Part shown: piece after piece, positions 1-56,585 of the stretch
Layout: each line of letters begins with the position of its first letter
How positions within the stretch are numbered: the stretch's first letter is position 1
Assembly (NCBI GenBank): GCA_024649995.1
Contig: JANKMX010000003.1
Coordinates: forward strand, 1-56,585
Source: Gudongella sp.
GTDB taxonomy: Bacteria > Bacillota > Clostridia > Tissierellales > Tissierellaceae
Direction: 5' to 3'
DNA: 56,585 nucleotides
Translations under genes and position numbers: made by a program
Notes under the pieces: model-generated
Seen by the model: only the letters and a program-made list of their open reading frames with translations
Databases searched by the model: none
What the model was told of the DNA's origin: nothing

Positions 1-76
1 TGGTGCCCAGAGCCGGAATCGAACCAGCGACACGTGGATTTTCAGTCCACTGCTCTACCGACTGAGCTATCTGGGC
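1..76 (-). tRNA. tRNA-Phe (GAA)
   Basis: Reading the minus strand gives a complete cloverleaf. The acceptor stem is GCCCAGA pairing with TCTGGGC, followed by A73 and an encoded CCA at positions 1-3. The anticodon arm is GTGGA / loop CTGAAAA / TCCAC, so the anticodon is GAA (phenylalanine). The T arm is CTGGTTCGATTCCGG. The gene begins exactly at the window edge with the CCA end, so any downstream tRNAs of a cluster would lie outside the window. Confidence 0.97.
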
Positions 77-122
77 AAGTAATCGCACCATTTCTGGCCG
101 ATGTCACAATAGCTAGTATACA

Positions 123-1010
123 TTATTTATTCTTGATTGTCAACAGGATTTTCTCAAGGTCATCCTTGTGGTAATGGTACTTTGTATTGCAAAAATGACA
201 GACCACTTCGCTTTCTCCGTCCTCTTCAATTATATCCTTGATCTCTTTTTCACCAAGACTGATCAGGACCTTCTCTACCTTTTCTGATGAGCAGTCACAT
301 GTATAGCTTACGTCTACACGTTCTGTTGTCTCCATATTGAATTCAGACAGAAGTTCTTCCATTATTTCCTCAGGGGTGTAGCCTTCATCGATCATTGCTG
401 AAAGTGGTCTCGCCTTTTTTAACGATGACTCAATCATGGCTATCTCCTCATCTGTAATGAATGGAAGCAACTGAATGATGAAGCCTCCTGCCGCCTTGCA
501 GGAAAGATCCCTGTCGACCAATACACCCAGCCCTACGGCGGTTGGAATCTGCTCTGATTCACTGTAGAAATTTGCTATATCGTCTCCTATCTCTCCTGTT
601 ACAAGGCTTGTCTGACCAACATAGGGATCTCTCATGCCAACATCCGTTATTGAAATAAATGTGCCATTTTTTCCTACTATTGCACCTACATCCAGCTTCC
701 CTGAGGAGGTTGAGGATGCATCTGCCCCTGGGTTGTCAATCAATCCCTTAACCTCACCTCTATTGTTGGCAACAGCTGTAATGGTTCCCACTGGTCCATC
801 TCCTGACACCTTCAGTGTCAACAGGTCTGTTTCGTTTTTCATTGTGGCACCCATCATAACTCCAGCCGTCAACAATCTACCTAAAGCTGCAGTGGCAGTG
901 GCTGATGTGTTGTGAATCTTTCTTGCCTCATCCACAGTCTCAGTTGTCCTTGCAACAAAAGCTCTAAGTCTTCCTTCTCTATCCATACCTCTAATCATGT
1001 AGTCTTTCAT
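123..1010 (-). CDS. hslO: Hsp33 redox-regulated chaperonin
   Basis: Hsp33 is a cytoplasmic holdase switched on by oxidative stress: four zinc-bound cysteines near the C-terminus form disulfides and release a substrate-binding surface. The 295-residue product shows the C-terminal zinc signature, CDC (CxC) followed about 30 residues later by CHFC (CxxC), and the N-terminal Hsp33 fold (MKDYMIRGMDREGRLRAF). I chose the ATG at 1008-1010 because it follows AAGGGTGATTTT. A longer in-frame reading up to 1064 would run into the 3' end of the upstream methyltransferase gene and lacks a ribosome site. It is probably cotranscribed with that gene (16 bp gap). Confidence 0.95.
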   Translation of the reverse strand: MKDYMIRGMDREGRLRAFVARTTETVDEARKIHNTSATATAALGRLLTAGVMMGATMKNETDLLTLKVSGDGPVGTITAVANNRGEVKGLIDNPGADASSTSSGKLDVGAIVGKNGTFISITDVGMRDPYVGQTSLVTGEIGDDIANFYSESEQIPTAVGLGVLVDRDLSCKAAGGFIIQLLPFITDEEIAMIESSLKKARPLSAMIDEGYTPEEIMEELLSEFNMETTERVDVSYTCDCSSEKVEKVLISLGEKEIKDIIEEDGESEVVCHFCNTKYHYHKDDLEKILLTIKNK

Positions 1011-1026
1011 AAAATCACCCTTAATC

Positions 1027-1767
1027 CTATTTCTTCGCAACAAAGTTAATTCGTTCACTGTCATCTTTTATACCTCTAAAACCAAATGCCTCATATACAA
1101 GGATTTCTGTAAAACCAGCTTCCTTAAGCAATCTATCTATCGTCTCAACACTATAGGCCTTTTCTCTGTGGTGTTCATCAAACCTTCTATACTCACTGCC
1201 ATTATTCGACTGAAAAAATGTCAGGTAGAAGTCACATATTCCTGTATCCTCATGATAATGGTTTTCCCAAGTATAGAAAACATCATCTCTGTCCTCAATA
1301 AAGATGTTGTTACCCAATATCTCACTCAGCTTATACTCAGTATTGATATCAAAGATAAATATCCCGCCATCTTCCAGATGTTCATATACTCTATTGAAGG
1401 TCTTCCTGAGTGAATTCTCCTCCAATATATAATTTATACTGTCACATGCAGAAATAACTGCACCATAGGTCCTATCCATCTTGAATTCTTCCATATCCAT
1501 CTTAAAAAGTCTTTTATTTTTGAAATTTGATAGCTTGTTGTTTGCAATTGCAAGCATTTCATGTGACAAATCAAAGGCATCTATGGAAAACCCTTTTTTT
1601 AGTAATTCCTCAGACAAATTTCCAGTGCCACATGCCATTTCAAGTATGGACGTTTTGCCAATTCCATTATTCTTCAATATTTCCTGAATATATTCGCTCC
1701 AGGCTACATAATCAAAATCATCCATTAACTCATCATATAATAGTGCAAATTCGCCGTAGCTGTTCAT
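1027..1767 (-). CDS. class I SAM-dependent methyltransferase
   Basis: A 246-residue class I methyltransferase. Motif I is ILEMACGTGNLSEELLKKG at about residues 41-59, followed by the acidic strand end DAFDLSHEML that binds the SAM ribose. Then come DMEEF and VISACDSINYI (motifs II/III). The opening YGEFALLYDELMDDFDY is typical of small Bacillota methyltransferases near hslO or nucleotide-salvage genes (YqeM-like). The substrate is not predictable from sequence: small molecule, protein or RNA are all possible. The start at 1767 is ATG. The gene lies 16 bp upstream of hslO on the same strand, so an operon is likely. Confidence 0.85.
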   Translation of the reverse strand: MNSYGEFALLYDELMDDFDYVAWSEYIQEILKNNGIGKTSILEMACGTGNLSEELLKKGFSIDAFDLSHEMLAIANNKLSNFKNKRLFKMDMEEFKMDRTYGAVISACDSINYILEENSLRKTFNRVYEHLEDGGIFIFDINTEYKLSEILGNNIFIEDRDDVFYTWENHYHEDTGICDFYLTFFQSNNGSEYRRFDEHHREKAYSVETIDRLLKEAGFTEILVYEAFGFRGIKDDSERINFVAKK

Positions 1768-1784
1768 AATATTTCACATCCTTC

Positions 1785-2741
1785 TCATATGAGGAAAAAG
1801 TATCTATAGTTCAGAAATACAAAAATCCCTGCTATAACAATAATGGGTGCCCATGAAATCTTATAGCTTTCCATTTCTAGATCTCCAAGTTCCTTATTTG
1901 ATTCTTCTGTGTCCAAGAAATTATCAATTGCTGTTTTATCCTTTACATCGGGAAGATTTCTTAAAAGCAGATACAGTAAAACAAAAGAAAACAGAGCCCA
2001 GCTACCCAACATCACCAAGGTGATTATCAATTGAAGCCCTTCAGGTACCAATGGAGCCTGCTCGGTAATTTCCTGAATGTTCTCCGTAAATCCTGTAAGG
2101 AGAAACCCCAAAGTCAATGCAATCCCATTGTTTATGGTGTGACCCAATATGGAACCGTACAAGCTATTTGTCTTGTATCTTATTATGCCAAGTACTATTC
2201 CTAGAAAAAGTGGTCCAAGCAGGTTAAGTAGATTGAAATGGAACATCCCAAATAGCAAAGCCGATATTAGAATTGCCTGCTTATCTCCCATTCTGGTATA
2301 TGCACTTTGCATTGTGCCCCTGAACATAACCTCTTCACATATTCCTGGAGTGACTGCAATCACTAATAGCCCAATAAGATAATCTGTTAGACTTGTTGGT
2401 ACTGGAACTCCAATCGGCATTGCAGGACTAACTGAATTCACCATTATCAATACTATATAGTTTAGAAATACTGCCATAGGATAAGCAAAAATCATTATGA
2501 AAAATATTTGAATAATCTGTCTGACTGTTATGGGGTGTAAGCCAAGTGCTTTTCTTAATGAGTAACCCCTTGCTTTCAGGTAAACCAGATTCGGCACCAG
2601 AATGAGAATATACTCAGTGATGAGAATTCCAATATAGAGGTCTCTTTGCTGTACCATGGATCCAAATATCAACAATACAAGGCCCAGCACCAGGAAAAGA
2701 ATATTCACTTCATTTATTGTTGGTAAGCTCCTTGCCCTCAT
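1785..2741 (-). CDS. CPBP (CAAX/bacteriocin-processing) family intramembrane metalloprotease
   Basis: A polytopic membrane protein of about 318 residues with about eight hydrophobic segments and the three CPBP (Abi) signatures: EEVMFRG (EExxxR), a downstream helix with FHFNLLN, and GHTINN. These residues coordinate a metal within the membrane. Family members cleave prenylated proteins or small peptides, or confer bacteriocin immunity; no specific substrate is indicated here. A GTG/ATG start near 2777-2786 is possible, but its only ribosome site lies inside the hairpin at 2784-2805. I prefer the ATG at 2739-2741, preceded by GGGGTGGGAATTT. The C-terminus has an extra hydrophilic stretch and a final membrane helix. 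Confidence 0.85.
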   Translation of the reverse strand: MRARSLPTINEVNILFLVLGLVLLIFGSMVQQRDLYIGILITEYILILVPNLVYLKARGYSLRKALGLHPITVRQIIQIFFIMIFAYPMAVFLNYIVLIMVNSVSPAMPIGVPVPTSLTDYLIGLLVIAVTPGICEEVMFRGTMQSAYTRMGDKQAILISALLFGMFHFNLLNLLGPLFLGIVLGIIRYKTNSLYGSILGHTINNGIALTLGFLLTGFTENIQEITEQAPLVPEGLQLIITLVMLGSWALFSFVLLYLLLRNLPDVKDKTAIDNFLDTEESNKELGDLEMESYKISWAPIIVIAGIFVFLNYRYFFLI

Positions 2742-2783
2742 AAATTCCCACCCCATCCTTTGGAAGTAAAGGTCCATTAAATA

Positions 2784-2805
2784 CACCTACAGTCTCCTGT
2801 AGGTG
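2784..2805 (-). terminator. hairpin between hpt and the CPBP gene
   Basis: A perfect 9-bp stem CACCTACAG / CTGTAGGTG closes a GAGA (GNRA-type) tetraloop when read on the minus strand, just downstream of the hpt stop codon. It is followed by TATTTAATGG, a weak U-tract, so it is more likely a partial terminator or mRNA stability element than a full stop. Confidence 0.6.
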
Positions 2806-2814
2806 AAATCATCA

Positions 2815-3339
2815 TTACTCAAATGTAAATATATAAGGGATGTTTCTGAAATAATCCCCGTAATTTAAGCCATATCCCACTATAAAAACATCAGGAATCT
2901 CATATCCTACATAATCAGGGACCAATTCCACCTGTCTTCTGCTTGGTTTGTCAAGCATCACGCAAACCTTAATCGAATCAGGCTCCTTCTCTTCAAGATG
3001 CTCTATAACCTTCTTAAGTGTGTGACCTGTATCAATTATATCATCAACTATCAGTACATCCTTACCCTTAAGACTACCTCTCACGTCCTGAAGAATTTTG
3101 ACAACTCCTGATGAAATTTCTTCATTACCATAGCTTGCTGTGGTCATGAACTCAATCTCCACAGGGATACTCAATTCTCTTGCAAGGTCAGCGGTAAAGA
3201 TGAAACTCCCCCTCAGTAGGGATACAATAACAAGATCTCTATCCTTGTATTGCTTGCTTAATTCCTTTCCCATTTCCTTGACTCTAATATCAATCTCTTC
3301 TCTTGAAAACAGAATTTTTTCTTTCTTGTTATCTATCAA
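2815..3339 (-). CDS. hpt: hypoxanthine phosphoribosyltransferase
   Basis: A purine salvage enzyme converting hypoxanthine (and often guanine) plus PRPP to the nucleotide in the cytoplasm. The 174-residue length is normal. The PRPP-binding loop is VLIVDDIIDTGHTL at about residues 95-108, preceded by SLLRGSFIF and followed by the purine-contact region VPDYVGYEIPDVFIVGYGLNY. The start is TTG at 3337-3339, placed by GGAG eight bases upstream. Its ribosome site overlaps the end of the small ORF at 3355-3480, suggesting translational coupling. Confidence 0.95.
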   Translation of the reverse strand: MIDNKKEKILFSREEIDIRVKEMGKELSKQYKDRDLVIVSLLRGSFIFTADLARELSIPVEIEFMTTASYGNEEISSGVVKILQDVRGSLKGKDVLIVDDIIDTGHTLKKVIEHLEEKEPDSIKVCVMLDKPSRRQVELVPDYVGYEIPDVFIVGYGLNYGDYFRNIPYIFTFE

Positions 3340-3354
3340 GCTATTTTCTCCTTC

Positions 3355-3480
3355 CTATTTAAATTTGTTTCTTAATATATCCTTCAATTCCCTTAACTCC
3401 TTCAAAATTAAATTCAAAGTCAATTGAAGACTTACAACTATTATAAATATTATTGCTCCTATTAGCAACTGTGTATACAT
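3355..3480 (-). CDS. small single-pass membrane protein (41 aa)
   Basis: A short ORF, MYTQLLIGAIIFIIVVSLQL... ending LRNKFK, lies 15 bp upstream of hpt on the same strand. It has one strongly hydrophobic helix at about residues 5-25, then a charged amphipathic tail (KELRELKDILRNKFK). AAAGGA lies nine to ten bases before the ATG at 3478-3480; an ATG nine bases further upstream is too close to that site. The N-out/C-in single-helix plus basic tail is typical of small membrane regulators or assembly factors. No function can be assigned. Confidence 0.55.
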   Translation of the reverse strand: MYTQLLIGAIIFIIVVSLQLTLNLILKELRELKDILRNKFK

Positions 3481-3674
3481 AATAATCATTCCTTTGCATT
3501 AGATATCCTCTGTATACCCTCGTATTGCCTTATACCCATGACATATGATCCTGACTCATTTAAGTATTCATTTTGAATAAATGTCTGGTTACGGTACTTT
3601 GAGCTGTACAAACTATTCATCTATATATTTTTTATGGTATAATCAATTAATCTCATATTTAAAGGGGTGTAAAT

Positions 3675-4217
3675 ATGTTTCAAAACAATACTGAAGAAGT
3701 TGCAAAACAGAAGCTGCTTTTATTATATATTCTAGATGTATCACCAAAATCACTGACCAAGGAAAAGCTTTCTGAGATTTTGATAGATAATTTCAATATG
3801 AATTTCTTCATTATTCAACAATATCTCTCCGAGCTTACATCTGGAGGATTCATAAGTCTTGATATTAATGAAGTTAATCAGGCACTGGTTCTAGAAAAAG
3901 GCGGCTCGGAAACATTGGACTACTTTAAGTCAAAAATAACGGATTCAATGATTTCCAAAGTCCACAAAGTCTTTAACTTAAACTCCTCTGGCAATCCCAT
4001 ACCCATACAAACTGAAGCAAACTCATACCCCAGAAACAATGGGGAGATCAATGTTAATCTAAAGCTCATTGAGATGGAAGAAACAGTCTTCAGCCTCTAT
4101 CTAAGCGTACCAAATCAAGAACAGGCAGCAGTTCTTATGGACAAGTGGAAAAAAACTCCTGATTACTATTACAAATCAATAATCGAACTATTCATAGACA
4201 ATAAACCTACTATTTAG
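3675..4217 (+). CDS. DUF4364 family protein (winged-helix-like)
   Basis: A 180-residue cytoplasmic protein resembling the DUF4364 family of Clostridia. The N-terminal third (KLLLLYILDVSPKSLTKEKL, then FFIIQQYLSELTSGGFI) is a predicted winged helix, followed by a beta-rich C-terminal part. A DNA-binding or small regulatory role is plausible but undemonstrated. The ribosome site AAAGGGGTG lies before the ATG, and TATAAT at 3638-3643 supplies a good -10 box. It is one of the few plus-strand genes, and its stop codon overlaps the end of the convergent folC by 8 bp. Confidence 0.75.
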   Translation: MFQNNTEEVAKQKLLLLYILDVSPKSLTKEKLSEILIDNFNMNFFIIQQYLSELTSGGFISLDINEVNQALVLEKGGSETLDYFKSKITDSMISKVHKVFNLNSSGNPIPIQTEANSYPRNNGEINVNLKLIEMEETVFSLYLSVPNQEQAAVLMDKWKKTPDYYYKSIIELFIDNKPTI

Positions 4218-4232
4218 TTAGTAGGTTTATTG
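4199..4232. terminator. bidirectional hairpin containing both convergent stop codons
   Basis: CAATAAACCTACTA (4199-4212) and TAGTAGGTTTATTG (4219-4232) form a perfect 14-bp stem with a six-base loop. The stop codon of the DUF4364 gene (TAG, 4215-4217) lies in the loop and that of folC (TAG on minus, 4210-4212) lies in the stem. There is no U-tract on either side, so it may act through stability or ribosome-RNAP collision control as much as by intrinsic termination. Confidence 0.6.
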
Positions 4233-5511
4233 CATGGGACCTTACTTCCCCTATCATATAGAGGGATCCTCCAAATAAAATCATATCATTCTTGTGAGCA
4301 AGATCAATGGATTTACGCACAGCTCCTTCGATTGTATTCTCAACGTGTACGTTTGGTTTAATTTTTCTTACCTCTTCCCCTAGGAGCTCTGCCGGTAGTT
4401 TTCTAGGCATATTTACTTCAGTGACTACGACCTCGTCTGCCAAAGGGACAAGCTTCTCAATCATATGGGTGTAATCCTTATCCTTTAAAACACTCATTCC
4501 AAGTATCAGCCTATCATATGGGAACATCTTCACAGCCTCAGCAAGAAGGGTTATTCCTTGCAGATTATGAGCACCGTCAATCAAAAATATCGGGTTCTGT
4601 GAAAGGACCTCAAGTCTTCCCCTCCACTTAGTTTTTAAAAGACCACTTCTCAACTGAGCTTCTGAAAAATTCAGAATACCCCTATCCCTTAATTCCAATA
4701 AAGTGGTGACAGCCAATGCTGCATTCATAACCTGATAATTTCCAAGCATTGAAATCTTAAGATTTTCATATGCGGCCCCCTTATACATGAAATCGAAGGC
4801 ACTTCCTTGATAGGTGCTGGTTATGATCCTAATGTTCTCATCAGGTAACTTCACAAAATCAGCACCCTTTTCATATGCAACTTCCCCTATAACCTTCTCG
4901 GCTTCAATCTCCTGAGGATATGAAACCACAAGACCGTTTTCTTTAATGATACCAGCTTTCTGGTAAGCTATCTCAGCAAGAGTTTTGCCCAATACATCAG
5001 TATGGTCATAGTCAATCGTCGTAATTACTGAGGCAATAGATGATTTAATTACATTGGTGCTATCAAATCTACCCCCTAGACCAACCTCCAGTATCACATA
5101 GTCAACCTTGCTCCTATTAAAATATTCAAATCCAACTGCTGTTACGAGCTCAAATGTAGTCGGATGCTCCATCCCGTCCAGAATCATCCTGTCAGCAGCT
5201 TTCTTTACATCAGAGGTTATCTCCCCCAAAACATCTTCTGGGATGTCCTCACCGTTAATCTGGATCCTCTCAGTGAACCTTTCAAGGTAGGGGGATGTAT
5301 AAAGACCAGCTCTATAGCCAGCTTCCTCAAGGCACTTTGCCAGGTAAGCCGATGTGGAGCCTTTACCGTTTGTGCCACCAACGTGGATATATTTCATGCC
5401 AACATGTGGGTCACCAAGGTGACCCAGCAATGTTCTGATGGAATCAAGACCGAGTCTTGAACCATATTTTTCCTTGTCATTAATATAGGCAAGAGCCTCT
5501 TCGTAGTTCAT
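4210..5511 (-). CDS. folC: bifunctional folylpolyglutamate synthase / dihydrofolate synthase
   Basis: A cytoplasmic Mur-ligase-family enzyme that adds glutamate to (dihydro)folates using ATP. It is 433 residues, the normal size. The P-loop is VGGTNGKGSTSAYLAKCL at about 44-61. The omega-loop/active-site region TTIDYDHTDVLGKTLAEIAYQK carries the Mur-ligase His and Lys, and IFLIDGAHNLQG begins the C-terminal domain. The start ATG at 5511 lies 12 bp after the valS stop, so valS-folC is an operon, an arrangement common in Bacillota. Confidence 0.95.
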   Translation of the reverse strand: MNYEEALAYINDKEKYGSRLGLDSIRTLLGHLGDPHVGMKYIHVGGTNGKGSTSAYLAKCLEEAGYRAGLYTSPYLERFTERIQINGEDIPEDVLGEITSDVKKAADRMILDGMEHPTTFELVTAVGFEYFNRSKVDYVILEVGLGGRFDSTNVIKSSIASVITTIDYDHTDVLGKTLAEIAYQKAGIIKENGLVVSYPQEIEAEKVIGEVAYEKGADFVKLPDENIRIITSTYQGSAFDFMYKGAAYENLKISMLGNYQVMNAALAVTTLLELRDRGILNFSEAQLRSGLLKTKWRGRLEVLSQNPIFLIDGAHNLQGITLLAEAVKMFPYDRLILGMSVLKDKDYTHMIEKLVPLADEVVVTEVNMPRKLPAELLGEEVRKIKPNVHVENTIEGAVRKSIDLAHKNDMILFGGSLYMIGEVRSHAINLLTK

Positions 5512-5523
5512 CTGTTCCTCCTG

Positions 5524-8169
5524 CTATCTCTTAAGTGATTCCAGTCTTTCAAGGACATTCTCCAGCATCTGTGAGTACTTGATCTGCTTCTCCTTTTCTT
5601 CCTCTACAATCTTTGCAGGAGCCTTTGATACAAAGCCCTCATTTGAAAGCTTGGATTTGACTCTTTTTATCTCATCTTCAAGCTTGGATTTCTCTTTTTG
5701 GAGTCTTTCGATTTCCTTATCAAAATCAATCAAATCGCTTAATGGCAAATAAACCTCACAACCATCAAGAACAACTGATATATTGTCATCTCCCAGATTT
5801 CTCTTGTCAACTTCAAATACTATTTCCTCTGCACTTGCTAGAGCCATGAACTTAACCTTTGAATCCTCAATGATAGGCTTCAATGAGTCATTTTCAAGAA
5901 CAAATATCAATTTGGATTTTCTTGAGGGTATAATGTTCATTTCCGCCCTTGCATTTCGAATTCCCTTGATGGCAGTTTTTATGAACTCAATATCCTCCTT
6001 TTCCTTTTGGAATACCAAATCTGTATCAGCCGCAGGCCAGGATTCAACAATCAATGCTTCGCTGCTTCCTGGAAGATGCTGCCATATTTCTTCAGTTATA
6101 AATGGCATAAATGGGTGAAGAAGCTTAAGTGTTTCCTTTAAAACAACAACCAGTACATTCTGTGCTGTTTTTGCAGATTCCTTGTCATCCCCATACAATC
6201 TTGATTTAACCATTTCAATATACCAGTCACAGTAATCTTCCCAAATGAAATCATAAATCCTTTGTCCTGCAAGGCCAATTTCATACTTATCCATATTGTC
6301 CTTGATCTCACCAATAATAGTATGGAGTCTTGTCAATATCCATTTGTCCTCAACCTGCAGATCCATACCTTCAAGGGTTGGCTTCTCCATATTCTCTTCA
6401 AGATTCATCAATACAAATCTTGTCGCATTCCAAAGCTTGTTTGCAAAGTTCCTATTGGCTTCTACCCTATCAATGATAAACCTCATATCATTTCCTGGAG
6501 TGTTCCCAGTTATTAGGGTGAACCTTAAGGCGTCTGATCCATATTCATCTATTATTTCAAGTGGATCGATGCCGTTTCCAAGAGATTTGCTCATTTTCCT
6601 TCCCTCTGAATCCCTTACAAGCCCGGTAAGGAATACATCCTTGAACGGAAGCTCTCCCATTTGTTCAAGACTTGAGAAAATCATTCTGATAACCCAGAAG
6701 AAAATTATGTCGTACCCTGTCACTAGAACATCCGTGGGGAAGAAATATTTAAGGTCTTCAGTATCTTCAGGCCATCCTAGGGTTGAAAATGGCCAAAGCG
6801 CCGATGAGAACCATGTATCCAGGGTATCTGTCTCCTGTCTTATATTGGTGCTTTTACACTTGCTACAACTATTTACATCCTCTCTTGATACAATAATCTC
6901 ACCACAGTCGTCACAATAGTAAACTGGCAATCTGTGTCCCCACCAAAGCTGTCTTGAAATACACCAATCCTTTATATTCTCAAGCCAGTGCACATATACC
7001 TTGCCAAATCTTTCAGGCACAAAGTTTATTTCACCCTTATAGTATGCCTCAAGAGATGGTTTTGCAAGTGGCTCCATCTTAACAAACCATTGTTTTGAGA
7101 TTATTGGCTCTATAACAGTTTTGCATCTTTCACAGTGTCCCACTGCATTATCGTGGTCCTTAACCTCTTTGAGCAATCCCTCTTCATTAAGTTTTTCAGC
7201 AATGGCCTTTCTTGCTGCAAACCTTTCAAGTCCCTTGAATTCTCCTCCGTTTTCATTGATGTATCCGTCTTCATCAATAACTACACATTGACCAAGTCCA
7301 TGTCTGGCACCAACCTCAAAGTCATTGGGGTCATGAGATGGTGTGATTTTTAATGCACCTGTTCCAAACTCCATTTCAACATAATTATCTGCAATTACAG
7401 GTATCTCTCTTCCAACCAAGGGCAATACCACTGTCTTTCCAACCAGATGAGTGTATCTCTCGTCCTCTGGATGTACAGCAACCGCCAGGTCCCCCAGAAT
7501 TGTTTCAGGTCTGGTAGTAGCTATTGTAATGGTTTCATCACTATCCTTAACTGGATAGTTTACATGCCATAGATGCCCATGAGAATCCTCATGGTCAACC
7601 TCAGCATCTGAAATTGCGGTGTGACAGCTTGGACACCAGTTGATTATTCTATCTCCCCTATATATGAGACCCTTGTCATAGAGTCTAACAAAAACCTCTT
7701 CAACTGCATTGCTAAGCATTTCATCAAGTGTGAACCTATCTCTTGTCCAGTCGCAGGAAACTCCAAGTTTTTTTAGCTGATTCTTGATTGTTCCACCATA
7801 AAGGTCGGTCCATTCCCATGCTTCCTTCAGGAAACCTTCCCTTCCAAGTTCATCCTTGCTTCTTCCTTCAGACTTTATTTTCTCAACTACCTTTGCTTCA
7901 GTTGATATGCTTGCATGGTCAGTCCCTGGAAGCCAAAGGGCTGAGTATCCTTCCATGCGCTTCCATCTAATAAGGATATCCTGGATGGTGTTGTTAAGTG
8001 CATGCCCCATATGAAGACTTCCTGTTACGTTTGGAGGCGGCATCATTATGGTGTATGGCTTTTTGTTTTCATCAATTTCCGGAGTGAAATAGCCATTATC
8101 ATTCCAGAAACCATATAAACGATCTTCAAACTCCTTTGGATCATAATTCTTTGGTAAATTTTCTCTCAT
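5524..8169 (-). CDS. valS: valyl-tRNA synthetase
   Basis: Charges tRNA-Val. The 881-residue class Ia synthetase shows [15 protein letters not shown] (HIGH motif) at about 45, a CP1 editing domain ([19 protein letters not shown]), [37 protein letters not shown] (KMSKS), and a C-terminal coiled coil ([20 protein letters not shown]) typical of ValS. The ATG at 8167-8169 follows GGGAGGGAAAAAT. An in-frame extension to 8241 would run into the T-box terminator and is rejected. Expression is controlled by the upstream T-box. Confidence 0.97.
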
Positions 8170-8195
8170 ATTTTTCCCTCCCTGGCAAAAATTAT

Positions 8196-8416
8196 AAAAA
8201 CCCTTCGTCCTAAAATAAGGACGAAGGGTTCGCGGTACCACCTTAATTCCATGGTTTTACCATGGCTCTTCATTCATAGATAACGGTATCCCGTTCAAAC
8301 CTACTGGTCGTTCGGTCTGAATGTTCGAAAGCTACCTTCATCTGATTCCTGCTTAGGATTTCCCAGCCATGAATCCATTCTCTTTTAAGAGAATCAGATT
8401 ACTCCTCTTTCTCATC
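8196..8416 (-). promoter_or_regulatory. T-box leader for valS (valine)
   Basis: The minus-strand leader carries the T-box core AAGGTGGTACCGCG (8231-8244). The terminator stem is AACCCTTCGTCC / GGACGAAGGGTT (8199-8230) with a T-run ending at 8196. The T-box tetranucleotide UGGU matches an ACCA tRNA end, i.e. the A73 expected for tRNA-Val. On the 3' side of stem I, GAAGGTAGC places a candidate specifier codon GUA (Val) at 8333-8335. The specifier position is my inference from alignment by eye; the core and terminator are seen directly. Confidence 0.93.
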
Positions 8417-8533
8417 ACAAAATATATAGTCACAATTATAGCTATAAAAGGGAAATTTGTCAATGAAGTTTTCTTTAAAGGTTCAAGATATGTCAAATGT
8501 TAGATGATCACGAAGACCAGCTTTCTTGTTATT

Positions 8534-9724
8534 CTAGATTATCTCCTCAGTCTTTAGCTTCTCAATTTCCTCTTCTTCTAGACCCAAAAGCTCTGAATAA
8601 ACATAGTCATTGTACTCTCCAATTTCAGGTATCTTCATTTTTCGATTGCCGGGAGTCTTGGACATTTTATATACTGAACCAGACAGCTTCACCTTACCGG
8701 ATAAAGGCTGCTCAACCTCCACTATCATTTCACGATGCCTAATCTGAGGGTCATTGGCCACCTGCCCAAAGGTGGGCACTTCTGATGTAGGTACCTTGAA
8801 GCTCCGCAGCCGTTCCACAGCATCCCTTACGGTTTTATCCCTCAGCCAATTATCCAGCACCTCTTCAACAGCCTCCATATTCTGAGCTCTCAAGACCCTA
8901 GTTTTAAACCTTTCATCCGCAAGGAGATCTTCCCTGTCCATTGCTCTTAGAACATTTTCCCATTGACCATCAGTAATTGTACAAATGACAACATATCCAT
9001 CCATGGCCTTGTATGAACCAAATGGTGAGGAGCTACTAAGCTTATTCCCCATCCGCTTAGGTTCATCAAGAGTGTCGAAGTAATTTGCCCTGTCAGGGAA
9101 TACCATTGCCCACATTCCATCCTGCATTGATATGTCAACCTGTTGACCCTCTCCTGTCATGTTTCTGTAATGAAGTGCTGCAAGTATTGCTATAACAGCA
9201 TTATAGCCCCCCATATAGTCTGCCAGTGATACACCAACCTTAAGTGGTTCACCATCCCTATAACCAGTTACACTCATCAATCCACCCATAGCCTGACCTA
9301 CCATGTCATAGGTAACCTCGTCTTTTCTTGGCCCAGTCTGACCGAAGCCTGAAATAGATGCAAAAATAATTCCTGGATTGAGCCCACTTGCCTCTTCATA
9401 GCCCAACCCCAGTTTATCCAGGACTCCAGGCGCAAAATTCTCTACAATTATATCACAATCAGCGGCCAATTTTTTTGCAAGCTCCAAGCCGCCTGGGTTC
9501 TTTAAATTCAAAGTAATACTCTTCTTACCTCTATTATAGGATAAGAATTGGTATGATTCTCCTGAGGGAGTCATCGGTGCTGCTTTTCTTTCTGGTTCAC
9601 CGGTGCCAGGCCTTTCCACCTTTATTACTTCGGCACCCAACTCACACAACACGGAAGTACAATGTGGACCAGATAAATACTGTGTGAAATCCAAAACCCT
9701 AATTCCTTCCAACGCCTTCTTCAT
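8534..9724 (-). CDS. family III CoA-transferase (CaiB/BaiF)
   Basis: A 396-residue class III CoA-transferase. Members exchange CoA between acyl-CoA and a free carboxylic acid through an Asp-bound intermediate. Family marks: GIRVLDFTQYLSGPHCTSVL, ELGAEVIKVERPGTGEPER, NRGKKSITLNLKNPGG, and the catalytic-Asp region YDMVGQAMGGLMSVTGY. Substrates include carnitine, formate/oxalate, succinate and aromatic acids; the sequence does not choose. It lies downstream of pgsA and the sigma-54 activator on the same strand, so it could activate the acid handled by the neighbouring regulon (inference). AGGAGATTGAGGT precedes the ATG. Confidence 0.88.
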   Translation of the reverse strand: MKKALEGIRVLDFTQYLSGPHCTSVLCELGAEVIKVERPGTGEPERKAAPMTPSGESYQFLSYNRGKKSITLNLKNPGGLELAKKLAADCDIIVENFAPGVLDKLGLGYEEASGLNPGIIFASISGFGQTGPRKDEVTYDMVGQAMGGLMSVTGYRDGEPLKVGVSLADYMGGYNAVIAILAALHYRNMTGEGQQVDISMQDGMWAMVFPDRANYFDTLDEPKRMGNKLSSSSPFGSYKAMDGYVVICTITDGQWENVLRAMDREDLLADERFKTRVLRAQNMEAVEEVLDNWLRDKTVRDAVERLRSFKVPTSEVPTFGQVANDPQIRHREMIVEVEQPLSGKVKLSGSVYKMSKTPGNRKMKIPEIGEYNDYVYSELLGLEEEEIEKLKTEEII

Positions 9725-9854
9725 ACCTCAATCTCCTTTCCCTATACCATTGGATTTTCGAATTTATCATTAGTAATATCAGCTTAATGATACAGTCTCC
9801 TTATCAAAGCTCACTAAAACAAGTTTCTGGGAATATTGAGATTGGGAGCAATCT

Positions 9855-10394
9855 TTATGTTGGGTTTCTCTCATCATCCAATAGCTTTCTGAATATCTTC
9901 AAATAATTGTAGAATGCTATAAGATTCAACGTCACTGTAATGGATAGTAGAAGAATTGAAATTGTTACACTCAAATTCAATATGATGGAAAGAATTGCAG
10001 CATACAGGGAGAAGGTTGCTACTTTCCCGTACTTGTTGGATGGTATCACTGCCTTTCCGTGCTTGAGATATAATATTAAACCTCCACCTATCATGATTAC
10101 TTCCTTTACAAGCATTGGAATCAATATCCAAACTGGAATCAAACCAATCATTGTGAAAGTAACCAATACAGTAAAGCTCATCATCTTGTCCGCAAATGGA
10201 TCCAAGGCTGCTCCCAGCTTACTCATGAGATTAAACCTTCTTGCTATGAATCCATCCAGCACATCAGATACACCTGCTATCATAAAAATCATTCCCAGAA
10301 CAAACACCTTGTTTTCAATATCTGAGAAAAACAGAAACAAGTATATTGGTATAAGTATAATTCTAAATACGGTAATCAGGTTTGGTAATGTCAT
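9855..10394 (-). CDS. pgsA: CDP-alcohol phosphatidyltransferase (PgsA-like)
   Basis: A membrane enzyme of the CDP-alcohol phosphatidyltransferase family, probably making phosphatidylglycerol-phosphate from CDP-diacylglycerol and glycerol-3-phosphate. The signature D(x2)DG(x2)AR(x8)G(x3)D(x3)D is complete in DVLDGFIARRFNLMSKLGAA followed by LDPFADK (about residues 42-68). About five transmembrane helices follow the opening MTLPNLITVFRIILIPIYL, and the 179-residue length is typical. A second paralogue with another head group (cardiolipin or phosphatidylserine synthesis) cannot be excluded from sequence alone. Confidence 0.85.
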   Translation of the reverse strand: MTLPNLITVFRIILIPIYLFLFFSDIENKVFVLGMIFMIAGVSDVLDGFIARRFNLMSKLGAALDPFADKMMSFTVLVTFTMIGLIPVWILIPMLVKEVIMIGGGLILYLKHGKAVIPSNKYGKVATFSLYAAILSIILNLSVTISILLLSITVTLNLIAFYNYLKIFRKLLDDERNPT

Positions 10395-10486
10395 TTTCTC
10401 TCTCCTTGTACGAATATGCCATCTATGATGCCTTAGAGATATTCTACTTTATTTGATACCCCTGGTCAACCGCTCCAGATATATAG

Positions 10487-12403
10487 TTATTCCATGGATT
10501 TTAGTTTTCTCCATAAAGTGGTTACACTTATTCCCAGCTTTTCTGCAGCCAATGTCTTATTCCCTCCAGTCTCCTCCAGAACATTCATTATTGTATCCTT
10601 TTCAATTTGTTTCAATACTCCTTTTTTGCCATCATACTCATGCTCGGTATATTGATAATCCTCTCCCCTGCCTAATTGAGGAATTCCAGAAATCGCTTCA
10701 TCCATGACTTCAACGGATATCTCTTTATCTCTTGATAGGACTACACATCTCTCCACGAGGTTTTCCAATTGTCTAATGTTACCTGGCCAATCATACAACA
10801 ATAGTCTCGCCATTGCATCATGATCAATCCCCTTGGTCTTAATGTTCAACTCCCTGCTTTTTTCCATTAGAAAATAATCCACCAAATCATGAATGTCGTC
10901 CTTTCTCATTCTCAATGGCGGTATTTCAAGGGTAAGAACACATAGTCTATAATACAGGTCTTCTCTGAACTTCATCTCCTGGACTTGCTTTAAGAGATCC
11001 CTATTGGTTGCTCCAATCACTCTAATATCAACAGGTATAATCTTATCATCCCCTAGTCTCACCACTTCTTTTTCCTGGATTACCCTAAGAAATCTTGCCT
11101 GGATGCTCATTGACATTTCGCTTATTTCATCAAGGAAAATAGTTCCACCGTGAGCCAGCTCAAAAAGACCTGTCTTGCCCCCTTTTCTTGCACCTGTAAA
11201 TGCTCCCTCAACATACCCAAAAAGCTCACTCTCCAATAGATTTTCTGGCAACGCGGCACAGTTGACGGCAACAAAGGGTTTGTCTCTCCTCCCACTTGCA
11301 TTATGTATGCTTTGTGAGAATAGTTCCTTTCCGGTTCCTGTCTCACCCTGTATCAGAATTGTACTCTCAACCTGTGAATATAATGTTGCTTTTGCCTTTG
11401 AATTGCTTATTGCTGAACTATTACCAATTATGTCCTCAAAATTAGTCTTTGCTACATGACCTTTGGCGTGCAACTTTGTTCTGATGTGAGTTTCCATTTT
11501 CTGAATTTTTTCCACTTCCTGAAAAGTAGCCACTACCCCAACTGTTTTATTGTCAACAATTATTGGTACCCTGTTGGTTATTATTGTAGTCCCCTTAATC
11601 TTCTGAATTTCTCCCAGCTCTGATTCTCCCGACTTCAACACCTTAGTCATTCTGCTGTTCTCAACTACATTATCAACCAGTTCACCTATTGCATCATCAT
11701 AGGATATCCCCGTAAGTCTTTGAATCACAGGATTGAATACTGTTACCTTGCCCTTTTGATCAATTCCAAGTATTCCATCATATGCAAAATCGATTATGGA
11801 TTTTAGAATAGCTGCCTTTTCCTTTTCAATTTTCTGAACTTCCAGTAGTCTATGAGAGTATTTTATTGCGTCTATTATTGCAGTCTTTCCTGTTTCAATC
11901 AAAACAGCATCCAGTCTCTTTGATTCAACTGATTCAACCACCTGATGTCCTCCTATGAAGACTCTGCTACCCTTTTTATAAAGCAAGTTTACGCAACCTT
12001 CAATTTCTCTGGTTGAAGAAATGGTACAAACGTTTATACTGGCCTTAAAGGTTTTTTCCAGAATTGTTCTTACGCTTTCATAAGCATCAGCGAGATCTTC
12101 AAACCCTATAATTCCAATATCATGGGAATAGTCCATAGCTCTTGAAAGGGAATTGATTACATCATAGCTGCTAAAGTCAATGTTTACAACTGGTACACTT
12201 ACATTATTCTTAATAAGTTTACCTGTACCCCCTCGACTTATTATTATTCCCGCGCCATCCCTTTCAGCTTTCCTGGCTTTTCCAAGTCCTACGCTGAAAG
12301 AACCTTCAATAACATCGATATCTTCATTTAAACGCTCCACTACATCCTTTGAGTATTGTGTGAATTTTTCATCAGGTGATATGATTACAATTTTGCCATA
12401 CAT
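10487..12403 (-). CDS. sigma-54-dependent activator with PrpR N-terminal sensor
   Basis: An enhancer-binding protein of 638 residues. Residues ~5-185 resemble the PrpR_N sensor ([25 protein letters not shown]), ~195-310 a PAS domain, and ~325-560 the AAA+ domain. The AAA+ domain has Walker [17 protein letters not shown], the sigma-54 contact loop GAFTGA, Walker [13 protein letters not shown], and the arginine-rich region [20 protein letters not shown]. The C-terminus is a Fis-type helix-turn-helix ([18 protein letters not shown]). No receiver domain is present, so it should respond to a small ligand, as PrpR does to a CoA/organic-acid metabolite. It lies directly downstream of the cluster at 12557-20306 and near two -24/-12 promoters, which I infer it controls. 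Confidence 0.92.
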
Positions 12404-12507
12404 TGATGTGCCACCCCTCGATTCCAGATTGAAATACTTAAATCTAACCTTAATTATATCCTACTTTTATCAGTTAATAAATGGCTGTTGTTTAAATATT
12501 CAGATAA

Positions 12508-12543
12508 AAGCCTGTGGGCATTATCTTTGTTCCCCACAGGCTT
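12508..12543 (-). terminator. terminator after the cupin gene
   Basis: AAGCCTGTGGG and CCCACAGGCTT form an 11-bp stem, followed on the minus strand by TTTTATC. It closes the long transcription unit 20306-12557 and separates it from the activator gene. Confidence 0.8.
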
Positions 12544-12556
12544 AACTGGAACTTCT

Positions 12557-12925
12557 TTATTCCTTGGGTTTTAAGTGACTCTCCAAAGGAGGTCCGTAAG
12601 CCCATACAATTTTAAATTGGGTATCTCCTGTATTAACAATTTCATGCTCCACACCAAGTGGTGAATAAATTGCAGTCCCAGGATACAAATCGAACTCTTC
12701 ATCTCCACATACTAATTTCCCAGTTCCCTCAATTACAAACATTGCTTCCTCAGAGCCTTCATGCCTATGCAATGGTATTCTACTGCCTGGTTCAGTTACA
12801 TTTGTACCCATGGCAATCTTGGTTGCCCCTACTGTGAATTCGCTTATCAGTACCTTAGATACTCTAGGATGAGGTGTTTTAACTGTACCTTCAATCTCAC
12901 TTTCTCTTACAATAACTTTTGTCAT
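12557..12925 (-). CDS. cupin-domain protein
   Basis: A 122-residue single-domain cupin. Motif 1 is HRHEGSEEAMFVIEGTGKL (H-x-H-x5-E) and motif 2 is PLGVEHEIVNTG with the third His, so a metal-binding barrel looks intact. Cupins of this kind act as dioxygenases, isomerases, decarboxylases or small ligand binders. Being last in a cluster with an AOR-type enzyme and a TTT transporter, it may handle the same substrate. AAAGGAG lies upstream of the ATG, and a strong terminator follows the stop codon. Confidence 0.85.
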   Translation of the reverse strand: MTKVIVRESEIEGTVKTPHPRVSKVLISEFTVGATKIAMGTNVTEPGSRIPLHRHEGSEEAMFVIEGTGKLVCGDEEFDLYPGTAIYSPLGVEHEIVNTGDTQFKIVWAYGPPLESHLKPKE

Positions 12926-12965
12926 ACTATTCTACTCCTTTCATAATATGGGTTTTACAAGCTGT

Positions 12966-13190
12966 CTAACCACCATCTAAATTAGGAAATATTTCCAACT
13001 TATCATTTGGTTCTACGGTACAATCCAAGGGTGCCCATCTTCCATTTTTTATTACCATTCCCACTGACTCCTTCTCAATCCCAACAATCTCAATTATGTG
13101 ATTAAAAGTTACAGAATCTTTCAATTCAATTTTTAATTCTTCCTCACCAGACTGATTGATCAGAGTTAGATTTAGTTTGACTATTACCAT
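12966..13190 (-). CDS. MoaD/ThiS-family sulfur carrier-like protein
   Basis: A 74-residue beta-grasp protein ending in the diagnostic GlyGly tail (KLEIFPNLDGG) used for thiocarboxylation by an E1-like enzyme. It sits 16 bp downstream of the AOR gene and ahead of the cupin gene. AOR enzymes carry a bis-pyranopterin tungsten cofactor whose dithiolene sulfur comes from MoaD, so a dedicated carrier encoded beside an AOR is functionally sensible (inference). MoaD-like genes are known next to AOR-family genes in anaerobes. The start ATG follows TAGGTGATTCT. Confidence 0.85.
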   Translation of the reverse strand: MVIVKLNLTLINQSGEEELKIELKDSVTFNHIIEIVGIEKESVGMVIKNGRWAPLDCTVEPNDKLEIFPNLDGG

Positions 13191-13206
13191 AGAATCACCT
13201 AAATAT

Positions 13207-14910
13207 CTATATTAATGATTTCTCCATTTCTTCCGTTGTCAAATCAAAAGTGGCATTTGTTGGTCCAAGCTTCTCTTCGTATAGGAACTCAGGGAGTCTA
13301 TCTTCAGCTGGACTAACCCCGGATTTGATGTTAAATTCTCTTTCCAGCTTTATTGTCTCCTCTGCAATGCTCCATATGGTTTCTGAATCGAAATCAGTAC
13401 CAGCTTTATAATTTACAATATCTGCCAGGACATTTGGCTCTGCAAACAAAGGACCTCTGGCAAACATACATAATCCTATGCAATCCAATGTACCAATCTG
13501 AATCTGAAGCTTTTTAGAGAGCTCGCCCTGATTTTCCGTACCCAATGGATCCACCGCATTTCTTGAACCAAAACAGTTTCCTGCCGTATGGTCGCCTCCC
13601 ATAGTAGACATTCCATAAGTAACGCCATTTCCTTTAAGCGCTCTTGGATCATATCCTGGGAATCCTTGTCCTTTACCTACAGGAATCCTATCTGATCCAA
13701 GCACCTGACCAGTTATTCTCGCACCATTTCCCAGCATTCTACCGATCACAGTGTCCCTCTTGATCTCATTAATCAAAGCCATACAATCTTCTTCATTGCC
13801 AAACTTTCCATAACCCATATCCAGGGCTACACCAATCGCACAGCCTGTTTCAATGGTGTCCAGACCCAAATCGTTTATTTCATAATTGAGTCTTGCAACA
13901 GAGTCAAGATTATCCATTCCAAGATTTGAACCAAGTAGAGCTATATTTTCATATTGCATCGTTGAAACTATCTTGTTGCCCATTTCATCCGGGTAAACTG
14001 TACTACACCTTATTGCACATACATCCATACAAGATACTGCCAGTTTACCTTCACCACCTCTAGATAATATGGTTTCATTAAGCTTTTCTCCACAGATATT
14101 TTCTACATGCTCACTAGAGCCATATCTGAAGGCATTGGTGGGCAATGCTCCCATACTATTTACGGCCTTAACAATTCCTGTTGTCCCGTAGTTATGATAC
14201 ACATCCCTTGTTTTTGGGTCGTTTGCCAATTTTTTATTGAATTTTTTTGCTATTTCATTAAACTTATCCCTATCCCCATATTCCACCAAATCATTTTCCG
14301 TATCTTCCATTACAATGGCCTTCAAACCCTTTGAACCCATTACAGCTCCCAATCCACCTCTTGCTGCAAATTTCAGTTCACCATGGGGATCCATAACTGC
14401 TACCGCAGATCCTCTCAATCCTCTTTCACCAGCTGGTCCAACACAGATTATTCCAGCTTTGCTTCCATATTCTTTTCTCAAAAGCGTGCTTGTTCGATAT
14501 GTTCCTTCATACTTTAGGCTACTCATTTTCTCTAGCCTAAACTCATCTTTACTTAAAATTAGAACATAACAATCATCAGCTTTGGATTTCCCTTCCAAAA
14601 CTACTGCTTGGATACCAAGCCTTGATAATCTGGCGCCTGCTGTACCTCCGCTATTTGCTTCCTTTATCCCATTGGTTAGGGGACTTTTTCCTCCTATTGA
14701 GAGTCTACTTGCACTGGAAGCAATCGTACCTGACAAAAGCCCCGTAGCAAAAACCAGCTTATTCTTTTTTCCCAGAGGCTCACATGTAGGTTCAACTTCA
14801 TCATATATGACTCTTGAACTCAACGCCCTGCCACCAAGAAATTGGTATTCTTCCCTCTCCTCTGTTGCAATATTTCCTGTTGTCATATTAACTCTAAGTA
14901 TTTTTTGCAT
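13207..14910 (-). CDS. aldehyde:ferredoxin oxidoreductase family protein (tungstopterin)
   Basis: A 567-residue AOR-family enzyme, which interconverts an aldehyde and a carboxylate with ferredoxin using a W/Mo bis-pterin and a [4Fe-4S] cluster. The N-domain is seen in FLGGRALSSRVIYDEV, GLLSGTIASSASRLSIGGKS and GGTAGARLSRLGIQ; RGGLGAVMGSKGLKAIV is a strong family mark. The cluster ligand region reads SCMDVCAIRC, i.e. C-x3-C-x3-C rather than the usual C-x2-C-x3-C, with a later CIGLC that could give the fourth ligand. It is shorter than most AORs (about 600 or more residues). It is flanked by transporter genes and the MoaD-like gene in one operon. Substrate unknown. Confidence 0.9.
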   Translation of the reverse strand: MQKILRVNMTTGNIATEEREEYQFLGGRALSSRVIYDEVEPTCEPLGKKNKLVFATGLLSGTIASSASRLSIGGKSPLTNGIKEANSGGTAGARLSRLGIQAVVLEGKSKADDCYVLILSKDEFRLEKMSSLKYEGTYRTSTLLRKEYGSKAGIICVGPAGERGLRGSAVAVMDPHGELKFAARGGLGAVMGSKGLKAIVMEDTENDLVEYGDRDKFNEIAKKFNKKLANDPKTRDVYHNYGTTGIVKAVNSMGALPTNAFRYGSSEHVENICGEKLNETILSRGGEGKLAVSCMDVCAIRCSTVYPDEMGNKIVSTMQYENIALLGSNLGMDNLDSVARLNYEINDLGLDTIETGCAIGVALDMGYGKFGNEEDCMALINEIKRDTVIGRMLGNGARITGQVLGSDRIPVGKGQGFPGYDPRALKGNGVTYGMSTMGGDHTAGNCFGSRNAVDPLGTENQGELSKKLQIQIGTLDCIGLCMFARGPLFAEPNVLADIVNYKAGTDFDSETIWSIAEETIKLEREFNIKSGVSPAEDRLPEFLYEEKLGPTNATFDLTTEEMEKSLI

Positions 14911-14945
14911 GTTATCCCCTCTTTGCTTTGAATATTTCCCATCAT

Positions 14946-16421
14946 CTACTCCTCATCTGGTGCAATATTTGATTTTAAAGTAAAGGATTGAAGTATGAAC
15001 GAACCGATTATCAACACAAGTAGAATAAGTGAAATCGGTCTGCTAACAAATGATGCCATTAGATTGCCGAATGACTTTGATCCTATAAGTGCTTGTCTAA
15101 AATTGGTTTCAATCATTGGACCCAGTATTATTCCAAGCACAATCGGTGAGACTGGATAATTGGCCCTCTGAAACATGTATCCCAACAATCCGAAGGCAAC
15201 CATGATCAATACATCGTTTATGTTGTTGTTCAATGCGTAGGAACCTATTATGCACAGTAATGAGATCAAGGGAACCAGTGCCCATTTTGGAAACTTTAGT
15301 ATCTTAAGCATTAGATTTGAACCAAGTATTCCAATAACATAGGAAACCAAGGTTCCAATTGCAAGGAAGATCAATATATAATAGAAATACTTCCTTTCAG
15401 TAATCATGAATGTTGGACCTGGAAGTAATCCATGCATATAGAATGCTCCTATTATTACTGCTGTAATTGAGTCACCCGGAATCCCAAGGGTCAACATGGT
15501 GGTCAGAGCTCCTCCAATTGCGGCATCATTAGCTGTCTCTGGAGCTGCAACTCCTTCATATGCCCCCTTCCCAAAAGGTCTTGAAGGCTTTTTTACAATA
15601 CCCTTTGTTGCACCGTATGCAACTAGGGAGCCAATGTCTCCACCTGTTCCAGGCAATAGTCCAATAACCCATCCAATTACTGCTGACCAGGTCATGGTTG
15701 GAATGACTTTCTTGATTATACTCATCTTGGGAAATAGATCACGTATTTTGTAGGATTCATCTATTTTGAATGACTTTGTCCTCTTAAGCTGTACAAGGAC
15801 TTCCTTCATTCCAAACAATCCTATCATGGCAGCTATGTAATTGACTCCTCCGCTAAGTACCTTTGTTCCCAGCGTAAATCTCATTAAGCCTGTTATGGGA
15901 TCCATTCCAACCATTCCAATAAATACACCTAGAAAAGCAGCAACCAATCCCTTTGTCATTCTACCTTGGCTTAAAACCGCAACAAGGGTTATTCCCCACA
16001 TCGTTATTAGAAAGTACTCTTGTGGTCCAAATTTCAAGGCTATGCTTCCCAATACCGGCCCGGCAATTGATAGCATGCCCAGTCCAAACAATCCACCTAT
16101 AAGGCTTACGAATAGTGATAGCCCCAATGCTGTATTAGCTTCTCCCCTCATTTTCATGGGATAACCATCGAAAGTCGTAGATACAGCTGCTGCGGTTCCA
16201 GGAATATTAAGTGCAATGGCGGAAATGGATCCACCAATGACACCACCTGCAAATGAACCGATTATGAATGCCAGAGCAGGTATCATTTCCCATCCAAATG
16301 TCAACGATACTACAAGAACTATTGTCATGGTAACAGTCAATCCCGGTAATGATCCCATAACAAGGCCGACCAAACTTCCAATAATGATGTACAAGATGTA
16401 AATTGCTTCAAATTCAATCAT
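14946..16421 (-). CDS. tctA: tripartite tricarboxylate transporter, large membrane subunit TctA
   Basis: A 491-residue integral membrane protein of the TTT family, with about 12 hydrophobic segments. Family marks are GLVMGSLPGLTVTMTIVLV, GSISAIALNIPGTAAAV, the second copy WVIGLLPGTGGDIGSLVAYG, and TMLTLGIPGDSITAVIIGAF. The internal duplication of the PG-rich motifs is typical of TctA. With TctB and TctC it imports a carboxylate, driven by the ion gradient. The start ATG follows GGAGGGAGGTCG, and the gene is 16 bp from tctB. Confidence 0.95.
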   Translation of the reverse strand: MIEFEAIYILYIIIGSLVGLVMGSLPGLTVTMTIVLVVSLTFGWEMIPALAFIIGSFAGGVIGGSISAIALNIPGTAAAVSTTFDGYPMKMRGEANTALGLSLFVSLIGGLFGLGMLSIAGPVLGSIALKFGPQEYFLITMWGITLVAVLSQGRMTKGLVAAFLGVFIGMVGMDPITGLMRFTLGTKVLSGGVNYIAAMIGLFGMKEVLVQLKRTKSFKIDESYKIRDLFPKMSIIKKVIPTMTWSAVIGWVIGLLPGTGGDIGSLVAYGATKGIVKKPSRPFGKGAYEGVAAPETANDAAIGGALTTMLTLGIPGDSITAVIIGAFYMHGLLPGPTFMITERKYFYYILIFLAIGTLVSYVIGILGSNLMLKILKFPKWALVPLISLLCIIGSYALNNNINDVLIMVAFGLLGYMFQRANYPVSPIVLGIILGPMIETNFRQALIGSKSFGNLMASFVSRPISLILLVLIIGSFILQSFTLKSNIAPDEE

Positions 16422-16437
16422 TTTTTCGACCTCCCTC

Positions 16438-16932
16438 CTATGGCAACATTACGTTGAATATTTTATAGAACACAAAGTACAATACTGGAACGGCAACAAG
16501 TGAAACCATTGCAGCCTTACCGATTCTCTTCCCTGTTATCAGTTCCTCATGATTCATCAATGCCATTGCAATTACAAGAAAAATAATTGTACCTGGCAGA
16601 AAGCTAATCCTTCTTATCACAAATGTATAAACTATTACACCGACAGAATACAGAACCGCCATACCAACATCTACTGTTAAATCCTTGTCATCCTCCTCAT
16701 TCTCATTTGGAGCATCCACGTTCTTTGATTGACGGATATCACTTAGAACAGTGAGTATCAAAAATACCAGCAAAGCTGATCCTATGAGAAATGGAAATAT
16801 TAAAGGTGAGGTAGTGGAAAATAGTGCCATATCCCTTGTGTCCATCCAAGTTTTTATACTGATCATTACAAATGCACTGATGGCTCCTATAAATAGATAT
16901 ATCACGAAGTCAAGCCATCCCAGTTTTCTCAT
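16438..16932 (-). CDS. tctB: tripartite tricarboxylate transporter, small membrane subunit TctB
   Basis: A 164-residue protein with four predicted membrane helices, matching the TctB size and position between tctC and tctA. An acidic cytoplasmic loop (NEDD-rich, NENEEDDKDL) lies between helices 2 and 3. The ATG at 16930-16932 is chosen because GGGAGG stands seven bases upstream; an upstream in-frame ATG at 16947 overlaps that site. TctB is poorly conserved in sequence, so the call rests on topology and context. Confidence 0.85.
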   Translation of the reverse strand: MRKLGWLDFVIYLFIGAISAFVMISIKTWMDTRDMALFSTTSPLIFPFLIGSALLVFLILTVLSDIRQSKNVDAPNENEEDDKDLTVDVGMAVLYSVGVIVYTFVIRRISFLPGTIIFLVIAMALMNHEELITGKRIGKAAMVSLVAVPVLYFVFYKIFNVMLP

Positions 16933-16984
16933 ACTGACACCTCCCAATCATCCTCGAAATTTGATCAAGTCTTTTAAATAAAAT

Positions 16985-17010
16985 GCAGCCCCTCTTTTTC
17001 AAGGGGCTGC
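16985..17010 (-). terminator. intercistronic hairpin between tctC and tctB
   Basis: GCAGCCCCT and AGGGGCTGC form a 9-bp GC-rich stem right after the tctC stop codon, followed on the minus strand by ATTTTATTT. In binding-protein transporter operons such a hairpin commonly lets the binding protein be made in excess, through partial termination or 3'-end protection. Confidence 0.7.
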
Positions 17011-17017
17011 AATCCCC

Positions 17018-18121
17018 TTATTTGTCTAGTCTTTCAATTCCAAATTCTTCAGGTGATTTAGCAGCTGCTCCTGTATCATAAAGCAACCATGCAGCTTTGG
17101 AGGTCCACTCTTCAAGATAATCAATGGCTTCTTGTCCGCTGTAGTCTATTTGTGTCAGGTATAGATTCTCACAGTACTCATCCCATCTAGGATCAGCCAT
17201 GGATTCTTCCATTTTCACTTGAAGATAATCAGTTATCTCTTCCGGTGTGCCCTTTGCTGCAAATAATCCGAAATAAGGACCATAAGGTATATATGGAGAA
17301 AGCTCATCATATATTGTCCCTATTGGAACTACCTCATCAAGACCAGGTATAGGCTCATTTGTGAACGAAGCTAAAATCTTCAGGTTTCCACCCTTATGGG
17401 CTTCAACCATTGATTGAACCATTTCGATTGTACCATCGACCTGACCACCCATTACGGCTGTTATTGCAGGTCCTCCACCTAGGAATGGAACGAATGTGAA
17501 TTCCGCACCAAGGTATTGCTCACAAAGAAGACCACTTATGTGTGGTACTGTTCCAGGACCTGCTGTACCAATTGTAAGCTCCCCTGGATTGGCAATGGCA
17601 TACTCCATAAACTCTTCTGCTGAATTGAAAGGTGAATCTGGAGGTACTGCCAATACTGGAGTAGCTTCAGCAACAAGCTTTATTGGAATAAAATCTCTTG
17701 TTGGATGCATGTCCATAGTATCCATGGTCTGCCAAACTGACATTATTTCAGATCCAAAGAATAAAGTGTATCCATCAGGTGTTGTATTAAGTACGTTGGA
17801 AGCTGCTGTTGCGCTGGCTGCTCCTGGTGTGTTGGTTATTGCTATACCTTCACCTACCTTTTCTTGCATAATTGGAACAATTCCTCTGGCTATAACATCT
17901 GTAGGTCCTCCTGCTCCAAAACCAACAACAGCATTGATAGGTCTTTCTGGGTATGCAAGCTCGGGTTCTTCAGCTGGCTCCTCAGCAGGCTCCTCTGCTA
18001 CTGGCTCTTCAGCAGCAGGTTCCTCAGCAGGCTCCTCTGCAGGAGTGCTGCAGCCTGTCAAAAATAATGACATGGCAAGAACCAGAGTAAGTACTAGATA
18101 CCAAAATCTAAATTTTTTCAT
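17018..18121 (-). CDS. tctC: tripartite tricarboxylate transporter substrate-binding lipoprotein TctC
   Basis: A secreted 367-residue solute receptor of the Bug/TctC family. The N-terminus has a lipoprotein signal: MKKFRFW, a hydrophobic stretch, then the lipobox LTGC. Next comes a low-complexity Pro/Ala/Glu linker made of EEPAEEPA-like repeats (about residues 26-50). The Bug fold begins at YPERPINAVVGFGAGGPTDV, with TPDGYTLFFGS and VPFLGGGPAITAVMGGQVD as further marks. The ATG at 18119-18121 follows GGGGGGAAGGTA. It delivers the substrate to TctAB. The ligand is probably a carboxylate, though TctC proteins also bind amides and aromatics. Confidence 0.93.
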   Translation of the reverse strand: MKKFRFWYLVLTLVLAMSLFLTGCSTPAEEPAEEPAAEEPVAEEPAEEPAEEPELAYPERPINAVVGFGAGGPTDVIARGIVPIMQEKVGEGIAITNTPGAASATAASNVLNTTPDGYTLFFGSEIMSVWQTMDTMDMHPTRDFIPIKLVAEATPVLAVPPDSPFNSAEEFMEYAIANPGELTIGTAGPGTVPHISGLLCEQYLGAEFTFVPFLGGGPAITAVMGGQVDGTIEMVQSMVEAHKGGNLKILASFTNEPIPGLDEVVPIGTIYDELSPYIPYGPYFGLFAAKGTPEEITDYLQVKMEESMADPRWDEYCENLYLTQIDYSGQEAIDYLEEWTSKAAWLLYDTGAAAKSPEEFGIERLDK

Positions 18122-18198
18122 TACCTTCCCCCCTAAATAAATTCGTTTTCCATACGTACATAAACTTTTAATCACTCGCCCTCCCTTTTCACATATTT

Positions 18199-18639
18199 TT
18201 AATCTTCCACTACATCTGAGCTTCCAAATTTAGCCATATTCAATCCGCAATACTCGCCATCAATATCTATGGGCATAAGCTCCGGCGACAGACCATTTTC
18301 ACCTTCAATTGCATTCATAAACATATTTCCAATAGGACAGCTTAGTGGTTGCATTTCCTTTTCATCAAAGCTGTCTCTTATTCCCTTAAGACAACAATTC
18401 CTTATAGAGGCCTTGAAGGTAAATTCATCCTGGGTTATTTCAATATCCTCAATGAATCCTTTTTCCTTCATCCATTCAGCTAGAGCTTCAATATCATGCG
18501 CCTTTTCTCCCAGCTCATTCTCTATATATTCAACTCCTACAAGAGTCATTCTGTACCTTGCCCCTTTACCTCTTTCGTCGTAAAATGCCTTCTGAGTTTC
18601 AAAAAGTAGTTTATCTTTCAATTTTCCAATGTCACTCAA
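18199..18639 (-). CDS. uncharacterised 146-residue cysteine-containing protein
   Basis: I do not recognise this family with certainty. It is a soluble protein with no signal or membrane segment. Cysteines cluster in the second half (RNCCLKG, LSCPIGN, EYCGLNM), which suggests metal or cofactor binding or catalysis, as in the small L-2-amino-thiazoline-4-carboxylate hydrolase-like or V4R-like families; this is a loose resemblance only. The start is TTG at 18637-18639, placed by GGGAGG eight bases upstream. It lies between the nitroreductase and tctC genes in the sigma-54 cluster, so it probably acts in the same pathway. Confidence 0.7.
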   Translation of the reverse strand: MSDIGKLKDKLLFETQKAFYDERGKGARYRMTLVGVEYIENELGEKAHDIEALAEWMKEKGFIEDIEITQDEFTFKASIRNCCLKGIRDSFDEKEMQPLSCPIGNMFMNAIEGENGLSPELMPIDIDGEYCGLNMAKFGSSDVVED

Positions 18640-18665
18640 TTTTCAAACCTCCCTATGCAATAGAT

Positions 18666-19325
18666 TTACTCCTTGTAATACTCCTCTCCAAACTTTTCAC
18701 TGTATACAAGTTCTTTCAAAGGTATCCTCGGTCTCGGGTTCTTGACCTCACCAGGCACTCCTACCGCTATGATTGCATAGAGCTTGTATTCCTCTGGAAT
18801 TTCAAAATATTTTTTCATCCTAAGTTCATCGCGAATGTCAATAGTTGGTGCTACAAGCCAGCATGCACCAAGTCCTAGACTGGTAACTGTAAGCAGCATG
18901 TTTTCAATAGCTCCGGAAGTGTCAAATGGTGCATCCCATACTTCCTTCTTACCAAGAACCAGGATGTCCATATAAGCCTGGTTAACAAATGCAGATACAT
19001 TACCTGATGTCAGTTTCTTATATGCCTTTCTCTTCTTTTCTTCATCCTCAAGGGCTTCAAACCTGGACTGCATGTGTTTACTCAGATATTCACCTGTAAA
19101 TCTTCTGCCACTGCCTCCCTTACCCACATATGATAGAAAATCCTTGCTTTCCTGATCCTTGACTATGATAAATCTCCACGGCTGTGCATTTTCTCCAGAA
19201 GGGGCCTGTCTGGCACTCTCCATGATCGTTCTTATATCCTCTTCTGAAATAGGTTTGTCTTCATATTTTCTTATACTTCTTCTATCTAGAATTACTTGCC
19301 AGAATTCCTTATTGACCTCAGTCAT
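18666..19325 (-). CDS. nitroreductase-family flavoprotein
   Basis: A 219-residue FMN-dependent oxidoreductase of the nitroreductase superfamily. The FMN phosphate site is DRRSIRKYEDKPI at the N-terminus, followed by ARQAPSGENAQPWRFIIV, AIENMLLTVTSLGLGACW and the C-terminal IIAVGVPGE. Such enzymes reduce nitro groups, quinones, enones or dehalogenate, using NAD(P)H. In this cluster a substrate-specific redox step on an unsaturated or aromatic acid is plausible. AGGAGGCGATAAA precedes the ATG. Confidence 0.9.
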   Translation of the reverse strand: MTEVNKEFWQVILDRRSIRKYEDKPISEEDIRTIMESARQAPSGENAQPWRFIIVKDQESKDFLSYVGKGGSGRRFTGEYLSKHMQSRFEALEDEEKKRKAYKKLTSGNVSAFVNQAYMDILVLGKKEVWDAPFDTSGAIENMLLTVTSLGLGACWLVAPTIDIRDELRMKKYFEIPEEYKLYAIIAVGVPGEVKNPRPRIPLKELVYSEKFGEEYYKE

Positions 19326-19349
19326 TTTATCGCCTCCTAAAAATACCTT

Positions 19350-20306
19350 TTAAACTGGATGGTGAATTGCATAAATACTCTTGCCACCGTTTAAAGGTCC
19401 TTTAATGACATCTTCGATTAATCCCTTGTCCTTCTCCGTGAAAGTCTCAATGTCAGGTAATACTCCCACAGGATAAATTCTTCTTATTTCATCATGCAAT
19501 GCCACCATGAAATCAAATAGTGCCTCTAGCCCATCCATGGCCTTTGAAGCATCTGCAAGTGATGGCTTTCCAATTACTGCTTCTGGATACATTTTGACTT
19601 CCAAGCCACCATTTCCTATTTGAGCATGTCCTGGAATTGGCGATTGGTAAACATCTCCACCCTTATCAATCCATCCTTTTGGGAACTTGCCTTTAGGCTC
19701 GGTATCTTCCATGTCTTCCATACTGTTCATTTCTGGGAACAGTGCTAGAGAATAGGAAGCTTCAGCTTCATCTGCGTGTGCGAATGGAGTCTCAAACGGA
19801 CCTCCATGTTCCTTGTCTTTTAGGTAATTTGGTATTACTGTCGGCCAGTTAACAAAAGTAATCACAGCAGGAACCTGCCATATCTTTCCAAATTGATGGA
19901 TGGCATTTGGAATCACATACTCCTGCCCATGACCATTTAACAAAATCATTTTTCTGAAGCCTGCATTCCAGAATCCTGCAAAAATACATCTCAAGTAATT
20001 TGTAAAGGTTTCTTCTGGGATGACAATGGTTCCAGGCATTCCCATATGTGCCCAGGGATGAGATCCAAACCAAATTGGCTGTGAGACTGTACAGCCAGTT
20101 TTCTTTGCTATTGTCTCCGCCATTCTGGTAACAAGGAAGGTATCCTCACCAAAGCACTGACCATTCCCATGTGCTTCTGTACTACCTATGGGGATTATAA
20201 TAATATCGTTTTCCTTAAGTCTGTCCTTCACCTGTTTTCCTGTCATGTTCTGAAAATAAACCTGGTCAGCTTTATCCATAGAACCTTTTGAAATATCATA
20301 TTTCAC
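19350..20306 (-). CDS. creatininase-family hydrolase
   Basis: A 318-residue metal-dependent hydrolase of the creatininase superfamily. Metal-ligand regions are IPIGSTEAHGNGQCFGEDTF (E, H, D) and LLNGHGQEY, and HADEAEAS holds the later Glu. The family includes creatinine amidohydrolase, FAPy deformylase, MftE and 3-dehydro-scyllo-inosose hydrolase; the NGHGQ variant instead of NGHGGN argues against true creatininase. The likely job is opening a cyclic amide or keto compound. The start is GTG (20304-20306) behind AGGAGG. It is first in the cluster below the -24/-12 element at 20354-20369. Confidence 0.87.
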   Translation of the reverse strand: MKYDISKGSMDKADQVYFQNMTGKQVKDRLKENDIIIIPIGSTEAHGNGQCFGEDTFLVTRMAETIAKKTGCTVSQPIWFGSHPWAHMGMPGTIVIPEETFTNYLRCIFAGFWNAGFRKMILLNGHGQEYVIPNAIHQFGKIWQVPAVITFVNWPTVIPNYLKDKEHGGPFETPFAHADEAEASYSLALFPEMNSMEDMEDTEPKGKFPKGWIDKGGDVYQSPIPGHAQIGNGGLEVKMYPEAVIGKPSLADASKAMDGLEALFDFMVALHDEIRRIYPVGVLPDIETFTEKDKGLIEDVIKGPLNGGKSIYAIHHPV

Positions 20307-20353
20307 TATAAAAGCACCTCCTTATAAATTAACCTTTATCTAGTATTTAATTA

Positions 20354-20369
20354 TGCAATTTAGATGCCA
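20354..20369 (-). promoter_or_regulatory. candidate sigma-54 promoter (-24/-12) for cluster A
   Basis: On the minus strand the sequence is TGGCATCTAAATTGCA. It keeps the invariant GG (-24) and GC (-12) at the exact sigma-54 spacing and matches the consensus TGGCACGNNNNTTGCW at all but two positions. It lies about 48 bp upstream of the creatininase start. A sigma-54 activator gene closes the cluster. Confidence 0.7.
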
Positions 20370-20451
20370 ATATTTTCCGAAAAATATTATCTATGTTTTC
20401 CTGTGTTTTGCTTAATTGTTAATAATTTACCACTTTGTATGGCGAAAGTTA

Positions 20452-20507
20452 TTTCATTTTGAAAAGCTATTTCTTAAATAATGATGAGTTATTGTTCTAT
20501 TTTGAAA
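20452..20507 (-). promoter_or_regulatory. candidate upstream activator sites for cluster A
   Basis: Two similar partial palindromes lie about 85-140 bp upstream of the -24/-12 element, where enhancer-binding proteins usually bind: TTTCATTTTGAAA (20452-20464) and TTCTATTTTGAAA (20495-20507). They are 43 bp apart, about four helical turns. A related site, TTTCATATTGAAA, lies at 25488-25500 upstream of the second promoter. The region is AT-rich, so chance is a real possibility. Confidence 0.4.
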
Positions 20508-20538
20508 TACAGTTCACCATCTCCACAGATCAATATAA

Positions 20539-21594
20539 CTAAAGCTTTGATGATTCATATCTATCAGCAAGTATATTTAGCTTATCAACTACCTCCATAT
20601 CAACCGGAACTCCCTTGGACATTCTATCCTCCATGACATTCTGCTCGATTTCTCCAGCCATGTAGATGTCGTTGTCTCCTTTTGGTGTCAATGATTTAAC
20701 CTTTTCTATTGTCTTGTCAACATCCTCTTTGTACTCATCAGCATCCATAAAGTTTTCTATATCGATTGCAATGAACAGATGGCTTGTTTTGGAAGGACCA
20801 CTCATGTCAGTGATGTTTTTGACTTCACCTGTCATGCAGGTCTTTGTCAAGAGTCCCGTCATCAGATCTACTATCAGTGACAGTCCTGAACCCTTAACTC
20901 CACCAATGGGAACCAGACTCCCCTCTAACGCTTCGTTGGGATCTGTTGTGGGATTTCCATCCTTGTCCAAACCCCAATCGGCTGGGATTTCCTTGTTTTG
21001 CATTGCGGAAATCCTAATCTTCCCTCTGGCTACTGTGGACATGGACATATCCAGCACTATTGGTTTACCAACCTTGGCTGGCACTGCCACTGTTAGGGGG
21101 TTTGTCCCCAGGAGGGGGGTCTTTGTTCCAAATGGTGCAATTGCAGGGGATGCATTGGTCATTACAAGTCCAATCATATCTTTTTCTGCTGCCATCATCG
21201 AAAAGTAGGATGCCACTCCAAAATGGTTTGAATCCTTAACTGTTACCATGCCTATTCCATATATTCGAGCTATGTTAATGGCTTCCTGCATTGCCTTGTA
21301 ACCTGCTAGCTGGCCCATTCCATTGTCAGCATCCAGCATTCCAACGGCTGGAGCTTTCATTTTCTTGAACTTCATTTCCGCATTTTGATTGACGACACCG
21401 TTTTCCATCCTCTGGATGTATGTGGGAAGTCTTACAATTCCGTGGGATTTTATGTTCCTCAATTCGGCAAAGAGTAGTGTGTCGGTTATGATTTCAGCAT
21501 CTTGAACACTCATTCCTGCCTTTGTCAGCATGTCTATGCTAAACTCCTTCAGTGTCTCCATCTCATAGATTATTGGTTTATCCAAGTTTTCCAT
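20539..21594 (-). CDS. Ldh2/MDG-type malate/lactate-like dehydrogenase
   Basis: A 351-residue NAD(P)-dependent 2-hydroxyacid dehydrogenase of the Ldh2 family (malate, sulfolactate, ureidoglycolate and delta-1-piperideine members). Marks are the substrate-binding ELRNIKSHGIVRLPTYI with the catalytic His, VKDSNHFGVASYF, PFGTKTPLLGTNPLTVAVPA and VPIGGVKGSGLSLIVDLMTG. It is last in the fumarase-malic enzyme operon and could oxidise malate to oxaloacetate or a related hydroxyacid. A run of five Gs lies immediately before the ATG, an unusually short ribosome-site spacing. Confidence 0.9.
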   Translation of the reverse strand: MENLDKPIIYEMETLKEFSIDMLTKAGMSVQDAEIITDTLLFAELRNIKSHGIVRLPTYIQRMENGVVNQNAEMKFKKMKAPAVGMLDADNGMGQLAGYKAMQEAINIARIYGIGMVTVKDSNHFGVASYFSMMAAEKDMIGLVMTNASPAIAPFGTKTPLLGTNPLTVAVPAKVGKPIVLDMSMSTVARGKIRISAMQNKEIPADWGLDKDGNPTTDPNEALEGSLVPIGGVKGSGLSLIVDLMTGLLTKTCMTGEVKNITDMSGPSKTSHLFIAIDIENFMDADEYKEDVDKTIEKVKSLTPKGDNDIYMAGEIEQNVMEDRMSKGVPVDMEVVDKLNILADRYESSKL

Positions 21595-21615
21595 CCCCCT
21601 TTGCCTTGTCCTTTC

Positions 21616-22791
21616 CTACAGTCTTGCCACTCCCGTATCTCTTGCAGCCTTGGCCACTGCCTCCGCTACTGCGGGTCTTACCCTTTTATCAAAAGGCATG
21701 GGGATTATATAGTCTTCCTTTAGCTCCTCATCTGATATAAGCTCTGCAAGGGCATTTGCTGCAGCTACCTTCATTTCTTCATTTATCTCTGATGCCCTGA
21801 CATCAAAGGTTCCCCTAAATACTCCCGGGAATGCCAAGACGTTGTTTATCTGGTTTGGATAATCAGACCTTCCCGTTCCTACAACTCTTGCCCCCGCTTT
21901 TTTAGCTAGATCGGGATCAATTTCAGGAATTGGATTTGCCATGGCAAATATTATTGGATCCTCATTCATTGTTCTGACCATTTCTTCTGTCAGTATATTT
22001 GCCTGGGAGACCCCTATGAATACGTCCGCTTCCTTCATTGCATCGGCCAGACTACCCTTTTTAAGCTCCTTATTGGTTATTTCGGACATTTCCTCCTTTG
22101 CCCAGTTCATTCCTTCCTCTCTACCCTTGTAGATCATTCCAGACCTGTCAACCATGAGCATATCCCCTACTCCAACGTTAAGGATTATTTTGGCTATTGC
22201 AACACCGGCAGCTCCTGCTCCGTTTATTACAATTTTCAGGTCCTCCATTTTCTTTCCTGTCAGTCTCAGGGCATTCATAAGCCCTGCCAGTACTATTATT
22301 GCAGTCCCGTGCTGATCGTCGTGAAATACTGGTATTGAAAGCTTTTCCTTAAGCTTGTTCTCTATTTCAAAGCATCTTGGTGCTGATATATCCTCCAGAT
22401 TTATTCCTCCAAACACTGGCTCTATCATTGTAACTATGTTCACTATTTCATCGGGATCATTGGTCTCGACACAGATTGGAAACGCATCCACTCCTCCAAA
22501 CTCCTTAAAAAGCACTGCCTTGCCTTCCATAACAGGTAATGAGGCACTTGCTCCAATATCTCCCAGACCAAGTACCGCGGATCCATCTGAAACAACTGCA
22601 ACCATATTACCCTTTGATGTATAGTCATACACGGTGTTCTTATCCTTAAAAATCTCCTTGCAGGGCTCAGCTACACCAGGTGTGTATGCCAGGCTTAGGC
22701 TTTCCTTGTCGTTGACTGTGACCTTGCTCTGTACATTGAGCTTGCCCTTGTTGTCCTTATGTAGCTTTAGCGCATCATCTCTTAATGACAT
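21616..22791 (-). CDS. NAD(P)-dependent malic enzyme
   Basis: A 391-residue oxidative decarboxylase turning malate into pyruvate and CO2, with NAD(P)H and a divalent metal. Seen: LAYTPGVAEPCKEI, KGNMVAVVSDGSAVLGLGDI, NLEDISAPRCFEIE (metal ligands), FHDDQHGTAIIVLAG, and the Rossmann motif INGAGAAGVAIAKIIL. I take the ATG at 22789-22791 (SLRDDALKLH follows), as in other short bacterial malic enzymes; an ATG 12 bases upstream is possible. The gene follows fumarase beta closely, so fumarate to malate to pyruvate is encoded consecutively. Confidence 0.95.
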   Translation of the reverse strand: MSLRDDALKLHKDNKGKLNVQSKVTVNDKESLSLAYTPGVAEPCKEIFKDKNTVYDYTSKGNMVAVVSDGSAVLGLGDIGASASLPVMEGKAVLFKEFGGVDAFPICVETNDPDEIVNIVTMIEPVFGGINLEDISAPRCFEIENKLKEKLSIPVFHDDQHGTAIIVLAGLMNALRLTGKKMEDLKIVINGAGAAGVAIAKIILNVGVGDMLMVDRSGMIYKGREEGMNWAKEEMSEITNKELKKGSLADAMKEADVFIGVSQANILTEEMVRTMNEDPIIFAMANPIPEIDPDLAKKAGARVVGTGRSDYPNQINNVLAFPGVFRGTFDVRASEINEEMKVAAANALAELISDEELKEDYIIPMPFDKRVRPAVAEAVAKAARDTGVARL

Positions 22792-22804
22792 TATCAACAC
22801 CATC

Positions 22805-23353
22805 CTATTTTTTATATTGTTCCTTCCCTATCTTGTACAGGTCGTTCCCTTGGCTGTCTATTATCACTGTTACTGGAAAATCCTCAACCTTTAGCTTGTA
22901 TATTGCCTCTGCTCCAAGGTCTGGAAATGCTATGACCTCTGCCTCCTTGATGGCTTCAGCAAGGAGTGCTCCAGCTCCCCCAATGGCAGCAAAATATACC
23001 CCGGTGTGCTTTATGATGGAATCTACAACTGCCTGGTTTCTAAGGCCCTTTCCTATCATCCCCCTCAATCCGTGGTCCATAAGCTTTGGTGTGTAGGCAT
23101 CCATCCTACCACTTGTGGTCGGTCCTGCTGAGCCTATTGCCTGTCCTGGCTTTGCAGGACATGGTCCAACATAGTAGATTGTCTGGTCCCTTAATTCCAT
23201 GGGAAGCTTTTCCCCATTGTCTATCATCTCCACCAGCCTTTTGTGGGCAGCATCTCTTCCTGTGTATATTATCCCATTGAGCAGAACCCTGTCACCGGCC
23301 TTCAGGTCCTTGACGGCTTCATCTGTCAATGGTGTATTTACTCTCTTAGACAT
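22805..23353 (-). CDS. class I fumarate hydratase-type, beta subunit
   Basis: A 182-residue C-terminal half of the two-subunit iron-sulfur hydro-lyases (fumarase, mesaconase, L-tartrate dehydratase). Seen: LKAGDRVLLNGIIYTGRDAA, YVGPCPAKPGQAIGSAGPTT, SGRMDAYTP and GMIGKG. The ATG at 23351-23353 sits eight bases after GGAGG; the reading frame stays open upstream into the alpha gene, but that extension is spurious. The substrate cannot be fixed: malic enzyme next door favours fumarase. Confidence 0.93.
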   Translation of the reverse strand: MSKRVNTPLTDEAVKDLKAGDRVLLNGIIYTGRDAAHKRLVEMIDNGEKLPMELRDQTIYYVGPCPAKPGQAIGSAGPTTSGRMDAYTPKLMDHGLRGMIGKGLRNQAVVDSIIKHTGVYFAAIGGAGALLAEAIKEAEVIAFPDLGAEAIYKLKVEDFPVTVIIDSQGNDLYKIGKEQYKK

Positions 23354-23369
23354 ATCAACTACCTCCAAT

Positions 23370-24215
23370 TTATATTGTTGCTTCCAGGTGCCTTGCTGCA
23401 TGGCATTGGATATTTATGGCTACTGGCATGCTTGCTATGTGAGCTGGGAAGGTCTCTATGTGAACTGCCAGTGCAGTGGTTCTTCCACCAAAGCCCTGTG
23501 GTCCTATCCCAAGATTATTAACCTGCTGAAGCAGCTCCTTTTCAAGCTCGGCAATCCTTGGATTTGCATTGTACTCTCCCAGATTCCGAAGAAGGGATTG
23601 TTTAGCTATTAGGGTTGTCTTTTCAATGGTTCCACCAATTCCTATTCCGATTATTATGGGTGGACATGGGTTGGAGCCTGCCTTTTCCACAGTGTCAAGT
23701 ACGAATTTCCTTATCCCTTCCACTCCATCAGATGGCTTTAGCATGGCTAGGGCACTCATGTTCTCACTTCCCCCACCTTTTGGAGCCAAAATCATCTTGA
23801 CCTTTTCTCCAGGGACAATCTTTGTATGAATTATTGCAGGGGTATTGTCACCCAGATTCTTTCTATCCATGAAGGGATCATCCACTGTTGATTTTCTAAG
23901 ATAGCCCTTCTCATATCCCCTTCTGACACCTTCGTTGATTGCCTCGTTAAGATCCCCTCCAATGAGTCTTACATCCTGTCCCAACTCGAGAAAAAGAACT
24001 GCCAGTCCTGTGTCCTGACATATGGGAACGTTTTTTGTTCTGGCAATTTCCTGGTTTTTGAGGATGTCCTGGAGTATTTCCTTCCCCAATGGGGATTCCT
24101 CACCTTCCAAAGCCTTTTCAAGGGCATTCTTTACATCTTCGGGAAGGTAGTAGTTTGAGTCTATACATAGCTTCTCTACAACATCTGTTATTTCAGATAC
24201 ATTGACCTCTCTCAT
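23370..24215 (-). CDS. class I fumarate hydratase-type, alpha subunit
   Basis: A 281-residue N-terminal half of the [4Fe-4S] hydro-lyase. Cluster cysteines are visible in VPICQDTGLAVLFLELGQDV, SNPCPPIIIGIGIGGT and INIQCHAARH; GGGSENMSALAMLKP is a family mark. The enzyme is oxygen-labile, fitting an anaerobe. It is encoded 16 bp upstream of its beta partner and downstream of a 10-bp hairpin that separates it from the TIM-barrel gene. Fumarase is the best guess; tartrate dehydratase or mesaconase are alternatives given the TTT transporter. Confidence 0.93.
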   Translation of the reverse strand: MREVNVSEITDVVEKLCIDSNYYLPEDVKNALEKALEGEESPLGKEILQDILKNQEIARTKNVPICQDTGLAVLFLELGQDVRLIGGDLNEAINEGVRRGYEKGYLRKSTVDDPFMDRKNLGDNTPAIIHTKIVPGEKVKMILAPKGGGSENMSALAMLKPSDGVEGIRKFVLDTVEKAGSNPCPPIIIGIGIGGTIEKTTLIAKQSLLRNLGEYNANPRIAELEKELLQQVNNLGIGPQGFGGRTTALAVHIETFPAHIASMPVAINIQCHAARHLEATI

Positions 24216-24242
24216 ATAACTCTTCCTTTCGTAATAGAATTA

Positions 24243-24276
24243 TCTCTCCTGTAAGACTTCAGTCAAACAGGAGAGA
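24243..24276 (-). terminator. intercistronic hairpin upstream of fumarase alpha
   Basis: TCTCTCCTGT and ACAGGAGAGA form a 10-bp stem with a second small inverted repeat (GACT/AGTC) in the loop. On the minus strand it is followed by ATAATTC, without a U-tract. It is probably an mRNA processing or attenuation element rather than a full terminator. Confidence 0.5.
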
Positions 24277-24295
24277 CAATTGTTTTTCTATGCTG

Positions 24296-25207
24296 TTAAT
24301 CGGCTATTTGTGGCTCAGCCTCTCCAGCCTTAAGTTGTATAGCCTCTGGATAGTATTTCTTGACCATTTCCAGAACTATGGATGATTGTCTTGCCATGTC
24401 TATACCATTTGAAGCTGTAGTAAGCTGTCCATGACCTGATACGCATGAGTTACCTGTCTTAAGATATACGGGTGCACAGCACCTTACCATCTCTGGAGCT
24501 TCATAAACCCTGATGAATCCTCCTGATCCTGGTGGATTGTCTGTATGTAGGTCAAGTGGTACGTCCACTGTTTGTCTTAAGGCTGCCAGCATTGGAATAG
24601 AAAGGTCTCTTACTGGATTTATTGAGTCTGCACCCAAATCTTGAAGTAATTTGAAGCTTGCTGGATTCCCCTGTCCATTGTGTGCAGAGTTCTTGAACTT
24701 CATTTCCGCTGGCAGTTCACCCATTTTTCTTGCTTCATTAAGTACCCAGAGAAGTCCCTCATCATATACTAGTAGTCCTCTTATCCCTGCTTCGGCAATT
24801 CTTTTTGCATCCTCAATGGCTCTTGCAATCTGCTCCTGACCTCTAAGCCTATACGCAATTACTCTTCCTTGCTCACTAAGTCTGGTGGCACTTGTATCAT
24901 AAGCCGCTCTTGGTCCAATTGACATGTTAAGACCTGCCCCGTGTGCCTTGCAAATGGCTGCATATTCCTTAAGCTCAGCAAATGTGTGCCTGAAGGCACC
25001 ATAGGTCTCGTCTACCCTGTTGATCTGTACGCCTAGTCTTTCAGCTTCCTCGATAAGTGCTTTACATGCTACTGCTGTGTTTATCGTTGGTACCTCAATA
25101 CCAAAGTGTGCTCCTCCTGGAAACCTTTTCTCAGAGGTCGGACAATCAAATGCATCGCCATCTGGCAGACCAATCTTAACCAAAAACTCTCTAGTTTTCT
25201 CCATCAT
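24296..25207 (-). CDS. peptidase U32-like TIM-barrel protein, function unknown
   Basis: A 303-residue soluble protein of the kind annotated as U32-family peptidase in Clostridia, though the canonical U32 catalytic signature is not evident to me. It has alternating strand-helix segments ending in conserved-looking turns: HFGIEVPTINTAVACKALI, GLNMSIGPRAAYD, AGIRGLLVYDEGLLWVLNEA, KNSAHNGQGN, VPLDLHTDNPPGSGGFIRVY. The DLHTDNPPGSGG and SAHNGQGN segments look like a phosphate- or metal-binding mouth of an aldolase-type barrel. It is the first gene behind the near-perfect sigma-54 promoter at 25321-25336. GGAGG lies nine bases before the start. Confidence 0.6.
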   Translation of the reverse strand: MMEKTREFLVKIGLPDGDAFDCPTSEKRFPGGAHFGIEVPTINTAVACKALIEEAERLGVQINRVDETYGAFRHTFAELKEYAAICKAHGAGLNMSIGPRAAYDTSATRLSEQGRVIAYRLRGQEQIARAIEDAKRIAEAGIRGLLVYDEGLLWVLNEARKMGELPAEMKFKNSAHNGQGNPASFKLLQDLGADSINPVRDLSIPMLAALRQTVDVPLDLHTDNPPGSGGFIRVYEAPEMVRCCAPVYLKTGNSCVSGHGQLTTASNGIDMARQSSIVLEMVKKYYPEAIQLKAGEAEPQIAD

Positions 25208-25275
25208 TTCAAATTACCTCCAGTAAATTTTTAGTAACTAATCATTAACACTTACAAATCTAATGCAAGACTTCT

Positions 25276-25291
25276 CCATTTCCGGAAATGG
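25276..25291. promoter_or_regulatory. 16-bp perfect palindrome in the cluster B leader
   Basis: CCATTTCCGGAAATGG is a perfect palindrome about 20-35 bp downstream of the predicted start of the sigma-54 transcript. A related core, TTTCCGAAAA, lies beside the other -24/-12 element at 20374-20383. It is a candidate operator or activator site. Confidence 0.4.
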
Positions 25292-25320
25292 TACGTCTTT
25301 ATAACGTTGCCATTAATATA

Positions 25321-25336
25321 AGCAAGTAGCGTGCCA
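25321..25336 (-). promoter_or_regulatory. sigma-54 promoter (-24/-12) for cluster B
   Basis: On the minus strand TGGCACGCTACTTGCT matches the sigma-54 consensus TGGCACGNNNNTTGCW at every defined position. It stands about 115 bp upstream of the 303-residue protein gene at 25207. This is the strongest single promoter match in the window, and it agrees with the PrpR-type activator gene at 10487-12403. Confidence 0.85.
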
Positions 25337-25464
25337 AAGTTTCATATCCAGATAATGAAATAATAAATTTCTTGCTTACACGTTTGAGATTATTGAATTC
25401 TTAGGCTTAACTGATATAAATTATTTCTATAGATCAAATATTAATCAATAGAAAATACTCTTTC

Positions 25465-25522
25465 AAAAAACCAGAAAAGCAGAACCTTTTCATATTGAAA
25501 TACTAAAATGAAGTCCTGCTTT
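25465..25522 (-). terminator. terminator after trpS; contains a candidate activator site
   Basis: Minus-strand AAAGCAG ... CTGCTTT form the outer stem, with further pairing through ACTTCAT/ATGAAAAGGT, followed by GGTTTTTTG. The loop side contains TTTCATATTGAAA (25488-25500), which resembles the two candidate activator sites of cluster A and lies about 150 bp upstream of the sigma-54 promoter. The rest of this 330-bp gap (25208-25540) holds the promoter, the palindrome and the 5' leader. Confidence 0.7.
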
Positions 25523-25540
25523 GTTTTTTGAAATTTCCAT

Positions 25541-26536
25541 CTAGCCTCTTGGTATGAAACCAATCTTCTTGTAGACTTTCCTTAAGGTTTTTCTAGCTTT
25601 TGCTTCTGCCTTGTTAGCTCCTTCAGAATATACCTTTTCCAGATAATCCCTGTTGTCCAGATATTGTCTGTACCTGGTCTGAATTGGGTCCAATCCATCT
25701 ATTACTACCTCTGCTAGCTCTGATTTAAATACTCCATAGCCCTTGCCACTGTACAATTCAACAATTTTTTCCACGCTCATGCCGGATAAGACTGAGTAAA
25801 TGTTTATCAAGTTCTTTATTCCAGGCTGATCGTCTGTGTAATTTACGCTTCCAACTGAATCAGTCACTGCTCGTTTAATCTTACTTGCAATCTTATCCTT
25901 ACTGTCCTGCAACAATATATAGGCATTGGTATCACTGTCAGACTTGCTCATCTTGGCAGTTGGATCCTGCAAGCTCATTATTCTTGCACCAAATTCCTTT
26001 ATCAGTGGTTCGGGCACTGCAAATGTATCACTATATCTATTGTTGAATCTTTCAGCAAGGTCTCTGGCAAGCTCCAGATGCTGCTTCTGGTCTTCTCCCA
26101 CTGGAACAAAGTCAGCCTGGTACAACAATATATCTGCAGCCATAAGCACTGGATAGGTAAACAATCCAGCATTTAGATTCTCATCAGATTTTTTTGATTT
26201 TTCCTTGAACTGTGTCATCCTATTTAGCTGACCCATGTATGTTATGGTGTTTAGTACCCATGAAAGCTCCGCATGGGCAGGAACATGGGATTGAATGAAC
26301 AATGTTGATTTTTCAGGATCAATCCCGCTTGCCATGTACATTGCCAAGACATCCAATGTGTTCTTCCTGAGGTTCTTCGGTACCTGGGGAATAGTGATGG
26401 CATGCATGTCAACTACACAATAATTGCAATCATATTCATCCTGAAGCTCGGTGAAATTTCTCAAGGCACCTATATAGTTTCCGATTGTCAGTGCACCAGA
26501 AGGCTGCACACCACTGAATACAATTTTCTTTTCCAT
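25541..26536 (-). CDS. trpS: tryptophanyl-tRNA synthetase
   Basis: A class Ic synthetase of 331 residues that charges tRNA-Trp. The ATP-binding HIGH-like motif is SGVQPSGALTIGNYIGAL at about residue 8. The KMSKS loop is DPTAKMSKSDSD at about 193, and VYPVLMAADILLYQADFVPV-type residues (here TYPVLMAADILLYQADFVPV) line the Trp pocket. GGGAGGATGATTTTAT precedes the ATG. It is controlled by the T-box leader just upstream. Confidence 0.97.
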   Translation of the reverse strand: MEKKIVFSGVQPSGALTIGNYIGALRNFTELQDEYDCNYCVVDMHAITIPQVPKNLRKNTLDVLAMYMASGIDPEKSTLFIQSHVPAHAELSWVLNTITYMGQLNRMTQFKEKSKKSDENLNAGLFTYPVLMAADILLYQADFVPVGEDQKQHLELARDLAERFNNRYSDTFAVPEPLIKEFGARIMSLQDPTAKMSKSDSDTNAYILLQDSKDKIASKIKRAVTDSVGSVNYTDDQPGIKNLINIYSVLSGMSVEKIVELYSGKGYGVFKSELAEVVIDGLDPIQTRYRQYLDNRDYLEKVYSEGANKAEAKARKTLRKVYKKIGFIPRG

Positions 26537-26562
26537 ATAAAATCATCCTCCCAAAATATAAT

Positions 26563-26775
26563 AACCCCTCATCTCCAAATATAAGAGACGAAGGGTTTTC
26601 CGCGTTGCCACTCTTTTTGCATTTCTGCCAGCTTTGTTCCCTGTAAGGGGGGATTCCCTTGCCTTACTTTTTCAGGCAATGCTCCGGAGCCCATTCACTG
26701 CTTATCCCCGTCGAATTCACACCATCATCGACTCTCTTTAGAGTGTTACACAGCTACTATTCTCCCTCAGCTTAT
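26563..26775 (-). promoter_or_regulatory. T-box leader for trpS (tryptophan)
   Basis: The T-box core reads AGAGTGGCAACGCGG on the minus strand (26600-26615). Its UGGC matches a tRNA ending GCCA, the G73 of tRNA-Trp, unlike the UGGU of the valS leader. In stem I, GTGAATGGGC gives the specifier codon UGG (Trp) at 26691-26693. The terminator stem AACCCTTCGTCTC / GAGATGAGGGGTT occupies 26563-26597. A TATAAT box lies just upstream at about 26783-26788. This fills the gap between trpS and the alcohol dehydrogenase gene. Confidence 0.94.
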
Positions 26776-26874
26776 ATCTAATATTATACTACAATAAGCT
26801 CGGTTGTAAATATCATTCAAGCTCATTTACTGCAGAAAATTGCCATATCCATACCTTAAGTAGTCTCATATGCA

Positions 26875-28032
26875 CTATCTTCTGTCCTCATATGCTTTTA
26901 TAAACAGTTCGATATAGGTTTCCTTGTTCATTTTTTTTGGATTACTTGCGTTGGAACCATTTTCTACTGACATCTCAGCAAGCTTTTCAAAATCATCAGA
27001 ATCAATTTCCAATGAGCTTAATCCCGGTAGTCCAATTTCTTCCGATAGCTTCTTGATATGTTTTATCCCCTTTTCCGCAGCACGTCTGTCATCATTTTCA
27101 TCTATTCCCATGGCTCTGGCAATTCTTGCATATTTGTATTCACACTCTGGAAGATTGTATTCCATAACATATGGCAGTAATATTGAATTGCAAAGTCCAT
27201 GTGGAGCATCATAAAAACTGCCTAAAGCCTCCGCCATGCAGTGTACTGATGCAACATCCGAATGGCTAAATGATAATCCACCCATCAGGCTGCCCATCAT
27301 CATCCTATCTCTAGCCTCCAGATCATTCCCGTTGCCGACTGCTCTGGATATGCTTGAGGCTATGTATTCAACTGCATAAAGACCAATGGCTTCAGCTATT
27401 GGTTCTGTGCAATTGGCGGTATAACCCTCTATAGCATGAGTTAATGCATCTATACCTGTGGATGCAGTTATCAAAGGAGGTACACTAATGGTAAGCTCTG
27501 GATCTAAGATTGCAGTTCTTGCAGCTATGTAAGGACTTTTTACAGTGAATTTAAAATTCCTCTCTGAATCTGTTATCACTGACGAAAAGGTAACTTCGCT
27601 ACCAGTTCCAGCTGTTGTTGGTATTGTTATTAAAGGCATGCAGTTCTTCCCAATCTTATCCTTACCCTGATAATCCTTAATCCTTCCTCCTTGTCTAGCA
27701 ATCACAGCAGCGCCCTTTGCAGCGTCCATTGGGCTTCCTCCACCAAAAGCCAAAAATGTATCAACATCATTTTCCCTGGCAACTTTTGCACATTTCTCAA
27801 CGTTATGATCCTTTGGATTCGCCTCAATCTCATCAAAAATTATGTAGTCAAGGTTTTCATAATTAAGGATGTCTTCAAGCTTGCTCAACAATCCGGCTTT
27901 CACTATTCCCCTATCCGTTATTATCATAATCTTCTTAGCCTGGCTATTCCTAAGTTCCTGACCAAGTAAATTGATAGCTCCTGCCCCATATCTTATTTTT
28001 GTCGGTAAAATGAAATCAAATCTCTCAATCAA
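26875..28032 (-). CDS. iron-containing (group III) alcohol dehydrogenase
   Basis: A 385-residue Fe-ADH family enzyme reducing aldehydes or ketones with NAD(P)H. The nucleotide motif is AFGGGSPMDAAKGAAVIA. Metal ligands lie in GIDALTHAIEGY and the HCMAEALGSFYDAPHGLCNS region (Asp and three His). The start is TTG at 28030-28032, six bases after GGGAGG; the frame stays open upstream, but an extension would overlap the preceding gene. It is the last gene of a group including the DUF2007 and GGDEF-EAL genes. The physiological substrate could be butyraldehyde, lactaldehyde or similar. Confidence 0.93.
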   Translation of the reverse strand: MIERFDFILPTKIRYGAGAINLLGQELRNSQAKKIMIITDRGIVKAGLLSKLEDILNYENLDYIIFDEIEANPKDHNVEKCAKVARENDVDTFLAFGGGSPMDAAKGAAVIARQGGRIKDYQGKDKIGKNCMPLITIPTTAGTGSEVTFSSVITDSERNFKFTVKSPYIAARTAILDPELTISVPPLITASTGIDALTHAIEGYTANCTEPIAEAIGLYAVEYIASSISRAVGNGNDLEARDRMMMGSLMGGLSFSHSDVASVHCMAEALGSFYDAPHGLCNSILLPYVMEYNLPECEYKYARIARAMGIDENDDRRAAEKGIKHIKKLSEEIGLPGLSSLEIDSDDFEKLAEMSVENGSNASNPKKMNKETYIELFIKAYEDRR

Positions 28033-28051
28033 GTAAATCCCTCCCAAAGGT

Positions 28052-28294
28052 TTATTCTGATTCATCACCAATTATTGGTATTACTAGCTCCATTGCCTTT
28101 TCAAAGGTCTCCTCGGCTACAAGAATATCCGTCTTGAATGGCGAACTACCCGTGATTAATCTCATGTAGCTTCCAGATCCCTTGTTCTTAACAATGAATG
28201 GTATTCCGTTGTCTTCCAAAATTGCTGAAATCATGTTCATTTCAAATTCATTTTCTATTGTTCTTAGCACTACCAAATCCAGACTCTCTGACAT
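28052..28294 (-). CDS. DUF2007 (putative signal-transducing) protein
   Basis: An 80-residue soluble protein resembling the DUF2007 family. It has a beta-alpha-beta opening (LDLVVLRTIENEFEMNMISA) with LEDNGIPFIVKNKGSG, then ILVAEETFEKAMELV. Family members are proposed to bind small ligands or partner proteins, without a defined mechanism. The ATG at 28292-28294 lies six bases after GGAGG. It is tightly placed between the GGDEF-EAL gene (24 bp) and the alcohol dehydrogenase gene. Confidence 0.75.
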   Translation of the reverse strand: MSESLDLVVLRTIENEFEMNMISAILEDNGIPFIVKNKGSGSYMRLITGSSPFKTDILVAEETFEKAMELVIPIIGDESE

Positions 28295-28318
28295 AATTAA
28301 CCTCCATTCATGCATAAA

Positions 28319-30799
28319 TTAATAACTAGGTTTTAACAGCTCGTCTATTTCATCAACGGTCAGTGGTTTATGGAACAGATATCCCTGAGCATAATCACAA
28401 CCTACATCCTTTAGAAATTCAAGCTGCTCCTCGTTTTCAACACCCTCAGCCACAACACTCATTCCCAGATTGTGGGCCAGGTCAATAACTGCCTTTATTA
28501 TGAACTCCTTACCTTCATCTATCCCAATTTCCCAAATGAAATCCTTGTCCAGCTTTATCGTATCCACAGGTAACTTTTGAAGATAGGTCAAGGATGAATA
28601 TCCTGTTCCAAAATCATCCAAGGCAAGTCTAATGCCCATATCGTGTATCTGCCTCAAGGATCTTAGACTAACTTCCAAATCAGTTATTACTGCAGTTTCC
28701 GTAATTTCAAACACAATTTTCCCAAAGCTTCTACACTCTGATATATAGCTTTGAATCTTTTCTATCCATTCAACTCTACCCAACATCTCACCAGAAATGT
28801 TGATTGATAGGGAAAGGTCTCTAACACCTTTCAGATACCAACTCTTGCTCTGTTTGCAAGCTGTATCAATTACCCACTCCTCTATCTTGTCTATCTGTCC
28901 AGTCTTTTCAGAAAAAGGAATGAATTCCATCGGAGAAACTCTCCCCCTTATCGGATGATCCCACCTGATCAAGGCTTCCACACCGACTATATTTCCGCTT
29001 GAGAGTTCAACCTGAGGTTGATAATTCAATTGAAACTGACCATCTGTCAATGCTTCTCTCAAGTCATTACTCAATTGTATGTGATTCCAGGCTTGTTCAC
29101 GCATCTCTTTATCATAGAACTCATAGGTGTTCTTACCCTTTTCTTTGGCAAACGAAAGCGCACTGTCTGCATTTTGCATCAGCTGATCGTAGTCCTCACC
29201 GTGCATTGGATAGATTGCAACTCCAGCGCTTGCTGATATGTGAAAGGTATGGTCATCATAGTGCCAAGGGATTCTGATCTTATCCATCAAAACATCAATT
29301 CTCGAAATCAAGGTTGACTCCGGTACATCGTGAACCAGCATCACAAACTCGTCTCCACCAAATCTGTATACCCTTTCATCCTTTCCCATGGATTCAACCA
29401 TCAAGTCTCCTATATGTCTTAAGAGCTTGTCACCAGCAGCATGACCCATTGTATCATTTATTAGCTTAAAGTTGTCCACATCAAGATATATTAGAGCAAA
29501 TAATCGTTTTTTTGCTTTGCTGCTCCCAATGAGACTATTTGTATCCTCCCTGAACTTCTCCCTGTTGTACAGGTCAGTAAGAGGATCAAAGTAAGCCAAT
29601 CTTTCCAGCTTCTCCTCCATTTCCTTTCGATCACTTATATCAACGCCTACAAATACAAGCCCCTCCAGTCCCCCTTCCAGGTTGTGCAGGAAGCTGTTGC
29701 TCCAAAGTATGGTCTTCGTATTTCCTGACTTTGTATTCATTTTAGTCTCAACATTGCTCATGGAATTTCCATTGAACACCTTCTGAAGATGTTCATTCAA
29801 ATAGCTCTTCTCCTTTTCATCAATGAAGATTTCATATGCATTCTTATAAAGGATTTCATCTTCAGAGTACCCGAATAGTTCCTCACCGTACTTGTTGATT
29901 TTCTTGATTATTCCCAGCGGATCACAAACCAGAATTCCTATTGGTGCCTCTTTCGATATGCTTTCCACCAGCTCCTTTTCCTGATGCAGGTTTTCCTTGA
30001 GAAGAAGCTGCTCTGTCAAGTCTGTATGTGAGCCTGCCAATCTCAAGGGCTGACCATTTTCACCCCTGATAATCTTGCCTCTACTCAAAATCCATCTATA
30101 ACCTCCAGATGCTGTCCTTACTCTGAAAATATTCTCATATATGTTTTTACCATTTTTGATGTATTCCTCAAGCCTTTTCTTGCCTTCTGGCAGGTCATCC
30201 GGATGTACAAAGCTTTGCCATTTTTCCATGGTATCAACGGACTCTTGTTCATCAATAGTATATCCAAAATTATTTTTGGTCATTATTGATGTTTTGTAGT
30301 CGTTGTTTCTAATATCCCAATTCCAAACCCCATCGTTAGCTCCCTGGATTGACAGGTCGTATTTCAGTTGACTCTCCTCAAGTGCGTCCTTATAGTATTC
30401 CAACTGATCAAATCTCTCCTGTAGCTCATTTTTTGTCTCATAGAGATCCTTGTGTGAAAGGTCCAGCTTCTTATAACCTTTGTATAGTTCATCAGCAGCA
30501 TCCTTGAATAAATCCATCCTATTCTTTATAATAAAGTAGAATATCAGGCCAGAAAAAAAGACATAGAACCATCCCTTGTACGTTTGCATTCTTCCATACA
30601 AGTCTATGTCACCGGTAATAAACATTAAAAGCCTATCTGAAAAAAGTATCCACAACGACCCAATTACAACATAGATGATTATGAGTCTTAGACTTTCATA
30701 GCCAGGTCTTATGCTGGTCTTCAGACCGTTATAGTATTCCAATCTCTCTTTTAAATTGTTTGATGTTTCATCACTCGAAATCTTGTCCTTATAATCCAT
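28319..30799 (-). CDS. membrane-anchored PAS-PAS-GGDEF-EAL cyclic-di-GMP protein
   Basis: About 826 residues. Two membrane helices lie near the N-terminus (RLIIIYVVIGSLWILFSDRLL and KGWFYVFFSGLIFYFII) with a short external loop. Then come a coiled region, two PAS domains with PAC ends (DGVWNWDIRNNDYKTS; EAPIGILVCDPLGIIKKINK), a GGDEF domain with intact RFGGDEFVMLVHD, and an EAL domain with intact VEALIRWDHP and DDFGTGYSSLTYL. Both synthase and phosphodiesterase sites look functional. I take the ATG at 30797-30799 (GGAGG five bases upstream); ATGs at 30811 and 30814 are alternatives. The longer frame to 30982 overlaps the LysR gene and is unlikely. Confidence 0.93.
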   Translation of the reverse strand: MDYKDKISSDETSNNLKERLEYYNGLKTSIRPGYESLRLIIIYVVIGSLWILFSDRLLMFITGDIDLYGRMQTYKGWFYVFFSGLIFYFIIKNRMDLFKDAADELYKGYKKLDLSHKDLYETKNELQERFDQLEYYKDALEESQLKYDLSIQGANDGVWNWDIRNNDYKTSIMTKNNFGYTIDEQESVDTMEKWQSFVHPDDLPEGKKRLEEYIKNGKNIYENIFRVRTASGGYRWILSRGKIIRGENGQPLRLAGSHTDLTEQLLLKENLHQEKELVESISKEAPIGILVCDPLGIIKKINKYGEELFGYSEDEILYKNAYEIFIDEKEKSYLNEHLQKVFNGNSMSNVETKMNTKSGNTKTILWSNSFLHNLEGGLEGLVFVGVDISDRKEMEEKLERLAYFDPLTDLYNREKFREDTNSLIGSSKAKKRLFALIYLDVDNFKLINDTMGHAAGDKLLRHIGDLMVESMGKDERVYRFGGDEFVMLVHDVPESTLISRIDVLMDKIRIPWHYDDHTFHISASAGVAIYPMHGEDYDQLMQNADSALSFAKEKGKNTYEFYDKEMREQAWNHIQLSNDLREALTDGQFQLNYQPQVELSSGNIVGVEALIRWDHPIRGRVSPMEFIPFSEKTGQIDKIEEWVIDTACKQSKSWYLKGVRDLSLSINISGEMLGRVEWIEKIQSYISECRSFGKIVFEITETAVITDLEVSLRSLRQIHDMGIRLALDDFGTGYSSLTYLQKLPVDTIKLDKDFIWEIGIDEGKEFIIKAVIDLAHNLGMSVVAEGVENEEQLEFLKDVGCDYAQGYLFHKPLTVDEIDELLKPSY

Positions 30800-30884
30800 G
30801 TAGGCCTCCATCATACACCTTTCGCTACTTATACCCATATCATCCATATAAACACATTTAATGGCTCCAATCTCGGCCAAAAAT

Positions 30885-31760
30885 TCAACTAAGAAGTATC
30901 TCCACAAATTTATCAGCTGCCGGAGACATGCTAACATCCTTAAGATGACAAATTCCAACGCTCCTTTCTGGAATTTCAACATTAGTACTTATCTGGAACA
31001 AGTCTTCGTTATCGACATAAAGGCCTGAATACTCCTTGACAACGAAGGCAATCCCAAGTCCTATCCTTGCCAGTTCAAGCAGGAGGTCATGCGATCCCAG
31101 TTCAATTTCTGGGGAAATACTAATACCATTTGAACCAAGAAAATTCTCAACATATTCTCTAGATTTTGACCTGGTATCCAACATAATCAATGGTATATTC
31201 TGCAATTCTTCAAACTTGATGGTCCTGTTCTTAAGATGTGAATATCCCTTCCCTGCCACTAGAATATCGTGAATTTTTGAGGTGGGAATAATCTCTAGGC
31301 TTATATCCCCTATGGGAAGATTTAATACTGCAATGTCAATTTCGCCTGATTTCAGGAGGGTAGTAAGCTCCATTGTGGTTCTATTAATAATTCTAAGTCT
31401 CACCTGAGGGTAGTTCTTGTTGAATCTTTCAAGATAATCAATCAGGTAATATCTTGCAATGGTATCCCCTACTCCTATTCTAAGCTCACCTTCATAGAGA
31501 TTCTTGCTGTCAGCAATTCTTTTTTCACCCTTTTCTATTAAATTTATACCGGCATTTACATATTCAAAGAGCAATTCTCCTTCCTTTGTCAATACTACAC
31601 CCTTTGGAGTTCTTGTAAATAGTCTGATCTTTAAGTCATTCTCCAGCTGAGTTATAATCTGGCTGACTGCTGGCTGGCTGATATAAAGCTTTTTGGCTGC
31701 TCCAGATAAGCTTTTCTCCAATGCCACCTGATTGAAAATTCTATAGGGATCTAGTTTCAT
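30885..31760 (-). CDS. LysR-family transcriptional regulator
   Basis: A 291-residue LysR regulator. The N-terminal helix-turn-helix is ALEKSLSGAAKKLYISQPAV followed by SQIITQLENDLKI. The effector domain starts at about residue 90 (GELRIGVGDTIARYYLIDYL), the periplasmic-binding-like fold. It is transcribed divergently from the cofE homologue at 31873, the classic arrangement in which a LysR protein controls the neighbouring gene. The intergenic DNA contains AT-rich inverted sequences (ACTTTAAGT, TTTACTTATATCATAAAA). AAGGAGGAGTT precedes the ATG. Confidence 0.93.
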   Translation of the reverse strand: MKLDPYRIFNQVALEKSLSGAAKKLYISQPAVSQIITQLENDLKIRLFTRTPKGVVLTKEGELLFEYVNAGINLIEKGEKRIADSKNLYEGELRIGVGDTIARYYLIDYLERFNKNYPQVRLRIINRTTMELTTLLKSGEIDIAVLNLPIGDISLEIIPTSKIHDILVAGKGYSHLKNRTIKFEELQNIPLIMLDTRSKSREYVENFLGSNGISISPEIELGSHDLLLELARIGLGIAFVVKEYSGLYVDNEDLFQISTNVEIPERSVGICHLKDVSMSPAADKFVEILLS

Positions 31761-31872
31761 ATAACTCCTCCTTATCTCCCGTATACTTATTATTTATTTT
31801 ACTTATATCATAAAATAAAATATACTTTAAGTAAAGTGATAATTAACCTATGAAATAAAGGAGAGATGCTTT

Positions 31873-33063
31873 GTGGAAAGAATGGTTGGTACTGTAGTCA
31901 GAGGATTGAGAGCACCCATTATAAAGGAAGGCGATGACATAGCTAAAATAGTAGTTGATACCGTGACAAATGCTGCATCCAGTGAAGGCTACGAAATCCA
32001 TGACAAGGACATTGTCACCATAACTGAATCGATAGTAGCAAGAGCACAGGGTAATTATGCATCAATTGATTCAATAGCAGAGGATGTGGTCAATAAGTTC
32101 GGAAACAATGAATTTGGAGTAATTTTCCCAATTCTAAGCCGAAACAGATTTGCAGTGATATTAAGAGGGTTATCAAAACGGGCGAAAAAAATATTTCTTA
32201 TGCTGAGCTACCCATCAGATGAAGTAGGCAACCACCTAGTAGACATGGACCTTGTGGATGTCAAGGGTGTCAACCCTTGGACCGACGTACTGACTGAAAA
32301 GCAATTCAGGGATTACTTTGGCTATGTGAATCATCCCTTTACTGGGGTTGACTATATAGAGTACTACAAATCAATAATGGATGAATATGAAATTGACTAT
32401 GAAATAATCTTTTCAAATAATCCTCTTACAATTCTTGATTATACCAAAAATGTAATAGCATGTGATATTCACACGAGATTCAGGACCAAGGGTCTGCTGA
32501 AGAAATACGGTGGGCAAAAGATCTACGGACTGGATGACATTCTGAATGTTCCGCTTGATGGAAATGGATACAACCAGGAGTACGGACTTCTTGGTTCAAA
32601 CAAATCCTCTGAGGATAGGATAAAGCTCTTCCCAAGGGATGGGCAACCAATTGTTGAACGAATCCAAAGTGAAATCAAGGATATCACCGGTAAAACCATA
32701 GAGGTAATGATTTATGGAGACGGTGCTTTCAAGGATCCCGTAGGAAAGATTTGGGAATTGGCCGACCCTGTGGTTTCCCCAGCGTATACAAAAGGACTTG
32801 AGGGTACACCTTCAGAGGTTAAGCTTAAGTATCTTGCAGACAATGATTTTGGTCATCTTCAAGGAGATGCACTTAAAAGAGCAATTTCGGAATATATCAG
32901 AAATAAGGACGAATCACTTGTTGGTGAAATGGTTTCTCAGGGTACAACACCAAGAAGACTTACAGACCTCATCGGATCGCTTTCTGACCTTACCTCGGGA
33001 AGCGGTGACAAGGGTACGCCAATAATCTACATTCAAGGATATTTTGATAGCTACATTAAATAA
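31873..33063 (+). CDS. coenzyme F420-0:L-glutamate ligase (CofE) homologue
   Basis: A 396-residue protein of the CofE/COG1478 family. N-terminal marks are TVVRGLRAPIIKEGDDIAKI, KDIVTITESIVARAQGNY and, later, EVMIYGDGAFKDP and TPRRLTDLIGSLSDLTSGSG. True CofE adds glutamate to F420-0; Clostridia generally lack F420, and nothing else here points to F420, so this likely acts on another substrate. The start is GTG behind AAGGAGAGATGCTTT. It is divergent from the LysR gene. Its terminator hairpin is now split from the uspA copy by the IS element. Confidence 0.75.
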   Translation: MERMVGTVVRGLRAPIIKEGDDIAKIVVDTVTNAASSEGYEIHDKDIVTITESIVARAQGNYASIDSIAEDVVNKFGNNEFGVIFPILSRNRFAVILRGLSKRAKKIFLMLSYPSDEVGNHLVDMDLVDVKGVNPWTDVLTEKQFRDYFGYVNHPFTGVDYIEYYKSIMDEYEIDYEIIFSNNPLTILDYTKNVIACDIHTRFRTKGLLKKYGGQKIYGLDDILNVPLDGNGYNQEYGLLGSNKSSEDRIKLFPRDGQPIVERIQSEIKDITGKTIEVMIYGDGAFKDPVGKIWELADPVVSPAYTKGLEGTPSEVKLKYLADNDFGHLQGDALKRAISEYIRNKDESLVGEMVSQGTTPRRLTDLIGSLSDLTSGSGDKGTPIIYIQGYFDSYIK

Positions 33064-33075
33064 GCACATGATGAA

Positions 33076-33095
33076 GGCAGCCCATTTGGGCTGCC
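33076..33095. repeat. left copy of IS target duplication (terminator hairpin)
   Basis: GGCAGCCCATTTGGGCTGCC, an 8-bp palindromic stem with loop ATTT, occurs here and at 34711-34730 in the same orientation. The repeat can be read as up to 22 bp (A on the left, T on the right). It acts as the terminator of the cofE homologue. Confidence 0.9.
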
Positions 33096-33110
33096 TGAGA
33101 TTATCGAAAA

Positions 33111-33151
33111 AATGCAGTATTTCTGGTGACTTGTTCCAGAAATACTGCATT
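33111..33151. terminator. bidirectional terminator inside the IS left end
   Basis: AATGCAGTATTTCTGG and CCAGAAATACTGCATT form a perfect 16-bp stem around a nine-base loop, with A-runs on the left and T-runs on the right, so U-tracts follow on both strands. It ends the transposase transcript and blocks read-through from the cofE side. Confidence 0.85.
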
Positions 33152-33210
33152 TTTAATATTTATCCATGCACTACCACAATATTAAGTTGTATTTTACACG
33201 ATTTGTACCA

Positions 33211-34602
33211 TTAACTTTGGATATTTTCCTGCTTATCTAGCAGTCTTGCTATCTTTTTTGCATTGTAAGCAACCCCAGTCATTAGGACTTGGGCTTTAAC
33301 TCCATGGGAACCTCTGTAATGGGCATATCTCATGCCCATCAATTCTTTCAAATCTGCAAATGCCCTTTCGATTGTTTCCTTTCGACGCTGATATAACTTC
33401 TTTCCCTTTTCGGTCTTCATAAATGACCTTACTTCATCAGCATAGTGTTCTTTTATGTGCCTTCGTATTACTCGGGTCTGATCTGGTGATATTTCTCCTG
33501 TTATGCTGCTTTCATACAGGCATTTTTCTCGTTTGGGGCAATCCTTGCATATCTCTTTGTCACTACGGTATTCCACATAACCTTGTCGTGTAGTTGTTCT
33601 GTAACTTAATTCCTTTCCTTCGAAGCAGCGATACACATCTTCCTCCGGATAGTATTCAAACCAGTATTTTGATTTCTTTCCTCTCTTTGAGGCATATCTC
33701 CTGGGACCAATCACTGGGGTAATTCCTTTGCTTGTCAATTCTTCTATTATGTCCAGATTGAAATATCCTGCATCTGCTCCTGCATATTTTGGTGATAGTT
33801 CAAGTCTTTCAAACATTTCTTCCAAGTTATCCATATATACTGTACTGTCATGAACATTTCCTGGGGTTACGTGTGCGCTTAGGAGGATATTGTTTGCACT
33901 GTCAACGGTTCCATGAATCAAATGGTAGAATCCAACTGGCTTTCTATCTCTATGCATATATCCACTGTCAGGATCCGTTTTACTGGATTTTCTAGTATGT
34001 ATTTCTGTCTTTGGTTCAGCTGGCTCAAGGGGCTTTTGACCCTTGCTGATTCTCTTATCGTTCACCAGCATTAGTAGGGATTCGTCCTCTCTAATCACCC
34101 GAACTTCTTCTATACTTTCATATTTGGAGTTGCTTGCATTGGCTTTTACATGAGTCGAATCAGTGTAGACTATTTTACCATTTACGAATCCGTGATCTAT
34201 GGCTTTTAGGACAATCTCATTGAATATGTCTTCGTATATGGTTGAATCCTTAAACCTAACTGCTCTATTGTGACTTATTGTTGAATGATCTGGTATTGGC
34301 TCTGTCAATCCATATCCAAGGAACCATCGATAGGCCATGTTGTGATGGATTGCATCTACCAACTTTTCTTCGGATCTTATTCCATCCAAGGCTTGGATTA
34401 ATGACATCTTGAAAAGAACTACAGGGTCTATGGAGGGCCTTCCCTTATCTTCTGAATAAAAGGGTTCTACAAGATCGTATATGAAATCAAAATTAATGTA
34501 TTTATCAATTTTTCTCAAGTCATGATCTTTCTTTACTAGTTGTTCAAGCATTACCAACTCCAGCTGAAGCTGCTTATTATCTTTCTTTCCTCTTGACATC
34601 AT
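33211..34602 (-). CDS. IS1182-family transposase
   Basis: A 463-residue DDE transposase. The N-terminal DUF772-type region is DLVEPFYSEDKGRPSIDPVV, followed by MAYRWFLGYGLTEPIPDHST. The catalytic core has IVYTDSTHVKANAS (first Asp), AGADAGYFNLDIIEEL (second Asp), and a C-terminal ERAFADLKELMGMRYAHYRG (Glu). A Cys-rich insert (CKDCPKREKCLY) lies between the last two, as in the family. It looks intact. The ATG at 34600-34602 follows GAGGGGTGATTTTG, and an in-frame extension to 34635 lacks a ribosome site. Confidence 0.95.
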   Translation of the reverse strand: MMSRGKKDNKQLQLELVMLEQLVKKDHDLRKIDKYINFDFIYDLVEPFYSEDKGRPSIDPVVLFKMSLIQALDGIRSEEKLVDAIHHNMAYRWFLGYGLTEPIPDHSTISHNRAVRFKDSTIYEDIFNEIVLKAIDHGFVNGKIVYTDSTHVKANASNSKYESIEEVRVIREDESLLMLVNDKRISKGQKPLEPAEPKTEIHTRKSSKTDPDSGYMHRDRKPVGFYHLIHGTVDSANNILLSAHVTPGNVHDSTVYMDNLEEMFERLELSPKYAGADAGYFNLDIIEELTSKGITPVIGPRRYASKRGKKSKYWFEYYPEEDVYRCFEGKELSYRTTTRQGYVEYRSDKEICKDCPKREKCLYESSITGEISPDQTRVIRRHIKEHYADEVRSFMKTEKGKKLYQRRKETIERAFADLKELMGMRYAHYRGSHGVKAQVLMTGVAYNAKKIARLLDKQENIQS

Positions 34603-34641
34603 CAAAATCACCCCTCTCTTATATATATTCGACAAAAAAGA

Positions 34642-34672
34642 AGAAAATCCTTTTTGCTTTAAAGGATTTTCT
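34642..34672 (-). terminator. shield terminator upstream of the transposase gene
   Basis: AGAAAATCCTTT and AAAGGATTTTCT form a 12-bp stem, followed on the minus strand by TCTTTTTTG. It lies between the IS end and the transposase start, so it would stop transcripts entering from uspA. Such protection against impinging transcription is known for several IS families. Confidence 0.75.
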
Positions 34673-34710
34673 AAAAAAATATATATTTGTTTACTTTTTC
34701 GATAGACTCA

Positions 34711-34730
34711 GGCAGCCCATTTGGGCTGCC
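34711..34730. repeat. right copy of IS target duplication (terminator hairpin)
   Basis: The second copy of GGCAGCCCATTTGGGCTGCC with the same loop orientation as the copy at 33076-33095. Its last base is shared with the uspA stop codon, so it serves as the uspA terminator. Confidence 0.9.
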
Positions 34731-35155
34731 TATTTCACTACCAAAACTGATTTATTTGCATAATTGAGGACCTTGTTGGATACACTTCCAAGCAAAGATC
34801 TGGCTTGAACATTTGTACCTCTTCTTCCCATTACAATAAGGTCATAGTTTTCATCTTCGGCAATATCAATTATTGTTTCAGCCACTTCACCGTTTCTAAG
34901 GAGCGTATTAACCTTCCCAGGATATTCCTCCAACAGTTTCCTGGACTCCTCCAGAATCTTCTTGCCTTTCTCTATGTTTTTCTTGCTCAATTCAGATGTG
35001 TAATCCTGTTCTATTATATAAGGATTGTCCCTTTGGCTATTTACTATGGTTAAGATAAGTATTTCACTGTCATTCAGCAGACCTATCTCCTTGGCCTTGT
35101 TCAATGCCTTTACCGAATCCTCAGATCCATCGACAGGTACCAATATTCTTTTCAT
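34730..35155 (-). CDS. universal stress protein (UspA family)
   Basis: A 141-residue Usp-fold protein. It begins MKRILVPVDGSEDSVKALNKA and carries the ATP-binding signature G-x2-G-x9-G-S in GRRGTNVQARSLLGS near the C-terminus, so it is of the nucleotide-binding type. Its cellular role is generic stress survival, with no specific partner visible. It is a single-gene unit, with a terminator hairpin overlapping its stop codon and another (35250-35274) upstream that closes the peptidase operon. Before the IS insertion it was convergent with the cofE homologue. Confidence 0.92.
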   Translation of the reverse strand: MKRILVPVDGSEDSVKALNKAKEIGLLNDSEILILTIVNSQRDNPYIIEQDYTSELSKKNIEKGKKILEESRKLLEEYPGKVNTLLRNGEVAETIIDIAEDENYDLIVMGRRGTNVQARSLLGSVSNKVLNYANKSVLVVK

Positions 35156-35249
35156 CTTAAACGCCCCCTGTAAATTTTATTTTCTCCCTTATCATATACC
35201 CTTATCATCCTATTAATATACCAATTTGACTGATTTATTTACATAAATG

Positions 35250-35274
35250 ACCCAGTGTACCTGATACACTGGGT
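35250..35274 (-). terminator. terminator after the ArgE/DapE-like gene
   Basis: ACCCAGTGTA and TACACTGGGT form a 10-bp stem with a five-base loop, followed on the minus strand by CATTTATG. It ends the unit that includes the AGCS symporter and the peptidase gene. Confidence 0.75.
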
Positions 35275-35282
35275 CTCTTTAA

Positions 35283-36482
35283 TTACTTTACCAGATTCTT
35301 TTCCAGGAATCTATATATGACTTCTGCTGTCTGTACCACACTGCTTAAATTTACATATTCATCTGCGGTATGGTAGTTTTCTCCACTTGGGCCGAACACA
35401 AATGTTGGAATACCAGCCCTGGTGCCGAGATAATTGAAGTCTCCGATGCTTGAAAAGTATTCAATTTCTCCTGGCGATCCAGTCACTTCATCAATACTTT
35501 CCCTCAGTTTTATGGTAAACGGATTATCCTCCTCCACTATATATGGATCAAAGCCACCGTTTAAGGAATGTGGGGAATCTCTGAACTTAACCTGGATTTC
35601 GGCTTGAATTCCAGCTCTCTTGGCTGCATCCATGACCTCCTGTACCAGGTATTCTCGGGACTCTCCTCTAACTACGTGTCTGAAGACTGTAAACACTGCC
35701 TTTTCTGCTACGCTGCAGGCCGCACCACCGCCATTCATTCCAATTATACATACGTCTCCGTGTCCAAGCTTGTCATCCTTCAGGGTCTCTGTCTGCTTCA
35801 GCTCCATTATAAGCCTGGAAGCCTCCACAATGGCACTAAGGCCCTTTTTAGGGTTAGCGGCATGCGCTGCCTTGCCTTTTAGGAAAACCGAGTAATTCCA
35901 GCCTCCTCTTGCGCCGAGACACAATACTGGGAAGGGTTTGCCAACAAAGCCGCTGCTGGGTTCAGGGACAATCGCTGCATCTACATTATCTGTAATCCCA
36001 TCAAGGATCAATGCATCGGTGCCAAGGCCATAGGGACCTTCCTCATCTGATACGATAGTATAGACTATCTCTCCTGCAAAGCTTTGGTGGTTTTTCTTAA
36101 AGGCTTCAACAGCCATCATTATCGCAGCAACCCCTGATTTCATGTCCAGTGCTCCAAGTCCATAGAGCTTGTCTCCATCCCTCACAGGTTCTGTCGGATC
36201 CGTTGCCCAGTCCTGAGTCTTCTCCACAGTATCCACATGACCATTCAACAGTATCCTTGGACCCTCCCGATCACCTGTAAGTCTACCTACAACATTTATT
36301 CCATTGTACTTTAAAATCCTGTCCTCGGAGTAGCGATGGTAATGGGCAGGGATATCCCTGTCATTAAACCATTTCAAAACGTACTCCATGGCATTCTCTT
36401 CCTTTAAATACGGACTATATATGGAGATGAGCTCAGATAAAAGCTTCTCGAGTTTTTCCTTATCAATCGCACTCTGCATCAT
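35283..36482 (-). CDS. M20-family metallopeptidase (ArgE/DapE/CPG2-like)
   Basis: A 399-residue two-zinc amidohydrolase. Metal sites: ILLNGHVDTVEKT (His, Asp), YGLGALDMKSGVAAIMM (bridging Asp), VSDEEGPYGLGTD (Glu-Glu catalytic pair), a later PEPSSG, and a final His in GENYHTADE. It deacylates N-acyl amino acids or cleaves small peptides; YgeY/ArgE-like roles are possible. It lies downstream of the AGCS symporter, suggesting the symporter supplies, or exports, its amino acid. AGGAGAATGGAGA precedes the ATG. Confidence 0.9.
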   Translation of the reverse strand: MMQSAIDKEKLEKLLSELISIYSPYLKEENAMEYVLKWFNDRDIPAHYHRYSEDRILKYNGINVVGRLTGDREGPRILLNGHVDTVEKTQDWATDPTEPVRDGDKLYGLGALDMKSGVAAIMMAVEAFKKNHQSFAGEIVYTIVSDEEGPYGLGTDALILDGITDNVDAAIVPEPSSGFVGKPFPVLCLGARGGWNYSVFLKGKAAHAANPKKGLSAIVEASRLIMELKQTETLKDDKLGHGDVCIIGMNGGGAACSVAEKAVFTVFRHVVRGESREYLVQEVMDAAKRAGIQAEIQVKFRDSPHSLNGGFDPYIVEEDNPFTIKLRESIDEVTGSPGEIEYFSSIGDFNYLGTRAGIPTFVFGPSGENYHTADEYVNLSSVVQTAEVIYRFLEKNLVK

Positions 36483-36502
36483 TCTCCATTCTCCTTCCTG
36501 AT

Positions 36503-37873
36503 TTAAGCTTTACCTACATCCTTAAGATAGTACTCCTTGGAAGTAAAGAATTCCTTTGTAAGGTCTCTGACCTCTCCGTGTAGCATAAACAGTGCGAACA
36601 TATTCGGGAATATAATCATTGCAAGCATGATATCCAAGAATATCCACAATGTCTGAGCTCCACCAGCCGCACCTACAACTATCGATGCAAGGTAAACATA
36701 TCTCATGACTCTTGAGAATTTAAGGCCAAATAGGAACTCAGCCTGCTTCTCACCATAGAATATAACAACTATTAGTGTTGATACAACGAAAAGTAGCAAT
36801 GATACGGTTACAAGCAATCCTCCTGCTGCACCGTAGAATTCAGTGAAAGCTGCTGCTGGTAATCCTGATGGATTGTCCATTGCTCCAGGTCTTGTCCAGA
36901 TATCTGTTGAAAGTACAACAAATGCAGTAGTAGTACAAATTACAAGTGTATCTATTATGATTTCAAATAGACCCCAGAATCCCTGTCTAACGGCGTGGTC
37001 ATTGGTTGCTGCTGAGTGAGCCATTGGAGCTGTACCCATACCAGCCTCGTTTGAATATACTCCTCTTGCAACTCCCCATCTGATTGATGCTGCAACCACT
37101 GAACCTGCAAATCCTCCCACTGCTGACATTGGTGTGAAGGCATTTCCAAAGATTAATGCAAATACTCTTGGAACTTCAGCTATGTTAAATATAACTATTA
37201 CCATAGCAGCCAAGAAATAAGCTCCTGCCATAAATGGAACAAGTTTTTCGGTTGTGCTTGCGATTCTTGTGATACCACCGATTACTACCAAACCAACAAG
37301 TACAAGAGTTACAACTCCCGTGATGATTGGTGCCAATCCGAAAGCTTCCTGAGCAGACGCTGCTACTGAGTTTGCCTGTACCATAACACTCGGAACAAGC
37401 TCAAGCATTAGCATCAAAGCGAAGAATGATCCCAGCCATGGCATCTTAAGACCCTTTTTCATATAATACATCGGTCCACCAACATACTCGCCTTCCTCGT
37501 TCTTTTCTCTGTACTTGAATCCAAGTACGATTTCTACGAATTTTGATCCCATTCCCATCAGGGCCATAACCCACATCCAGAAAATGGCACCCGGGCCTCC
37601 AAACATTATTGCTGCAGGTACACCAATTATATTCGATGCTCCTACGGTTGAAGCAAGTGCTGCCGTTGCTGCCTGGAATGGGGATACTTCGCCCTTCTCA
37701 GCCTTGCCAAACATTTTCCCGAACGTCTGCTTTAAGATGTAGGGTAAGTAGCGAATCTGGAAAAATCCTAGTCTTGCTGACAGAACAAATCCTCCCAGAC
37801 CCAGTGTGATAAGCATGGGCCATCCCCACACTATACCGGTAATCCAGTTTACAAAATTAATAATTGCTTCCAT
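36503..37873 (-). CDS. alanine/glycine:cation symporter (AGCS, AlsT-like)
   Basis: A 456-residue membrane protein with about ten to eleven helices. AGCS marks: FQAATAALASTVGASNIIGV, GPGAIFWMWVMALMGMGSKF, YVGGPMYYMKKGL, WGVARGVYSNEAGMGTAPM. It cotransports alanine or glycine with sodium or protons. It stands between a RocB-like peptidase and an ArgE/DapE-like peptidase on the same strand, so the three genes look like an amino-acid or peptide scavenging unit. Confidence 0.95.
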   Translation of the reverse strand: MEAIINFVNWITGIVWGWPMLITLGLGGFVLSARLGFFQIRYLPYILKQTFGKMFGKAEKGEVSPFQAATAALASTVGASNIIGVPAAIMFGGPGAIFWMWVMALMGMGSKFVEIVLGFKYREKNEEGEYVGGPMYYMKKGLKMPWLGSFFALMLMLELVPSVMVQANSVAASAQEAFGLAPIITGVVTLVLVGLVVIGGITRIASTTEKLVPFMAGAYFLAAMVIVIFNIAEVPRVFALIFGNAFTPMSAVGGFAGSVVAASIRWGVARGVYSNEAGMGTAPMAHSAATNDHAVRQGFWGLFEIIIDTLVICTTTAFVVLSTDIWTRPGAMDNPSGLPAAAFTEFYGAAGGLLVTVSLLLFVVSTLIVVIFYGEKQAEFLFGLKFSRVMRYVYLASIVVGAAGGAQTLWIFLDIMLAMIIFPNMFALFMLHGEVRDLTKEFFTSKEYYLKDVGKA

Positions 37874-37923
37874 ACAATACCTCCTTTGAAATTTTATATT
37901 CTAAATGCCCTATGCATTTAAAA

Positions 37924-39561
37924 TCATGATGATAAAAGATAATCAATTGCAAATTTAGTCAACCTAGGGGTATTCTCCAATAGGTCCTCTCTTAATACCC
38001 TTTCAGTGAACTTGTGGTAATCCTTACCCCAAGGTCCTATGTTTACAATAGGAACTGATATTGCCTCAAGATCCTTGAAAGGAATTGAGTAGGTTCTATT
38101 CCAATGAGGCATGTTCTTTTCTATATAAGGTACAACTGACTCACTATCATTTAGAGCTACATAGCTAAGGTCTGAAATTCCCATGAAATAGTGTTTTCTT
38201 GCATAGCACTGCTCAAGCTCTTCCTTTGCGTATTGAATCAGGTGAAGGCCAAGGTGCTTTGCCTTATAGGGAAGATCCTTGAAATCAAGATTTGCGATAT
38301 GAGGATAATATGGAGGTGAAAATGCTATTACCACCTTAGGATTCTTATCCAACATAAAATCTATGGTCAAACTTATCAGATCCAGTGTACTGTCAGGAAT
38401 ATTTGTCCTTCCTTCTGAAATGTCCCTCTTTATGCTTTCGACCTTTTGATCATATGCCTCAAGGAACTCTTCTCCGGAATCATCCATGGCTTGCTTGAAA
38501 GCTTCCGAGAAATACATTACGCTGGTGCTCCAGGGAAGGTTTTCAATAGGCTGATGGCCCATTATCCTGAATCTACTGTAATGCTCATTTATTCTCTTGA
38601 TTACATTATCAAATGCTTGAGTTGATAGTCTCTTAGCATTCTCAAGAATATCCTTCGGTGTTTGAGTAAGTGTCAAAACAGAAAAATACCCACCAGCCGA
38701 TTCAGGTATGGAAGCATCATACTGTTCCTTTGTATCCCTCATAAAGCTCCATGATGGTGGTGGTGATACCTCACCCTCAACAACATCCGAAAACAGTGGA
38801 TTCATATCTGTAAGTGTAACTATCTCTGAAAGCACATGGGATGGGTTCAATCCCTGGAATATGTGACCCAGGTGGGTCTTCCTTCCTCTTACATATACTA
38901 CAACCATGGTCTTGCCGACTGAACCTTCGTAGAAAACCGCTCTTCCCTTTTCATCTCTCTCATGTGGTTCACCATCTATACACATTAGATATTCAAGTCC
39001 ATACTTGTCCTTGAGGTCATTCAAGAGGCTGGCACCTTCCCTTGCTCCCTGGGAAAGGGATTCTTCATCCGGTACAGATAAGAATAAGAGATTGCCCCTA
39101 AAATTATCAAGCTCTGTGTAATCCTTGAGCAGCTGCATGTGGATTGCTCCTGCTGCCTTCATATCAGCTGTTCCTCTACCAAATATCCAATTTCCTGATT
39201 CCAGGTCATCCCTTGCATCCTGATTCAAATCCGCTTGAGAAATTTTTTCTGCAAGTCTTTCTGGGTCATATGCAAATTCCTGTATCCTCCCATAGTCAAA
39301 GGAGTCAACAACATCATGATGATGAAGTAATATAACAGTCTCAGGTCCTTCTCCTCTTCTTAGTCCCCATACAACTGCCCTTTCAAGTGGGTCATCGCTT
39401 AATTGATATTTACCAAACAATTCCTTGTTCTCTCTGAAATAGTTCAAATCCGCCAACCAGTCATAAATATATGTCTCTACATCCTTCTCCAACTCAGTAC
39501 CTGTGTCACTTTGAATTTTAACAAGCTCATAAAATAATTTTTCTAGTTCATTCTTGTTCAT
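37924..39561 (-). CDS. M20-family peptidase, RocB-like
   Basis: A 545-residue member of the large M20 subgroup that includes Bacillus RocB (arginine utilisation, function unclear). Metal-site segments: VILLHHHDVVDS, IFGRGTADMKAAGAI, SVPDEESLSQGAREGAS. The C-terminal half has MYFSEAFKQAMDD and IGPWGKDYHKFTERV with the last His. I start it at the ATG 39559-39561 (GGGAG seven bases upstream); the neighbouring ATG at 39564 is possible. Probably a peptidase or amidohydrolase; the exact substrate is unknown. Confidence 0.88.
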   Translation of the reverse strand: MNKNELEKLFYELVKIQSDTGTELEKDVETYIYDWLADLNYFRENKELFGKYQLSDDPLERAVVWGLRRGEGPETVILLHHHDVVDSFDYGRIQEFAYDPERLAEKISQADLNQDARDDLESGNWIFGRGTADMKAAGAIHMQLLKDYTELDNFRGNLLFLSVPDEESLSQGAREGASLLNDLKDKYGLEYLMCIDGEPHERDEKGRAVFYEGSVGKTMVVVYVRGRKTHLGHIFQGLNPSHVLSEIVTLTDMNPLFSDVVEGEVSPPPSWSFMRDTKEQYDASIPESAGGYFSVLTLTQTPKDILENAKRLSTQAFDNVIKRINEHYSRFRIMGHQPIENLPWSTSVMYFSEAFKQAMDDSGEEFLEAYDQKVESIKRDISEGRTNIPDSTLDLISLTIDFMLDKNPKVVIAFSPPYYPHIANLDFKDLPYKAKHLGLHLIQYAKEELEQCYARKHYFMGISDLSYVALNDSESVVPYIEKNMPHWNRTYSIPFKDLEAISVPIVNIGPWGKDYHKFTERVLREDLLENTPRLTKFAIDYLLSS

Positions 39562-39657
39562 CATATCACTCCCAAATATTGGAATTAGTTCGAATAATTT
39601 AAATATTAACACTTATTATCCATTATACATAACTTTACTGCCTTGGTCAAATAAAGA

Positions 39658-39683
39658 GCTCTCGATATATAATTATCGAGAGC
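39658..39683 (-). terminator. terminator after the GntR/TrkA-C regulator
   Basis: GCTCTCGAT and ATCGAGAGC form a 9-bp stem with an AT-rich loop, followed on the minus strand by TCTTTATTT. It ends the 2-oxoacid oxidoreductase operon. Confidence 0.8.
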
Positions 39684-39698
39684 CTTTGATTGCAACAT

Positions 39699-40322
39699 TT
39701 AATCTTCATCTATGAACACCTTTACTGCCTCAAATACCTCCTCCTCACCAATTATAAGGAGGATATCACCCTTTTCAATTACCGCATAGGGACCAGGAGA
39801 AAGAATTGTATGGTCCCCTCGCCTTATGCCAACTATTGTAGCTCCTGTATTTTGCCAAAAATTAATTTCCCCGATTGACTTCCCTGTCATTCTGCATTTA
39901 TCGGTGATTTCAAGCTCAAATGGAGTGAGAGCTGTAGTGTGACTTAATATACTGCTCCTTTCAATTATTTTATCAATTATCTCAAGAATCTGATTTTCAA
40001 TCTGGTTCTTTTTTTCTGCAAGCTCCATTATTTTCATCTTATAGGAGGTTACACTTTCAATATTCTTGAATCTGTTAATGTACTTGTAGGCCTTGTCCTT
40101 TGATAGGATAGTGATTCCGCTTCCCTTGGACGACTCAACCACTCCCACATCCTCAAGAATTTTTATCGCTCTTCTTATGGTTTCCGGAGAAACATTGTAG
40201 GTTCCAGCCAGGGTTGATCTACCGTAGAGCTTTTCTCCCTCTTCATACTGTCCCTTGTAGATGGCATTTGCTATATCAAGTGCAATCTTTTCATATCTCG
40301 GGCTAGAATGATTATCATCCAT
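39699..40322 (-). CDS. GntR-type regulator with TrkA-C (RCK_C) ligand domain
   Basis: A 207-residue regulator combining a GntR winged helix (RYEKIALDIANAIYKGQYEE, then SPETIRRAIKILEDVGVVES) with a C-terminal TrkA_C domain (LSPGPYAVIEKGDILLIIGE) joined by a coiled linker. TrkA_C domains bind nucleotides, including c-di-AMP in Gram-positives, so the regulator may sense such a ligand. The ATG at 40320-40322 is chosen (AGAGG eight bases upstream); GTG at 40331 is the alternative. It is the last gene in the ferredoxin oxidoreductase operon and may regulate it. Confidence 0.88.
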   Translation of the reverse strand: MDDNHSSPRYEKIALDIANAIYKGQYEEGEKLYGRSTLAGTYNVSPETIRRAIKILEDVGVVESSKGSGITILSKDKAYKYINRFKNIESVTSYKMKIMELAEKKNQIENQILEIIDKIIERSSILSHTTALTPFELEITDKCRMTGKSIGEINFWQNTGATIVGIRRGDHTILSPGPYAVIEKGDILLIIGEEEVFEAVKVFIDED

Positions 40323-40383
40323 TTTCAACACCTCTTCATATATTCTTGAAAACTATTTTACCATGTTTTAGCTGCTGTAACAA

Positions 40384-42057
40384 TCAGCCCTCAAGAATAG
40401 ATTTGAGATTACTGATAATTTCATCACCATTGATTGCCCTTCCATCATACTTAAGAATCCTATGAGAAATTTCCAATCTTGTTTTTTCAAGTATAAGGCT
40501 TTCCAGCTGTCCAGTCATATTCTGCTCCACAGTTATTATTTTTTTTGCATCCCTACCCAGTTTATTGATCATATCTGTTGGAAACGGCCATATGTCACCA
40601 TATACAAGGGCCCCCACTGATAAGCCATCATCATTCAATCTTGTCACAGCATCCAGAAGTGCACCGTGTGTCGCACCAAATCCAACAAGAAGTATTTCTG
40701 GATTTTCGGCGCCTATCTGGTCTGGTTCCATTAATTCCTTCTTGAGACCTTCCAATTTCTGCATTCTCTTCTTCATCATACTGTTTCTTGTTTCTATAGA
40801 TTCGTCAATATTTCCATACTCGTTATGTTCATGGCTATCCACCAGAACTTCTACCCCCTCTTTTTTACCAGGCAAAATTCTGGGTGATACACCCGTTTCA
40901 GTATATTCGTACCTTTTGTACCTTTCACTTGTTCCTTCATAATTTGCCTCAACGTTTCGAACTATTTCAACCTTTGAAAAATCAAAAGGGTTCATTGTCA
41001 TCATATAGTCCGTCAAATACTCTTCTGTCATGATAATGACTGGAATCTGATATTTTTCAGCAAGATTGAAGGCTCTAGCGGTTTGGTAGAATGCATCCTC
41101 TGGATTTCTCAGTGCAATTACCATCTTTGGAAATTCCCCATGGCCTGCATGGATTACAAATCTTAGATCAGCCTGTTCAGTCCTTGTTGAAAGACCTGTA
41201 GCTGGCCCTGGTCTCTGGGCATTTACCACAACTACAGGCTGCTCCAATATTCCTGATAGACTTAGTGCCTCAGTCATCAGTGAGAATCCTCCTCCTGAAG
41301 ACCCGGTCATTGCCCTTGTGCCGGCATAGCTTGCTCCTAATGCCATGTTTAGGGCTCCAACTTCATCCTCAATTTGGTCCACTACAATACCCATCTCCTT
41401 CGACTTAGCGGATATGTAGCTCATTACACTGGTTGAAGGAGTCATTGGATATCCGCAATAATACTTTACTCCAGCGGCTATCGCTCCCAATGCCAAAGCC
41501 TGATTACCATTGATGATGATTTTATCATCCCTTTTCTTCTCAAGTTCAATCTCGGTTTGGGTCAATTCATAGCCCTTTTTAAAAGCCTCAATATTCAACT
41601 GAAGGACTTTATCCTTAAAGGCCTCCTCCAAAGTATCCATTGCCACCTCAGGATCCAGGCCAAAGTACTTTCCAATGGCGCCAAAGCCAATTGTAGGCAC
41701 AACCTTTTGATTCCCAATTTCCTTTGCAATCTTCTGAAGGGGCAAATGCATGAAATCCCTGTCCCTATGGTACTCCTCATCAAGTACCACCAATCCGCCC
41801 TCCTTGAGGTTTCCCATATGAAAATCAACTGTCTCAGCGGTCATTGCGAATATCATGTCAACCTTTGTTGAATAGGTGGTGACTGGTTTGTCTGAAAACC
41901 TCACCTGCATGAAGTTATGACCACCTCTTACCATCGACATGTAATTCTTGTATGTGAAAACATGATAACCACTTCTTTTAATTGTCTTTTCAAGGAGTAG
42001 CACGACCGTCTCTATACCCTGTCCTGCCGCTCCTCCAATCAATATTGTATAGTCCAT
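40384..42057 (-). CDS. 2-oxoacid:ferredoxin oxidoreductase, fused gamma-alpha subunit (copy 2)
   Basis: A 557-residue fusion. Residues 1-180 form the gamma domain (YTILIGGAAGQGIETVVLLL, MVRGGHNFMQVRF). The alpha domain begins near 190 (ALGAIAAGVKYYCGYPMTPS) with VVDQIEDEVGALNMALGASY, GSSGGGFSLMTEAL, and a transketolase C-like end. With the beta subunit it oxidatively decarboxylates a 2-oxoacid to acyl-CoA, reducing ferredoxin. It is a clear paralogue of the protein at 42919-44586, same order and length, with diverged substrate-facing stretches. AAAGGTGGGG precedes the ATG. Confidence 0.93.
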   Translation of the reverse strand: MDYTILIGGAAGQGIETVVLLLEKTIKRSGYHVFTYKNYMSMVRGGHNFMQVRFSDKPVTTYSTKVDMIFAMTAETVDFHMGNLKEGGLVVLDEEYHRDRDFMHLPLQKIAKEIGNQKVVPTIGFGAIGKYFGLDPEVAMDTLEEAFKDKVLQLNIEAFKKGYELTQTEIELEKKRDDKIIINGNQALALGAIAAGVKYYCGYPMTPSTSVMSYISAKSKEMGIVVDQIEDEVGALNMALGASYAGTRAMTGSSGGGFSLMTEALSLSGILEQPVVVVNAQRPGPATGLSTRTEQADLRFVIHAGHGEFPKMVIALRNPEDAFYQTARAFNLAEKYQIPVIIMTEEYLTDYMMTMNPFDFSKVEIVRNVEANYEGTSERYKRYEYTETGVSPRILPGKKEGVEVLVDSHEHNEYGNIDESIETRNSMMKKRMQKLEGLKKELMEPDQIGAENPEILLVGFGATHGALLDAVTRLNDDGLSVGALVYGDIWPFPTDMINKLGRDAKKIITVEQNMTGQLESLILEKTRLEISHRILKYDGRAINGDEIISNLKSILEG

Positions 42058-42070
42058 TTTTTCCCCACCT

Positions 42071-42919
42071 TTAATAGAAGTCTTTCATAAGCTTTTCTGC
42101 ATCCATAGGATTCAACACAGCATCAACCAAAGGTGGTCCTTCCTTGATGAACTGGAACCTGTCCTCATAGATTTCCTTCTCCACCTTGTACAGTATGCCT
42201 GTTGGGATTTTGTCTCCAAACTCCAGGGACTTCTCATATGCAGCATTGAAATCAGTGTAGTCATAATCATCTGGAAGCTTATAAACCCTATCCTTGTACC
42301 ATTGGAAGGTATTTACCTTGTTCCAGACCACACATGGCTGAAATATATCAAGATGGGCATAGCCTTTGTACTGGATGGCCTCCTTCATCAACTCAACCAA
42401 CTGAGGTATGTCTCCGGAAAAACCTCTGGCAACAAATCCCGCCCCCATAGTCAGGGATAGGGCAAGGGGCTTTACAGGCTCAACCTTTACTCCATCAAAC
42501 TGTAGAGTGGTAACCTGCCCCATGGCGGTTGTTGGAGACCCCTGTCCCTTGGTTAGTCCATATATCTGATTGTCATGTACAAAATGAGCAATATTAACAT
42601 TTCTTCTTATGGTGTGTATGAAATGATTTCCTCCCTCTCCGTAGGTATCTCCATCTCCTGATTCTGCAATCACTGTTAGTTCCTTGTTGGAAAGCTTAAT
42701 ACCGATTGCCGGGGGTAAAGCCCTGCCATGTAGTCCATTGAAGCCATTCGCACCGATGTAGTGAGGCATCTTGGCTGCCTGTCCAATTCCTGTTACAATT
42801 ACAGCCATATGAGGTGGTATTTCAAGCTCTTCCAGTGCCTGCTTTAGTGCTTTTCTAATCATATAATTGCCGCAACCCGGGCACCATGATGGGTCATACA
42901 GATTATATTCACATGTCAT
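42071..42919 (-). CDS. 2-oxoacid:ferredoxin oxidoreductase, beta subunit
   Basis: The thiamine-diphosphate-binding subunit, 282 residues. It opens with the WCPGCGNYMIRKALKQAL cysteine motif, has the TPP motif around ESGDGDTYGEGGNHFIHTIR, and lacks the C-terminal ferredoxin-like domain, as in the KorB type. Its ATG overlaps the stop codon of the upstream gamma-alpha gene (TAATG), so translation is coupled. It is the only beta subunit in this locus and presumably pairs with both gamma-alpha proteins. The substrate (2-oxoglutarate, branched-chain or aromatic 2-oxoacid) is undetermined. Confidence 0.93.
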   Translation of the reverse strand: MTCEYNLYDPSWCPGCGNYMIRKALKQALEELEIPPHMAVIVTGIGQAAKMPHYIGANGFNGLHGRALPPAIGIKLSNKELTVIAESGDGDTYGEGGNHFIHTIRRNVNIAHFVHDNQIYGLTKGQGSPTTAMGQVTTLQFDGVKVEPVKPLALSLTMGAGFVARGFSGDIPQLVELMKEAIQYKGYAHLDIFQPCVVWNKVNTFQWYKDRVYKLPDDYDYTDFNAAYEKSLEFGDKIPTGILYKVEKEIYEDRFQFIKEGPPLVDAVLNPMDAEKLMKDFY

Positions 42920-44586
42920 TATTCAACAACCTCCTTAAGTCTTTTGTAGAGTTCATCAACACTAAATGCTCTACCATCGTATTTAAGTATCCTAACGTCA
43001 CTTTTTATCAATGCAAACTCTCTCATCAATCCATCAAGCTGCGCTGTGGAATTGTTCTCAATATCTATAATTTTCTTTGCAGCTGAGACATTTTCCTTTA
43101 AAAGCTTGGTTGGGAATGGATAGATATCACCATAAATCAATGCTCCAACAGAATATCCCTCTTCCTGCAACATCTCCATAGCTTCCTTCACAGGCCCATA
43201 AACTGAGCCCCAACATACAAGGAGATTATCCGGCTTATCCTCTCCAATTAACCAAGGCTCCTGTATTTCAACTTCAAGAAGCTCTCCTTTTTTGTTCCGT
43301 TTATCAACCATGGATTTTCTAACAGCAGCACTCTCAGTGATATTTCCATACTCATCGTGCTCATCACTATCCACCAAAATAATCTTGTCCTCTGCTTTTC
43401 CTGGAATTATTCTTGGTGATACTCCGTTATCCGTAAGCAGGTACCTCTTGTATCTACCCTCTGGCAATTTACCTTCATGTAGATTTCGTTCTATTGCTAT
43501 GTTCTTGAAATCAAATGGCTCAACTGCAGTTTCTCCATCCGCAAGATACTGATCACTTAAAAGTATCACCGGTATCTGGTATTTTTCAGCCAGATTAAAA
43601 GCCCTTGCAGTTTGGTAAAAGGCATCTTCAACACTTCTTAAGCTGATGACCATCTTTGGAAACTCTCCATGACCGGAATGTATTACAAATCTAAGGTCAG
43701 CCTGCTCAGTCCTTGTTGGTAGACCTGTAGCAGGACCCGGCCTCTGTACGTTTACTATCACTACAGGAGTCTCAATGATACCTGCAAGACTCAGGGCTTC
43801 AGACATCAATGCTATTCCTCCCCCTGAAGAACCCGTCATTGCTCTTACACCCGCATAGCTCGCTCCCAGGGCCATGTTGAGTGCAGCCACTTCATCCTCT
43901 ACCTGTTCGGTGAATATCCCAAGATCCATGCTCCACTTTTCCATATTACTCAAGACAGTGGTTGAAGGGGTCATTGGATAGCCACAATAATATCTGCAGC
44001 CTGCCGCAGCTGCTCCCAAGGCAACTGATGTATTACCATCAATCAGTATTCTTTCATCCTGCAATTTCTCCAGATTGAATCTGGATTGGACCATTTCATA
44101 TCCCTTGCTAAATGCTTCCTTATTGACTTCTACAATTGTATCCTTTAGAGTAGTCTCAATTACTTTTAGTGCCTCTTCAGATTCAAGTCCAAGGAGCTTA
44201 ATTATAACACCCATGCCGACACTTGTCATGGCTCTAGGATTACCTGCCACCTTTGCCGTCCCTTCAAGATCCAGAAGAAGAAGGTCTTTATATTCACTCA
44301 CTGCTGTATCCGCCAGTATAATTCCTTCTTCTTTTAGCCTATCCTTGTGCAGGTCTATGGTTTCCTCATTCAAAGCATAGATGATATCCACCTTGTCCTC
44401 ATATGTATACACCTGCTTGTCAGAAAACCTAATCTGAATAAAGTTATGACCACCTCTAACTCTGGACATATAGTCACTATGTTTAAAAACAAAATACCCA
44501 TATCTTTTTAATGATTTTGTCAGCAGTTGTGCCAATGTGTCCATCCCTTGGCCAGCTGCTCCTCCGATTAGAATGGAATAATTCAT
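42919..44586 (-). CDS. 2-oxoacid:ferredoxin oxidoreductase, fused gamma-alpha subunit (copy 1)
   Basis: The 555-residue first gene of the operon, with gamma (YSILIGGAAGQGMDTLAQLL, SRVRGGHNFIQIRF) fused to alpha (AGCRYYCGYPMTPSTTVLSN, GSSGGGIALMSEALSLAGII). It shares long stretches with copy 2, including PVVIVNVQRPGPATGLPTRT and a YQIPVILL-type segment, so the two arose by duplication. Differences cluster after residue 350 and around TEQVEDE versus DQIEDE. The pair suggests two substrate specificities or a regulated isoform. It is divergent from the P1 peptidase gene. Confidence 0.93.
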   Translation of the reverse strand: MNYSILIGGAAGQGMDTLAQLLTKSLKRYGYFVFKHSDYMSRVRGGHNFIQIRFSDKQVYTYEDKVDIIYALNEETIDLHKDRLKEEGIILADTAVSEYKDLLLLDLEGTAKVAGNPRAMTSVGMGVIIKLLGLESEEALKVIETTLKDTIVEVNKEAFSKGYEMVQSRFNLEKLQDERILIDGNTSVALGAAAAGCRYYCGYPMTPSTTVLSNMEKWSMDLGIFTEQVEDEVAALNMALGASYAGVRAMTGSSGGGIALMSEALSLAGIIETPVVIVNVQRPGPATGLPTRTEQADLRFVIHSGHGEFPKMVISLRSVEDAFYQTARAFNLAEKYQIPVILLSDQYLADGETAVEPFDFKNIAIERNLHEGKLPEGRYKRYLLTDNGVSPRIIPGKAEDKIILVDSDEHDEYGNITESAAVRKSMVDKRNKKGELLEVEIQEPWLIGEDKPDNLLVCWGSVYGPVKEAMEMLQEEGYSVGALIYGDIYPFPTKLLKENVSAAKKIIDIENNSTAQLDGLMREFALIKSDVRILKYDGRAFSVDELYKRLKEVVE

Positions 44587-44682
44587 CTTGCATCTCCCCC
44601 CTTTTGCCTATATCATATGATTAGTATATACCCTCATTGAGAGGAAATATCCACATGATTAAGTTGAAAGGGAGCTGATTCA

Positions 44683-45711
44683 ATGAATGGTAATGGCATA
44701 CATGATTTTATAGAAAAGGGACCTACAAATTCCATATCTGATGTCCCTGGAGTAAAGATTGGTCATTGTTCAATTAAGAAAGATAAGATAAGGACAGGAG
44801 TAACTGCAATTATGCCAGCGGAAGGAAACGTTTTTAAGGAAAAACTCATATCCTCCGCCCATGTGATAAACGGATTTGGAAAATCAGCAGGACTTATACA
44901 GATTCAAGAGCTTGGAACTCTTGAAACTCCCATCTTGCTGACAAATACACTTTCGGTGGGAGCCGGGTTGACTGCTCTTACTAGATACATGCTTGACAAA
45001 AACGAGGATATTGGTGTTTCCACAGGAACTGTAAATCCAGTAGTATGTGAATGCAATGATGGAAAGATCAATCAAATAAGGTCCCAGGTAGTAAATGAGG
45101 AGCATTTTTTGGAAGCTATTCAAAATGCCTCAGAAAGTTTCAAGCAAGGCGACGTTGGGGCTGGTACAGGCATGATCTGCTATGGCTTAAAGGGCGGCAT
45201 CGGTTCAGCATCAAGGAAAGTCCTTATAGATGACAAAAAGTACAACCTGGGAGTTCTTGTACTTACAAATTTTGGTTCCATGGATGACCTTGTCTATTAT
45301 GGAAAACCTGTTGGTAGAATTATCAGCCCTCTACTGGCTAACCAAAATTCCATTGACAAGGGCTCAATTATTGTAATCCTGGCCACAGACATACCTGTGG
45401 ACTCAATGCAGCTTAGAAGGGTACTGAAAAGAACTCAATCAGGAATAGCCAGAACCGGTGGCTATACAGGTAATGGAAGCGGTGAGATTGCTGTTGGATT
45501 CACAACCTCCAATAGAGTGAGCCATTATCCTACGTCTGCTCTAATTGAAAGAAAAATACTACATGAGGATTATATGGATATTGTATTCCTAGCTACAGTT
45601 CAGACTACAGAGGAGGCCATACTTAATTCCCTGATACATTCCGACCCAGCAATCGGATTGGATGGGAATAAAGTTCACAGTCTAAAAGAGTTCGCTGAGC
45701 TTTTAAGATAG
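44683..45711 (+). CDS. P1 family (S58, DmpA-like) peptidase
   Basis: A 342-residue self-processing Ntn-hydrolase-like aminopeptidase. It opens with NSISDVPGVKIGHCSI, and GVTAIMP and GVLVLTNFGSM precede the expected autocleavage region. KGSIIVILATDIPVDSMQLR carries the likely nucleophile Ser, and SGIARTGGYTGNGSGEIAVG is a strong family mark. It probably cleaves N-terminal residues or beta-aminoacyl peptides in the cytoplasm. AAAGGGAGCTGATTCA precedes the ATG. It is divergent from the oxidoreductase operon and convergent with cysE, sharing the terminator at 45715-45753. Confidence 0.88.
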   Translation: MNGNGIHDFIEKGPTNSISDVPGVKIGHCSIKKDKIRTGVTAIMPAEGNVFKEKLISSAHVINGFGKSAGLIQIQELGTLETPILLTNTLSVGAGLTALTRYMLDKNEDIGVSTGTVNPVVCECNDGKINQIRSQVVNEEHFLEAIQNASESFKQGDVGAGTGMICYGLKGGIGSASRKVLIDDKKYNLGVLVLTNFGSMDDLVYYGKPVGRIISPLLANQNSIDKGSIIVILATDIPVDSMQLRRVLKRTQSGIARTGGYTGNGSGEIAVGFTTSNRVSHYPTSALIERKILHEDYMDIVFLATVQTTEEAILNSLIHSDPAIGLDGNKVHSLKEFAELLR

Positions 45712-45714
45712 AAA

Positions 45715-45753
45715 AAATCTCCCTCCAGTATGGGGTCATCTGTAGGGAGATTT
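45715..45753. terminator. shared terminator between the P1 peptidase gene and cysE
   Basis: AAATCTCCCT and AGGGAGATTT form a 10-bp stem flanked by an A-run on the left and TTTCTC on the right, so it can end both convergent transcripts. The minus-strand side ends with TTTTTTC. Confidence 0.8.
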
Positions 45754-45755
45754 CT

Positions 45756-46298
45756 CTAAACAATTCTAATGTGATTTATCTTTTTCTCAGGAATTAGCCT
45801 TGCTGGAGCACCAACTGCAGTATTGCGATCCGGAACATCCTTTAAAACAACAGAGTTGGCTCCTATTTTGGAATCAATTCCTATTGTAATTGGCCCAAGA
45901 AGCTTTGCACCAGCCCCAATTATAGCCCCTGACCTGACTGTGGGATGCCTTTTTTCTCCTTTTTCTCCACCTATGCCACCAAGTGTTACTCCGTGATAAA
46001 TTGTAACGTCATCTCCTATCTCAGCTGTTTCACCGATCACAATACCCATACCATGGTCTATAAAAAGTCGTTTTCCGATTGTTGCACCTGGATGGATTTC
46101 GATGCCTGTTATTCTTCTTGCCCTTTGGGAAATGAACCTGGCCAGTAGAAACCTTCCCGCCTTGTGCTGCTTGTGAGCCAACCTATGGTAGGCAATGGCC
46201 TTCAATCCTGGTGTGAAGAGTATCGATTCAAGCAAGGATTTTGCTGCAGGATCCTTTATCATTATGTTTTTACCTTCTTCAATAATCCATTTGATCAT
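45756..46298 (-). CDS. cysE: serine O-acetyltransferase
   Basis: A 180-residue hexapeptide-repeat acyltransferase making O-acetylserine from serine and acetyl-CoA, the first step of cysteine synthesis. It has [60 protein letters not shown] and [20 protein letters not shown]. Short forms of this size lack the N-terminal helical extension of the enterobacterial enzyme. The ATG directly follows the cysK stop (TAAATG), so the two genes are translationally coupled under the cysteine T-box. Confidence 0.95.
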
Positions 46299-47216
46299 TT
46301 AGTCCACCTTCTTGAAAATATCTGTTGAAAGATACCTTTCTCCAGTATCTGGTAATACCGTGACAACTCTCTTGCCTTGACCCAGTTCTTCTGCCACCTT
46401 GATTGCAGCAGCAAGATTAGAACCGGAGCTAATTCCTGCAAGAATACCTGAATTTCTTGCAAGTAACAGGGTTTTTTCCTTTGCTTCCTCATCATTCATG
46501 CTTATGACCTGGTCCACCACTTCCGAATCGTATATTTCCGGGATAAAGTTAGCTCCAATTCCCTGTATTCCATGGCTGGATGGCTCTCCTCCAGTTAGTA
46601 CCGGAGAATTGGCTGGTTGAACTGCAACAATACTTATTTCTGGATTCAGCTCCTTAAGACGTCTTCCTATTCCGCTTATGGTTCCACCAGTACCAACACC
46701 TGCGACAAAAGCATCAATTTCACCTTCCATATCCGCCCATATTTCCTCTGCAGTAGTTTCATAGTGTGCCTTTGCATTCGCTTTGTTTATGAACTGTCCA
46801 GGCATAAAATATCCGTTCTCTTTTGTCATAAGCTTTGCCTTTTCAACAGAACCACTCATACCAAGCTTCCCTGGAGTGAGAATCAGGTCTGCTCCATAAG
46901 CTTCCATAAGCCTTTGCCTTTCAAGACTCATGGAATCAGGCATAACAATAATTACCCTGTATCCTTTAATTGAACCTATCATGGCAAGGGCGACTCCAGT
47001 ATTCCCACTTGTAGCCTCTATTATGGTTGCACCATTATTTAGGAGACCTCTTTTTTCGGCATCTTCTATCATGAAAAGAGCTGCCCGATCCTTTATGCTA
47101 CCTCCAGGATTGAATCTCTCAATCTTCAAATAGATGTCAGCGATATCATCCTTGAATCCCTCAAACTTAACTACCGGTGTTTTTCCAATCAACTCCAATG
47201 TACTATTGTATAGCAT
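46299..47216 (-). CDS. cysK: cysteine synthase A (O-acetylserine sulfhydrylase)
   Basis: A PLP enzyme of 305 residues converting O-acetylserine and sulfide to cysteine. Seen: the PLP-Lys region RFNPGGSIKDRAALFMI (Lys in SIKDRA), TSGNTGVALAMIG, VGTGGTISGIGRRLKE (phosphate loop) and SGILAGISSGSNLAAAI. The ATG at 47214-47216 follows AGGAGGTTGAAT; the open frame above it runs into the T-box terminator. It forms an operon with cysE. Confidence 0.96.
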   Translation of the reverse strand: MLYNSTLELIGKTPVVKFEGFKDDIADIYLKIERFNPGGSIKDRAALFMIEDAEKRGLLNNGATIIEATSGNTGVALAMIGSIKGYRVIIVMPDSMSLERQRLMEAYGADLILTPGKLGMSGSVEKAKLMTKENGYFMPGQFINKANAKAHYETTAEEIWADMEGEIDAFVAGVGTGGTISGIGRRLKELNPEISIVAVQPANSPVLTGGEPSSHGIQGIGANFIPEIYDSEVVDQVISMNDEEAKEKTLLLARNSGILAGISSGSNLAAAIKVAEELGQGKRVVTVLPDTGERYLSTDIFKKVD

Positions 47217-47241
47217 ATTCAACCTCCTTAATATTAAAAAC

Positions 47242-47495
47242 AAAAAAACCTCTGCACTCAGTATAAACTTAATTATACAGAGGCAAAGGTTATATCTTCG
47301 CGGTTCCACTCTGTTTGGGTTTTACCCATCTCTTCAGGCACCATAATGCCATAGTTCTGTATCGGGAACTCCCGTGTTGGCCTACATTTTTTCGGCCAAA
47401 TGCTCCTTGGCGCACTTCCATAATGTTTGTATGACTGTTTCCCACCAACAACAGTCTCTCTGAAATACAATTCATAATGTACTCTACCAATTCCT
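47242..47495 (-). promoter_or_regulatory. T-box leader for cysK-cysE (cysteine)
   Basis: The T-box core reads AGTGGAACCGCGAAG on the minus strand (47296-47310). Its UGGA matches a tRNA ending UCCA, the U73 of tRNA-Cys. In stem I, GGAAGTGCGCC gives a candidate Cys specifier UGC at 47412-47414. The terminator stem is CCTCTG/CAGAGG (47249-47283) with inner TATA pairing and a T-run, TTTTTTTG. Cysteine starvation should therefore raise cysK-cysE expression. Confidence 0.93.
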
Positions 47496-47527
47496 AGCAA
47501 ATCACTAGTATTTATATTTACTATACA

Positions 47528-47555
47528 ATTATAGCACGTGTTCTTGAAATTGCAA
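47528..47555 (-). promoter_or_regulatory. promoter of the cysK-cysE T-box leader
   Basis: TTGCAA (47550-47555) and TATAAT (47528-47533) on the minus strand are separated by 16 bp, about 30-40 bp upstream of the start of stem I. The -10 box is perfect and the -35 box is moderate. Confidence 0.65.
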
Positions 47556-47578
47556 GTTCAAATGGTAAAATATTTTTC

Positions 47579-48490
47579 TTAGTCTCCAAAGTATTTTGAA
47601 AGTATATCTACCGTTGATTTGTTCATGTCGGTATCCAGCATAGGTATCTTGATAAATTCCTTGCCTTTAAATTCTCTTTCGATCTCTTCAAGGTACTCTT
47701 TCTCCTGTTTCTTTTTCTTCTCCCAGAACTCAGCACCAATATCATCTGGCATTATCCTGTTTATCACCAGGGTGTCAACAGGGATATTGAATTGCTTAAG
47801 CATCTTGATTGCCTTTTTGGTCTCCTCAATTGGAAGCTTTTCTGCATTGAGTACAAAGCGTATCCTAAGATTTTCAGTGTTGTTGAATATCTTCTTGATC
47901 TCTCCGAATCTCTGTTGCCTTCTTTCAAGAATTTCAAGCACAGGATCCTTCTCATCATATTTTCTTGTAACCATCTTGTTCATGTCCACAATTGATTTTC
48001 TTCTCTTTGCAAGAGACCCCATCCAACCCTCCAAAAGATCCGGAAGTGTCAGAATTCTTAGTGTGTGACCTGTTGGGGCGGTATCAAATATTATAATGTC
48101 GTAGTCATTAAACTTGTCTAAAATTATGTCGGAAATCTTATCGAACAATGCTGATTCATGGGTTCCTGGAGACACCATGGCAGCATCCAGCTGGCTGTTT
48201 ATCTCTTCAACTATAACATTCGACAAGATGGTCTTCATGTTTGCCCTGATTTTTTCGATATATAGCTCCGCCTCGTATTCGGGATCGATTTCCAAGCCAT
48301 CGAGGTTTTCCCTAATTCTAACAATACTCCTTCCTATATCCATTCCCAAAACATCAGAAATTGAATGTGCCGGGTCCGTTGATACAAGGAGTGTCCTTAA
48401 TCCTCTACCTGCAAAATTTATACTGTTGGCGGTGGAACAGGTTGTCTTTCCAACACCGCCCTTACCACCATAAAAAATTATCTTAGCCAT
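47579..48490 (-). CDS. ArsA/Get3-family ATPase, single-domain
   Basis: A 303-residue P-loop ATPase with a deviant Walker A, YGGKGGVGKTTCSTANSINF, followed by LLVSTDPAHSISDVL (switch I) and IIFDTAPTGHTLRILTLPDL (switch II). Enzymes of this type drive arsenite export or deliver tail-anchored or small membrane proteins. It is half the size of double-domain ArsA and there are no arsenic genes nearby, so a chaperone-like or membrane-protein handling role is more likely here. It lies 17 bp downstream of the 95-residue gene and next to cstA. Confidence 0.88.
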   Translation of the reverse strand: MAKIIFYGGKGGVGKTTCSTANSINFAGRGLRTLLVSTDPAHSISDVLGMDIGRSIVRIRENLDGLEIDPEYEAELYIEKIRANMKTILSNVIVEEINSQLDAAMVSPGTHESALFDKISDIILDKFNDYDIIIFDTAPTGHTLRILTLPDLLEGWMGSLAKRRKSIVDMNKMVTRKYDEKDPVLEILERRQQRFGEIKKIFNNTENLRIRFVLNAEKLPIEETKKAIKMLKQFNIPVDTLVINRIMPDDIGAEFWEKKKKQEKEYLEEIEREFKGKEFIKIPMLDTDMNKSTVDILSKYFGD

Positions 48491-48507
48491 TTTCTTCCTC
48501 CGTCATC

Positions 48508-48795
48508 TTAGGGATCCAGGTCATAGTTTGACCATCGTTCTTCCCATACACTCTTTCGTTTTCCCATTCGCTTGTCCCAATCCTCGATTTCATCAACCAA
48601 ATAAGGTAGCAGCTCCAAGGTGTAGTAGCTAATTGGAAGGGGCATGCCAAGCTGATCCGAAAAACAAATCAGTATAAAATTATCCATTTCGGTCTTTGTT
48701 TCACTTTCCAGCATTTCATATGCTCTTCCTTTGAAATCAGTGGCACCCTTGAAAAAAAGTCCGAAATCTGTGATAAATTTCTTCAATCTATTCAT
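48508..48795 (-). CDS. uncharacterised 95-residue protein paired with the ArsA-like ATPase
   Basis: I do not recognise it with confidence. A soluble, slightly acidic protein with a conserved-looking core MPLPISYYTLELLPYLVDEI preceded by NFILICFSDQLG, and an aromatic C-terminus (VWEERWSNYDLDP). The core loosely recalls the small corynebacterial proteins annotated next to ArsA-like genes. The ATG at 48793-48795 follows AAGGGGAATTTTT; the longer frame overlaps the cstA terminator. It sits between cstA and the ATPase gene, so it may be a client or partner of the ATPase. Confidence 0.65.
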   Translation of the reverse strand: MNRLKKFITDFGLFFKGATDFKGRAYEMLESETKTEMDNFILICFSDQLGMPLPISYYTLELLPYLVDEIEDWDKRMGKRKSVWEERWSNYDLDP

Positions 48796-48816
48796 AAAAA
48801 TTCCCCTTACATAAAA

Positions 48817-48838
48817 GAGAGAAGCCAAGGCTTCTCTC
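48817..48838 (-). terminator. terminator after cstA
   Basis: GAGAGAAGCC and GGCTTCTCTC form a 10-bp stem with a two-base gap, followed on the minus strand by TTTTATG. Some read-through would be needed to express the 95-residue and ArsA-like genes, unless they have their own promoter. Confidence 0.75.
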
Positions 48839-48859
48839 CCATAGTTTATCAGACTGAAA

Positions 48860-50473
48860 TTAGTCTATTTTCTCAGTACTGGCAAATGCTGCTCTGGATT
48901 CCAGAATCAATACAATTGCAAGAATGAACAGTGCCACTGCAAATACCAATAGTATAGGATTTGCAAGGTTAGCCATCATCAAGAGCACAAGAGCAACCAA
49001 TGTCGCTATAAACATGAATACCATTGGATATACTGCCATTTTGTATTCTCTTCCGCTTCTCTTTAACCATAGGGCAAGTGCCAAAAGGGCAAGTGCTGCA
49101 AGAAGCTGGTTAGCAGATCCGAAGATTGGCCATACAAGCTGGTAGCCTCTAAATGCCAATGCTCCGCCTAGAATAACTGTTATCAAAGTTGAAACATATT
49201 TATTTGTCAGTGTACTTGTAAGCCCGTTTGTAGCTGCGCCTTCCACATCAGAAGTGAAGAACTCCTGGAATATGAATCTTGCAAGTCTTGTTGCAGTATC
49301 AAGTGAAGTCAATGCAAATGCAGAAATTGCAAGTGTTACAAAGTTCTTTGCCACTAGCTGTGGGAAGCCCATTGATGCCATGAATGTCCCGATACCATCG
49401 GCAAATACATTCAGAGCTCCACCTGCTGCGGTAACCTCAGCAAGCTTATCCGCTGAAAGATATGCAGCAGTTATAATTGCCAATGTTGCAAGTACACCTT
49501 CAATAAGCATTGCACCATAGCCAACCAGTTTAATGTCAGCCTCAGTATCAAGCTGCTTTGCAGTAGTTCCTGATCCAACCAGAGAGTGGAATCCAGAAAT
49601 AGCTCCACAGGCAATCGTAATAAAGAGTATTGGGAACAGATAGTTTGAACCAACCTTAAAGCTTGTATAAGCAGGCAATTGAATTTCTGGTCTCATAACA
49701 AAAAGTCCTATTACCCCGCCCGCAAGCATAGCATATAGCAGGAATGAGTTTAGGTAATCTCTAGGCTGCAAAAGTATCCATACAGGTGTTACTGATGCCA
49801 CAAAGATATAACCCAAGAGGATTATCATCCATGTATTTACGGAAAGACTTAATGGGAACATTACTCCAACCCATACAGCAACAGCCAGTAGTACAACACC
49901 TACAACCGTACCAACCGCAAGGCTGACCCCTCTTCTGTATACTCCAACTCCAAACAAAATAGCAAGAAAAATAAATAATATTGATGATGTCGCAGCTTCA
50001 GGTGTTGAGACAAATGCAGATGCCACAATATTTGTGAAGGCAGCCACGACAAGAATGAGTGTAAGCCATGCAAACAGGGCGAATAGCTTCTTACCCTTGC
50101 TTCCCATGGTGTGGCCGATAACCTCACCGATTGATCTTCCTCCATGTCTAACTGAAGCGAATAAGGAACCCATGTCATGGACTCCACCAAAGAATATTGA
50201 ACCAATTACAATCCAAAGCATAACTGGAAGCCAGCCAAACATTGATGCTGCAATAGGCCCTACTATTGGACCAGCTCCAGCAATAGATGAAAAGTGGTGA
50301 CCCAACAGAACCGGTGCTTTAGCAGGTACGTAATCCACACCATCTTCCATGGTATGGGCTGGAGTTTTCTTTGTTATATCCAAACCCCAATGTTTTGCCA
50401 ACCATGCACCGTATGTAGCGTAGGCAACAAGAAATGCGACAATACTAAAAATGATTAACCAAATTGAATTCAT
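48860..50473 (-). CDS. cstA: CstA-family transporter (carbon starvation/peptide or pyruvate uptake)
   Basis: A 537-residue membrane protein with about 16 helices. CstA marks: ITKKTPAHTMEDGVDYVPAK, LLGHHFSSIAGAGPIVGPIA, GGVHDMGSLFASVRHGGRSI and PIFGSANQLLAALALLALAL. It imports pyruvate or peptides. This is the short form without the long C-terminal extension of E. coli CstA (about 700 residues). GGAGGG precedes the ATG by about ten bases. It may form a unit with the 169-residue gene upstream. Confidence 0.94.
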   Translation of the reverse strand: MNSIWLIIFSIVAFLVAYATYGAWLAKHWGLDITKKTPAHTMEDGVDYVPAKAPVLLGHHFSSIAGAGPIVGPIAASMFGWLPVMLWIVIGSIFFGGVHDMGSLFASVRHGGRSIGEVIGHTMGSKGKKLFALFAWLTLILVVAAFTNIVASAFVSTPEAATSSILFIFLAILFGVGVYRRGVSLAVGTVVGVVLLAVAVWVGVMFPLSLSVNTWMIILLGYIFVASVTPVWILLQPRDYLNSFLLYAMLAGGVIGLFVMRPEIQLPAYTSFKVGSNYLFPILFITIACGAISGFHSLVGSGTTAKQLDTEADIKLVGYGAMLIEGVLATLAIITAAYLSADKLAEVTAAGGALNVFADGIGTFMASMGFPQLVAKNFVTLAISAFALTSLDTATRLARFIFQEFFTSDVEGAATNGLTSTLTNKYVSTLITVILGGALAFRGYQLVWPIFGSANQLLAALALLALALWLKRSGREYKMAVYPMVFMFIATLVALVLLMMANLANPILLVFAVALFILAIVLILESRAAFASTEKID

Positions 50474-50503
50474 GATTTCCCTCCTTCTATAAAATTATAA
50501 CTA

Positions 50504-51013
50504 TTACCTGGTGAAACCGTAAATCTCGCTTACCTCCCTTCCTTTCTTATTAGCTATATTTGATCCATCATTAAGGGAGGTGACAATTATTCTTATATCA
50601 ACCCAACCCTTAAGTCCGAATGAAAAGCCCTTGTGGTACTTGAACTTCTTGATCCTTTTCAATACTTTATCTTCAATCAGTTCCAATGGCTTATCCACAA
50701 GTATCACACCGGTTATAACACTTGACATGTGCTCATCATGGAGAACCACAAGCTCATCAATACTTCTAACCATGCTATCAGCGAATCTTTCAAACTCATT
50801 GTTATCAAGATTTTCAACCATTTTAACAAATATATACTCATTGTTCTCCATGGCATAAATTTTGGCTGACTTAGTCAGAAAATATTTCTCAGCCCGCAGG
50901 TGGTACCTAGCAAACAAATCATATTCTTCATTATTGGCCACATGGTCCCTAAATACGTCAAAGTTTCTCATCAGCTTTTTTTCCAATTCATCCAAATACT
51001 GGCCCAATTCCAT
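50504..51013 (-). CDS. uncharacterised 169-residue protein
   Basis: Not recognised with confidence; it resembles small uncharacterised proteins of anaerobic Bacillota. It is soluble and charged, helical at the start (MELGQYLDELEKKLMRNFDV), with RYHLRAEKYFLTKSAKIYAM, then VLVDKPLELIEDKVLKRIKK-like beta-helix segments, and no membrane segment. It is 30 bp upstream of cstA on the same strand, so it may modulate or accompany the transporter. GGAGAGAGTGATTGG precedes the ATG. Confidence 0.65.
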   Translation of the reverse strand: MELGQYLDELEKKLMRNFDVFRDHVANNEEYDLFARYHLRAEKYFLTKSAKIYAMENNEYIFVKMVENLDNNEFERFADSMVRSIDELVVLHDEHMSSVITGVILVDKPLELIEDKVLKRIKKFKYHKGFSFGLKGWVDIRIIVTSLNDGSNIANKKGREVSEIYGFTR

Positions 51014-51162
51014 CCAATCACTCTCTCCGTATCTAATTTATGACAAATGTTTAATTTACACCTTTATTGTACTCCTGCTCATCATCAATGTCAATAAAAT
51101 GCCTATGGAAATTTTATTCCTTTAAAGTAAAGTGCTCGTTTAAATTTCCAATAGATCTAATT

Positions 51163-52452
51163 CTATCTATTAATCAAATCCTTAGCCCTATTTTGGGCCA
51201 TATACTTGATTTTTTCAATATCGAGGGTCTTCATTTCCCGATTCTTCATGAGTATTTTACCATCGACAATAACAGTGTCTACATCGCTTCCATAGGTAGA
51301 ATAGGATAATGCCGATACAAGATTATGCCTTGGGGTCAGGTGAGACTTATCCATATCAACCAGGATGATATCTGCCCTTTTGCCTACCTCAATTGATCCG
51401 ATTTTATTGTCCCATTGAAGTCCTCTTGCTCCATTTATTGTTGCCATCCTCAAAGCATCCACCGCCTTGACGCTCAAGGCATCCTCATCCACAGCCTTGT
51501 TAATCAAGGCTGCCAGATTCAGCTCCTTGAACATATTCAAGTTATTGTTTGATGAGGCTCCATCAGTTCCAAGGGATACATTCAAGCCTCTTTCAAGCAT
51601 CCTTTGAACTGGGGCGAACCCACTGGCCAGCTTCATGTTGCTTCCTGGGTTGTTCACCGGATGAACTGACTTTTCAACCATAAGCTCGATGTCGTTATGG
51701 TCCACATGGACACAATGTGCAGCCAGGGTATGAACATCAAGAACGCCTAGGTCGTAAACATGTTTTATTGGAGATTTCCCATGCCTTTCATAGCTTTCCT
51801 GAACCTCCCTTTTTGTTTCTGCCAGATGTATATGGATACCCGTCCCAAGCTCCTGTGCCAAATTTTTGGCCTTAACCAAAAACTCCGGACTGCAGGTGTA
51901 TGGTGCATGTGGAGCTATCATAACACGTATTCTGTCATTGGATGTCTTATTGTAGCGATTGAAAAGGTCTCTGCTCTCATTAAGCTTTTTATCAGGGTCC
52001 TTTCTGTCCTCCACAATCCCTCTAGTGAGCATTGCCCTGATTCCAGACTCCTGGGCACCTTTCCCAACCTCCTCCATGAAGAAGTACATGTCACAGAAGG
52101 CCGTGGTTCCAGTTTGAATCATTTCAGACATACTTAGCAAGGAACCCCAGTATATATCCTCACCGTTAAGATTGGCTTCAACCGGCCATATCTTTTCAGT
52201 CAGCCATTGATGTAGTGGTAGATCATCGGCATAGTTCCTCAAAAGGCTCATTCCCATATGCGTATGAGCATTTACAAGCCCTGGCAAAGCTGCCATGTTA
52301 CGTCCATCAATAGTCTCCTCTACATCAAGCCCAATAATCTCATCCCCAATATGAGTGATAATTCCATCCTGGATATAAATATTGCTATTCTCGATTATTC
52401 GATTTTCTCTATCTATGGTCACTATATCAACATTCTCTATTCTTAAAGTCAT
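51163..52452 (-). CDS. mtaD: 5-methylthioadenosine/S-adenosylhomocysteine deaminase
   Basis: A 429-residue amidohydrolase of the ATZ/TRZ family, deaminating MTA and SAH to the inosyl compounds. Metal and substrate sites: LPGLVNAHTHMGMSLLR (HxH), IHIHLAETKREVQESYER, TLAAHCVHVDHNDIEL, and SLGTDGASSNNNLNMFKELN with the catalytic Asp. The C-terminal part KIGSIEVGKRADIILVDM is typical. Other aminohydrolases of this family (guanine, ammeline) have similar sites, so exact specificity is less certain. AGGAGGTTTTT precedes the ATG; it is ten bp downstream of the MATE gene. Confidence 0.88.
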   Translation of the reverse strand: MTLRIENVDIVTIDRENRIIENSNIYIQDGIITHIGDEIIGLDVEETIDGRNMAALPGLVNAHTHMGMSLLRNYADDLPLHQWLTEKIWPVEANLNGEDIYWGSLLSMSEMIQTGTTAFCDMYFFMEEVGKGAQESGIRAMLTRGIVEDRKDPDKKLNESRDLFNRYNKTSNDRIRVMIAPHAPYTCSPEFLVKAKNLAQELGTGIHIHLAETKREVQESYERHGKSPIKHVYDLGVLDVHTLAAHCVHVDHNDIELMVEKSVHPVNNPGSNMKLASGFAPVQRMLERGLNVSLGTDGASSNNNLNMFKELNLAALINKAVDEDALSVKAVDALRMATINGARGLQWDNKIGSIEVGKRADIILVDMDKSHLTPRHNLVSALSYSTYGSDVDTVIVDGKILMKNREMKTLDIEKIKYMAQNRAKDLINR

Positions 52453-52461
52453 AAAAACCTC

Positions 52462-53838
52462 CTATAGAAAAATATTCCCCATTGCTTCCTTGCTGGTGTT
52501 AAATATATCCTTTCTTCTGTAGGTCAGCACAGCCAGTATAAAGCGAACCAAAAGATCCACTCCCATCATCAACCATATCCACTCAATCCCTGCATCCATT
52601 ACATATGTCATAAGGAGTACCAATGGAACCCTTACAAGCCACAATCCAACTCCCACATTTATCATTGAAGCCTTTGGATAACCAGCTCCCCTTAATGCTC
52701 CATTGAGAAGACCTGCCAAATTCTGTGGTATCTGAAGCAAGCCCATGATAAATAAATATACAGCTCCAACAGCTATAATTTCTGGGTCATTTGAAAATAC
52801 TCTCATGATCTGGGATGGCAGAAATACCATCAAACCTCCTGCCACTGAGGTTACAATCAGTGAAAGCCTGATGAGATGTTTCATGTAGGTTCTCCCCATT
52901 TCACTGTCCCTTGAACCTACTGATTGCCCAACAAAGGTTGATGCAGCAATTCCAAAGCCTGCAGCTGGCATATATGATATGGATTCAGCCTGTAATCCCA
53001 GCTGATATGCTGCATAGGCAACCTCTCCGTAGGTAAGTACAGCTCTTGTGATTATTATTGAGGCCAGTTGCCAGAAGCTCATTTCGAATGAAGTTGGAAC
53101 GGCAAATCTTATGAGTCTAAATGCTTGCTCTCTGTTGAATTTAAGCTTAAATCCACCACCAAGCCTTGCAAAGGTACCATTTCTACCGAACAAAACAAAA
53201 ATTCCAATCAAGGCAGCTATTCCATATGATATGTTGTAGGCTATTGCAGCCCCCCTTAGACCCAGTTCAGGCAATCCAAATTTACCAAATATGAGGGTGT
53301 AGCTAAAGACAATATTGACCCCGTTTAGGATTCCTACAATGATCATGGGAGTCTTCGCATTTCCCATTCCCTGTAGGATTCCTGCAGTTAACAGAATTAT
53401 CGCTGTAAATGGCAAGCTCCATGATAATATCCTAAGGTACATTGTCCCTCCTGCCAAAAGGGCTGGTGTGGGATTAAATATTCCAATAAGGCTTTCTGTG
53501 TTCCAGTATATTAATTGCTGAAAAATCATGGATACTCCCAGTGCCAATATAAATGCCTGTTCTGTTAAATCCTTAAGCTTTCCGTGATTCCCAGCTCCAT
53601 AGCTCTGTGCTACAAAAACCGAATTCCCGGTTCCAATCCCTTTTAAGACAGCCCAAATAATCCTGAATAGGATATTGCTCATCCCAATTGCACCAACGGC
53701 TATTGAATCTATTCTTCCCACCATAGCCATTGATACAACTCCAGCGGTCATCTGAAGTATATTTTCCGCGGTTATGGGCAATGTCATGGAAAGAATCTTT
53801 TTCCTTACTTTTTTATCATCAATGTCTTTTTTCGTCAT
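52462..53838 (-). CDS. MATE-family multidrug/sodium exporter
   Basis: A 458-residue protein with twelve predicted helices in two homologous halves. MATE marks: LPITAENILQMTAGVVSMAM (first helix), GTGNSVFVAQSYGAGN, and AGFGIAASTFVGQSVGSRD. It exports organic cations or other small molecules in exchange for Na+ or H+. It lies between a DppA-like peptidase gene and an MTA deaminase gene in one run of minus-strand genes, with no drug-specific signal. Confidence 0.92.
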   Translation of the reverse strand: MTKKDIDDKKVRKKILSMTLPITAENILQMTAGVVSMAMVGRIDSIAVGAIGMSNILFRIIWAVLKGIGTGNSVFVAQSYGAGNHGKLKDLTEQAFILALGVSMIFQQLIYWNTESLIGIFNPTPALLAGGTMYLRILSWSLPFTAIILLTAGILQGMGNAKTPMIIVGILNGVNIVFSYTLIFGKFGLPELGLRGAAIAYNISYGIAALIGIFVLFGRNGTFARLGGGFKLKFNREQAFRLIRFAVPTSFEMSFWQLASIIITRAVLTYGEVAYAAYQLGLQAESISYMPAAGFGIAASTFVGQSVGSRDSEMGRTYMKHLIRLSLIVTSVAGGLMVFLPSQIMRVFSNDPEIIAVGAVYLFIMGLLQIPQNLAGLLNGALRGAGYPKASMINVGVGLWLVRVPLVLLMTYVMDAGIEWIWLMMGVDLLVRFILAVLTYRRKDIFNTSKEAMGNIFL

Positions 53839-53853
53839 TTTATCTCCCTGTTG

Positions 53854-54651
53854 TTAAACTGTAAAATGTATAAATCTCAGCGCCTCAATATAATCGTCAG
53901 TTTTATAGGCCACAGTGGTACTGTTCAACAATGAGGCTCCAGGATAGAAGGAATTTCTTCTCGCTTCAAAATGCCTTGGGTACTCAACCTCAACATTGAA
54001 GTATTGGGGCAGCTGCACCATCAGATCATTCTTATCCTTGCCCAGTCCCTCCTTCACGCCTGACTTAATAAGTTCAAGGGCCTTTTCAGGGTGAATATTA
54101 ATTGTGGAACTACCCCTCCCTTCCTTGACTGCAACAGTCTCGATGAATGGGTTGAGCTTGTTCACCTCTTGACATAAAGCCTTGTCACCGGAAAGGAAAA
54201 CAATTGGGACCTTATGATAGGCTGCTATATATGTATGAAGCATAAATTCATTCACAGACTGTCCATTGATCTTGATGGAAAGGATTCCAGGGGTCATAGT
54301 GTGTGAAAGTGGACTTCCTTCCATACCCGCACCTGAGTGATAACCGATAAATATAAGTCCATCAAAGGAATCGTCCAGTTCCTGTACCATTGAATAAAGT
54401 CCTTCATCCCATCCCCTTATCAGACAGGTATTCAACGGTAGGACTTTATGATCCAGATTTCTTCCGCTTTCATGGGCGTCCTTAATGATAATATCCATCT
54501 CACCAAACTCATTTGCTCCCTCACATGCTGCCTTTACTTCAGATGTCATCTGATCAGCAAAAATATTATAATCCGCCTTGTTCTTGGATGTTTCATCCCA
54601 ATGTGTAACACCAGTTACACCTTCAATATCTGCACTTATGTACAATTTCAA
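53854..54651 (-). CDS. M55-family D-aminopeptidase, DppA-like
   Basis: A 265-residue zinc peptidase. The opening KLYISADIEGVTGVTHWDE carries the metal Asp-Glu pair, and IKDAHESGRN and IGYHSGAGMEGSPLSHTM give the His ligands and the SH motif. It resembles B. subtilis DppA, which cleaves D-Ala dipeptides. The start is TTG at 54649-54651, placed by GGGGGAGGGATAGGG; the frame stays open to an upstream ATG (54687) that has a weaker site. It probably recycles cell-wall or dietary peptides. Confidence 0.9.
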   Translation of the reverse strand: MKLYISADIEGVTGVTHWDETSKNKADYNIFADQMTSEVKAACEGANEFGEMDIIIKDAHESGRNLDHKVLPLNTCLIRGWDEGLYSMVQELDDSFDGLIFIGYHSGAGMEGSPLSHTMTPGILSIKINGQSVNEFMLHTYIAAYHKVPIVFLSGDKALCQEVNKLNPFIETVAVKEGRGSSTINIHPEKALELIKSGVKEGLGKDKNDLMVQLPQYFNVEVEYPRHFEARRNSFYPGASLLNSTTVAYKTDDYIEALRFIHFTV

Positions 54652-54815
54652 CCCTATCCCTCCCCCTAAACTTTTAAATATTTCCATCTAATTATAACAT
54701 TTAAATGTCTTTTTTTATATTAGTTTTATAGATTAGAATCCATTCAAAGGTTGTACTCACCTTCAAGTAAGAGAACATGGAGAATAGTTATAATTAGATA
54801 ATTTCATCAAAAACG

Positions 54816-54843
54816 ATGACATTACTTCAAATCCTGTTATAAT
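54816..54843 (+). promoter_or_regulatory. promoter of ppa
   Basis: ATGACA (54816-54821) and TATAAT (54838-54843) are separated by 16 bp, 25 bp before the start codon. One mismatch in the -35 box and a perfect -10 box. Confidence 0.75.
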
Positions 54844-54868
54844 AAAATGACAGAAGGGAGGATTTTAT

Positions 54869-55369
54869 ATGGATTATATTGTAAAAGCATTTATTGAAAT
54901 TCCAAAAGGAAGTAGCAACAAATACGAATACAACAAGGAATATAAGGTTTTTGAACTTGACAGGTCCTTATTTTCACCTATGTTCTACCCAACAGACTAC
55001 GGCTACATACCAGATACCCTGGCAGAGGATGGAGACCCCATAGATATAATGGTATTAATAGCCAACCCTACCTTCCCAGGGTGCCTTGTGCACGCCAGGG
55101 TAATTGGAATGTTCCTTATGAAGGATGAAAAGGGTAAGGATGAGAAAATCATTGCTGTCCCAAGAAACGACCCAAGATTTACTGAGATTGAGTCAGTGGA
55201 TGACATGGGTGCTCACATGAAAAAAGAGTTCGAACACTTTTTCTCGGAATACAAGCGTCTGGAGGAAAAGGAAGTCATAGTAAGTGGTTGGGCTGGTGTT
55301 AATGAAGCCATTGAAGCCATTGAGAAATCGCGGGTTGCCTACAAGCAAGCAAAGGATATCTTTAAGTAA
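54869..55369 (+). CDS. ppa: inorganic pyrophosphatase (family I)
   Basis: A 166-residue soluble Mg-dependent pyrophosphatase. Key residues are in EIPKGSSNKYEYNKE, PTDYGYIPDTLAEDGDPIDI (Tyr and the Asp cluster), and DEKIIAVPRNDPRF. It hydrolyses pyrophosphate from biosynthetic reactions. AGAAGGGAGGATTTTAT precedes the ATG. It is on the plus strand just upstream of rpsD, with its own sigma-A promoter and another promoter before rpsD. Confidence 0.96.
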   Translation: MDYIVKAFIEIPKGSSNKYEYNKEYKVFELDRSLFSPMFYPTDYGYIPDTLAEDGDPIDIMVLIANPTFPGCLVHARVIGMFLMKDEKGKDEKIIAVPRNDPRFTEIESVDDMGAHMKKEFEHFFSEYKRLEEKEVIVSGWAGVNEAIEAIEKSRVAYKQAKDIFK

Positions 55370-55385
55370 TTGATATATATTATCA

Positions 55386-55414
55386 TTTACATGGTGTCTT
55401 AAGTGTGTTATAAT
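55386..55414 (+). promoter_or_regulatory. promoter of rpsD
   Basis: TTTACA (55386-55391), a 17-bp spacer and TATAAT (55409-55414), only one mismatch from the sigma-A consensus. About 45 bp of leader follow before the rpsD ATG, which may fold for S4 autoregulation as in Bacillus. Confidence 0.85.
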
Positions 55415-55466
55415 GTCCATGGCTTAGAAATTATCGCGGCAAATTTCTTAATGGAGATGATAATTA

Positions 55467-56066
55467 ATGGCTAATATGAAAGGACCAAGATTTAAACTGA
55501 GCAGAAGACTTGGTTTAAACGTTTATGGACATCCCAAGGCTATGGACAGAGCAGTAAAAGGTACTTCCAGAGCAGACAAAAAACTGACTGAATATGGACA
55601 ACAGCTACTTGAGAAACAAAGGCTCAGAGCATACTATGGAGTAATGGAAAAACAATTTGTCAAATACGTTGTAAAGGCTAAAAAGAGCGAGGACCAGACA
55701 GGACATGCACTTGTGAAAATTCTAGAGTCAAGACTGGACAATCTAGTGTACAGATTGGGTATTGCCTCATCTATAAGACAAGCCAGACAAATGGTTGTTC
55801 ACGGTCACATACTTGTAAATGACAAGAAGGTTGATATCCCTTCATATCTTTGTGAACCTGGTGACAGCGTAACTTTAAGAGAAAAATCCAGAAACGTTGA
55901 GATTTTCAAGGAAAATTTCGAAAATGCTCTAGCAAGTTCTCTACCCTATCTTTCAAAGGATTCAAACAGCTTCGGAGGAACCCTGGAGCGACTACCTGAA
56001 AGGGAAGAAGTCCCAATAGAAATAGAGGATCAGCTTGTTGTTGAGTATTACTCAAAGCTTATATAA
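55467..56066 (+). CDS. rpsD: 30S ribosomal protein S4
   Basis: Primary 16S rRNA-binding protein, 199 residues, initiating 30S assembly and usually repressing its own synthesis. Seen: [35 protein letters not shown], and the S4 RNA-binding domain [20 protein letters not shown] with [15 protein letters not shown]. The monocistronic gene stands outside a ribosomal operon, as in Bacillus and Clostridium. It has its own promoter and a good terminator. Confidence 0.97.
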
Positions 56067-56075
56067 GCAATATTT

Positions 56076-56110
56076 AGGAAGGACTCATTATTTGAGACCT
56101 TCCTTTTTTT
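56076..56110 (+). terminator. rpsD terminator
   Basis: AGGAAGG-A-CTCA and TGAG-A-CCTTCCT form a stem with one mismatch, followed by TTTTTTT. The remaining 100 bp to the next stop codon show nothing further. Confidence 0.9.
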
Positions 56111-56211
56111 ACGAATAGGAAATTTCTACTTTTTAGTATCATGTTTGTATCACGAAATTTCCGTTTATGAGTATCATATAATGCTTCCTTAATGCATTTC
56201 AGATGCTTTCT

Positions 56212-56585
56212 TTATTCCATATTCATGAATTTTGAATGGATAAGCTTTACCAATAGCCTGTATAGGAGTATTGTAGAAGCAACTATTATTCCCCCAAATA
56301 TACTTAAAATCATCCACAGACCATAATCAGCCAATAAAAGGTATCCTAGAAAACCTGCTCCAAAAATATATAGGGTGCCTATTGCCATTGATATGATGAC
56401 ATTAAGGTTCTGCTTCATTGCCTGTTGAGGATTGGTCCATTCTGTCATAGGCCTTATTATATCAACTGCCATCCCAATCATGGTCAATGGAACACTTGCA
56501 CCAATACCAAATATGAGAATAACAAGAACCTCGAAAGCCCTCAATGGCACCATGAAGAAAATCCCACCTATTAGCAGTACACCTC
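56212..56585 (-). CDS. ABC-2-type transporter permease, C-terminal fragment
   Basis: The reading frame is open to the window edge (IGGIFFMVPLRAFEVLV precedes and includes the first Met at 56553), so the gene starts outside the window. The visible part has four hydrophobic helices and the segment TEWTNPQQAMKQNLNVIISM, which recalls the DNPQ/KQN motif of large ABC-2-like permeases of Bacillota. The substrate is unknown. The C-terminal helix ends in a short basic tail (HSKFMNME). Confidence 0.7.
   Translation of the reverse strand, partial: GVLLIGGIFFMVPLRAFEVLVILIFGIGASVPLTMIGMAVDIIRPMTEWTNPQQAMKQNLNVIISMAIGTLYIFGAGFLGYLLLADYGLWMILSIFGGIIVASTILLYRLLVKLIHSKFMNME

Follow-up and report, generated by a model that had tools for sequence, protein, structure and literature searches.

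Whether a hairpin that stands on both sides of an insertion sequence belongs to the element or to the DNA that received it, and what sets the length of the duplication if it belongs to the target, are the questions raised by one locus of the window, a stretch of 56,585 nucleotides from a Gudongella genome. A 22-bp perfect direct repeat, AGGCAGCCCATTTGGGCTGCCT, occupies positions 33075-33096 and 34710-34731 of this stretch, and each of its two copies is a whole hairpin, AGGCAGCCC-ATTT-GGGCTGCCT, with a 9-bp stem and a 4-nt loop that is read in the same orientation on both sides. The original prediction had described this repeat as 20-22 bp long; its length could be set at 22 bp because the ends of the enclosed element were fixed from relatives that share the same ends (Tissierella L016 and L018).

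An IS1182-family element between two copies of one hairpin

The sequence between the repeats is an IS1182-family element of 1613 bp on the minus strand (33097-34709), with terminal inverted repeats GAGTCTATCGAAAAA / GAGATTATCGAAAAA that match at 13 of 16 terminal bases; on the plus strand it begins with GAGATTATCGAAAAA and ends with TTTTTCGATAGACTC. Its transposase (33211-34602, minus strand) is 463 aa long without an internal stop, scores 417.7 bits against the IS1182 model NF033551, above the cut-off of 270, and matches the DDE Pfam domains PF01609 and PF13751. Residues D148, D277 and E412, a putative DDE catalytic triad, are among the alignment columns that are invariant across 12 relatives, and no solved structure related to the transposase by sequence was found at E 0.01. 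Inside the element end behind the transposase stop lies an inverted repeat (33108-33154; opposite-strand self-match, 88%) that is perhaps the element's own terminator. A terminator-like hairpin with a T-run stands ahead of the transposase gene (34642-34672, minus strand) and perhaps shields it against transcription from outside; the terminator scan that picked it up found three such sites in the region versus 1.5 expected in shuffles. There were no Rfam matches over 31700-35400 at gathering scores.

Folded as RNA, the flanking repeat has a ΔG of -18.4 kcal/mol, which, together with the register control over relatives described below, places it beyond chance. The 20-bp core of the hairpin has no second site in the 2.55-Mb assembly with up to two mismatches allowed, and a search of the window's own genome found one copy of the element only.

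The element is flanked by convergent genes. On the plus strand, a CofE-like gene with an F420-0:gamma-glutamyl ligase domain (31873-33063) ends 11 nt before the left hairpin; its product scores 191 bits against PF01996, and 45.5 and 37.6 against two cofE equivalog models with cut-offs of 274 and 180.65. On the minus strand, a universal stress protein gene (uspA; PF00582; 34730-35155) has a stop codon that shares 2 nt with the right hairpin copy. The original prediction made the hairpin the shared terminator of these two genes. A single hairpin lay between the convergent stops, and four other relatives (L168, L170, L171 and L173) have hairpins of different sequence with A/T tracts between the same two genes; on these grounds we infer that the window hairpin served both genes as a terminator. 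A reservation is that the window hairpin has no T-run and does not appear in the list of the simple terminator scan. Judged from the sequence, the insertion could plausibly be harmless to both neighbours, making the hairpin a 'safe site'.

Empty sites hold a single hairpin

In a congener (G002; L167/L210), the same two genes, at 90% and 86% amino-acid identity, are separated by one hairpin, AGGCAGCCCAATGGGCTGCCT, with no element. The window flanks align to this site at 80-81% DNA identity, and the two alignments overlap by 21 bp, which is one hairpin. Because this empty site has one hairpin, duplication of a single shared hairpin by the insertion is the right history of the locus. Four plasmid pairs show the same change. 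The flanks of the filled site overlap in the empty site by 28 bp in Bacillus pumilus (pBP-T2 filled, pBP-33-3 empty), 19 bp in B. subtilis (two empty records), 23 bp in Rhizobium (two empty records) and 20 bp in Salinivibrio, and each overlap is one complete hairpin. With the window and its congener, this makes five filled/empty pairs in which one hairpin before insertion became two after. A third Salinivibrio record (TGB4, L233), tried as an empty site, was uninformative, matching the left flank only with the right flank lost, and a search for the empty site of a Sutcliffiella copy returned only the filled record.

These pairs rule out the hairpin as a part of the element. If the hairpins were mobile ends carried along by the element, nearly all readable element ends in the clade defined below would be expected to touch one, as they do; however, the sequence of the hairpin varies by site and the same hairpin stands alone in the empty sites, so that we regard mobile ends as next to impossible. 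The original prediction had called the repeat a target duplication rather than an element end, and had pointed to an empty site in a related strain and to the flanks of further copies as the places to look. Its observation is confirmed, and its interpretation is supported by the congener with a single hairpin and by copies in relatives that are flanked by duplicated hairpins differing from one to the next, rather than by one hairpin carried in every copy.

The same cofE-like/uspA site was hit independently in G001, of the same genus, by a different and degraded element (L212, 1370-2270), which contains an IS1182/IS5-like transposase fragment; the ends of this element have no other occurrence in G001. 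Here the stem arms GGCGCT / AGCGCC lie outside the element and the loop region alone is duplicated (CATGAA, 6-8 bp), as in the route drawn as hypothetical pathway c by Wan 2017.

Hairpin duplication in related elements

Relatives were drawn from named genomes, from 291 genomes of the class, from 398 genomes of the phylum and from plasmids. Family matches occurred in 50 of the 291 class genomes, some of them from outside the hairpin-duplicating clade, and in 24 of the 398 phylum genomes. The class survey contributed 60 fetched places, the phylum survey 30 automatic loci and 15 further places, and the plasmids 13 of 383 records, with environmental hosts preferred; the places from the two genome surveys were picked by match length and copy number, their flanks being unseen at that point. 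The counted set comprises 72 copies of related elements, the window included, for which a single contig carries the sequence on either side.

A whole-hairpin direct repeat flanks 65 of these 72 readable copies, which represent 63 distinct insertions plus L219 and L220, with one extra base at one junction. In four others (L076, L139, L146 and L228), both ends abut hairpins that differ from each other, and these copies are probably footprints of recombination between IS copies. The three misses are L147, with a hairpin on the right side only and a stop in the transposase; L008, with a left hairpin, a lost right end and several stops; and L156, which is degenerate and in which no repeat was found. 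These 7 of 72 copies without the repeat count against a whole-hairpin rule.

Two further copies, in G003 (L214 and L215) and Eubacterium yurii (L021 and L022), have the same hairpin at both ends, and were left out of the 72 as they are split over two contigs. Copies cut by a contig end or truncated were uncounted (L007, L009, L020-L023, L037-L045, L103, L144, L145, L151, L152, L154, L155, L165, L214 and L215), as were L134 and L135, incomplete transposase matches at 35-36% identity in which no repeat was found and which are off the tree. Re-fetched copies are L046-L075 (automatic loci of the class survey, which largely repeat L076-L135), L100 (whose contig is as long as that of L017 and carries an identical hairpin), L110/L136, L137 and L158/L206.

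In L024-L035 (11 copies from Clostridium carboxidivorans and one from C. magnum), the transposase match changes reading frame at one and the same position in 12 of 12, though the element has spread, and a programmed frameshift is possible. L101 carries one hairpin three times (472-498, 738-762 and 2274-2298 in transposase orientation), the stretch between the first two ends in an apparent IS end, and the locus perhaps records two insertions at one target.

Duplication length follows the hairpin

DDE transposases normally produce a duplication of near-constant length that is set by the enzyme. Across the 63 distinct insertions, 22 duplication lengths occur, between 15 and 52 bp with a median of 23, and in this clade the length tracks the secondary structure of the target over a more than threefold range. 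For a register control, a window of the same length was slid along each reconstructed empty site and the paired outer positions were counted. A rule of 5 or more paired bases among the outer 6 held for 61 of 63 insertions at the true register, versus 0-2 of 63 at every shift of 1-12 nt, with L136 and L201 the two that fell below it; since the 63 were recognised by their repeat, this control speaks to the shape of the repeat and not to its frequency. For each of 64 repeats (one insertion being counted twice), at most 2 of 200 mononucleotide shuffles were as stable as the repeat itself. Among 61 asymmetric duplications, 58 are exact direct copies and none is an exact inverted copy. The two copies differ in three insertions, by two bases in L019, by one in L209 and within the loop in L136. 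In this last case (L136 / L110), a 35-bp duplicated hairpin has the 2-nt loop GA on the left and its reverse complement TC on the right, which suggests that duplicated hairpins are able to invert.

Cuts tend to fall 1-2 A/T bases before the first G/C, and the first base of the duplication is A in 57 of 63 insertions and another base in 6. The terminal base is unpaired in 12 of 63, and in 37 of 63 the potential stem extends beyond the duplication by 1-16 pairs, which means that some cuts fall within the longest stem that could form rather than at its foot. Even values are in excess among the lengths (40 of 63 insertions; Rayleigh p 0.01, uncorrected), which also show slight phasing at 10-11 (p 0.03-0.12, uncorrected).

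Several of these properties bear on whether the enzyme reads the palindrome as a symmetric duplex, with a dimer sensing symmetry, a bend or an A-tract. The preference for A as first base, the A/T tracts at the feet (51 of 63, versus 14 of 63 at 60 nt distance) and the use of stems of merely 6 bp, the shortest observed (L018), would all be at home with such an enzyme. Stem sequences vary from site to site, however, and a cut distance that takes 22 values between 15 and 52 bp is unlike one rigid duplex-binding geometry, for which reason we consider double-stranded recognition improbable. DNA shape seems to decide the position of the cut, because the relatives duplicated hairpins of other sequence and length.

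The duplicating copies form one clade

A tree was built from 77 transposases. All 36 of its rows that have a whole-hairpin repeat fall into a single group (SH-aLRT 98), whose only other members are 4 rows of hybrid or one-sided copies and 3 that a contig end interrupts, and the trait is explained by one change; the tree is a quick search with no bootstrap and with some long branches outside the group. Five G188 copies are represented by row L076, which itself lacks the repeat that the other four carry. The counted Brevibacillus copy L222 is off the tree, L008 and L156 are absent from it, and L010-L015, L036, L111, L121, L122 and L238 are absent from its final version. The clade has members in Bacillota and on plasmids of Rhizobium, Aminobacter, Sphingobium and Salinivibrio. 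Copies taken as outside the clade are L010-L015 (partial), L036, L081-L095, L099, L104-L109, L111-L133, L153, L157, L159 and L203-L205. An IS1272-type element, L236, assigned to IS1272 on account of its position next to fabI in S. haemolyticus, also falls outside, on a long branch.

Under one scoring rule, 120 of 130 junctions in the 65 clade repeat copies abut a hairpin; the 10 below threshold, with scores of 4 or 5, are in five copies. In a re-check of seven clade loci, two of which belong to the 65, 13 of 14 junctions did so. Outside the clade, the figure is 1 of 42 junctions (21 copies of five IS1182 elements), and a whole-hairpin repeat was found in none of these 21 copies. Four of the 21 have flanks that pair across the element at 7 or 8 of 8 positions, versus 2.6% in permuted pairs. 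On the sister branch, arms of at least 12 bases remain outside the element in L203 and L205; L153, of the same group, has imperfect inverted repeats around the element, and hairpin-like arms are absent around L204, also of this group. Similar outside arms were judged by eye in L036. Insertion near the hairpin apex is what L203, L205 and L036 look like.

In the clade, one hairpin precedes insertion and two follow it, and the duplication matches the hairpin, whose length sets its own. That these elements choose hairpin targets and duplicate them whole is, in our assessment, probable.

Targets often lie behind genes

A crude ORF caller placed 15 of 51 chromosomal insertions between convergent ORFs, 25 between co-directional ORFs, 5 between divergent ORFs and 6 in an ORF, several of the last at the edge of the stretch. 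This caller is unreliable in G+C-rich loci, and because it misplaced L224 and L225, called in-ORF where the annotation has convergent neighbours, plasmid loci were scored from their annotation, which is incomplete according to PLSDB. Of the 12 plasmid insertions scored in this way, a set that takes in the hybrid L228, 9 are convergent, 2 co-directional and 1 divergent, and the combined count is 24 convergent versus 6 divergent (p 0.0014). In 32 of the 40 chromosomal insertions that have a gene running towards the hairpin, the stop codon of that gene lies within 60 nt. The hairpin is closer to the upstream stop in 17 of 25 chromosomal co-directional pairs (p 0.11), a result that is unconvincing alone.

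Because most targets are close behind stop codons, each neighbour retains its own stop and a 3' hairpin, and insertion should consequently be cheap for the host. Hairpins behind genes can serve an element as landing sites of low cost. Sites behind genes are also where tolerable insertions would be expected if the element inserted at random and only insertions at terminators survived selection. Selection for harmless sites cannot, however, set the bounds of a duplication to the bounds of a hairpin, as found in the register control, and the 21 copies of five other IS1182 elements are without such a repeat; we hold survival of random insertions to be very improbable.

Another alternative is that the target is a single-stranded hairpin, exposed while the DNA is replicated or where RNA polymerase pauses or terminates, such that structure and process together choose the site. 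The nearby stop codons and the A or T tracts, which resemble those of intrinsic terminators, agree with it. The orientation of the element shows no bias relative to co-directional genes (14 vs 13), the surroundings of some targets are divergent or unclear, and full duplication requires cuts on opposite strands at both feet, all of which speak against it. This explanation is compatible with most of the mechanism that we favour and differs from it in the substrate; we regard it as possible, if rather unlikely.

Proposed mechanism

In the mechanism that we favour, the transposase would pick a DNA hairpin, that is, a palindrome, with no common stem sequence required; the two ends of the element would be joined at the two feet of the hairpin, and repair would copy the entire stem-loop to each side. 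The substrate may be an extruded, cruciform-like hairpin whose two 5' feet are adjacent at a four-way junction. The 3'-OH ends of the element would attack these feet and fill-in would copy the arms, as in 'pathway b' of Wan 2017. With the 5' feet side by side at the junction, a single enzyme geometry would fit arms of any length. Stems of 6 bp, as in L018, should extrude poorly, and for the cruciform as the actual substrate we see the chances as about evenly balanced. The clade offers many natural substrates on which cruciform recognition by a transposase could be tested.

A broader proposal, which could as easily prove wrong as right, is that IS1182 is a structure-guided family in which each clade cuts its hairpin target at its own fixed place. 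Cutting at the feet would duplicate the whole hairpin, as in the clade of the window element; cutting in the stem or apex would leave the arms as outer inverted repeats with the loop duplicated or lost (L036, L087, L203, L205 and L212); and a third mode would remove the hairpin, as published for IS1272. If this is true, the length of the target duplication would be set by DNA shape and not by enzyme geometry.

Comparison with known systems

In the sections of the literature that our search covered, whole-hairpin duplication was not found stated as the rule of a clade, although a 2006 genome paper on C. novyi-NT may do so. The abstract of that paper, by Bettegowda and co-workers, reportedly contains the phrase 'new type of transposition', and may refer to hairpin duplication. 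Hairpin targeting by IS1182 elements is already published, as is, in the form of a hypothetical route drawn in 2017, duplication of the whole stem-loop.

The closest characterized relative is IS1272 / TnSha1, also of the IS1182 family, which uses hairpin targets without a common sequence, several of them terminators (Furi 2016, PMC4923244; Wan 2017, PMC5678879). The window clade shares with it the transposase family and the sequence-independent hairpin target. In the accounts given in these papers, IS1272 removes or truncates the hairpin and makes no duplication, whereas the hairpin is kept and duplicated whole in 65 of 72 copies, the window copy among them, a pattern distinct from the IS1272-type loss. 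Palindromic targets, known for some IS1182 members (Siguier 2015, as cited by PMC4923244 and PMC5678879), are seen here too. For ISCbo5, an ISBma2-like IS1182 element of C. botulinum group III and C. novyi, every insertion site except one is a hairpin, located where a gene ends (PMC3098183); unlike what we describe here, neither hairpin duplication nor a repeat length set by the hairpin is stated in the consulted sections of that paper.

Repeats of 4 bp are tabulated for ISCaa15 of Amoebophilus (PMC3196728), which does not fit a hairpin-length rule, and an IS1182-family insertion in Staphylococcus epidermidis is reported with a 34-bp deletion at its site (PMC7891712). ISfinder gives direct repeats of 2-60 bp for IS1182, as cited in PMC7335449, where this variability is called extreme but receives no explanation in the passage concerned. 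The 22 bp of the window and the 15-52 bp of its relatives lie inside this range; hairpin length accounts for the variability within the clade, and could explain much of the spread in the family. Finally, the data resemble pathway b of Wan 2017 (PMC5678879, Fig 13), in which an attack on the 5' feet yields a second copy of the complete stem-loop: there it is presented as a hypothetical alternative, and here it has many natural examples and five filled/empty pairs.
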